A stretch of 41,016 nucleotides of DNA from Acidobacteriota bacterium (GTDB lineage: Bacteria; Acidobacteriota; Vicinamibacteria; Vicinamibacterales; UBA2999). The notes below the pieces were generated by a model that searched no databases, had not been told where the DNA came from, and worked only from the letters and a program-made list of their open reading frames with translations. The position numbers were made by a program, and so were the translations under genes. The DNA is taken from positions 1 to 41,016 of the forward strand of contig JACQTK010000053.1 of NCBI GenBank assembly GCA_016210845.1, in the 5' to 3' direction. Positions within the stretch are counted from its first letter, which is position 1; each line of letters opens with the position of its first letter. This document shows positions 1-41,016 of this stretch, piece by piece.

Positions 1-2697
1 GTTCACGGTCACGTTCGCCGCACCGCCGGACAGCGGCCGACCGAGTGACGGCTGGACGTCGGCGTTGGTAAACCGAGCATTCGCGGCGATCTCCGGACCC
101 GGCAGGCTCTGGAGCGTGCCCGACACCTGCACGTCGACGACTGGAATCGTGTACGCAGCGAGGAGCTTCACCTGGGTGAGGAAAGCCTCCTCGGTGTGGC
201 AGTACAACGTGCTCGGGTTATCTGTCTTCGCAACCACATCGCAGTTGTCTTCCATCTGCTTTCCCGTGCTGAACCCACCCTGCAGCCTGAGGCCTTGAAT
301 GCCCCGGTGCGCGAGACTGACATCGAAGCCATTCCAATGCTGCGTCTGTTTTCCGTAATTGCTGGCCAGCGTCACGAAATCGTCGACGAAGCCGACCTTA
401 TCGGGATTCAAATTGTACAGGTCAGAGATTACTTGGCCGCCTCCACCGGGAAGCCGGGGATCTGTGGCCGCCGTCACGCTGAACCGGGAGTAGTCACTAG
501 GGGACACTGCCAGGTTGTCCGTCACCGTGAAGTTGCCAAAGATACGCCGGAAGTACGCGACGTCGAGGGAGACACGCGGGAGAAGTTCATGCGCCATCCC
601 GGCTGAGAACTCCCAGTTGTACGGCCGGACTCCGAATCCCTGGAGCAGTTCCGGATCGTACGTCGCACCCGGAACGAATTGGCCGAAGTTCCTGTTCGAC
701 ATCGCACCGCATTCCCCGTTGGCCAAGGGATTGAGGAGCGCGCAATCCACTACGTAGTTGCCATTCGCATCTCTCCAGGAGCGATTCGTTTGGGTGACGA
801 GACGGAGGATGGGATTGGGATCCGAAGCCAACCCGTTCAACTGCTGGCCCCCAATGTACTTGTTCACGGAAGCCCTGAGCGCCGTCCGTCCCGTCCCGAA
901 GACGTCGTACGCGGCGCCGGAGCGATACGACACGTCCTCCCACTTCAGGTTGTCCTGCGCCGGAAATGAAATATTCCGCCCTGGATTCAGGAGCGATGGG
1001 CCGAGGCTCTGCGCGTCGAAACCGTTTCGGAACAGATCGAAGCGTACAGCCCCGTTCAGAGTCAGCTTTCCAGTCGTCCAGCGATCTTGCGCATACATCC
1101 CGAGCGACCACAGGTGCCGTTCCGTATCGAGCGGGAGGTCGCGAAGCGTCACCTGGTTGGGAACGCCGCGGTTGAACCGATAATCAAAGGGCGTAAAGTT
1201 ACGGGTATTGAAAAGGCCCTGACCCTCTGACCCCGTCACCCCCGTCTTGAAGGAGTGTGCTCCGGTGACGTACGTGACGTTTGCGGTGAACTGCTGGCCC
1301 TCGAGCACGTTTGAGTTATACGTATTCCAGCCCCGATACGACAGGCCAGTTGACTGCTCCAGGACCCTAATCATCCCCGGGGCAAAGGCGCTGGGGAACC
1401 CGCCGCTCCTGGGTTCCATGTTGCCCCACACCTCAACGCGCGACACGGCCGATGCATCGAACAGTATGCGGTTGCTGATTGGAACGGTCCACTGTCCCTG
1501 GTAGAGGTGCTGACGCGGCGAACGGCGATCGGATGCCGCCTCCGGTGATCGGTTCTCGGCGACAAAGCTCAGGCAGCTGCAGCGATCGTGTTCGTCCCAC
1601 TGCAGTGCAATCTTGTTACGGGGCGTCGCCTGCCACGTGACGCGGAGCCCCGAGCTCTTCCACGAGGTATAGTTGTGGCCCGCCTGCGCCGTATCCGCCT
1701 CGTAGGTCCATGCCGTCGGGTCCTTCGCGTTCTTGTTGTAGAAGGCGCCGCCGGGGTTCGAATCCGACACGGCATATCGCCCTGTCCAGTAGAACCAGAC
1801 GCTGTCCCGACGAATCGGACCGCCCAACGCCGGTACCAGGTCGTAGGTCTTCAGGACCTGGGTCGGCGTGCGGAGCCCCAGATCCCGTAGCCGCTGGGTG
1901 AAGTTATCTCCTTGCATGCTGTCGTTCGTGAACGCCACGTAGCCCGATCCCGAAAACTGATTCCCCCCATCGCGCGGAATCAGGTTAATGCGTACGCCTC
2001 CCGTCTCCCACTCGGCCGAGGCGCCACTCGTCTCAATCGTCATCTCGGAGAACTGGCTCATGTTCAACGACTGCATACCGGGCGCGTTGCCCGCCGTCTG
2101 CATCGAGAGCATCGGCAGATTGTTCTGAATGACTCGCGTGTCTCCGCCACCTTGGCCGTGGGCGACAACCGAATTCATGATGTCACCGAGCGCGCCGCCC
2201 ACGTCTTGTCGATTCGACTGCACGCCCGGAATCAACGCTGCCAGACTCGAATAGACCCTCGAACTGGGTATGGCGTTGATCGTCTCACCATCGAGGACGG
2301 TCGACGTGGCGGTGCTCTGGATGTCAACGATTGCGGCTTCGCCCGTCACCGTGACCGTCTCTGCAACGGCCCCGACGGCCAGCTGGGCGTTGACCGTCGC
2401 CGTGAACGATCCCGTCAGCTCGATCCCCTCACGCCTGACACTCGTGAAGCCCGGAAGGATGAACGTGACCGTGTACCTGCCGGGCCGCAAATTCGGGATG
2501 CTGTACAGACCTGTTTCGCCGGTCACAGCCGTACGCACCTTCTCGATGAGCGCCGGGCTGGATGCTTCCACCGTGACGCCGGGCAGAATGGCTCCAGACG
2601 CGTCCGTGACGACACCAGCAATGGTGCCCTGGGCTAACGCTGACATTGGAACCAGGAGCAAGCCAGTGAACAGGAGTACCGCTTTCAGCGTGCGCAT
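1..2697 (-). CDS. TonB-dependent receptor with N-terminal carboxypeptidase-regulatory-like domain (Oar/SusC-like), 3' end off the window
   Basis: Hand translation of minus strand: MRTLKAVLLFTGLLLVPMSALAQGTIAGVVTDASGAILPGVTVEASSPALIEKVRTAVTGETGLYSIPNLRPGRYTVTF...; frame at left edge reads ...PLSGGAANVTVN. Absent from ORF track because it has no stop in the window. GAGGTG SD 6 nt upstream of ATG 2697. Confidence 0.9.
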   Translation of the reverse strand, partial: MRTLKAVLLFTGLLLVPMSALAQGTIAGVVTDASGAILPGVTVEASSPALIEKVRTAVTGETGLYSIPNLRPGRYTVTFILPGFTSVRREGIELTGSFTATVNAQLAVGAVAETVTVTGEAAIVDIQSTATSTVLDGETINAIPSSRVYSSLAALIPGVQSNRQDVGGALGDIMNSVVAHGQGGGDTRVIQNNLPMLSMQTAGNAPGMQSLNMSQFSEMTIETSGASAEWETGGVRINLIPRDGGNQFSGSGYVAFTNDSMQGDNFTQRLRDLGLRTPTQVLKTYDLVPALGGPIRRDSVWFYWTGRYAVSDSNPGGAFYNKNAKDPTAWTYEADTAQAGHNYTSWKSSGLRVTWQATPRNKIALQWDEHDRCSCLSFVAENRSPEAASDRRSPRQHLYQGQWTVPISNRILFDASAVSRVEVWGNMEPRSGGFPSAFAPGMIRVLEQSTGLSYRGWNTYNSNVLEGQQFTANVTYVTGAHSFKTGVTGSEGQGLFNTRNFTPFDYRFNRGVPNQVTLRDLPLDTERHLWSLGMYAQDRWTTGKLTLNGAVRFDLFRNGFDAQSLGPSLLNPGRNISFPAQDNLKWEDVSYRSGAAYDVFGTGRTALRASVNKYIGGQQLNGLASDPNPILRLVTQTNRSWRDANGNYVVDCALLNPLANGECGAMSNRNFGQFVPGATYDPELLQGFGVRPYNWEFSAGMAHELLPRVSLDVAYFRRIFGNFTVTDNLAVSPSDYSRFSVTAATDPRLPGGGGQVISDLYNLNPDKVGFVDDFVTLASNYGKQTQHWNGFDVSLAHRGIQGLRLQGGFSTGKQMEDNCDVVAKTDNPSTLYCHTEEAFLTQVKLLAAYTIPVVDVQVSGTLQSLPGPEIAANARFTNADVQPSLGRPLSGGAANVTVN

Positions 2698-2776
2698 TAC
2701 CATCACCTCGCTCTTGTGTGACCTTTGGCCCCCGCCGTTTGCTCACGTGACGAACGAAGACTCTCCTGAGACGGCA

Positions 2777-2846
2777 ATCTTACGACCGGCTCTCGGGAAG
2801 TCAACATCAAACGGGTGTGTTCGATGTATAAGAAGAGGCTTATATA
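2777..2846 (-). promoter_or_regulatory. Candidate promoter plus LysR-type operator for the TonB receptor: TTGACT (2799-2804), N16, TAAGAT (2777-2782); upstream CACCCGTTTGATGTTGAC block and ATAAG-N6-CTTAT dyad
   Basis: 18-nt block GTCAACATCAAACGGGTG (+ strand 2800-2817) and dyad (2828-2843) recur with identical 10-nt spacing at 13757-13800. Confidence 0.6.
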
Positions 2847-2974
2847 CGGACTTCCGGGAGTGCCGGCGCGACGACGCCGTGTTCTTCGGGGATAGAACAG
2901 CGGGAGACATACCTCCCACGCTGACGCGCCGTCACGCGCGGATCATGGGGTCCACTTTCCCGCCCGGCTCAGGG

Positions 2975-4042
2975 TCACCGCCCGCTGGATGCTGGCGGCG
3001 GTGTCGGGGTCAGGCTTCTATACCCCGCCTCCACGAACATCTCGGTCGTCCATGGGCCAGCGGTCGATCCGTATCGGCGGTCGTAGTCGAACGTCGGCTT
3101 GGCGGCCTGCACCTGCTCCAGTGTCATGCCCCTGTCGATCATCGCCTGGATTCGATCGCGGATGATGGTCACCATGTCGCGGTAGTACGCGACATCGGCG
3201 TAGTCCGACAGACGTCCGTGGCCCGGCACGATCATCGTTCCACCCTCGGAGCGGAGGTTCGGGATCGCGAGATCGAGCAGCAGGTTGAGACCCGCGATCA
3301 CGCCCTGAATATCCCCGCCGCGCGCGCGATCCACGTGAGGGTAGCCCGTCGTCACGTACACATCGCCCGCGCTGACGACGTCCGCCTGCCGGAAGAAGAC
3401 GACACTGTCGCCGTCGGTGTGAGCGGCCGGAACGTGGATGATCTGAATCGAGTCGCCGTAGAACACCTTCGTCAGGACCTTGACGTCGTTGAAGAACGTT
3501 TCGGTCGGCCACATCCCCGGCTCGGTCGCATCGGGCCCGGAACTCATGCGCACCATAACGTTCTCGTGGGCGAACACCGGGGCGCGTTGCTCCGCGGCAA
3601 TGCCCGCCCCGGCACCGGCGCCGCCGATTGTGCGCCCTCTCTTCGCAATCGCTTCGTTGCCCCCGGAGTGATCCGGGTGCACATGGGTGTTGATGATCGT
3701 GGTCACCGGCTTGTCCGTGATCGTCCGCAGCGCCGTGAGCACCTGGCTCGACGCGGCAGCCGTGCCGGAGTCGACGAGGAGCACTCCGGCCGCGTGCACC
3801 TCCGCCGTGATGTTGCCCCCGGCGCCGATGAGCACGTACACGTTCTCGCGCACGGGGAACACGTGAACGGACGCCGCCACGGCCCCAGGAGCCGCCTGCA
3901 GTGCCACGCCTGGTTCCGCGCCTGTCGCCGACGCGGACCGAGCCGAGAGTACGCTCGCCCCATCGGCGCCCAGTAGCACGGCCATCGCAAGGGCGGCAGC
4001 AAGGAGAACGGCAGGTGCCTCCGTCCGCCTATCGACGTTCAT
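2975..4042 (-). CDS. Secreted MBL-fold metallohydrolase
   Basis: MNVDRRTEAPAVLLAAALAMAVLLG signal-like N-terminus; NTHVHPDHSGGN (HxHxDH) and PAAHTDGDS motifs; 14-nt overlap with upstream gene. Confidence 0.85.
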   Translation of the reverse strand: MNVDRRTEAPAVLLAAALAMAVLLGADGASVLSARSASATGAEPGVALQAAPGAVAASVHVFPVRENVYVLIGAGGNITAEVHAAGVLLVDSGTAAASSQVLTALRTITDKPVTTIINTHVHPDHSGGNEAIAKRGRTIGGAGAGAGIAAEQRAPVFAHENVMVRMSSGPDATEPGMWPTETFFNDVKVLTKVFYGDSIQIIHVPAAHTDGDSVVFFRQADVVSAGDVYVTTGYPHVDRARGGDIQGVIAGLNLLLDLAIPNLRSEGGTMIVPGHGRLSDYADVAYYRDMVTIIRDRIQAMIDRGMTLEQVQAAKPTFDYDRRYGSTAGPWTTEMFVEAGYRSLTPTPPPASSGR

Positions 4043-4943
4043 CGGCGCCTCCGTCCGCGCTCCGCGGCGCGGCGTCCCCGGACCGCGATGCACTCCAGCG
4101 CCTGATCCGCTCGCGGTACTCGGGGTACATAGTCTCCGCCCCACCCCTGGCCGCTTCGACGGGAAGGCCGTACTTCGCGGCGAAATCCACGGTCGGATCG
4201 GCGGTCCCGGGAAGAACGTGCGGAACAGCTCCCTTGGGGCGCGGTATCTCGATGACCGCGTCGCATGGGAAAGGTGGCGGGTTCAAATTCGTCGCGAGCC
4301 GGTACTCCGTCGTGCGGATCATCGGCTCGGTGAGATAGACAGGGTCGTTGATGATCGTGACCCACGTGAGAACGTCGCCGCGGCGCATCACGTACTCGGC
4401 CAGCGTCGCCCAGTCGCTCCTCGGGATGCCGTTGCGGCGGACGTAGCTCTCCTTGAGATGGGTCGTCGTGATGACGAGCATGTTGCCTTCCCACCGGCCG
4501 GTCGAGAACCCTCTCCAGGTGTGAGGCGCCCATTCCGGCGGATGCGGACGCCCGTCCATGAAAATCTCCCGATAGGTTTCGCTCGCACGCGACCACTCGG
4601 CATTCCAGGAGATCAGGTCACGCGTAACGGGGGCGATCTCCTTCCAGATGCGCACGGACTGCGGCCCCCGGACGATATAGTCGGCACCATGGGAGCGGCA
4701 CTGCCATTCGGGGAGCGTCAGGAGCGATGCGTCCCATGCCAGCGCGCGCTGCCGAGCGTGCTCATTTATCGGGAGACCGAGATAATCGCCGACCTCCGGG
4801 CCAGGCCCCCGCTCAGGCTGGTCTTCGTGGAACAGCTGAGCGTATTCGCCGGTGACATCAACCCGTTGCGCCGACGTCACGCCGGGAATAAGGAGTGCTG
4901 CGACGAAGCTGAGCAGGACGATCAGAGGGCCGCTGCCACTCAT
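4029..4943 (-). CDS. Secreted protein of unknown function (paralogue C of three in the window)
   Basis: MSGSGPLIVLLSFVAALLIPGVTSAQ signal peptide; shares RGPGPxVGDYxGLPxNE, GPQSVxxWxEI, DGRPxPP, PVYxxEPMxxxxEY, VEAxRGGAETxYPEYRxRxR with 8588-9502. Confidence 0.8.
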   Translation of the reverse strand: MSGSGPLIVLLSFVAALLIPGVTSAQRVDVTGEYAQLFHEDQPERGPGPEVGDYLGLPINEHARQRALAWDASLLTLPEWQCRSHGADYIVRGPQSVRIWKEIAPVTRDLISWNAEWSRASETYREIFMDGRPHPPEWAPHTWRGFSTGRWEGNMLVITTTHLKESYVRRNGIPRSDWATLAEYVMRRGDVLTWVTIINDPVYLTEPMIRTTEYRLATNLNPPPFPCDAVIEIPRPKGAVPHVLPGTADPTVDFAAKYGLPVEAARGGAETMYPEYRERIRRWSASRSGDAAPRSADGGADERR

Positions 4944-5191
4944 TGGGTTTGCCCTCCCGTGCAAGCCGCGGTCATTGGAGCAGCGGACAACCGGACCCGC
5001 AATCCCGGAATCCCGTAATCGTGAAGTGCTGCTCGGCAGACCTTTCCGGCGGATGACTGACACGCGGTCCGTGGCGGGTGGCCCGTCGTCCACCGCCCCG
5101 CCCCGGACCCCTGCGATCGACGATCGGCGCCGGATCCACATGTGCGAATTCGAGAATCCGTGGGACCATGCCGGGAGCAAGAGAACAAGGG

Positions 5192-6583
5192 TTATCGAAC
5201 TTGCCGGTGCTCTCCAATCTGGACCGACCGCGCATCGGCCATGATCAGGTCGTGGTAAACCGGCAACGACCAGCCACCTCGTTCGAGCTCGTTCAGCCGC
5301 TCTTCGACCATGCTCACGTACCGCTCGGAGTTACCGTACAGCTCTCGTAGCTGAGACGCCGAGAACGACTCCTGGTACGCGCTCAGCCGGCAGACCTGAT
5401 TGGCACCAGCCTGGCCACGGCGAGCGATGTTGGCGCTGGGATTGGCGATGAGCGGTTCGACAGCCGTGTTCACCGGGATGTAGCGCGCGGTCGGCAGGTC
5501 CACATACGGGTTGCGGATTCCGCCCACCGGGTTGCCGTGCTCATCGAGCACCATCGCTCTGCCGTCCTCGCCCTCACCCTCGATCGGAATGCGCTCGGCG
5601 CGCGGCGGCACCACGCCCTCGTCCACCCAGCGGAACAGGTGGTGAAGCCCCACCGACATGTAGGCCTGCAGCGGGAACCGGCTGAGCTCGTGCACGCACG
5701 GGTTCGGCTGGAGCCGCACGTTGTCGCGAGAGTCGATGTGACCCATGCCCGGGAAGACGTACAACCGGTACTGGCGGCCGCGCTCGTCGCTGTCCTCGCG
5801 GGCCGTGAGGCTGGCCTCCACCTCGTGCATCGTCGGGATTTGCACGACCGGTACGTCCACCTCCATCACGTCGCCGCCACGCGAGGTCGGCAGGAAGCCG
5901 TCGTAGATGGGCTGCATGTCGGGGGTGCGGTAGACCATGTGCGCCGGCAGGTAGCTGGCCATCGTGCCGGCGCTCATCGAGGTGCCTCCGAGTACCATGC
6001 GCCGGACGGCGAGGCCAGCCAGCGGGCCCTCCGGGCTGCGGACGAGCGCGCCCACCTGCGCCAGGATCTCGTTGGTCTGCCCGTCGGCGATCCTGAGGTC
6101 GGCGTACCGCTCCGCGTTCATCTCGATGAACTGATCGGGACTGGTGGTCGTGATCTCGACCGCGACGTGTCCCGAGTCCATCACGTACATCGAGGTGTAC
6201 TCGAAGACGTGGGCGGCACCGCTGCCATGCATCGATTCGGCGAGCACCAGGCCGCTGAAGTCGGCGTCATCAACGGGCCGCCGGATGACGACCCGCGCCG
6301 TATACGCCTGCTGGTTTGCCGTGCCTGAGGCGAAGTACTCGGTGGTCACGTAACCGTAATAGGCCGGCGTATGCTCGGGGTCGTGCGAAGGGGCCGAGTC
6401 GAACATCGGGGCCGGATCGGTCACCTGACGAAACGTGGGTAGCGCCACAGCCGTGGGCTCACCGGGAAGCCTCGGCTCCGCACCGGTCCCGGGCCCCGCC
6501 GCGGCAGTCGCTTCGGGCTCGGTGACGCCGCCTCCGCAGGCTGTCGCCCCGCCTACCACGAGGAGGACCGGGAGCGCACGCAT
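5192..6583 (-). CDS. Alpha/beta-hydrolase-domain lipoprotein
   Basis: MRALPVLLVVGGATACGGG lipobox; GGTSMSAG nucleophile-elbow-like motif; PGMGHID near C-terminal half. Start could be 6634. Confidence 0.75.
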   Translation of the reverse strand: MRALPVLLVVGGATACGGGVTEPEATAAAGPGTGAEPRLPGEPTAVALPTFRQVTDPAPMFDSAPSHDPEHTPAYYGYVTTEYFASGTANQQAYTARVVIRRPVDDADFSGLVLAESMHGSGAAHVFEYTSMYVMDSGHVAVEITTTSPDQFIEMNAERYADLRIADGQTNEILAQVGALVRSPEGPLAGLAVRRMVLGGTSMSAGTMASYLPAHMVYRTPDMQPIYDGFLPTSRGGDVMEVDVPVVQIPTMHEVEASLTAREDSDERGRQYRLYVFPGMGHIDSRDNVRLQPNPCVHELSRFPLQAYMSVGLHHLFRWVDEGVVPPRAERIPIEGEGEDGRAMVLDEHGNPVGGIRNPYVDLPTARYIPVNTAVEPLIANPSANIARRGQAGANQVCRLSAYQESFSASQLRELYGNSERYVSMVEERLNELERGGWSLPVYHDLIMADARSVQIGEHRQVR

Positions 6584-6676
6584 GATTTTCGCGATTCTCG
6601 AGCCTCTGAGTGCTGACACAGGTCCTCCTGGCAAGTTCCGCGCGGGTAGTCATGCCGACACCGCGCCTCGCTCGCG

Positions 6677-7480
6677 CTACCGCGCGGAGCAGGGCGTCGG
6701 CATCCAACGCGAGCCGTCAGGCTCCAGCTTGAAATGTGAGCTCACCATGAACGGCTCGTTGAGATACAGGGGGTCCTCCACGACGGTGGTCACGAGCAGC
6801 CACGTGTCGCCGTTGATCTCTTCGATCCGGTCGAAATACTCCGTCACCACGGCATCGCCGCTGTACGGCACACCGTTCTTGCGCAAGTAGCCTGGCCGCA
6901 GGCGAGTCGTGACGACCTTCAGTGTCTGTCCCGCCGCGACAGGACCGCGACTGAGCGCGCCGGAGCTCGAGTACCACTCCGCCACCGAATGCCCCTGCCA
7001 TGTCGGCGCTTCGGCGGGCGCCACCGTCTTGTCGAAGCGGAACAGGCGCGTCTGCATCCCGGAGTCCGTCTCAATCTGAAGCGTATTGGGGTCTCTCCAG
7101 GTGATGTGGAGCCGCCCGGGCGTCCGCATGATCGCCGCCGCCCCATACGCGCGACACTCCTCGCCGGCGGCCTCGTCCGCTGCCGGGTCCCACGAATCAG
7201 CCACACGCCTCCCCTCCGCAGTGAGGGGAACGCTCGTGTAGTCCCCCCGTGGAGGCGTGACCATGCGCCAACGCCAGTCCTCGGTAACGACGGAGACCCA
7301 ATAGCCCGTGAAATCGACGGGCGCCATCGCTTGCCCGCTGGCTCCACCTCCGGCCCTGCCGCGCCCCTGGGCCGCAACTGAAGACCGACCGGCCACGAGA
7401 AGAATGGCAGTGCCCAGCGCTCCGATCATCGCGAGGGTTGCCGGCACTCGTCCTCGTAAGGCCACTGCCAAGCCCGTCAT
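6677..7480 (-). CDS. Secreted protein of unknown function (divergent paralogue B)
   Basis: MTGLAVALRGRVPATLAMIGALG signal; GGAGG SD; shares the ECRAYG/W-R-DPNT..., YLRKNGVPYSGDAVVTEYF, DPLYLNEPFMVSSHFKLEPDGS framework with the other two paralogues. Confidence 0.75.
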   Translation of the reverse strand: MTGLAVALRGRVPATLAMIGALGTAILLVAGRSSVAAQGRGRAGGGASGQAMAPVDFTGYWVSVVTEDWRWRMVTPPRGDYTSVPLTAEGRRVADSWDPAADEAAGEECRAYGAAAIMRTPGRLHITWRDPNTLQIETDSGMQTRLFRFDKTVAPAEAPTWQGHSVAEWYSSSGALSRGPVAAGQTLKVVTTRLRPGYLRKNGVPYSGDAVVTEYFDRIEEINGDTWLLVTTVVEDPLYLNEPFMVSSHFKLEPDGSRWMPTPCSAR

Positions 7481-7541
7481 GGTCACACCTCCGTCCTGAT
7501 CGACTGCTCGCCACACCGACGGCGGGCGTCGAGCCTTCACC

Positions 7542-8552
7542 CTACTCTATGAGGCTCCCATAGACAGACTCCACGAACATGTCGGTCGTCCACGGTCCGG
7601 TTGTCTCCCCGTACCGTCCGTCATAGTCCAACGTCGGCCCAGCCGAGCGGATCTGTTCCAGAGTCATGCCTCTGCTAATCATGTCCTTCATCCGATCGCG
7701 CACGATCGTGACCATGTCGCGATAGTAGACGACGTCCGCGCGGTCGGAGAGACGCCCATGTCCAGGAACAATCAGCGTTCCACCCTCTGCCCTCTGTGAC
7801 GCAATTGCCGTTTCGATTACCCAGTTGAGGCCATCGATCACGCCCTTGACATTGCCTCCATGGGCCAGATCAATGACGGGATACGTGTCGGTTCTGAAGA
7901 TGTCTCCCGTAGCGATCACATCCGCGCGGCGGAACCACACCATGCTGTCGCCGTTCGTGAGCGCCCGCGGGAAGTGATTGATTTGAATGCCGTCGCCATA
8001 ATAGAACGACGGCAGGGTCCACATTGTGACGAAGAACGTATCGGTAGGCCACGAGAGAACCGGCGCATCTTCCTGGCTCATTCGAGACAGGACGTTCTCG
8101 TGCGCGATGACCTGCGCTCCAGGGTCGTTCACGCCGCGAAGAATATTGTTGCCAGCCTGAGCAATCGTCGCGACCCCACCGGTCTTGTCCGCGTCACCAC
8201 TCGTGTTGACGATGGCCCACACGACCTTGTCACTCGCAATACCGTGAAGCGTGGCGAGCACCTCCTCAGCCATGTCGGCAGTGCCCGCATCCACCAGAAC
8301 GATGCCCCTGCCGGTTGTCTGCACCGTGATGTTGGCACCGGCTCCGGCGATCATGTGCACTCGTCCATATCTCTCGCTGTCGCGAACCGGCAGCACCTGG
8401 AGTCCAGAGTCGTCGGCGCGCTCAGGTCTGGCTTCTCTCTCTGGCTTCGACTGCGCCGCCACCGGACCTTCCGACAGGCCGGACGGCAACGCGACTACAC
8501 CGGCCAGCGTGACGGTGAGACACAGGGCACACGAGTGCTTTCGTCGTTCCAT
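7542..8552 (-). CDS. MBL-fold homologue with degenerate metal-binding motifs (predicted non-canonical or inactive)
   Basis: Colinear with 2975-4042 over full length (WPTxTFF, FYGDxIQI, GDxVxFFRxADV, VPGHGRLSDxADVxYYRDMVTIxRDR), but NTHVHPDHSGGN is NTSGDADKTGGV and AAHTDGDS is RALTNGDS. Confidence 0.85.
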   Translation of the reverse strand: MERRKHSCALCLTVTLAGVVALPSGLSEGPVAAQSKPEREARPERADDSGLQVLPVRDSERYGRVHMIAGAGANITVQTTGRGIVLVDAGTADMAEEVLATLHGIASDKVVWAIVNTSGDADKTGGVATIAQAGNNILRGVNDPGAQVIAHENVLSRMSQEDAPVLSWPTDTFFVTMWTLPSFYYGDGIQINHFPRALTNGDSMVWFRRADVIATGDIFRTDTYPVIDLAHGGNVKGVIDGLNWVIETAIASQRAEGGTLIVPGHGRLSDRADVVYYRDMVTIVRDRMKDMISRGMTLEQIRSAGPTLDYDGRYGETTGPWTTDMFVESVYGSLIE

Positions 8553-8587
8553 CTGTCCTGACTCCTTTGCCGACACCGTCCGCCCGC

Positions 8588-9502
8588 CTATCGTGCAGCG
8601 CCTCCACCGGGCGCCGCCTGCGCGCTCATCAACTCTCGCAACCGCGTTCTGTACTCCGGATACAGCGTCTCTGCGCCTCCCCGCACCGCCTCGAGCGGCA
8701 AGTTGAACTTCTTGGCGAAGTCGATGCTGGCCGTGTTAGTGCCTGGGAGATTGTGCGGCACTTCGCCGATGTCCCGCGCGATCTCACGAGCCTCAAAGCA
8801 GGGGAACGGTGGCGACACCTGCCCTTGACCTGGGTTCAGCACATACTCCGACGATTGCACCATCGGCTCGCTGAAGTACACCGGGTCGTAGGTGAACGTC
8901 ACAATGGTCAATATGTTGTCGCGACGGAGAAAGTGCTGGCGAACAGTCTGCCGGTCGCTCCGGGGGACGCCGTTGCGCCGCTGAAAGCCTTCCTTCATGT
9001 GCGTGACCGTGGCCACGAGTCGATCCCCGACAAACCCGCCGGTCTGAAATCCCATGAAGGTATGCAAGGCCAACGCCGGGGGGGGCGGGCGTCCATCCAA
9101 CCAGATCGTGTTGTCCCCCTCGTTCGTTCGTCTCCATTGCGCGTGCCACGCTATGGTGTCGCGGGTGATCGGATCGATCTCCCTCCACATGGTGACGCTC
9201 TGCGGACCGCGCGTGATCTCGCCCGTCTGGTGCTGCCGGCACAGCAGCCCGACCTGCGTATATTGCGATGCCGTCCACGAGTCTGCACGCAGCCGTGCCC
9301 CCTCGTTGAGGGGAAGTCCCGTGTAGTCGCCGACCGTGGGACCGGGACCCCGCTCGTCCGCCTCCTCGTGAAAACGCTGATTCCAGTATCCCGTGAAGTC
9401 GGGGCCAGCGAAGTCACGCTGGGTGAACGCTGGAGGACTGGCCAGCACCACCATGAGTCCGACCAGTGCCGCGGTGAGAACGCCTCGACTGACGCGGTAC
9501 AT
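8588..9502 (-). CDS. Secreted protein of unknown function (paralogue A)
   Basis: MYRVSRGVLTAALVGLMVVLASPPAFTQ signal; AAGGAGG SD 7 nt upstream of ATG 9502; same motifs as 4029-4943. Confidence 0.8.
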   Translation of the reverse strand: MYRVSRGVLTAALVGLMVVLASPPAFTQRDFAGPDFTGYWNQRFHEEADERGPGPTVGDYTGLPLNEGARLRADSWTASQYTQVGLLCRQHQTGEITRGPQSVTMWREIDPITRDTIAWHAQWRRTNEGDNTIWLDGRPPPPALALHTFMGFQTGGFVGDRLVATVTHMKEGFQRRNGVPRSDRQTVRQHFLRRDNILTIVTFTYDPVYFSEPMVQSSEYVLNPGQGQVSPPFPCFEAREIARDIGEVPHNLPGTNTASIDFAKKFNLPLEAVRGGAETLYPEYRTRLRELMSAQAAPGGGAAR

Positions 9503-10014
9503 GCCCATCCCTCCTTTGCCACACCGCCGACCCGTCGTCCAACAGCGACAGGCAGCAGACCGATGGCGAATACTGCGCGCATACTGTAACTCTGGATCGA
9601 GCGTCTTGCCCAATAAGTACGGCTGGCCTCGTGCATAAGGCATTGCTTGTCTGACAGCAACGGCTCTCGCTCGCCGAACGCCAGAAACGTTGGTTCCTGG
9701 AGGCGGTGAGCCCCCGCGTCCGGGAAGGTGCAGCGGAGGGTCAGTGGGGGCTTTGTCGATTCGCCCCACGCGCCGGGATCGCGTGTGGCGGGCGCGCGGC
9801 CGCGCGCCCGGCCGCCTGCGCGTCGTCACAAACGGCGGGGATTTGGGTTCGAGCGCGCCTGTCGGCCAGGGAGATTCTCCCGAGAGGCGCTCATGGTTGG
9901 CGAGCCAGAACATCGAGGGGGAGATCCGTGGCCGGAAACGCTCCTCGAGCTCGAGGCGGTCTTCGGCTGCCAGCCGGGCAGTACGCCCCCCGGCCTCCAG
10001 CTTCGCCGATATCC

Positions 10015-11307
10015 CTACGGCTGGGTCAATCGCTGCTCAATCGATCGGATCTCTCGTCGCAGAGCGTCCCGCAATTCCGCACGCTCCCGCGGCGAGGAAG
10101 CTCCCTCATGGGTCGCTGACGCGGCTGCGAGCCGTTCCTTGAGCTCCCAGTAGCGCGCCGTCGCAGGAATCGGCTGCTGCTGTTCCGGCTCGTCCCAGTT
10201 AATCGAGTATCGAAGTTTGTTCACTGATGCAAACACGGCCTCGGTGAAGTTCTCGAACACCCCAACCTCCGCAGGAGCCAGCCCGGTCCGCGGCACCCCG
10301 CGGTCCAATACCACGCTCGACCCCTCCACGGAGGTCGCGCCGCAGTCCAAGAGTTTACCCTCAGCATCCGTCGCCTCCATCCAGATCTCAGTAAAGTACG
10401 TCAATCGATCGCCGGTGTTCTTCACCTGTCCCGAGGCCGTCAGGTCGCCAAAGGCATCGGCCCGCTGGGAGATCGCACCCTCAACTGTGACGCGGCCCCT
10501 CAATGGCTCCGTTTCATAGGTGTCCGACGAGGTGACCACCAGCTCCACCGATGGAACTCGAACGGTGGCTGGAAAGTCGGCGAACACGAGAAAGCATCCC
10601 GTCGCAGTCGGCTCCAGTACCGTGTCGGTCACGATCCGGCTCGCCTTCAGCCGCCGGCTGACGCCGTTGACGTACGTCGAGGCCGTTCCCACGACCTCCT
10701 CTGTTGGCCCTTCAAAGGTCGCGGTCACTTCGACGAAGGACGCCTCCGACGCCCGCCAACCGTTCCGCACGCGGCCCATGACCCGAATGAATGTTGTGTC
10801 CCAGAGGCGCTCGGACACGATCCATACGGTTTCCAGGAGAACCAGAGGGTTTGGCGTCCCGGTCGCCATGCTCCCGGTGACGGCCGCAACGATATCTGGT
10901 GACGGCGGGCCCGTGCCGCACGCGTTCCTCGCTCTGACGCGCACGTAGTAGGTGCCGTTGGCGATCGGTGTCGAGTACGTGAACTCGGTTCCCTCGGTTT
11001 CGAGGACTGCGACGTTCGAGGCGCCGAAGTCAGTGCCGGCTTCGATGACATAGGCGACTGGGGCGTTCCCGGTCTGGGCCGGATCGGCAACGGAGGCTTC
11101 CCACTTGACTTCGAGGACCGCAGGTTCCGATGGCGGTGCCTCTGGCGTTGCGCCCGGCCTCGCGTGGATGAGGCTGGCCGCGACGCCGGCCGGCGCTCCC
11201 GGAGGCGCCGTGCACGACCCGGGGTGTAATCGAACCGGAGCACAGCAGGCCAGGAAGATCGCTCCGACCGGCAGCAGGAAGGCTCTGGCGCGAACACCCA
11301 AGGGCAC
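10015..11307 (-). CDS. Fibronectin type III domain-containing putative lipoprotein
   Basis: N-terminal hydrophobic segment with Cys (LACCAP); FN3-like VLEVKWEASVADPAQTGNAPVAYVIEAGTDFGASNVAVLETEGTEFTYSTPIANGTYYVRVRARNACGTGPPSPDIVA. Confidence 0.7.
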   Translation of the reverse strand: MPLGVRARAFLLPVGAIFLACCAPVRLHPGSCTAPPGAPAGVAASLIHARPGATPEAPPSEPAVLEVKWEASVADPAQTGNAPVAYVIEAGTDFGASNVAVLETEGTEFTYSTPIANGTYYVRVRARNACGTGPPSPDIVAAVTGSMATGTPNPLVLLETVWIVSERLWDTTFIRVMGRVRNGWRASEASFVEVTATFEGPTEEVVGTASTYVNGVSRRLKASRIVTDTVLEPTATGCFLVFADFPATVRVPSVELVVTSSDTYETEPLRGRVTVEGAISQRADAFGDLTASGQVKNTGDRLTYFTEIWMEATDAEGKLLDCGATSVEGSSVVLDRGVPRTGLAPAEVGVFENFTEAVFASVNKLRYSINWDEPEQQQPIPATARYWELKERLAAASATHEGASSPRERAELRDALRREIRSIEQRLTQP

Positions 11308-11468
11308 CTCCGGGATGAGACGACGTCCGACGTTCGTCTCTTGCGCGGTGGATTAATTAGAGATTAGGGAGAGACGAATCGCCCAATCAGCGCGACGCGG
11401 GGGCCGCGCAGTGCTCGAGGTCCGGAGCCACCAACGAGCAGGGCAGCGCTTCGCCCCACAGGCCGCCT

Positions 11469-13133
11469 TCACTTGAGCTTGTCTCGCCACTCGGTGATGG
11501 CGCCACCGTTCTCCTTGCGCACCGTCAAGAACTTGTTCCCGAGAAGAGGGTTGCTGAAAGGAAAATCGGAGCGCGTGTGGGGCCCCCTCGTTTCCCTTCT
11601 TTCGAGCGCGGTGATGAATATCGCCTCGCCGCAGTCGATCAAGTCAAGCGTCTCGACGGCGCGCATCAGCGTATGCGCGTTGTCGGCCCTCAGGGTGTCC
11701 AGGGCATTTCGCCGGAGATCCCGCAGATACTTCAGGCCTGCCTTCAGCAGCGTTTCGGAGCGGACGTCCATGCCGGCGTAGTCCGACATGATCTGCTGCA
11801 GAGCGAAATTGGCCTCCTGCCAGGTCGCACCATTCTTCCTGCTCAGGATCTCTGAGAACTGGCGCGTCCGCTCGGCGACCAGGGGGCTGTCCTCGGCATT
11901 GCCGACCGAGCGTACCTTCCGGGCGCGGATGGCGGCGTTGCCACCGGCGATCCAGCCCCACACCGCGGCACCGGCGATATCGGCCCGGAAATTCCCCACA
12001 GGATCCCCAGCCGCGTAGAGCCCCTTGATCGAGCTTTCGCCATTGAGGTCGATCTCGACCCCGCGTCCGATCAAGTGTGGCGTGTACTGCATGAACTCCA
12101 CTCGGTTCTTCCGCAAATCGATGTTTGCCGCCTCCATGTACTCGATCAGGGCGGTGTTACCCTCCTCTTTCATGCCCCACATCATGTACTCGAGGTCCGA
12201 TTCGGCGGTCTCCCTGCAGTCCATGTAGGCCGGACCGCGCCCCGACTTGTGCATGTCGGCGAACAGCGAATTCCAGACGTCGGCGGTTATGTCCCCCAGC
12301 TCCTTGGTCGGTTTCTCGACGAAGGGCCCGACGGGCCGACCGCCGGGATCGGTCACAACGCCGATCCACGTCGCCTTGCCAGCGCGAGCGAAGTACTTCG
12401 GGCCCGCGTGCATGTTGGGAAACTCCATGTTCACCAGCTTCGCGCCCGCACGATACGCCATAGCCTGGGCGGCGCCCGTGCAGGCCGAGCAGAACGCAGT
12501 GTTGAACATGAAGCCAGGACTCGCCGCTGGATAGAGCCGGTTGGCCGTACCCGTTCCGAGCACGACGGATTTCGCCCGTATCAGGGTCAGCTCGGGCTCC
12601 TCTTTCCTGACGTGGATGCCGATGGCGCCCACGACCTCGCCGTCCTCAACGATCACGTCGGTGATCGGGAGGAAGTTGATCGTGCGCACACCGCGCTTGC
12701 TCGCCTGTTTGGTGAGCACCTCTTTCTGGTCGGATCCCGCGTACTTCAGCCAGATACGCGGACGCCCGGGGAACGCGTGGCCGATAAAGGCCCACGTGCC
12801 CGTCGGTCGCATATTGATGCCCCACTGGTCCCAGTCCTTGGCGCGATCGAAAGACTGCTCCAGGAACTTGACTGTCAGCGGCGTGTCATGAAAGCCACCG
12901 ATCATGCTGTCCAGGACTTCCCGCACGATGACGCTCATGTCGTCGCCGTGAACCTCGGGGATGTAGCAGAAGAAATGGTCGTTGCCCGTCGCGCCCGACC
13001 CGCTGCGCCTGGCGTGGGCCTTTTCCGCGACGATGACTCGCGCCCCATGCTCGGCGGCGTTCATCGCCGCCATCAGGCCAGCGATGCCGCCCCCAACGAC
13101 GAGAACGTCGCAGTCAATGCGTCTCGGATCCAT
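11469..13133 (-). CDS. FAD-dependent fumarate reductase/succinate dehydrogenase-type flavoprotein, AprA-like
   Basis: DVLVVGGGIAGLMAAMNAAEHGARVIVAEK Rossmann motif; RRSGSGATGNDHFF; GLYAAGDPVGNFRADIAGAAVWGWIAGGNAA; paired with an AprB-like ferredoxin. Confidence 0.8.
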   Translation of the reverse strand: MDPRRIDCDVLVVGGGIAGLMAAMNAAEHGARVIVAEKAHARRSGSGATGNDHFFCYIPEVHGDDMSVIVREVLDSMIGGFHDTPLTVKFLEQSFDRAKDWDQWGINMRPTGTWAFIGHAFPGRPRIWLKYAGSDQKEVLTKQASKRGVRTINFLPITDVIVEDGEVVGAIGIHVRKEEPELTLIRAKSVVLGTGTANRLYPAASPGFMFNTAFCSACTGAAQAMAYRAGAKLVNMEFPNMHAGPKYFARAGKATWIGVVTDPGGRPVGPFVEKPTKELGDITADVWNSLFADMHKSGRGPAYMDCRETAESDLEYMMWGMKEEGNTALIEYMEAANIDLRKNRVEFMQYTPHLIGRGVEIDLNGESSIKGLYAAGDPVGNFRADIAGAAVWGWIAGGNAAIRARKVRSVGNAEDSPLVAERTRQFSEILSRKNGATWQEANFALQQIMSDYAGMDVRSETLLKAGLKYLRDLRRNALDTLRADNAHTLMRAVETLDLIDCGEAIFITALERRETRGPHTRSDFPFSNPLLGNKFLTVRKENGGAITEWRDKLK

Positions 13134-13593
13134 GGTGGACCTCCCCCTTCTCGCCGTTCACCTTCGTCGGCCTCAACGGAATGGTGGCGTCGTCCGGGGA
13201 GCGACGCTGGCCTACGCGGGGCAATCGGTGCCATCGGAGTCCGTCCCCACGTGCCACAGCCTCAGGAGTTGCGGAGCGCGCAGCCTGACCCGGCTGAGCT
13301 TGTCCAAGAGGTGACGCTGTGGAGGTGACGCCGTCCCGCGGCGCCGGGTATCCGACGGCGTCGAATTCGGCCCCCACGTGCAACAGCATCAGCGGTAACG
13401 GAATCCGCAACTCGATGGCCCCAAACTGAAGCTCAGGACAGTCGATGAGGCAGGCGTTGCAGTGCCAGCATTCGTCCGGGTAGCGCACGAGGGGAATCGC
13501 GCCGCGCGGCCCCCGGTTGAACACATCGGTCGGGCAGATGTGGGCGCAAATCCCGCAGCCCGTGCACGTAGCCTCGTTGATTACTGGCGGCAT
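13114..13593 (-). CDS. 2x[4Fe-4S] ferredoxin, AprB-like
   Basis: MPPVINEATCTGCGICAHICPTDVFNRGPRGAIPLVRYPDECWHCNACLIDCP; GGAGG SD upstream of ATG 13593; overlaps start of flavoprotein gene. Confidence 0.8.
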   Translation of the reverse strand: MPPVINEATCTGCGICAHICPTDVFNRGPRGAIPLVRYPDECWHCNACLIDCPELQFGAIELRIPLPLMLLHVGAEFDAVGYPAPRDGVTSTASPLGQAQPGQAARSATPEAVARGDGLRWHRLPRVGQRRSPDDATIPLRPTKVNGEKGEVHHGSETH

Positions 13594-13731
13594 CCTGGTC
13601 CCTCCGCGCGTGGGCGGTCCGACGCCGACCACGACAAAAGTCGATCGACCTGCTTCTCACGAGGCCAGACGGCCGGATGATAGCACGCCCCTTCTTCAGC
13701 TCTTTCCGTCCGGATACGCAATCCGACGTCC

Positions 13732-13802
13732 ATTACAGCCCTGGGCAGTCGGACACGTCAACATCAAACGGGTGCCTCGCACCCATAAGGCGACCCTTAT
13801 AT
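13732..13802 (-). promoter_or_regulatory. Candidate promoter/operator in divergent intergenic region: TTGACG (13756-13761), N18, TGTAAT (13732-13737); 18-nt block 13757-13774; dyad ATAAG-N6-CTTAT 13785-13800
   Basis: Second copy of the composite element in front of the TonB gene; dyad centre lies ~35 bp upstream of the -35 box, as for LysR-type recognition sites. Confidence 0.6.
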
Positions 13803-13861
13803 CACTGCGGCGCTTTATTCATTGGCGGCGTTCCGGCGCGTTCGCTATCGTCTTCCGGGCG

Positions 13862-15400
13862 ATGAACACATCGGGGACAGCCATGTTGCCACGGGTGCCA
13901 CCTCGCTGGACCAAGGTGATCGACCAGACGCGTTGCATCGGGTGTCACGCCTGCACGACCGCGTGCAAGTCTGAGAACCACGTGCCGCTGTCGGTCACCC
14001 GAACCTACGTCAAGGCTGTAGAGATCGGCCGGTTTCCGCAGGCGCGCCGTGTCTTTCAAGTGACCCGCTGCAACCAGTGTGCGAGTGCACCCTGCGTGAC
14101 GGCGTGTCCCACGTCGGCAATGTTCAAGCGCCCGGACGGCATCGTCGACTTCGATACGCGATCGTGTGTCGGGTGTAAGGCATGTATCGCGGCTTGTCCC
14201 TACGATGCGATCTTCATCAATCCTGAGAATCGCACGGCGGAAAAGTGCAATTTCTGCGCCCACCGCATCGACATGGGACTGGAACCGGCTTGCGTCGTCG
14301 TCTGCCCGACCGGTGCGCTGATCGTCGGCGATGTCGGGGATCCAAGCTCGAGTGTCGGCGCGATCATCAGCCGTGAGCCCGTGACCGTGCGCCGTCCCGA
14401 GATGGAGACGCAGCCGCAAGTCTTCTACAAAGGCGCCCATCCTGCCACGCTGGATCCGCTGGCGGCCGGGCGCCCGGCCGGGGGCCTGTTCATGTGGAGC
14501 GAACAGCAACCGGGGCCGCAGATGGTTGTTTCGGGACACGTACCGCTGACCAACAACTCGGCGGCTGCGCTGCTTGCGTATGACGTGCCGCATCGCGTCC
14601 CATGGGATTGGCGCGTCAGTCTGTACACGTGGACCAAGAGCATCGCGGCCGGCACTTATCTCGTGGCTGCACCGCTCGTGCTGGTTGGCGCGCTTGATTC
14701 AGGCAACTCGCTGTGGCAGTGGGGCGCGCCGATCAGTGCGCTCCTGTTTCTCGTTTTGACTGGTGCCCTGCTCATCGCAGACCTCGAGCATCCGGAGCGG
14801 TTCTACTTGATCTTCACGCGTGCCCAGTGGGGGAGCTGGCTCGTCAGGGGGGCGTTCCTGATCACGGGTTATGCGGCGATCTTGACGCTGCACTTGGCTG
14901 CGCCGCTCATCGGTTCGGCCCAACTACGACAGGCGTTGATTGCACCGGGGATTCCGTTGGCGCTCATGACCGCCGTGTACACCGCGTACCTGTTCAACCA
15001 AGCGCGCGCCCGTGCTCTTTGGCAGAACACGCTTCTGCCCGCGCACCTGGCGATGCAGGCGCTGGTGGCCGGAGCGGCAGTCCTGGCGCTCGCTTCGGTG
15101 TGGCTCGCTCCGGCCGTGGTGCTACTCCTTCTCCGAATCATGGCTGGCGCGGCGGGCCTGCACGTCTTGCTGATCTGGGGCGAAGCAATGGTCCGCCACC
15201 AAACGGCACATCGGCGTTTCGCCACGCGAGAGATGGTAGCCGGCCGCTACGCCGCCTACTTTTGGGCGGGGATGGCGGCAATGACGGTCGGTGTGTTGGC
15301 TCCGTGGCTCGGTGTGGCGCTGGCGGCCCTGCCCCTGCTGGGCCTCATGGCCTACGAGCATGCGTACGTGCAGGCCGGACAGGTGACCCCGCTGGCCTGA
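13862..15400 (+). CDS. Fused FeS electron-transfer subunit (PsrB/NrfC-like, four [4Fe-4S] motifs) + NrfD/PsrC-like membrane subunit
   Basis: DQTRCIGCHACTTACKSEN, CNQCASAPCVTACPTSAM, CVGCKACIAACPYDAI, CNFCAHRIDMGLEPACVVVCPTGA followed by multi-TM region from WDWRVSLYTWTKSIAAGTYLVAAPLVL. Alternate start 13883. Confidence 0.85.
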   Translation: MNTSGTAMLPRVPPRWTKVIDQTRCIGCHACTTACKSENHVPLSVTRTYVKAVEIGRFPQARRVFQVTRCNQCASAPCVTACPTSAMFKRPDGIVDFDTRSCVGCKACIAACPYDAIFINPENRTAEKCNFCAHRIDMGLEPACVVVCPTGALIVGDVGDPSSSVGAIISREPVTVRRPEMETQPQVFYKGAHPATLDPLAAGRPAGGLFMWSEQQPGPQMVVSGHVPLTNNSAAALLAYDVPHRVPWDWRVSLYTWTKSIAAGTYLVAAPLVLVGALDSGNSLWQWGAPISALLFLVLTGALLIADLEHPERFYLIFTRAQWGSWLVRGAFLITGYAAILTLHLAAPLIGSAQLRQALIAPGIPLALMTAVYTAYLFNQARARALWQNTLLPAHLAMQALVAGAAVLALASVWLAPAVVLLLLRIMAGAAGLHVLLIWGEAMVRHQTAHRRFATREMVAGRYAAYFWAGMAAMTVGVLAPWLGVALAALPLLGLMAYEHAYVQAGQVTPLA

Positions 15401-15415
15401 GAGGTTGGCAGTGCC

Positions 15416-18340
15416 ATGAGTGTGCAGGAACTGGGTCGGCGCGTCTCGGCCGCCCGGGCCGAGACGGAGGCACGCGGCGAAACGTTCTACCCGGGCACCA
15501 GCCGGATTCATCTCGCCGCATTCCCACCGAAAGAGCGGTGGGACGATTGGGTCGAGCTCGATTCCAGGGCGTGGCCGGAGCGGCGCGAACGCCGATACGC
15601 GCTGGTACCCACTACCTGCTTCAACTGTGAGTCGGCCTGCGGACTGCTGGCCTACGTCGACAAGGACTCGCTCCAGATCCGGAAATTCGAGGGCAACCCG
15701 GAGCATCCGGGCTCGCGCGGTCGAAACTGCGCAAAGGGACCCGCCACGCTCAACCAGATCACCGATCCGGATCGAATCCTCCATCCCCTGAAACGCGCCG
15801 GTGCCCGCGGCGAAGGCCGATGGGTGCAGGTGACGTGGGACGAGGTGCTCGACCACCTCGCCGCGCGTATTCGCCGTGCGATCGTCGAAGGCCGCCGCAA
15901 CGAAATCATGTACCACGTCGGACGGCCTGGTGAGGATGGGTTCACCGAGCGCATCCTGGCCGCCTGGGGGATCGATGGGCACAACTCGCACACCAACATC
16001 TGCTCGTCCAGCGCGCGTGCCGGCTATGCGTTCTGGATGGGCATCGATCGGCCGAGCCCCGATTACGCCAACGCCGACGTGATCTTGCTCATCAGTGCAC
16101 ATCTGGAATCTGGGCACTACTTCAACCCGCACGCGCAGCGGATCATGGAGGCCAAACAGAAGGGGGCGAAGGTGATCGTGCTCGACACGCGTATGTCGAA
16201 CACCACCACCCACGCCGACCATTGGCTCGCGCCCTATCCCGGGTCCGAAGCGGCGATCCTCCTCGCGATCGCGAACCATCTCATTCAGCACGGCCGCTAC
16301 AATCGCGAATTCGTGCGCCGTTGGTGGAACTGGGCGGAATACATGTCGGCCGAGCACCCTGACGTCTTGGCGACGTTCGCGAACTTTGAGCACGCATTGA
16401 AGGAGACCTACCGCGACTACACGTTCGAGTACGCGGCCGCCGAGTCCGGCGTCGAAGCCTCGGCCATCGAAGACATCGCGCGCCTGGTCGCGAGCGCAGG
16501 GACACGGCTGGCGACACATACGTGGCGAAGCGCCGGCTCCGGCAATCTCGGCGGCTGGGAGGTGGCCCGGTGCCTGTTCATGCTGAATGCGCTCATGGGG
16601 GCCGTCGCGACCGAAGGCGGTACGTATCCGAACGCGTGGAACAAGTTCGTACCACGGCCTATCCACGTGCCGCCTCACCCGCGAACCTGGAACGAGCTGT
16701 CCTGGCCCGACGAGTATCCGCTGGCGATGTTCGAGATGTCGTTCCTGCTCCCCCACTTGCTGAAGGAGGGGCGCGGAAGGCTCGATGTCTATTTCACCCG
16801 TGTGTACAACCCAGTGTGGACAAACCCCGACGGCTTCTCGTGGATCGAGATGCTCAAGGATGAATCGCTGGTGGGGCTCCACGTCGCGCTCACACCTACT
16901 TGGAGCGAGACGGCATATTTCGCGGATTACGTCCTGCCGATGGGGCACGCCTCCGAACGCCACGACATCCACTCGTACGAAACCCACACCGGCCAGTGGA
17001 TCGCGCTGCGCCAGCCGATCTTTCGTGCGCTCCGGGAGCGTCTCGGCGACCCCGTCGGCGACACTCGTGAGGTTAATCCGGGTGAGGTGTGGGAGGAAAA
17101 CGAGTTCTGGATCGAGCTCACGTGGCGAATCGATCCCACGGGTGAGCTTGGGATTCGTCAATACGTCGAATCGGTCGAGATACCAGGCACAACGCTCGGG
17201 CTCGACGAGTACTACCGCTACATCTTCGAGAACTCCGTGCCAGGACTCCCTGCCCGTGCAGCCGCGGCTGGCACCACGCCCTTGGAATTCATGCGCCGGT
17301 TCGGCGCGTACGAAATCCGCGCGTGCGTAGGCGCGCTCCACGAGGAGCCGGTACCCGCCTCCGAGCTCGCTGACTCCATGGAGAATCGGTTCGGTCGCGT
17401 GCACACGACTGCACCGGCACGGCTCTCTCCGAACATTGTTCCACTGCCAACCCCGGCTCCAGACGAGGCCGGACGACGCCCCGTCGGCGTCAACGTCGAT
17501 GGACAGGTCCTGCGAGGATTTCCCACCCCCAGTGGCCGACTCGAGTTCTATTCGAGCACGCTTGCGGGATGGGGCTGGCGCGAGCACGCGATCCCGACGT
17601 ACGTGAAGAGTCACGTCCATCCGGCGCGGCTCGCGGACGGCGAAATGCCGCTCATCTCGACGTTCAGACTGCCGGTTCACATCCACACGCGCAGCGCGAA
17701 CGCCAAGTGGCTGGACGAGATCGCACACACAAATCCGCTGTGGCTTCACCCGTCGGACGCGGCTCGGTTACGCGTGCAGACGGGCGACCTCGTTCGCGTC
17801 ACGACCCGCATCGGCCATCTCGTGGTGAAAGCGTGGGTCACTGAAGGCATTCGCCCCGGCGTGGTCGCGTGCAGTCATCACATGGGCCGCTGGAAGCTCT
17901 CCGACGATGGTCAGCGCCAGATGATGCGCACGGTGGCGTTGCGGCAGTCCGGAACCGAGTGGGACTTGGCCACGACGCGCTCGGTGGCCCCGTTCGAATC
18001 GGCGGATCCGGACACGCGCCGGATCTGGTGGACGGATGTAGGCGTGCATCAGAATCTCGCATTCCCCGTTCAGCCTGACCCTGTGTCAGGCATGCACTGC
18101 TGGCATCAGGCAGTTCGGGTGATCAAGGCTGAGGTCGGCGATCGCCAGGGCGACATAGCTGTCGACATCGCGAGGTCTCACGAGATCTTCAAGGAATGGA
18201 TGCAGCTGGCGCGCCCGGCTGCGCGATACAGCCCGGACCGAACGCGACGCCCGTACTGGCTGCTCCGGCCGTTGAAACCCGCCAGGGACGTATACCGCCT
18301 TTCGCTTGTTGAGACCGCAACTGCGGGGGCTATCCGGTGA
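15416..18340 (+). CDS. Molybdopterin-dependent oxidoreductase catalytic subunit (DMSO-reductase family; PsrA/PhsA/SoeA-type organisation)
   Basis: CFNCESACG...GRNCAKGP FeS motif; HNSHTNICSSSARAGY; MPLISTFRLPVHIHTRSANAKWLDEIAHTNPLWLHPSDAARLRVQTGDLVRVTTR C-terminal molydopterin dinucleotide domain. Confidence 0.88.
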   Translation: MSVQELGRRVSAARAETEARGETFYPGTSRIHLAAFPPKERWDDWVELDSRAWPERRERRYALVPTTCFNCESACGLLAYVDKDSLQIRKFEGNPEHPGSRGRNCAKGPATLNQITDPDRILHPLKRAGARGEGRWVQVTWDEVLDHLAARIRRAIVEGRRNEIMYHVGRPGEDGFTERILAAWGIDGHNSHTNICSSSARAGYAFWMGIDRPSPDYANADVILLISAHLESGHYFNPHAQRIMEAKQKGAKVIVLDTRMSNTTTHADHWLAPYPGSEAAILLAIANHLIQHGRYNREFVRRWWNWAEYMSAEHPDVLATFANFEHALKETYRDYTFEYAAAESGVEASAIEDIARLVASAGTRLATHTWRSAGSGNLGGWEVARCLFMLNALMGAVATEGGTYPNAWNKFVPRPIHVPPHPRTWNELSWPDEYPLAMFEMSFLLPHLLKEGRGRLDVYFTRVYNPVWTNPDGFSWIEMLKDESLVGLHVALTPTWSETAYFADYVLPMGHASERHDIHSYETHTGQWIALRQPIFRALRERLGDPVGDTREVNPGEVWEENEFWIELTWRIDPTGELGIRQYVESVEIPGTTLGLDEYYRYIFENSVPGLPARAAAAGTTPLEFMRRFGAYEIRACVGALHEEPVPASELADSMENRFGRVHTTAPARLSPNIVPLPTPAPDEAGRRPVGVNVDGQVLRGFPTPSGRLEFYSSTLAGWGWREHAIPTYVKSHVHPARLADGEMPLISTFRLPVHIHTRSANAKWLDEIAHTNPLWLHPSDAARLRVQTGDLVRVTTRIGHLVVKAWVTEGIRPGVVACSHHMGRWKLSDDGQRQMMRTVALRQSGTEWDLATTRSVAPFESADPDTRRIWWTDVGVHQNLAFPVQPDPVSGMHCWHQAVRVIKAEVGDRQGDIAVDIARSHEIFKEWMQLARPAARYSPDRTRRPYWLLRPLKPARDVYRLSLVETATAGAIR

Positions 18341-19185
18341 CGGAACTGCTGCGCGCGCTCGCCGCCTTGGCGGAGCCCCCGACCGACCATACGGTGCGAC
18401 TGGCCGTGTTGCTCGGTCTCGAGACGCCGACGCCTGCCGCCTACACGGATACGTTCGTGTTCCAGCAAGTGCCGTACGCCTCGGCGTACCTCAACGCCGA
18501 CGGCATGATCGGTGGAGAGGCGCGCGATCGTGTCGCCGGGTTCTGGCGGGCCCTCGGTCTTACTCCCCCACCGGAGCCCGATCACCTCGCGACGGTGCTT
18601 GGCGCGTACGCCGGGCTGTGTGAACTCGGTGTCACCCGCGCGCGCCACGCGTTCTTGTGGGAACATCTGTTGAGCTGGCTGCCGGCATATCTCCATGCGG
18701 TCCGTCGGCACGCTGCAATGCCATTTCCAGAGTGGGCTCGGCTCCTGCTGGAGACGCTCTTGAACGAAGTTGATGAGCTCGGACCCGCCGTGGTGCTTCC
18801 GCTGCATCTGCGCAACGTCCCCGACCTGGCTGATCCGCGTTGCAGCGACTCGCGCCAGATTGTCGACGCCCTGCTGACGCCGGCGCGCAGCGGCGTGATC
18901 CTCAGCCGCGCGGACCTCGCCCGTGCGGCCCACATGCTCGATTTGAGCTTGCGCGCGGGAGATCGGCGGGTGCAGCTTCGCAGCCTCCTCGAGCAGGATG
19001 CGCCGGCGGCCCTGGCCTGGATCGCCGGCGAAGCGCGCGCCTGGCAGGCAATTCACGAGAGCTTTGCGGAGGCGACTGGTCCCGTGGCCGGCTACTGGGC
19101 CAGCCGGGCGTCCGCCACCGTCGCCCTCATCGACACGCTCGAGCGCGACGTACGGGAAGCCGTGCGCGCCGGCGCTGCGTCATGA
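18337..19185 (+). CDS. TorD/DmsD-family redox enzyme maturation chaperone
   Basis: GTGA start/stop overlap with the Mo subunit; helical protein with FWRALGLTPPPEPDHLATVLGAYAGLCELG...RHAFLWEHLLSWLPAYL, characteristic of the family. Confidence 0.75.
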   Translation: MTELLRALAALAEPPTDHTVRLAVLLGLETPTPAAYTDTFVFQQVPYASAYLNADGMIGGEARDRVAGFWRALGLTPPPEPDHLATVLGAYAGLCELGVTRARHAFLWEHLLSWLPAYLHAVRRHAAMPFPEWARLLLETLLNEVDELGPAVVLPLHLRNVPDLADPRCSDSRQIVDALLTPARSGVILSRADLARAAHMLDLSLRAGDRRVQLRSLLEQDAPAALAWIAGEARAWQAIHESFAEATGPVAGYWASRASATVALIDTLERDVREAVRAGAAS

Positions 19186-19239
19186 TGAGATGACGCGCGC
19201 GGTCGTGATAATCCGGTCGCCAAGAGGCAGCTCACGCCG

Positions 19240-20196
19240 ATGAATTTCCATCAGCTGTCCGTCTTCTACGTGGTCGTCCAGCGTCGGAGCATCACGGCGG
19301 CGGCGGCCGAGCTCCGGCTGACGCAGCCCGCGGTCAGCCTGCAGATCCGTGCGCTCGAGAAGGAGTGCGGGCTCGCGCTGTTCGAGCGCGGCGTGAGCGG
19401 TCAGGCACGAATGCGCCTGACACAGGCCGGTGAAGCCTTGTACCGTTCTGCCGTGTCGATCCTGCACACGTTGGACGAGACGCGCCGGGTCATGGGGGAG
19501 CTCGGGGCCGCCACGAAGGGCAAGCTGATCCTCGGTGCAAACACAACAGGTGGCATGTATCTGCTGCCGCGGATTGTGCGCGCGTTCAAGGAGCAGTATC
19601 CGGAAACGGAAATCGTCTTCCAAATCGACGCGACCGAACGATTGTACGAAAGCACGCTCCAAAACGTCCTTGACATGGCGCTGGTCGGCGGCCCCACGCA
19701 GGATCGGCGCTTCGGCGTCGACCAGGTGTGTCTCGACAACGTGGTTCTCATCGCCTCACCCTCCCACCCTTTCGCGCGGCGCCGTTCCGTGACTCTCAGG
19801 GAACTTGGAACGGAACCGTGCGTGCTCCCGCAGCAAGGTTCCCGCACTCGAGCTCTCGTTGAGCGCAAGACAAAGGCGGCCGGAGTGACGCTTTGCGTGG
19901 TGATGCAACTGCAGGGCACCGAGGCCGTGAAGAAAGCCGTTGAAGCCAACCTTGGGATTGGCTTCGTGTCCTCCTACGCCGTCGAGCGGGAAGCCGCGAC
20001 TGGGGTGCTTGCGCTGGTTCCGATCGAACGCTTCGAACTTTCGCGCCACATGGAGCTGATCTATCGCAAGCAGAAGTATTTTTCGCCCGTTGCCCAGCGG
20101 TTCCGCGAATTCGTAGGCGAGTTCGCCCAGCAAATCACTCCGATTCGAGCGGAGATGCCTCCATCCAGGCGCGCGGGTCACCAGAGCGGCCGTTGA
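19240..20196 (+). CDS. LysR-family transcriptional regulator
   Basis: MNFHQLSVFYVVVQRRSITAAAAELRLTQPAVSLQIRALEKECGLALFERG wHTH plus substrate-binding domain. Confidence 0.92.
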   Translation: MNFHQLSVFYVVVQRRSITAAAAELRLTQPAVSLQIRALEKECGLALFERGVSGQARMRLTQAGEALYRSAVSILHTLDETRRVMGELGAATKGKLILGANTTGGMYLLPRIVRAFKEQYPETEIVFQIDATERLYESTLQNVLDMALVGGPTQDRRFGVDQVCLDNVVLIASPSHPFARRRSVTLRELGTEPCVLPQQGSRTRALVERKTKAAGVTLCVVMQLQGTEAVKKAVEANLGIGFVSSYAVEREAATGVLALVPIERFELSRHMELIYRKQKYFSPVAQRFREFVGEFAQQITPIRAEMPPSRRAGHQSGR

Positions 20197-21509
20197 GCGT
20201 CGGTACCGCGGCTGCTCGCGCGCGATTCTTAATCGGCCTGGCGCTGGTCGCCCTCGGCGCTGCAATGTTCGCCGTGGCCTTCCGGAGCTCGCTCTCGCTG
20301 CTGTACCGGACGCTCTACGCCGCCGACAACGTCGTCGCCGCCATCACGGGTCTGCCCTGGTGGGGCCGCCTTGCAATGCCTCTGTGCGGGGGTACAGCAG
20401 CCGGCCTGATTTCCTGGTGGCGTCGAGCACCCGGTCAGGGCGTCAGCAACGTTATGGAAGCTGTCGTACTCGGCAACGTCCGCCTCTCACTGCGCGCCAC
20501 CATCTCTCGAGTCGCAGCATCTTGGACCGCCCTCGCCGCGGGCATGTCCATCGGCCGGGAGGGGCCGCTTATCGAGTTCGGCGGCTCACTCGGTGCAGCG
20601 ATGGGCCGGGTCGCACGAACGTCTCTCCATCAAACGCGCTTGCTTGTGGCCGCTGGGACAGCGGCCGGATTCGCCGCCGCGTACAACACGCCATTCGCGG
20701 CTGTCGTGTTCGTCGTCGAAACAATCGTCGGCGTCGCCGCGCTGGAAGCACTGCTGCCCACCATGGCTGCCACCGTCCTCGCCACAACGGTTACACGCGC
20801 TATCGTCGGGGGAGGGCCCATCTACGGGCAACGCGTGTTTGCGCTTGAGTCAACTGCGGAACTAGTCTCGTACTGTGCGCTCGGCATCGTGGCGGCACTG
20901 GCCGCTATAGGATTCAAGCGCACGCTCGCGCTCTGCGAGACGGTACTGGAGCGCCATCCCATTCCGCAACCCTTCCGGGCCGCTCTGGGCGGTGCGCTGG
21001 TTGGATTCGTCGCGCTGCTCTTGCCCGAAGTCGCCGGAAACGGATTTGAACCGTTGAACCTGATCCTTGATGGCCAGCTCGCGCCTGTCATTGTCGCAGG
21101 GCTGTTGCTTGCGAAAATCGCGGCCACGAGCGGTTCCGTGGCTTCTGGCGTGCCTGGCGGCATCTTTACGCCCGTGCTGCTCGTGGGAGGGGGACTTGGA
21201 TTCCTGTGGGCGAAGGCCATCGATGCATTGGGAATGCTTTCACCGGCAAGCCCTGGCACCTATACGCTTGTCGGCATGGCGGCCACCACCGCAGCAAGTA
21301 TTCACGCGCCGCTGACCGCCGCCGTGCTGGTGTTCGAATTGTCCGGAGACTACCCGATCGTGCTCCCGCTGCTCGTCGCAACTGTTCTTGCCACGGCAGT
21401 GTCCAGTCTGCTCAAGGACGACTCCGTCTACGTCGCAGAGCTTCGTCGCAAAGGACTCAGCTTGGAGGTAACGCTCGAAGGCAGGCGCCTGGTATCGAAC
21501 GCAGGCTGA
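20193..21509 (+). CDS. CLC-family chloride channel/antiporter
   Basis: GMSIGREGPLIEFGGSLGAAMGR (gating Glu) and GVPGGIFTPVLLVGGGLG; TTG start overlapping LysR stop; many TM segments; no C-terminal CBS domain. Confidence 0.85.
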   Translation: MSVGTAAARARFLIGLALVALGAAMFAVAFRSSLSLLYRTLYAADNVVAAITGLPWWGRLAMPLCGGTAAGLISWWRRAPGQGVSNVMEAVVLGNVRLSLRATISRVAASWTALAAGMSIGREGPLIEFGGSLGAAMGRVARTSLHQTRLLVAAGTAAGFAAAYNTPFAAVVFVVETIVGVAALEALLPTMAATVLATTVTRAIVGGGPIYGQRVFALESTAELVSYCALGIVAALAAIGFKRTLALCETVLERHPIPQPFRAALGGALVGFVALLLPEVAGNGFEPLNLILDGQLAPVIVAGLLLAKIAATSGSVASGVPGGIFTPVLLVGGGLGFLWAKAIDALGMLSPASPGTYTLVGMAATTAASIHAPLTAAVLVFELSGDYPIVLPLLVATVLATAVSSLLKDDSVYVAELRRKGLSLEVTLEGRRLVSNAG

Positions 21510-21519
21510 GGCGGTCTTT

Positions 21520-22509
21520 TCAGCGCGCGGGCGGTTCGTGTACGGTAATCGTCTCACCGACGTCAAACGACATGAGGTCCACGCCGACGACGAGGGGACC
21601 CTTGTAGGTCTGTCGTGTCATCTCGATCAAGCGTTCGTGCGTCACGTCCGGCGACATGTCGACGTGCGAATACACGGCAAGCTTCGGGGCCGTGCGCGTG
21701 AACACGATGCCCGCCTGATCGGGAAGCGTGTGGTGCGCCAACATTCGCGACGTCTCCTGTGTCTCCCCTGTGCGAACGGCGACCTCATGAACGAGGAGGT
21801 CCACGCCACTCGCCCGCTTGATCAGGTTCTCACTGAACCGCGTATCACCAGACAGAGCCACGGAGCGACCGGCGTAGTCGATTCGGTAACCAAACGCGGG
21901 CACGATGGGGCGATGGTCCACATCAAAGAGCGTGACCCGAACCCCGCCCTCGTCATAGACCACCCCCTCTTCACGCAGCTCTGTCACAGCGATCCGCCCT
22001 CCGTCACGCCCAATCCGGTCATCGCTGATCCGCATCCCCACATCGAACGCGAAGGCCTGCTCGAGGTGTGCGGCAAGCGACTCTGTACCCATGGGTCCGA
22101 ACAGCGACAGGGCACGGGGCTGCGGAGCACCCGCCTGGGTCAACGCCGCGATACCAGTAAACAACCAGCCGGTGAGCCAGAAATCGGGAAGACCCACGAC
22201 GTGGTCGGAATGCAAATGCGTCAGAAACACGGCGTTGACATCCGCATAGCGCTTTCCGAGCTGCGTGAGCCTTTGGATGGTTCCGCGCCCGGTGTCGAAG
22301 AGTAGCGTCGTACTGCCGGCCTCCACGAGCGTGGCGGGTCCGAACTGGTCGATTTTCGGGGGTGGTGAACCGGTGCCCAGGAGCGTGACCCTGAAGCGCC
22401 CAGCCGGCTGAGCTGAAAGGCCGGCGAAGGCGACAAGCACACCGACGAGCGCTGCCGCGGTTCTGAAGGGAGCGCGTGTCACCGAAAGACCGTTACGACG
22501 CGCATTCAC
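21520..22509 (-). CDS. Secreted MBL-fold hydrolase, RNase Z-like subfamily
   Basis: VTLLGTGSPPPKIDQFGPATLVEAGSTTLLFDTGRG, FLTHLHSDHVVGLPDFWLTG; signal-like N-terminus; overlaps the 3' end of the sulfite reductase gene. Confidence 0.82.
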   Translation of the reverse strand: MNARRNGLSVTRAPFRTAAALVGVLVAFAGLSAQPAGRFRVTLLGTGSPPPKIDQFGPATLVEAGSTTLLFDTGRGTIQRLTQLGKRYADVNAVFLTHLHSDHVVGLPDFWLTGWLFTGIAALTQAGAPQPRALSLFGPMGTESLAAHLEQAFAFDVGMRISDDRIGRDGGRIAVTELREEGVVYDEGGVRVTLFDVDHRPIVPAFGYRIDYAGRSVALSGDTRFSENLIKRASGVDLLVHEVAVRTGETQETSRMLAHHTLPDQAGIVFTRTAPKLAVYSHVDMSPDVTHERLIEMTRQTYKGPLVVGVDLMSFDVGETITVHEPPAR

Positions 22510-24322
22510 CGTCCATGACCTCCGGCGCGAACGCCTGGCTTTCGCCCAGGTCGATATAGTCGTCGGCCGTCGTGTCCTGTGGCTGGAGCTCGGCGAGGTC
22601 CTTGAGCGCGTCGGACGCCACGGCTGGCGGCACGCGGCGGAAAAATGCGCCCAGCGACTCGCCGTCCTGGCGACGTACGCGGTAGAGCACGATCAGGCGG
22701 TCGACCGCTTCCGTCAGGCGGCGCGCGGGAATTTTCGACACCACGCGGCCGAAGCTGGCCCCCGCCTCCGTAGTGCCGCCGCCCACGAGCACGAAGTACT
22801 GCGGCACGGCCCGGCCGCCGACCTTCCGGACGCTGCCCTGGAAGCCGATCGCCGCGATGTGATGCTGGCCGCAGCCGTTCGGGCAGCCGCTGATCTTGAT
22901 GTCGCCCGACGGCACCCCGTCCACCAGCTCGGGATGCGCGCTCAGGTGCTCGGTGAGCACCCGCCCGAGGCCGCGCGACTGCGTCACGGCCAGGCGGCAG
23001 GTCTCGGCGCCCGGGCAGCTGGTCACATCGGCCACGGTACCGGCGTCCGGCGCGCTCAGGCCGGCAGCGTCGAGACGGGTGTAGACAGCCTCCACCGCCT
23101 CCCTCTTCACCCAGCGGAACACGACGTTCTGCTCGATGGTCAGGCGCACCGTGCCATCGCCGTACGCCTCGGCGAGATCGGCCAGCACCTGCGCCTGGCC
23201 GGTCGTGAAGTCGCCGAGCGGCAGACGCACGGTGACACAGACGTAGCCGTCCTGCCGCTGGCGGCGGACGTTGCGCGTCATCCACCGCACGTAGGCGTCG
23301 GGCAGCGTCTGCAGCCGCACGGTACCGGGCACGATGCCTGGTCCCGTGACCGTCGTGCGAGCCAGCGCCGCCACCACCTGCGGCGTGGGGGCCGCGGGCT
23401 TCGGCCAGTCCGGCGCCTGCTCGAGCGGCACGGCCGACGGATCGAACGGCAGTCGGGCGCCGGCGCCCCCTTCACGGCGGAACTCCGCCAGCGCGTCCTC
23501 GTAGCGCCGTCGCCACTCCTCCCACCCGAGCGCCTTGATGAGGAACTTCATGCGGTTGCGCTGCATGTGCCGGCGGTCGCCGTCGCGATGGAAGACGCGG
23601 ACGATCGCCTCCGCAACGTTCAGCATCTCCTTGACGGGCAGGAAGTCATAGAGGAGCTGACCGTTGTTGACGAGAATCGACGTGCCGCCGCCGACCGTCA
23701 CGCGGAACCCGCGCTTGCCGTTGACGATGCGGGCGCGCCAGCCGATGTCGTGGATGGCGGCCACGGCGTGATCGTCGGGGCAGCCCTCGAAGGCGATCTT
23801 GAACTTGCGCGGCAGCGACGCGCTCAGCGGGTGGCGCAGGAAATACCGCGTCATCGCCTCGCCGTACGGCGTGACGTCGAAGACCTCGTCGTCGGCCACG
23901 CCCGCATACGGGCAGGCGGTGATGTTCCGGACGGAGTTGCCGCAGGCCTCCCGCGTGGTAATGCCCGTCTCGGCGAGCGCGCGCATGGCGGCCTCGACGT
24001 CCTGCAGCGGCACGAAGTGGAACTGCACGTTCTGCCGCGTGGTGATGTGGGCAAATCCCCGCGAGTAGCTCGTGGCCACGCCGGCCAGCGCCCGCAGCTG
24101 CGTGCTCGTGACGATGCCCTGCGGGATCTTGACGCGCAGCATGTGCACCGCCTCGGGCTGGCGCTGCCCGTAGGTGCCGCGCACCAGCCTGAACTTGCGC
24201 CAGTCTTCGGGGGAAATCTCCCCGCGCTCGTACTTGCCCAGCACCTCGACGAACTCGTCGATGTCCCGCTCGTCCGCGAACGAGAGTCGAGCGCGCCCGA
24301 CTGTCTGATCAATGACCGGCAT
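22493..24322 (-). CDS. Ferredoxin-type nitrite/sulfite reductase (siroheme, [4Fe-4S])
   Basis: [54 protein letters not shown] siroheme/4Fe-4S motifs. Confidence 0.9.
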
Positions 24323-25082
24323 ACTTCACCTCGTTCCCCGGCGCGACCGGCGGCACGGAGGTCGCGTTCAACGCCTCTCGGATCTGCACCACCTCGCCAA
24401 CCACCAGCACTCCTGCGGCGCCGACGGGCGCGGCCGCCGCCCCCGTCTCGCCCAGGCGCCCCGTCCACGTCCAGGCGTCGGGCATCGAGGCGTTGCAGAC
24501 GATGGCGGCCGGCGTCTCGGGCGCCCATCCGTGCGCCATCAGCCGTGAGGCCAGCTCCGCGCGCGCGCCGACGCCCATCAGAATCACGATCGATACGGTG
24601 TTCGGCCGGATCGAGCGCAGCGTGTGGTCCACCGCCTCCGATGTGTGGCCCGCCATCACCAGGAAGCCCGACGCGATCCCGCGATGCGTCACGGGGATGC
24701 CCGCGAGCGCGGGCGCCGCCACGGCAGTGGTGACACCTGGAACCACCTCGAACGGAATGCCCGCCATGGCCAGGGCCAGCGCTTCTTCGCCGCCCCGCCC
24801 GAAGACGAACGGGTCGCCGCCCTTGAGCCGCACCACCCGTCTGCCCTGCCTGGCGGCGCGGATCATCAGACGGTTGATCGTCTCCTGGGGAACGCTGTCG
24901 CGCCGCGCACGCTTGCCCACGCAGAAGCACTGGGCCCGGGTCGCGCGGCGGAGCGCCTCCACGTCCACGAGCGCGTCGTAGAGGATCAGGTCCGCCTCTT
25001 CAATGCGACGTGCTGCCCGGATCGTCCAAAGGTCCGGATCGCCCGGGCCCGCTCCGACGAGTGATACCAGCCCTACCGCCAT
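24309..25082 (-). CDS. cobA: Uroporphyrinogen-III C-methyltransferase (SUMT)
   Basis: [83 protein letters not shown]. Confidence 0.92.
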
Positions 25083-25114
25083 AAAAAGCAAAAGCCCGGG
25101 AAACCGTCCCGGGC
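25083..25114 (-). terminator. Intrinsic terminator abutting the cobA start codon (candidate attenuator)
   Basis: Minus strand GCCCGGGA-CGGTT-TCCCGGGC (stem 25094-25114) followed by TTTTGCTTTTT (25093-25083), then ATG of cobA. Confidence 0.8.
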
Positions 25115-25152
25115 CTTCAATCCCTCATGTTGGGTTCTTGTCTTTCGATCGC

Positions 25153-25233
25153 TCACCCACACAGCCGGACCGTTGGCGCAGGGACCTCGATGGTCCCGGT
25201 ACACACGCACGGCCGACCGCAGACGGCAAGCAT
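25153..25233 (-). CDS. Putative cysteine-rich leader peptide MLAVCGRPCVCTGTIEVPAPTVRLCG* (26 aa, 4 Cys)
   Basis: Hand-translated codon by codon: ATG CTT GCC GTC TGC GGT CGG CCG TGC GTG TGT ACC GGG ACC ATC GAG GTC CCT GCG CCA ACG GTC CGG CTG TGT GGG TGA; lies between candidate promoter and terminator of the siroheme/sulfite reductase operon. Confidence 0.65.
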   Translation of the reverse strand: MLAVCGRPCVCTGTIEVPAPTVRLCG

Positions 25234-25241
25234 CGTCAGGA

Positions 25242-25271
25242 ATATTACCGCCGAACCTTGGGAAAAATCAA
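25242..25271 (-). promoter_or_regulatory. Candidate sigma70-like promoter TTGATT-N18-TAATAT, 8 nt upstream of leader ATG
   Basis: -35 at 25266-25271, -10 at 25242-25247; AT-rich patch in GC-rich DNA. Confidence 0.5.
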
Positions 25272-25273
25272 CG

Positions 25274-25292
25274 TTCGCGAAGAAAGCGCGAA
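25274..25292 (-). terminator. Possible weak terminator after cysG-N (TTCGCG-N7-CGCGAA then TGATTTTT)
   Basis: 6-bp stem followed by a T-rich run on the minus strand. Confidence 0.3.
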
Positions 25293-25318
25293 GGTCTTCC
25301 ACTCAGGAGGGCGGCAGT

Positions 25319-25873
25319 CTATCTGCCCGTGTACAGCCGATTCAACGTGTCCAGCAACTGCGGCCGCCGCTGCTCCATCGGCACCCGCTGCTCCTTCCAC
25401 TGGCGCCGCGCCTCGTCCGCGGCCGACATCCACGCGTCCAGGTCGCCCGGGAGCCAGGCGTCGATCGCCTCACGGAGCAGGGCGGCCAGCGCGGGCGCAC
25501 GCCCGTCGGTGGAGATCGCCACGGTCACGCCATCGCGGCGGACGATGCCGCCTGCGTACGCGGTGGCGTGGGCGGGATCGTCCACGGCGTTCACGAAGAT
25601 GCGCCGACCGCTGGCCGCCTCGTACACCCGCGCGTTGACCTGGGGCGGAGCCGCCGCCACCACCCACCAGGCGCCGTCCAGATCGGCATCCTCGAACCCG
25701 CGCCTCACGATCGTGACGCCCGGGCGCACGATCTCCGGACGAACCTCGGGCGCCACGACGGTCACGTCGGCCCCCGCCGCCAGCAACGCGTCGAGCTTGC
25801 CGGCCGCCACGCGTCCGCCGCCCACCACGACGACGTGGCGCCCGCGCAGATTCAAGAACGCTGGAAACATCAT
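25319..25873 (-). CDS. Precorrin-2 dehydrogenase / sirohydrochlorin ferrochelatase-type protein (CysG N-terminal/Met8-like)
   Basis: FPAFLNLRGRHVVVVGGGRVAAGKLDALLAAGADVTVVAP; VNAVDDPAHATAYAGGIVRRDGVTVAISTDGRAPALAALLREAIDAWLP. Confidence 0.9.
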   Translation of the reverse strand: MMFPAFLNLRGRHVVVVGGGRVAAGKLDALLAAGADVTVVAPEVRPEIVRPGVTIVRRGFEDADLDGAWWVVAAAPPQVNARVYEAASGRRIFVNAVDDPAHATAYAGGIVRRDGVTVAISTDGRAPALAALLREAIDAWLPGDLDAWMSAADEARRQWKEQRVPMEQRRPQLLDTLNRLYTGR

Positions 25874-25889
25874 CGACCCATCATTCGAT

Positions 25890-25954
25890 CGTAGGGCGCG
25901 GCGTTACGCCGCGCCAAGGCGCCGCCACGGCGGACCGTCAAGGCCCGCCCTACG
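25890..25954. repeat. Palindromic element CGTAGGGCG-[hairpin]-[hairpin]-CGCCCTACG between thrC and cysG-N
   Basis: 9-bp outer inverted repeat plus inner hairpins GGCGCGGCG-TTA-CGCCGCGCC and GGCGGACCGTCAAGGCCCGCC. Confidence 0.75.
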
Positions 25955-25961
25955 TCAACAC

Positions 25962-27215
25962 TCAGGCCTGCGCCCCCGCAGGCACACCCAGCTGCGATCC
26001 GATCACGCGCTCGAACTCCGCGAAGCCGCGCCCGATCTGCGTGGGCTGGGTCACCCTGTCGTACATCACCTCGGCCGTCTTGTAGCCGTTGCCCGTGATG
26101 CACACCACCATCGACTCGTGCGGCTTGATCACGCCGCGCTCGACCAGCGCGCGCGCGCCCGCCAGCGTCGTCCCGCCGGCCGGCTCGGTGAAGATGCCCT
26201 CGGTCTGCGCGAGCAGTTGCACGGCGTCGAGAATCTCCTCGTCGCTCACCATGGCGCCCTGACCGCCCGTCTCCCTGACGCGCGCCACGACCTGGAAGCC
26301 GTCGGCCGGATTGCCGATGGCCAGCGACTTCGCGATCGTGTTCGGCTTGACCGGCTCGGGATACTCCAGGCCGGCCTCGAGCGCCCGGACGACGGGCGCC
26401 GACCCGGCCGGCTGAGCCGCATGGACCTTCGGCAGGGCACCATCGACGAGCCCCAGGTCCTGGAACTCGCGGAAGCCCTTCACGATGCGCGGCAGCAGCG
26501 TTCCGCCAGCCACGGGCGAGACCACGTGATCGGGAAAGCGCCACCCGAGCTGCTCGGCGATCTCGAAGGCCATGGTCTTTGCGCCCTCCGCGTAGTACGC
26601 GCGCAGATTGATGTTGGCGAATCCCCATCCGTACCGATCCGCGATCTGCGTGCACAGACGATTCACGTCGTCGTAGTTGCCCTCGACGGCCACGACGTGC
26701 GGCCGATAGATCGCGGCGCCCAGCACCTTCGACGGCTCCAGGTCGTGCGGAATGAAGACGTAGCACGGAAGCCCGAGCCGAGCGGCGTGCGCCGCCACGC
26801 TGCCTGCCAGGTTGCCCGTCGATGCGCAGCCAAACACCTGGAAGCCGAGGTCGACGGCACGGCTCGCCGCCACCGAGACCACTCGATCCTTGTAGGAGAA
26901 GGTCGGATGGTTGACCGAGTCGTCCTTGATGTACACCTCGGCGACTCCAAGCTCCCGCGCCAGGCGCGTGGCGCGCACGAGCGGCGTGAAGCCGGAGTGG
27001 AAGCCGGTGCGCGGCTCGTCGACGGGCAGCAGCTCCCGGTACCGCCACAGCGAGTGGGGCCGCGACTCGATGGCCTCGCGGCTGATGGCCGAGCGGATGG
27101 CCGCATAGTCATAGGTGACTTCCAGCGGACCCAGGCATTCGGAGCACACCCACAGCGCCTCGGGCGGATAGCTGGCGCCACACACATGACATTTCAAACC
27201 GGCAACGAATCTCAT
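25962..27215 (-). CDS. thrC: Threonine synthase
   Basis: MRFVAGLKCHVCGASYPPEALWVCSECLGPLEV zinc-ribbon-like N-terminus; DDSVNHPTFSYKDRVVSVAASRAVDLGFQVFGCASTGNLAGSVAAHAARLGLPCYVFIP PLP motif. N-terminal part of the 585-aa track ORF is spurious. Confidence 0.92.
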   Translation of the reverse strand: MRFVAGLKCHVCGASYPPEALWVCSECLGPLEVTYDYAAIRSAISREAIESRPHSLWRYRELLPVDEPRTGFHSGFTPLVRATRLARELGVAEVYIKDDSVNHPTFSYKDRVVSVAASRAVDLGFQVFGCASTGNLAGSVAAHAARLGLPCYVFIPHDLEPSKVLGAAIYRPHVVAVEGNYDDVNRLCTQIADRYGWGFANINLRAYYAEGAKTMAFEIAEQLGWRFPDHVVSPVAGGTLLPRIVKGFREFQDLGLVDGALPKVHAAQPAGSAPVVRALEAGLEYPEPVKPNTIAKSLAIGNPADGFQVVARVRETGGQGAMVSDEEILDAVQLLAQTEGIFTEPAGGTTLAGARALVERGVIKPHESMVVCITGNGYKTAEVMYDRVTQPTQIGRGFAEFERVIGSQLGVPAGAQA

Positions 27216-28231
27216 ACGGCTCTCCCGCACACCTCGGACGACAGGTCCTGCCCTCGCGTGGACGTGTCCGCCATCGCGCGGGGCGCGGACACGGAAGACG
27301 CGGAAGCGGACTGATGGACGGCAAGCGTCCGGACCTTGACCGGACATCCGGCCCGCTCGCACGTCGACGCCAACAGCTGACCGATCCGCGCGAAGTCGCG
27401 CCGCGCGAGCAGCGCGACCGACGGACCGGCTCCGGAGAGAAAGCTGGCGAGAATCTCCGGATCCTCCAGCGCGAGCACCGCGGCCAGGTGAGGGACGAGC
27501 GCCGCCCGGGCGGACTGATGCCAGCGGTCCTTCACCGCCTCGCGCAGCCTGTCGTACTCGCCATGTTGCAGCGCGTGAACGAGCGACAGGACCCGCTGCA
27601 GGTTGAAGACGGCATCCTTCCGCGCGATGGCGTCGGGCAGCACGGCGCGCGCGGCGGACGTGGCCAGGCCCGTTGCGGGCGTGGCGACCACGACGCGCAC
27701 CTCCTCTGGCCACCGCCACTGCAGGGCCAGCGGCTCCTCGCCCGGGCGATCGACGACCGACGTCAAGCCGCCGTGCAACGCCGCTGCGGCGTTGTCCGCA
27801 TGCCCATCGAGGGAGGCCGCCACGGCCAGCATCACGTCTTCGGGCACTGGCCCGGCGACGCGTTGGAACACCCGCAGCCCCGCCACTGCCGCCGCGGCGC
27901 TGCTGCCCAGACCCGCCGCCATCGGGACCTCGCTGCTCACCTCAACGAAGACCGAAGGCGTCCTCGTCCCGGTCCGCCGGACGATGGCGTCGAACGCCCG
28001 CTCGACGGCGTTCCGACCGCGGACGGGCGGCGTGCTGCTCACCACCTTCAACGTCGAGCCACCGTCGTCGCGGATCTCGGCGATCCGCAGGCGAAGGTAC
28101 AACTGAACGGCCACGGCGAGCGTATCGAACCCGCCGCCCAGGTTGGCGACCGACGCTGGAACCAGGAGGTTCTCACCGTCGGGCGGGCCTTCACGGCCCG
28201 CCGGCGTGCCGCGATTTTCCTTAAGTGACAC
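27212..28231 (-). CDS. thrB: Homoserine kinase (GHMP family)
   Basis: VPASVANLGGGFDTLAVAVQL; SSEVPMAAGLGSSAAAAVAGLRVF GHMP motif; between hom and thrC. GTG start. Confidence 0.9.
   Translation of the reverse strand: MSLKENRGTPAGREGPPDGENLLVPASVANLGGGFDTLAVAVQLYLRLRIAEIRDDGGSTLKVVSSTPPVRGRNAVERAFDAIVRRTGTRTPSVFVEVSSEVPMAAGLGSSAAAAVAGLRVFQRVAGPVPEDVMLAVAASLDGHADNAAAALHGGLTSVVDRPGEEPLALQWRWPEEVRVVVATPATGLATSAARAVLPDAIARKDAVFNLQRVLSLVHALQHGEYDRLREAVKDRWHQSARAALVPHLAAVLALEDPEILASFLSGAGPSVALLARRDFARIGQLLASTCERAGCPVKVRTLAVHQSASASSVSAPRAMADTSTRGQDLSSEVCGRAV
28183..28203. repeat. Hairpin GGCGGGCC-TTCAC-GGCCCGCC within the 5' end of thrB
   Basis: Perfect 8-bp stem; 18/21 identity to the hairpin at 25929-25949. 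Confidence 0.6.
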
Positions 28232-28276
28232 GAATTAAAAACGCTATCACGTTCCTAGGCCCGGAAATACAGGATA

Positions 28277-29566
28277 TCAAGAGCGAGCCCTTGGGTGCTC
28301 GTCGCCCAACAGGATGGGGAGCGCCAGCGGGGGTTCCGCGTGGAAGTCCGCGCTCCCGATGGCGTGCATGGCCGCCCGCAAGGGGGCTTCCGCGCACGCC
28401 TCCACCGTGATGACGAACGGCAGAGCCTCTTTCGGGTAGCCCGGCTCCTGCAGCACCGCGTCCAGGTTGATCCCCTGGTCGGCCAGAGCCGCCGCGATCG
28501 CGGCCAGGATGCCCGGACGGTCCCGCACCACGAAGCGCAGGTAATACGGCCGCGCGGGAGGCGGCACCAGCGTGCCTGGCAGCCATTCCTCTCCGTGCTC
28601 GCGCTGGCGCTGGGCCAGGGCCAGCAGATCGGAGACCACGGCCACCGCCGTGGCCGGCCCGCCGGCGCCCGCCCCCGAAAAGCTGCTCTCGCCGCCGTAC
28701 CGCCCCACGATCGTCACGACGTTGTTGGCGCCCATGTTGAGGCCGAAGTTCGACCCGCGCAGCACCAGCGCGGGCCCGACGAAGGCGTGGAAGCCGTCGC
28801 CGCTGGCCTCGACCATCGCGATCTGGCGGATCGTGCAGCCAAGACGGCGCGCGTACCGGAAGTCCGCGCCCGAGATCGGTCGAATCGAGCGGCGAGGAAT
28901 GTCCGAGAGCCGCAGGTGCCGCCTGAAGGCAATGCCCGCGAGCACCACGAGCTTGGCGCCTGCGTCATCGCCGTCGATGTCGGCGCTCGGATCCGCCTCG
29001 GCGTACCCCAGGCGGCGCGCCTCATCCAGCACGGCGGACATGGGCTGATCGGCGCCGTCGGCCATCCGGCTCAGCACGTAGTTCGACGTGCCGTTCAGGA
29101 TGCCCGCCACTCCGGTCAGGATGTCGCCAGCCAGCCCTTCGCGAACGCCGTGAATCAGCGGCACGCCGCCGCCCACGGCTGCCTCGAACCGAATCTGTGT
29201 GCCGTGCGTGGCCGCAAGGTGCAGCAGTTCGGGTCCTTGCGCGGCCAGCAGCACCTTGTTCGCGGTGACCACCGCGATGCCCTGCTGTAGGGCGCGACGC
29301 ACCCACCCGCCCACGGGATCGAGGCCGCCGATCACCTCGACCACCACATCGGGACCGGCAGCGAACAGCTCGTCGACGTCATCGGTCCACGTCGTGGACG
29401 AGGGGACCCAGGCGGTGCGTTTGCGCGCGACGTCGCGGTTGAAGATGTGCGTGAGGTGGACGCGTCCGGCCAGCTCGGGCCGCTCCACGAGCACGCGCGC
29501 CACGGATGCTCCCACGGTGCCGAAGCCGAGGAGCGCGACGCGCAGCGGTCCACGCGGTGCGGTCAC
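28277..29566 (-). CDS. hom: Homoserine dehydrogenase
   Basis: RVALLGFGTVGASVARVL; VTANKVLLA; GGVPLIHGVREGLAGDILTGVAGILNGTSNYVLSRM; C-terminal ACT-like domain; ATGA overlap with aspartokinase. Confidence 0.93.
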   Translation of the reverse strand: MTAPRGPLRVALLGFGTVGASVARVLVERPELAGRVHLTHIFNRDVARKRTAWVPSSTTWTDDVDELFAAGPDVVVEVIGGLDPVGGWVRRALQQGIAVVTANKVLLAAQGPELLHLAATHGTQIRFEAAVGGGVPLIHGVREGLAGDILTGVAGILNGTSNYVLSRMADGADQPMSAVLDEARRLGYAEADPSADIDGDDAGAKLVVLAGIAFRRHLRLSDIPRRSIRPISGADFRYARRLGCTIRQIAMVEASGDGFHAFVGPALVLRGSNFGLNMGANNVVTIVGRYGGESSFSGAGAGGPATAVAVVSDLLALAQRQREHGEEWLPGTLVPPPARPYYLRFVVRDRPGILAAIAAALADQGINLDAVLQEPGYPKEALPFVITVEACAEAPLRAAMHAIGSADFHAEPPLALPILLGDEHPRARS

Positions 29567-31269
29567 AGCCGTGCTCCCGTGACACTAACGCGCCAGATCT
29601 TGTCTTTTCGCACAACTTCGGGCGCGTTAGTGTCACTAGCAGATACAGGTTCTTGATCCCAGCGCGGCGTTTGGTTGCGGCTTCGCCGCGCTGGGGTCTT
29701 CGGGTTGCTCTGCTCCGGCGGGGGCGAGCCACGCCACCCCACGGCGCCAGCGCCGTGGGGGCCCCGGGTCAGGCGCGCCTCCGCGGAGCTGACACGGTCC
29801 GCGCCACGGGCGGACGGTCGATCAACGGGCCAGCACGCGTCGTACAGGTGGGACAGCAGTCTGGGCGCGAGCGCGCGAGAGGTGACACAGACCAGCGCGT
29901 CACCGGAATCCGCCGCCACCACCGATTCGGCGTGCCGCGCGTACACGGCGGCGGTGAGCACCGACCAGACGGATGCGTGCCCCGCGATGCCGTTGCCGAC
30001 GGCGGTGACGGTCGCCGCATTGCGGACGACCCGTACGTCGGCGAGATCGTGGATGGCGACCAGCAGCCGATCGATCGAGGACTCCTGCGTCGTCACGACG
30101 ACCAGGCGGGTGGCCGAGAGCGACACGACCGTGACGCGGTCGCCTTCGCCCGCCAGCCAATCGAGCGCCTCCCGCAGCAGTCCCAGCGGTCGTGCGATGC
30201 GACGCGCGCGCACGTCCGCCACCGTGACGCCAACCTGATGAGCAAGACCGACGACTGGCGACCTGGCCGGGCCGACCTGAAGGTCGGCGCCTACAGTGCG
30301 CCAGACGTCGGCCCCTCCATTGCCAGTGTAGGGGCCGACCTTCAGGTCGGCCCGATCGTTGCGCCGTGCCCTGGCGCAGATCGTGGTCCCCACACCGTCC
30401 CCGCGCGAACTGAGCACCCGCACGGGAATGTCGTGTGCGGCGGCCGGCTGCAGCGTCCCCCAATGGAGCACCTTCGCGCCGAACCGCGCCATCTCGTACG
30501 CCTCCTGAAAGGACAGCCGGTCGATGCGGCTGGCGCGAGCGATGACGCGCGGATCCGCGTCGAGCACGCCGTCCACATCGGTCCAGATCTGAATCTCCTC
30601 CGCGGAGGCGGCCGCAGCCACGAGCGCCGCCGAGTAATCCGAGCCCCCGCGCCCGAGCGTCGTGGTGGCGCCGTCCGGCGTGGCGCCGATGAAGCCCCCC
30701 AGTACGGGCACGCGGCCAACGGCCAGCAGCGGCTCCACACTCCGGTCGTACGCCGCACGGATGGCATCGGGCCTGGGCCGCGCCTGGCCGAACAGGTCGT
30801 CGGTGACGATGACCTCGCGTGCGTCGACCCAGGCGGCCGGCAGGCCGGCTGCCGAGAGCACGGCCGCTACGAGCTCGCTGCCGGCCAGCTCTCCCACAGC
30901 GAGCACGGCATCACTCTCCTCCGGGGACGGCGCCTCCGCCCTGATCACCCTCGCCGCTTCCTCGAACCGCGCGCGCAGCCGATCGACGAGCGCACCCTGC
31001 GCGTGCGCCGCGACGAGCTCGCGCACCAACGCGACGTGGCGCTCGAGCAGCCGGTGCATCGTCTCGCCCGCCGCGGCGCCGCGTACACGGCCCTCCGTCA
31101 CGCCGCACAGCGCGTCGGTCACACCGGCGAGCGCCGACACGACGATGATTCGGCGGCGGGGCTCGGAGGCCACGCTCGAGACGAGGCGGCCGAGCACCGC
31201 GGCATCCTGCACCGAGGTGCCGCCGAACTTCATCACCACGGTGCGCGAGGCGGGACAGTCGGGGTCCAT
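29563..31269 (-). CDS. Aspartate kinase carrying an in-frame palindromic insertion and palindrome-derived C-terminal tail
   Basis: VVMKFGGTSVQDAAVLGRLVSSVA; GRGGSDYSAALVAAAASAEEIQIWTDVDGVLDADPRV; ACT-domain region VTVVSLSATRLVVVTTQESSIDRLLVAI. Confidence 0.92.
   Translation of the reverse strand: MDPDCPASRTVVMKFGGTSVQDAAVLGRLVSSVASEPRRRIIVVSALAGVTDALCGVTEGRVRGAAAGETMHRLLERHVALVRELVAAHAQGALVDRLRARFEEAARVIRAEAPSPEESDAVLAVGELAGSELVAAVLSAAGLPAAWVDAREVIVTDDLFGQARPRPDAIRAAYDRSVEPLLAVGRVPVLGGFIGATPDGATTTLGRGGSDYSAALVAAAASAEEIQIWTDVDGVLDADPRVIARASRIDRLSFQEAYEMARFGAKVLHWGTLQPAAAHDIPVRVLSSRGDGVGTTICARARRNDRADLKVGPYTGNGGADVWRTVGADLQVGPARSPVVGLAHQVGVTVADVRARRIARPLGLLREALDWLAGEGDRVTVVSLSATRLVVVTTQESSIDRLLVAIHDLADVRVVRNAATVTAVGNGIAGHASVWSVLTAAVYARHAESVVAADSGDALVCVTSRALAPRLLSHLYDACWPVDRPSARGADRVSSAEARLTRGPHGAGAVGWRGSPPPEQSNPKTPARRSRNQTPRWDQEPVSASDTNAPEVVRKDKIWRVSVTGARL
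29579..29636. repeat. 16-bp perfect inverted repeat GTGACACTAACGCGCC...GGCGCGTTAGTGTCAC (26-nt spacer)
   Basis: Left arm 29579-29594, right arm 29621-29636. Confidence 0.85.
29658..29760. repeat. Two further perfect hairpins: CCCAGCGCGGCG/CGCCGCGCTGGG (29658-29695) and CCCCACGGCG-CCAG-CGCCGTGGGG (29737-29760)
   Basis: Perfect 12-bp and 10-bp stems within the 3' region of aspartokinase. Confidence 0.8.
30269..30353. repeat. Palindromic element in aspartokinase coding sequence; 30-nt arms (28/30 complementary) each containing GGCCGACCTGAAGGTCGGC
   Basis: Left 30269-30298, right 30324-30353, 25-nt centre; encodes RADLKVGPYTGNGGADVWRTVGADLQVGPA on the minus strand. Confidence 0.88.
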
Positions 31270-31294
31270 GCCGATCCTCAACTTCTCAAGCCAA

Positions 31295-31357
31295 GCCACG
31301 GAGGCACGGAGGCACGGAGAGCAGCAACAATACTCCGTGTCTCCGCGTCTCCGTGGC
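31295..31357. repeat. Imperfect inverted repeat (GCC)ACGGAGgcACGGAGgcACGGAG ... CTCCGTgtCTCCGCgtCTCCGTGGC
   Basis: 25-nt arms 31295-31319 and 31333-31357, 22/25 complementary; internal 8-nt periodicity. Confidence 0.8.
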
Positions 31358-31367
31358 CCGTCTCTCC

Positions 31368-31400
31368 AAAAAAAAACCCGCCGACCTCGGGGTCGGCGGG
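31368..31400 (-). terminator. Strong intrinsic terminator upstream of aspartokinase (candidate threonine-operon attenuator)
   Basis: Minus strand CCCGCCGACC-CCGA-GGTCGGCGGG then nine T (31376-31368). Confidence 0.85.
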
Positions 31401-31440
31401 CTGTCGTCTTTCCTTCGAGTTCCCTATCGGTTGCTGGGAC

Positions 31441-31545
31441 TCACTGCTCCGCGCCGGCCCCGGTGATACACGATCGCATGCCCATGCCTGCGGTGGCAGG
31501 CGTGCCGATAATCGAGATCACGGGACAACAGGCGGTGCCGAACAT
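31441..31545 (-). CDS. Putative leader peptide MFGTACCPVISIIGTPATAGMGMRSCITGAGAEQ* (34 aa; 4 Thr, 4 Ile)
   Basis: Hand-translated; lies between candidate promoter and terminator preceding the Thr biosynthesis operon. Confidence 0.6.
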   Translation of the reverse strand: MFGTACCPVISIIGTPATAGMGMRSCITGAGAEQ

Positions 31546-31553
31546 GTGTGAGT

Positions 31554-31583
31554 AGTCTACATGGATGACGGGATTGCTGGCAA
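31554..31583 (-). promoter_or_regulatory. Candidate promoter TTGCCA-N18-TAGACT, 8 nt upstream of the leader ATG
   Basis: -35 at 31578-31583, -10 at 31554-31559; same geometry as the Cys leader promoter. Confidence 0.45.
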
Positions 31584-31603
31584 GCGTGGTTCAATAGTCG
31601 GCT

Positions 31604-32527
31604 GTGACGACCAGTCCCTTCACCATCGGCCTCGTGCAGGACGATGCCGGGCCGGACCCGGCGGCCAACCTGGCCCGCGCGGTGCGTCTGGTGCGCGAGG
31701 CCGCCGCCCGCGGGGCGCAGATCGTCTGTCTCAAGGAGCTCTTCAACACGCCGTACTTCTGCAAGTCGCAGCAGTGCGACCGGTTCGATCTGGCCGAGCC
31801 GATTCCCGGCCCCACGACCGAGGCGATGCAGGCGCTCGCACGCGAGCTGGCGGTCGTCCTGATCGTGCCGATCTTCGAACGCCAGACGGCCGGCCTCTAT
31901 CGCAACTCCGCCGCCGTGATCGACGCGGACGGACGCCTGCTCGGCGTATACCGCAAGATGCACATCCCGGACGACCCGCTCTACTACGAGAAGTACTACT
32001 TCACGCCGGGCGACGGCCACTTCGACTACCACGGCGAGCGCGCGGGCGAGTCGAACGGCTTCAAGGTCTGGCAGACGCGGTACGCCGCCATCGGCGTGCT
32101 CATCTGCTGGGACCAGTGGTACCCGGAAGCCGCGCGCATCACCACGCTGCTCGGCGCGCAGGTGCTCTTCTACCCCACTGCGATCGGCTGGCATCCCGCG
32201 GAGCGGGACGAATGGGGGCGCGCGCAGGTGGACGCCTGGCGGACGATTCAGCGGGCGCACGCCATCGCCAACGGCGTCTACGTGGCGTCGCCCAACCGCG
32301 TCGGCCACGAGGACGAGCCGGGGACCAGCGGGATCACGTTCTTCGGCCACTCGTTCGTCGCCGATCCGTTCGGGCAGTACGTCGGCGAGGCAGGCGAGGG
32401 CGAAGAGATCGTCGTCGCGCGGTGCGACCCTGCGCTCATCGAGACCGTCCGCCGCAACTGGCCGTTCCTGCGCGACCGCCGCGTCGACGCCTACGCGCCC
32501 ATCCTCAACAGGTTCATCGGCCCGTGA
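31604..32527 (+). CDS. aguB: N-carbamoylputrescine amidase (nitrilase superfamily)
   Basis: CLKELFNTPYFCKSQQCDRFDLAEPIPGP; YRKMHIPDDPLYYEKYYFTPGD; GVLICWDQWYPEAARI catalytic triad context. GTG start. Confidence 0.92.
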   Translation: MTTSPFTIGLVQDDAGPDPAANLARAVRLVREAAARGAQIVCLKELFNTPYFCKSQQCDRFDLAEPIPGPTTEAMQALARELAVVLIVPIFERQTAGLYRNSAAVIDADGRLLGVYRKMHIPDDPLYYEKYYFTPGDGHFDYHGERAGESNGFKVWQTRYAAIGVLICWDQWYPEAARITTLLGAQVLFYPTAIGWHPAERDEWGRAQVDAWRTIQRAHAIANGVYVASPNRVGHEDEPGTSGITFFGHSFVADPFGQYVGEAGEGEEIVVARCDPALIETVRRNWPFLRDRRVDAYAPILNRFIGP

Positions 32528-33618
32528 ACCACGCGGATCGGCGGATGCCCGCCGAGTGGGAGCCGCATCGCGCCACGTGGATCGCCTGGCCGCATCACGA
32601 GCCCGACTGGCCGGGCAAGATGGCCGCCATCCCCTGGGTGTACACCGAAATAGCCCGCGTGCTCGCGCAAGGCGAGCAGGTCGAGATTCTGTGTCCAAAC
32701 GGGGACGTCGTCGGGCGCGCACGCGTGGCGCTCGAGGCGCACCACGTACGGCGCGATCGCATCGCCCTGCACGTGGTGGCCACCGATCGCGTCTGGCTCC
32801 GCGATTCGGCTCCGACGGCCGTGCTGAACGGCGCGGGCGACGTGGTCCTGGTCGACTGGGCGTTCAACGGGTGGGCCAAGTACGCGAACTGGGAGCAGGA
32901 CGCCCGTGTCGGTCCGGCCATGGCCCGCCTCACGGGACTCCGCCGCGAGGAGCCGCGTCGCGGTGACACCGGCGGGCGCATCGTGCTCGAGGGCGGCGGC
33001 ATCGAGGTCAACGGCGAGGGCCTCCTCCTGGTCACCGAGCAATGGCTGCTCGGCGACGCCCAGGTGCGCAATCCAGGGCTCGGACGCAGCGACTACGAGC
33101 GCATCTTTGCCGAGTGGCTGGGCGTTCGGCGCACGATCTGGCTCGGCGAGGGCTGCGTGGGCGACGACACGCACGGGCACGTCGACGACGTGGCGCGCTT
33201 CGTGGGTCCGGACACCGTGGTGGTGGCTGTCGAGCCCGACCCGCGCGACGACAACCATCGGGCGTCGATCGACAACCTTCGGCGTCTGGAGGCCGCGTCG
33301 CGCTCGGCGGAGGTCGGCCCGCTCCGCGTCGTGACGATTCCCTTCCCTCGCCCTGTCGTGATGAACGGCGAGCGGCTGCCCGCCAGCTACGCCAACTTCT
33401 ACATCGCCAACGGGGTGGTGCTGGTGCCGACGTTCAACGACCCCGCCGACCGCGTCGCGCTCACGACCCTCGCGGAACTGATGCCCGCGCACACGGTGGT
33501 GGGCATCCACGCCGTGGATCTGGTGTGGGGCCTCGGGACGATTCACTGCCTCACGCAACAGGAGCCGCAGCGCGCGGTTCGGGCCGAAGAAGCACCGGCC
33601 CCTTCGGTCGCAGCGTGA
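32524..33618 (+). CDS. aguA: Agmatine deiminase
   Basis: MPAEWEPHRATWIAWPHHEPDWPGK; DRVWLRDSAPTAVLN; VLEGGGIEVNGEG; GDDTHGHVDDVARFV; GTGA overlap with aguB. Confidence 0.93.
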   Translation: MNHADRRMPAEWEPHRATWIAWPHHEPDWPGKMAAIPWVYTEIARVLAQGEQVEILCPNGDVVGRARVALEAHHVRRDRIALHVVATDRVWLRDSAPTAVLNGAGDVVLVDWAFNGWAKYANWEQDARVGPAMARLTGLRREEPRRGDTGGRIVLEGGGIEVNGEGLLLVTEQWLLGDAQVRNPGLGRSDYERIFAEWLGVRRTIWLGEGCVGDDTHGHVDDVARFVGPDTVVVAVEPDPRDDNHRASIDNLRRLEAASRSAEVGPLRVVTIPFPRPVVMNGERLPASYANFYIANGVVLVPTFNDPADRVALTTLAELMPAHTVVGIHAVDLVWGLGTIHCLTQQEPQRAVRAEEAPAPSVAA

Positions 33619-34867
33619 TCTTCGGCACGGGGACGCCTGGTTCCCCGTCCATCCGCGTGAGCCGCCAGCGCTGCGCGAACGTCGCGAGCGCGAGCGTGCC
33701 CTCCATCCAGGCGAAGCCCTCGCCGATGCAGGACCGCGGGCCGGCCCCGAAGGGGAAGTACGCCAGCCTGGGGCGGTCGGCGCCGCCAGGCATGGAGCCG
33801 TCCAGCCACCTGTCGGGATCGAAGCTGGCCGGCGTCCTGAAAAACCGCGGATCGCGGTGCATGAGAAACGGGCTCGCCACGACGATCGATCCCGCGGGGA
33901 TCTCGACGTCGCCGCACCGAGAGGACACGGCAGCGGACCGCACGATGACCCAGGCAGGGGGAAACACGCGCATCGACTCGGCGAACACCGCCCTCGTGAA
34001 CGTCAATCGCGGCAGGTCGTCGGAAGTCGGAAGCCTCCCCTCCAGCACCGCCTCCAGCTCTCGCCCCAGTCGGACGTCGATCTCGGCGTGATCCGCCAGC
34101 AGGATCCACGTCCACGTCATGGCGTGCGCCACGCTGTCGTGACCGGCCATGAGGAAGGTCACGGCGTCGTCCTGCAACTGCCGCCTCGAGGCCTCGCCGG
34201 TGTCCTCGAGCGCGTCGAGCAGCAGCGCGAGCAGGTCATCGCGCCGCTCGCCCGACTCACGCCGAGCCTGAACGACCTCGTCGACGATCGCGCGGAGCTC
34301 GCGCGCGCCCGCGCCGATCCGACGAGATGTCGCCACCACGGCCAGCAGGCCGTCCATCGCAGGCAGCGCGGTCGAGACGATGCGGTGGATCTGCTCCGCC
34401 CTGTCCGTGAGATCCACGCCGAACAGGGCTTCACTGGCAATGCCGAGCGCGAGCTCGCGCATCTCCACGGCGAGATCGATCGCGACGCCTCCGCGCCAGC
34501 GATCCCGCCGCCTCTCCGCATGAGCGACCATCGTCGAGCCGTACCGCGGGATCCGGTGACGATGAAAGGCCGCGTACGTGAGACGCCGACGCTCGGTGTG
34601 GACCGAGCCGCTCGCGGTCAGCAGGCCGCTGCCGAGCAGCCGCCCCGCGCGCTCGTAGCCCCTGCCCTTCGGAAAGCTCGCCGAGCCTCGGACCAGCACG
34701 TCTTCCACATACCGAGGGTGGTTCAACAGGAAGGCCCTCCGCCGTCCGAGCGTGAACTCCACCACGTCGCACCCGCTGGCCGCCAGCGACTGCAGAAACG
34801 CCAGCGGGTCGTCCACGCCGCGGCGGGCGGACACGAAGGAGCGCGCTGGATACCTGGGAATGCTCAT
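33551..34867 (-). CDS. Cytochrome P450
   Basis: FPFGAGPRSCIGEGFAWMEG heme-binding loop; FLMAGHDSVAHAMTW I-helix; ExxR (ESMR). Confidence 0.92.
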   Translation of the reverse strand: MSIPRYPARSFVSARRGVDDPLAFLQSLAASGCDVVEFTLGRRRAFLLNHPRYVEDVLVRGSASFPKGRGYERAGRLLGSGLLTASGSVHTERRRLTYAAFHRHRIPRYGSTMVAHAERRRDRWRGGVAIDLAVEMRELALGIASEALFGVDLTDRAEQIHRIVSTALPAMDGLLAVVATSRRIGAGARELRAIVDEVVQARRESGERRDDLLALLLDALEDTGEASRRQLQDDAVTFLMAGHDSVAHAMTWTWILLADHAEIDVRLGRELEAVLEGRLPTSDDLPRLTFTRAVFAESMRVFPPAWVIVRSAAVSSRCGDVEIPAGSIVVASPFLMHRDPRFFRTPASFDPDRWLDGSMPGGADRPRLAYFPFGAGPRSCIGEGFAWMEGTLALATFAQRWRLTRMDGEPGVPVPKITLRPKGPVLLRPEPRAAAPVA

Positions 34868-34891
34868 CTCAATCCACGACCTTTCGAACAC

Positions 34892-34961
34892 GCGCACGCT
34901 GAAGCGTGCGCTCTACAGGTGGACACGCCATCCCCTGTAGAGCGGCGGCTTCAGCCGCCGC
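34892..34961. repeat. Composite palindromic element: hairpin(TGAA loop)-CTCTACAGG...CCTGTAGAG-hairpin(TTCA loop)
   Basis: GCGCACGC-TGAA-GCGTGCGC (34892-34911) and GCGGCGGC-TTCA-GCCGCCGC (34942-34961) around a 9-bp inverted repeat. Confidence 0.85.
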
Positions 34962-36309
34962 GGGGCTCGCCCAGCTCTCGCAGCACCTCGGAGATCTGCG
35001 ACAACACCCACTCGACCTCGGAGGCCGAAATGACGTACGGAGGCATGAAGTACAGCACGTTCCCCAGCGGACGGAGGAGCAGACCGCGCTCCAGAAACGC
35101 CGCCGCCAACCTGGGCCCGATCTGGTCCAGGTACCCGTCGGGGCGCCTGACGCCGTCCGGACCGGTCAGCTCCACCGCGGCGACGGCTCCGATGTGCCGC
35201 ACGTCTCCCACGATCGGCGGCTCCCGCAGCCGCTCCAGACCCGCCGCCAGCTGCTGCTCGATCCGGTGGACCTCCTCGAGCACCGGCGTCTCCTGGAACA
35301 GCTGCAGGCTGGCCAGCGCAACGGCGCAGGCCAAGGGGTTGGCGGTGTACGAATGGCCGTGAAAAAACGTCCTGCTGTGATCCGCGCTCAGGAACGCCTC
35401 GAACACGGCGTCGGTCACGACGGTCGCCGCCAGCGGCAGACAGCCGCCCGTCAGCGCCTTCGAGAGGCAGATGATGTCGGGGCTGACGCCCGCGTGCTCA
35501 CAGGCGAACATGCGTCCTGTGCGGCCGAAGCCGGTGAGCACCTCGTCGGCAATCAGGAGCGTGCCGTACTGGTCGCAGACGCGGCGCACACCCGCGAGAA
35601 ACTCCGACGGCCACACAATCATGCCGCCCGCGCCCTGGAGCATCGGCTCGACGATGACGGCGGCCACCGACTCGCCGTGGCGCTGCAGCTCCGCTTCGAG
35701 CCCGCCCAGACAGTCGATGGCGCAGCGCGCGCGCGTGAGCCCCATGGGACAGCGAAAGCAGTAGGGATCGCTCACGCGCCTGACCGGAAACATCAGCGGC
35801 GTGAAGGCCCTGGTGAACACCGAGTCCGCGCTGACCGACATCGCGCCCACGGTGTCGCCGTGGTACGCGCGCTCCAGTCCGACGAACACGTTCCGCTGGT
35901 GCCGCCCCTGGTTCGCCCAGTACTGCCAGGCGAGCTTCACGGCCACCTCGACGGCCGTGGAGCCGTTGTCCGAATAGAACACGCGCGTGAGGCCGGCTGG
36001 CAACACGCGCACGAGGTGCTCGGCCAGCTCCACCGCGGGCGCGTGCGTGCAGCCCGCGAACATCACGTGCTCCAGCCGCTGCGCCTGGTCCGCCAGCGCG
36101 CGGGTCAACGTGGGATGCGAATGGCCGTGAATGTTGACCCACCACGACGAAATGCCGTCGAGAATCCGGCGGCCATCCTCCGTGTACAGATACACGCCTT
36201 CCGCGCGAACAATCGGCACTGGCGGCGGCGCCGACTGCATCTGGGTATAGGGATGCCAGAGACGCGCGCGGTCGCGCTCCACCAGGGTCATGGCGTCCAC
36301 CTGAGACAT
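34951..36309 (-). CDS. bioA: Adenosylmethionine-8-amino-7-oxononanoate transaminase
   Basis: DRARLWHPYTQMQSAPPPVPIVRAEGVYLYTEDGRRILDGISSWWVNIHGHSHP; LLIADEVLTGFGRTGRMFACEHAGVSPDIICLSKALTGG. Confidence 0.94.
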   Translation of the reverse strand: MSQVDAMTLVERDRARLWHPYTQMQSAPPPVPIVRAEGVYLYTEDGRRILDGISSWWVNIHGHSHPTLTRALADQAQRLEHVMFAGCTHAPAVELAEHLVRVLPAGLTRVFYSDNGSTAVEVAVKLAWQYWANQGRHQRNVFVGLERAYHGDTVGAMSVSADSVFTRAFTPLMFPVRRVSDPYCFRCPMGLTRARCAIDCLGGLEAELQRHGESVAAVIVEPMLQGAGGMIVWPSEFLAGVRRVCDQYGTLLIADEVLTGFGRTGRMFACEHAGVSPDIICLSKALTGGCLPLAATVVTDAVFEAFLSADHSRTFFHGHSYTANPLACAVALASLQLFQETPVLEEVHRIEQQLAAGLERLREPPIVGDVRHIGAVAAVELTGPDGVRRPDGYLDQIGPRLAAAFLERGLLLRPLGNVLYFMPPYVISASEVEWVLSQISEVLRELGEPRGG

Positions 36310-36962
36310 TCGGACAGTCGTCCGTCCGGATCGAGGTTCGTCCTGGCCCACGGTGCGAGGGCCTCGCAGGTGAGATCGTCGAAGCGCGGCATCTCGCCGA
36401 CGATCGGCACGGCGCCGAGCTCCTCGATCGCCTCGCGCGTGTGAGGTTCCCGGGATCCAACCAGCACGACTCCAGCGATCGGAATCGAGCGGCGCCGGAG
36501 GGCTTCGAGCGTCAGCAACGTGTGGTTGATGGTCCCCAGCGCCGTCCGCGCGGTCACGATCACGGGCATCGCGAGCCCTGACATCAGGTCGGCCATCGTC
36601 TCGCGCTCGTTGAGCGGCACGAGGACACCGCCCGCGCCCTCGACGATCCATCGCACACGCGGATCGGCCCGAGCCACGCTCTCGATGAGCGGCGCGACGT
36701 CAATCCGACAGCCGCTCAAGCGAGCCGCCACGTACGGCGACAACGGACGCGGCAGGCGCACACCCTCGACGCACAGCTCCTCGGGGCTGGCCTGCCCCAG
36801 CCGCGCCACCTCGCGCGTGTCGTCGTCCCGCTCGATGCCTGTCTGGATCGGCTTCCAGTAGCGAAGGGGCGCGGACGCGCGGTAGCGGTGCAGCAACGCC
36901 GCCGCGACGGCGGTCTTTCCGACGCCCGTATCGGTGCCAGTTACGAAGAGACCGTGGAGCAT
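36288..36962 (-). CDS. bioD: Dethiobiotin synthase
   Basis: MLHGLFVTGTDTGVGKTAVAAALLH P-loop; YWKPIQTGIE; VEGAGGVLVPLNE. Confidence 0.93.
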   Translation of the reverse strand: MLHGLFVTGTDTGVGKTAVAAALLHRYRASAPLRYWKPIQTGIERDDDTREVARLGQASPEELCVEGVRLPRPLSPYVAARLSGCRIDVAPLIESVARADPRVRWIVEGAGGVLVPLNERETMADLMSGLAMPVIVTARTALGTINHTLLTLEALRRRSIPIAGVVLVGSREPHTREAIEELGAVPIVGEMPRFDDLTCEALAPWARTNLDPDGRLSECLRWTP

Positions 36963-38098
36963 GCCGTGGTACGCTCGAGCGCGATGGCCAGCGAGCGGAC
37001 GAACCGATCGATCGTCTCGTCGGACAGACGGACGTTGACCGACACGCGAAGCCGCGCCGTGCCGGCCGGCACGGTCGGCGGGCGAACCGCCCGCACGTCG
37101 AAGCCTTCGGATTGCAGCGCCTCGGCCACCGCCTGGGCGCGAGCCGCCGAGCCGAGGATGACGGGCACGATGGGCGAATCGCCGGCCGCCACCGGCACGC
37201 CCGCGTCGGCGAGCCGCGCGCGCAGCCGCTCGGCCTTGGCGCGCAGGCTCCTCCGCCGGTCCGGTTCCGCGGCCACGATCGACAAGCTCGCCTCGATCGC
37301 CGCCGCCACGGCGGGAGGCGGCGCGGTGGAGAAGACGAAGGGCCTCGCGCGCTGAACCATGTACTCGATGGCCCATGCCGGACCCGACACGAACGCCCCC
37401 GCGACGCCCAGCGCCTTGCCAGCCGTGCTGACGATCAGGAACACGTCCCGTTCGATGCCGCGCTCCTCGACCAGGCCGCGTCCGCGCGCGCCGAAGATGC
37501 CCACGGCGTGTGCTTCGTCCACGATGAGGCGGGCGCCCGACCGGCGGCAGATCGCGGCGTACTGCTCGAGCGGCGGCACGTCGCCGTCCATGCTGAACAG
37601 CGATTCGGTGACGACGAAGGCCTCGCCGCGCCCGCGTCGCGCCCGGAGGAGCCGCGCCAGCGCCTCGGCATCGCTGTGCGGGAATGTGACTCGCTTGGCG
37701 AGCGAGAGCCGCGCGCCGTCGCGCAGGCTGGCGTGGTTGGCCCGATCCGAGACGATCAGGTCGCCCCGGCCCGGAAACGTCGTGAGCACGGCGAGGTTGG
37801 CCAGATACCCGCTGGAGAAGTACACCGCGCGCTCCGCGTGCACGAACGCGGCGAAGGCGCGCTCCAGCGACGCGAAGGCGTCGCGGTGCCCGCGGAGCAG
37901 ACGCGATCCCGTGCTGCCGCAGCCGTCGCGCTCGACCGCCGCGATCATCCGCTGCGTGACGAGCGGGTGATCGGCGAGCCCCAGGTAGTCGTTCGAGGAG
38001 AGATCGACACCGGAGGGTGCCCGCGGCACGCGCCGCAGGCTGCGCTCCTCCAGCGCCCGCAGCTCGTCCGCGATCCGCCTCTCCAGCGGAGAGGACAT
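36941..38098 (-). CDS. bioF: 8-amino-7-oxononanoate synthase
   Basis: DLSSNDYLGLADHP; GCGSTGSRLLRGHRDAFASLE; LIVDEAHAVGIFGARGRGLVEE; STAGKALGVAGAFVSG. Confidence 0.93.
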   Translation of the reverse strand: MSSPLERRIADELRALEERSLRRVPRAPSGVDLSSNDYLGLADHPLVTQRMIAAVERDGCGSTGSRLLRGHRDAFASLERAFAAFVHAERAVYFSSGYLANLAVLTTFPGRGDLIVSDRANHASLRDGARLSLAKRVTFPHSDAEALARLLRARRGRGEAFVVTESLFSMDGDVPPLEQYAAICRRSGARLIVDEAHAVGIFGARGRGLVEERGIERDVFLIVSTAGKALGVAGAFVSGPAWAIEYMVQRARPFVFSTAPPPAVAAAIEASLSIVAAEPDRRRSLRAKAERLRARLADAGVPVAAGDSPIVPVILGSAARAQAVAEALQSEGFDVRAVRPPTVPAGTARLRVSVNVRLSDETIDRFVRSLAIALERTTACSTVSS

Positions 38099-38102
38099 GC
38101 GG

Positions 38103-39125
38103 CTACGCCTCCCGTACGGCGGCCGAGGCCTGCAGGCGGAGGCCGAGTCGATCGAAGAGCGCCCGGTCCGCATCCACCTCGCGGTTCGGCGTCGTCAGCA
38201 GCCGGTCGCCCAGAAAGACCGAATTGGCGCCGGCCAGGAAGCACAGCGCCTGGGCCTCGTCCGACAGCGACAGCCGGCCGGCGCTCAGCCGGACGTACGA
38301 CCGGGGCATCAGCAGCCGCGCGGTGGCGACCGTGCGCACCAGCTCCAGCGGATCCTCCGGTGGACGCCGACCGAGCGGCGTCCCCTCGACCGCGACGAGC
38401 AGGTTGATCGGCACGCTCTCAGGATGCGGGTCGAGCGCCGCGAGCTGCTGCAGCAGGCGATAGCGATCGCGCCGATCCTCCCCCATGCCCAGAATGCCGC
38501 CGCAGCAGACCGTGATCCCCGCGCGCCGCACGCAGGCGAGCGTCTCGAGCCGATCGTCGTAGGTGCGCGTGGTGATGATCGAGCCGTAGAACTCGGGCGA
38601 GGTGTCGAGGTTGTGGTTGTACGCCGTGAGGCCCGCGCCCGCCAGCGCATCCGCCTGTTCCTGGGTCAGCATGCCGAGCGTGCAGCACGCCTCCAGGCCG
38701 AGCGCCCGGACGCCGCGCACCATCGCGAGCACGCGGTGGAACTGCTCCCCCGAGGCGGCACGGCGCCAGGCGGCCCCCATGCAGAAGCGCGTCGCGCCCT
38801 GCGCTTTGGCCTCCCGCGCCGCGTCGAGCGTCTCCTCGACGCCCACGAGCGGCGCGGCCGACACGCCCGTGTGATAGCGCGCGGACTGCGAGCAGTACCC
38901 GCAGTCCTCGGGGCAGCCCCCGGTCTTGATGCTCAGCAGCACGCACCCCTGGACCTCGTTGGCCGGATGGAACGTGCGGTGCACCTCCTGGGCGCGCACC
39001 AGCAGGTCCAGCAGGGGGGCCGTGTAGATGGCTTCGATGTCCGTGAGCGACCAGTCGTGTCGAAGGCCGCTCTGGACCGCTGTGCGGCCCCGAACGTTAA
39101 TAGTGCACTCGTCGTTAGTCCGCAT
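38103..39125 (-). CDS. bioB: Biotin synthase (radical SAM)
   Basis: [69 protein letters not shown]. Confidence 0.95.
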
Positions 39126-39168
39126 AGCGGTCCTGGGCGCGCGGAGCGCGCCAAGCCAATACCGGCAA

Positions 39169-39225
39169 CCAGCCAAGGGCGAGGCTCCGCATGTATCGGG
39201 ACATCAAAGGCGAGCCCTTGGCTGG
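39169..39225. repeat. 12-bp perfect inverted repeat CCAGCCAAGGGC...GCCCTTGGCTGG upstream of bioB
   Basis: Arms 39169-39180 and 39214-39225; right part (39200-39221) resembles 28273-28294 (19/22). Confidence 0.65.
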
Positions 39226-39259
39226 TCAGTGCTCATGCTCGAAGAGAGATTGTATCCGG

Positions 39260-41016
39260 TCAGCGCATGCCGCGCCCCGACGCGCCGCGAACCTGGCGCG
39301 CGGCGGCCAGATTCTGGCGCGCCTCCGTGAACTCGGGCTGCAGCCTCAGCGCCTGCTCGAAGTGCTCGATCGCCCGATCGATGGCGCCGCCCGAGGCCAG
39401 GGCGATCCCCAGGTTGTTGTGGAGGTACGCGGAATCGGCCATGGTGGCCAGGGCGGCCTCGAAATGATCGACCGCCTCGGCGAACTGGCCCCGCTCGAGC
39501 AGCAGGGTGCCGAGCTCGTAATGGGCGCCGTCGTTGCGGGGATCGCGTCGCAGCGCCTCGCGGAACTCGACGAGGGCGTCCTCGATCCGCCCCTGGCGCA
39601 GCGAGGCATCGGCCAGGACGGCGTGCACCGCGGCTGAATCGGGCACCACGGCGCCGAGATACGCGCTGTCGAGCATGCGGCGGCGGCCCTCCGCCGCGGC
39701 GGCCGCGGCGGCCACCTCCGCCACGGGCGCGTGATAGGCGAGATTCAGCAGCGCGAGATAGTCGTCGAGGCCGGCCACCACGGGCGGACGCGTGAGGTCC
39801 GACGCACATCGCGGACACCAGGCATCGACCTGCGTGAGGTCGAAGATCGACGCCGGAACGCCGAGCAGACCCGATCCGATCATCGATCGCACGCCGTATT
39901 CCTGGAGCGGCCGGTCGTCGGTGGCTGGCGGCGACGCCTGGGTCGCGCGCGCGAGCGTCTCCGCCGACGCGACGAAGGTGCCCACGATCTCGGTGACGCT
40001 CCCCATGTCGACACGGCGGAGATCCGCGAGCACGTCCGGCGCGCGCCCCAGCACGTCGGACACCCGGTGCGGATCGATCTCGATGCGCGCGGCCGTCGTG
40101 CCCACCAGCAGCAGCTCCGCCTGTGCGCCCGACAGCAGCACGGCCTGCGGGAAGACATCGATGAAGGCCCGCACCATGGAGAGGACCGCGTCGGACGGCA
40201 CCTGATAGGCGGGCAGCCATTGGCTGAGGAACCCCCCGTCTTTCAGCCGGCTGCGGGCCAGCGTGTAGAACTCACGCGAATAGAGCGCCGCCACGCCCGC
40301 GTGCGAGATCGGGGGCGGCTCGAGCGTGATCAAGTCGTACGTGCCGGCGGGCTGCATCTGCAGATGCTGACGGCCGTCGTTCACGTACACGCTCACGCCC
40401 TCCGCCGCCAGCACGCCGCCGTTGACGTCGTCGAAATAGGGGGCGTGCTCGAGCACGTGCTGCGAGAGATCGGCCACGTCGATGCGGCGGACCGACGGAT
40501 GCAGCGACGCCGCATGCGTGGTGTTGCCCACGCCGAATCCGATCACGAGCACGGATTCGGGCCCGTCCATCGACAGCAGGGGGATGTGCGCGAGCGCCCG
40601 CATGTAGCGCTGGTCGAGCGGCGCCGTCGACGACATGGGATGCCCGTTCGTGAAGAGCCCGCGGCCGCGGCCGGCCTTCTCGGTGACCGCCACCACTTCG
40701 GTCACGCCCTCGCTGAGCGCCACGAGACGCTCCCCTTCCTCGAGCGGCGGCATCGAGCGGCGCAGCAGGAAATCGGGCGGCAGCGCCAGCCTCGCCGCGA
40801 TAGCGCCCACCGCAACCAAGCCGCTCAGGGCGGGCAGGGCGCCCGCCCTACCCGCCTCACCCGCCCTGCGGGTGGCCACGTGCAGCGGGACGCTCGCCAG
40901 GGCGGCTGCGGCGAGCAGGAAAGTGGCGCTCCCTTTCAGTCCGAGCCCCGGCAGCAGCAGATAGCCGGCCACAATCGACCCGCCGACGGCGCCCGTCGTG
41001 TTGGCCAGGTACAGCA
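39260..41016 (-). CDS. Spermidine synthase-like (class I methyltransferase fold) protein with N-terminal TM region and C-terminal TPR repeats; 5' end off the window
   Basis: VLVIGFGVGNTTHAASLHPSVRRIDVADLSQHVLEHAPYFDDVNGGVL; YDLITLEPPPISHAGVAALYSREFYTLARSRLKDGGFLSQWLPAY; TPR region from NDGAHYELGTLLLERGQFAEAVDHFEAAL. Open frame continues to the right edge. Confidence 0.85.
   Translation of the reverse strand, partial: LYLANTTGAVGGSIVAGYLLLPGLGLKGSATFLLAAAALASVPLHVATRRAGEAGRAGALPALSGLVAVGAIAARLALPPDFLLRRSMPPLEEGERLVALSEGVTEVVAVTEKAGRGRGLFTNGHPMSSTAPLDQRYMRALAHIPLLSMDGPESVLVIGFGVGNTTHAASLHPSVRRIDVADLSQHVLEHAPYFDDVNGGVLAAEGVSVYVNDGRQHLQMQPAGTYDLITLEPPPISHAGVAALYSREFYTLARSRLKDGGFLSQWLPAYQVPSDAVLSMVRAFIDVFPQAVLLSGAQAELLLVGTTAARIEIDPHRVSDVLGRAPDVLADLRRVDMGSVTEIVGTFVASAETLARATQASPPATDDRPLQEYGVRSMIGSGLLGVPASIFDLTQVDAWCPRCASDLTRPPVVAGLDDYLALLNLAYHAPVAEVAAAAAAAEGRRRMLDSAYLGAVVPDSAAVHAVLADASLRQGRIEDALVEFREALRRDPRNDGAHYELGTLLLERGQFAEAVDHFEAALATMADSAYLHNNLGIALASGGAIDRAIEHFEQALRLQPEFTEARQNLAAARQVRGASGRGMR

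Follow-up and report, generated by a model that had tools for sequence, protein, structure and literature searches.

A candidate cysteine-responsive transcription attenuator with a Cys-rich, probably leaderless leader ORF upstream of sulfur genes in Vicinamibacteria

Directly ahead of cobA, the minus strand of a 41,016-nt stretch of Acidobacteriota DNA (hereafter the window) carries a short Cys-containing open reading frame (ORF) followed by a terminator-like hairpin, which raises the question of whether this arrangement adjusts expression of the genes behind it to the supply of cysteine. An earlier note on this DNA had proposed that it does, by stalling of a ribosome at Cys codons. The elements it had listed, i.e., TTGATT-N18-TAATAT, a 26-codon ORF with Cys at codons 5, 9, 11 and 25, a 38-nt gap between the leader stop codon and the terminator stem, and a perfect 8-bp terminator with a T-run reaching the cobA ATG, were all confirmed at their coordinates (Table 1). 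The promoter pair matches the consensus at only 8 of 12 positions and is absent from our promoter scan list. As in trp-type attenuators, the leader ORF holds codons for the amino acid that the regulated pathway produces, and an intrinsic terminator lies between this ORF and the first gene.

Table 1 Parts of the candidate attenuator and adjoining genes in the window
Feature	Position	Strand	Sequence or remark
-35 element	25266..25271	minus	TTGATT; read from sequence; relatives mostly have TTGACN
-10 element	25242..25247	minus	TAATAT; 18 nt after TTGATT; ends 8 nt ahead of the leader start codon
Leader ORF	25153..25233	minus	MLAVCGRPCVCTGTIEVPAPTVRLCG, 26 codons; ATG at 25233, stop codon TGA
Cys codon 5	25219..25221	minus	
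Cys codon 9	25207..25209	minus	Aligned column invariant in 13 close leaders
Cys codon 11	25201..25203	minus	A ribosome with its A-site here would cover the 5' arm of the protecting hairpin
Protecting hairpin (1:2)	25181..25197	minus	GGGACC-ATCGA-GGTCCC
Antiterminator 5' strand (region 2)	25158..25186	minus	GGTCCCTGCGCCAACGGTCCGGCTGTGTG; predicted duplex with region 3; stall-dependent binding
Antiterminator 3' strand/terminator 5' arm (region 3)	25105..25131	minus	AACATGAGGGATTGAAGGCCCGGGACG
Intrinsic terminator hairpin (3:4)	25094..25114	minus	GCCCGGGA-CGGTT-TCCCGGGC; perfect 8-bp stem
T-tract	25083..25093	minus	TTTTGCTTTTT; abuts the cobA ATG at 25082
cobA, uroporphyrinogen-III C-methyltransferase (putatively regulated gene 1)	24309..25082	minus	PF00590; TIGR01469 above cut-off
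Siroheme-dependent sulfite/nitrite reductase, NirA type (putatively regulated gene 2)	22493..24322	minus	PF01077, PF03460
CysG N-terminal (precorrin-2 dehydrogenase) gene	25319..25873	minus	Upstream of the leader in the window

The second gene had been called a sulfite reductase. It does encode a siroheme reductase, of the NirA type of ferredoxin nitrite/sulfite reductases (PDB relatives 3b0l, 1zj8 and 5h8v); no curated NCBIfam equivalog scored above its cut-off for this protein, and family models do not settle between the sulfite and the nitrite name. The last 17 nt of the reductase gene are shared with a gene for a metallo-beta-lactamase-fold protein (21520-22509), possibly as part of one transcript. 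No Shine-Dalgarno sequence precedes the cobA ATG, which directly adjoins the T-tract of the terminator (25082-25114). The gene for the N-terminal CysG domain (cysG-N), which lies upstream of the leader in the window, is found downstream of it, inside the putatively attenuated operon, in most relatives. Ahead of the window cysG-N are genes for threonine synthase, homoserine kinase, homoserine dehydrogenase and aspartokinase (25962-31299).

Cysteine content alone is not telling here, since Cys-rich short ORFs are common in the window: 22 of 281 short ORFs contain at least four Cys codons. Taken alone, the observation at this locus is therefore weak. It is comparison with relatives that makes it strong.

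A DNA search with the leader in 149 related genomes returned two copies, both from one genome (G002), one located before cobA and the other before cysD. Upstream of cobA in further relatives, we found similar leaders with Cys runs such as ACCC and CCCCCC. As the plain DNA search had yielded just two close copies, a covariance model (R1) was built from 16 aligned leaders and their computed consensus structure. R1 matched at E-values up to 0.01 in 119 of the 162 genomes of the order, presumably Vicinamibacterales, with a bias towards Cys that stems from its training on leaders picked for their Cys content; the window leader and the G002 copies had been found independently of it. We fetched and read 130 R1 matches and analysed the 123 that had a terminator and at least three Cys. 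The window peptide is 57% identical (E 1e-8) to one of the related leaders (MLSMCGRPCACCCMGTCRVPALSVRVHG, genome G008), which precedes a cysD-type gene. The same leaders are present in 'Acidobacteria bacterium isolate gp6 AA38' and 'Acidobacteria bacterium 13_1_40CM_65_14' (L071 and L072), the only named records with a leader in a contig scan that otherwise returned mostly distant cobA genes. Leaders with CCC or CCCC are not confined to the order; they were seen elsewhere in its class (G223, G362, G461) and, in one case, in a different lineage (G291). Beyond the class, R1 matches at E above ~1e-5 were mostly bare terminators or lay at unrelated genes, and these were left uncounted.

The architecture of these leaders is well preserved. 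At least three consecutive Cys codons (runs of 3-6) are present in 106 of the 123 copies and runs of one or two in the remaining 17. Within the runs, Cys is encoded by TGT 337 times and by TGC 116 times, as expected if the amino acid and not the nucleotide sequence is conserved. The peptides measure 23-38 residues, the distance from stop codon to terminator is 20-56 nt in all but one copy, and a GC stem with a T-run was seen in 127 of the 130 fetched matches. TTGAC stands 15-19 nt ahead of the -10 element in 77 of 123 copies (TTGACG 30, TTGACA 26, TTGACT 16, TTGACC 5). Where the -10 box is good, it mostly lies 7-10 nt from the start codon, and a Shine-Dalgarno-like match precedes just 16 of the 123 ORFs. 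This short distance together with the scarcity of Shine-Dalgarno-like motifs indicates that the leader transcripts are probably leaderless or nearly so. Judged by sequence and comparison, we are thus dealing with a genuine ORF family with conserved promoter distance, terminators and gene associations. A plain terminator between cysG-N and cobA next to a chance short ORF is hardly conceivable for such a family, however common Cys-rich short ORFs may be in a GC-rich window: position, frame, peptide similarity, promoter distance and gene association are all conserved across the order. The earlier note had named missing conservation of the leader ORF or of its Cys codons in close relatives as a finding that would speak against attenuation; the comparison instead revealed that Cys-rich leaders and their terminators precede sulfur genes all across the order.

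The genes behind the leaders form clusters comprising 53 cysG-first siroheme operons, 24 cysD, 9 TauE, 7 redoxin-like and 6 CysM-like genes, in addition to 5 ATP-grasp genes, several of PF03601 (YeiH type), two 1-Cys peroxiredoxins and one NMT1-type binding protein; these tallies are minimum counts, as the ORF picker took wrong frames at some loci, the window included. Viewed from the genes, a leader lies at most 4.5 kb upstream in 52 of 77 cobA loci, and several of the others have one before cysD. In the window's genome, no clear cysD was seen.

The RNA between the Cys codons and the T-tract can adopt alternative structures. In 84 of 122 copies the Cys run is followed within 0-5 nt by a hairpin. 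The 3' arm of this hairpin matches the 5' arm or loop of the terminator by complementarity in many sequence versions, among them GGUCCC/GGGACC, GAGCC/GGCUC, GGCCCC/GGGGCC, GCUUCCGGGC/GCCCGGAAGC and UGAGCCUCC/GGAGGCUCA. Across the family, the complete antiterminator further includes pairing between the last part of the leader ORF and a conserved GATCGAAAG ahead of the terminator. At the window locus, the earlier note had derived an antiterminator from positions 25165-25174. This segment indeed pairs with the terminator arm; the predicted structure is longer, at ~18 pairs, and adds GGTCCC (25186-25181) and GGGATTGAAGG before the terminator. What had been described as an alternative leader hairpin is present at 25197-25181, and its role appears to be that of a protecting hairpin whose 3' arm is part of the antiterminator. 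Because an R1-based alignment (A3) had mixed in terminators of the opposite strand, duplex-swap tests replaced counts of covarying pairs. Over all copies, regions 2 and 3 of the same leader formed a stronger duplex than swapped partners (-30.4 versus -25.7 kcal/mol, p = 5e-16). Within single families, the own pairing was likewise stronger in f1 (p = 1.4e-7) and f5 (p = 6.5e-7), and the test was not significant in f8 (p = 0.09). The corresponding 1:2 swap tests were weak.

To relate these structures to the position of a ribosome, we placed each codon in the A-site in turn and folded the RNA between the leading edge of the ribosome and the terminator loop, with the ribosome edge simplified to 13 nt in the energy model. 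The mean binding of region 3 strengthened from -9.4 kcal/mol at eight codons before the last Cys to -15.8 kcal/mol at the last Cys, and fell to -4.3 and -3.0 kcal/mol at eight and twelve codons after it, while shuffling of the middle region gave a flat profile of about -6 kcal/mol. The window copy behaves similarly. Its leader RNA folds 3.8 standard deviations better than dinucleotide shuffles, and predicted antiterminator binding amounts to -8.1 kcal/mol with the A-site at codon 5, -10.3 at codon 9, -14.4 at codon 11 and -2.8 at the stop codon. Of 500 shuffles, only two attained the value at codon 11, and two matched its difference from the stop codon. With terminator and region boundaries set by script, binding was -13.5 kcal/mol at codon 9 and -14.1 at codon 11, with an optimum of -15.9 at codon 12, so that under both settings the positions of Cys 9-11 are favourable and the stop codon is unfavourable. 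In silico, the antiterminator and the terminator exclude each other, and a ribosome stalled at the regulatory codons favours the former. The mutually exclusive structures for which the earlier note had suggested folding are thus predicted, and its reading of attenuation by stalling at Cys codons gains support, as the profile has the shape that this reading demands.

The window copy itself is best described as a reduced member of the family. It has the pattern C-x-x-x-C-x-C without a Cys run, and the family alignment places its C-V-C opposite CCC-CCCCCC of its relatives, two codons of the run being absent from the window. It may respond less sensitively than its relatives do. Its -35 element is weak, too, and the genome search found no other strong leader copy in the window's genome; these points weigh against attenuation. 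A more drastic reading holds that the window copy has decayed, i.e., that it kept its terminator and became insensitive to cysteine with the loss of the Cys triplet. Besides the missing run, the single strong copy in this genome could be cited for this. However, the missing codons amount to an in-frame deletion, two Cys codons still lie where stalling is optimal, the antiterminator logic is complete, and reduced runs of one or two Cys also occur in the 17 leaders mentioned above. We therefore consider decay improbable, though it is the likeliest of the alternatives.

Two further readings concern the signal. The nascent Cys-rich peptide might sense metals or thiol-redox stress rather than the supply of Cys-tRNA. 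Copper-related leader ORFs with Cys motifs exist in Bordetella, and some of our copies stand before peroxiredoxin- and TlpA-like genes. Most copies, in contrast, precede siroheme/sulfite reductase genes, cysD or Cys synthase genes, and a ribosome stalled at the Cys run would sit just where RNA folding is at its optimum, as stalling at codons demands; sensing of metals or redox state is very unlikely on these grounds. A structured leader with a terminator ahead of sulfur genes could also be a metabolite riboswitch or a T-box in which the ORF is incidental. Here the conserved core is coding, and Rfam release 15 gave no family with a credible score in the window (E-values up to 5 listed, all below the gathering threshold) or at five related loci. 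With nothing above gathering at any of these loci, riboswitch and T-box were rejected and retain only a negligible probability.

We consider it highly likely that the locus acts by ribosome-mediated transcription attenuation in response to cysteine, through a Cys-rich leader peptide read from a leaderless transcript. The transcript would begin at or within ~3 nt of the leader start codon, and a ribosome would load onto the nascent RNA at its 5' end. When Cys-tRNA is plentiful, it would reach the stop codon and cover region 2, and hairpin 1:2 would re-form upon its release. As region 2 would then be unavailable, terminator 3:4 would form and RNA polymerase would halt just before cobA. Under scarcity of Cys-tRNA, the ribosome would stall at codons 9-11 and cover the 5' arm of hairpin 1:2. 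The 3' arm, thereby released, and the remainder of region 2 would pair with the terminator 5' arm and the nucleotides preceding it (2:3). The polymerase would then continue into cobA and the sulfite/nitrite reductase gene, and sulfide, and so cysteine, would rise. The same device before other sulfur and thiol genes of the order would constitute a ribosome-sensed regulon. In this scheme, we infer where the transcript begins, that the ORF is translated, that the device responds to Cys and in which direction it acts. An early idea was that a CGTG/CACG helix at the 5' end sequesters the start codon.

Polycysteine leaderless short ORFs are known from mycobacteria (Shell et al. 2015, PMC4633059; Canestrari et al. 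2020, Mol Microbiol 114:93, as cited in later papers), where Cys leaders had first been predicted by Seliverstov et al. 2005, without intrinsic terminators (PMC1262725). PMC13236596 and PMC9031893 report that these leaders operate at the level of translation. One may thus ask whether a stalled ribosome in our family likewise unmasks a downstream start region, with the hairpin being no terminator, for which the window cobA ATG, placed at the T-tract without a Shine-Dalgarno sequence, might be quoted. Yet a GC stem with a T-run in nearly every copy is the signature of intrinsic termination, and the terminator-to-gene distance varies so widely among relatives that the hairpin cannot generally mask a start codon. 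Control at the level of translation is thus very unlikely, and we maintain transcription attenuation. Both groups share a short ORF that contains consecutive Cys codons, with a separate copy at each of several cysteine-metabolism operons; in our family, too, the ORF probably begins at the 5' end of the mRNA. Unlike the mycobacterial leaders, the present family has an intrinsic terminator and an alternative antiterminator, belongs to a different phylum and carries its Cys run ~12-20 codons before the stop codon instead of next to it. We therefore did not file it with the mycobacterial type, which lacks an intrinsic terminator and controls translation.

Another related case is uORFC-8-2 upstream of cysS in Rhodobacterales, a predicted Cys-codon leader peptide (Brewer et al. 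2021, PMC8632094). It shares the intrinsic terminator, i.e., transcription attenuation by Cys-tRNA supply. It differs in having two tandem Cys codons at positions 14-15, a single target (cysS) and an alphaproteobacterial host, with leaderless starts unmentioned, whereas our leaders serve several operons and share no sequence family with it; genes and phylum set the two apart. With the trp, his and ilv attenuators of Proteobacteria and Actinobacteria, the family has in common the regulatory codons, the 1:2 protecting hairpin, the 2:3 antiterminator and the 3:4 terminator, but it differs in amino acid and phylum and in a leader apparently translated without a Shine-Dalgarno sequence. Our literature search, which reached few subscription papers, found no description of such a Cys attenuator in Acidobacteriota, in agreement with the earlier note, which had known Cys attenuation from mycobacteria and no description for this lineage. 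In a survey of 2010, the attenuators predicted in Acidobacteria had hardly any annotated function (PMC2965389). By its sequence features, the candidate represents a known principle in a new combination, namely a probably leaderless poly-Cys leader joined to an intrinsic terminator at several operons, and in a new lineage.

Whether the cysteine regulon of Vicinamibacteria and, in a second form, of other Acidobacteriota is controlled chiefly by independent leaderless poly-Cys transcription attenuators, with the ribosome as the common regulator, we regard as evenly balanced. The regulon of this joint reading would span sulfate activation, siroheme synthesis and sulfite reduction, cysteine synthesis, transport of sulfur compounds and thiol peroxidases. 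In other bacteria, CysB or CymR serve as regulators. The family offers more than 120 sequence-defined copies with a specific, testable signal, cysteine, and suggests likely sulfur or thiol roles for poorly annotated neighbours such as the TauE- and YeiH-type transporters and the ATP-grasp enzyme. By joining probable leaderless translation to attenuation at an intrinsic terminator, it would also test a 70S ribosome on a 5'-terminal start codon against the pace of RNA polymerase.

A RimK-like ATP-grasp gene recurs behind poly-Cys leaders (L220, L223, L251, L261 and L215; genomes G039, G131, G037 and G105), and its product is possibly an unrecognised thiol or glutathione-like ligase. At another leader (L267, G080:C16), the downstream gene encodes a CysM-like PLP enzyme fused to a JAB/MPN domain (PF14464), which is reminiscent of cysteine synthesis with a sulfur carrier protein.

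A pattern search revealed a second form of poly-Cys ORF in another Acidobacteriota family (f23), MHTASRLCCCCR, with its Cys run next to the stop codon, before a gene for a redoxin-like secreted protein (L317, L318, L319 and L324; G366, G443 and G325). It found no evident terminator at these loci, and the arrangement resembles the mycobacterial one. A further poly-Cys ORF, MLASNMAFSLFHCCCCDQPFVG, lies upstream of a cysteine dioxygenase gene (PF05995; L313 and L314; G373 and G457). As cysteine dioxygenase degrades cysteine, induction at low cysteine would make no sense, and the sign of control may differ at these two loci. Finally, at L322 (G028:C196:14869-14948) a poly-Cys leader, MAPSLLRVRMCCCCRSCDRGPAMRVP, is followed by a terminator-like hairpin and the gene for an SDF-family symporter (PF00375), which is possibly a cystine importer.
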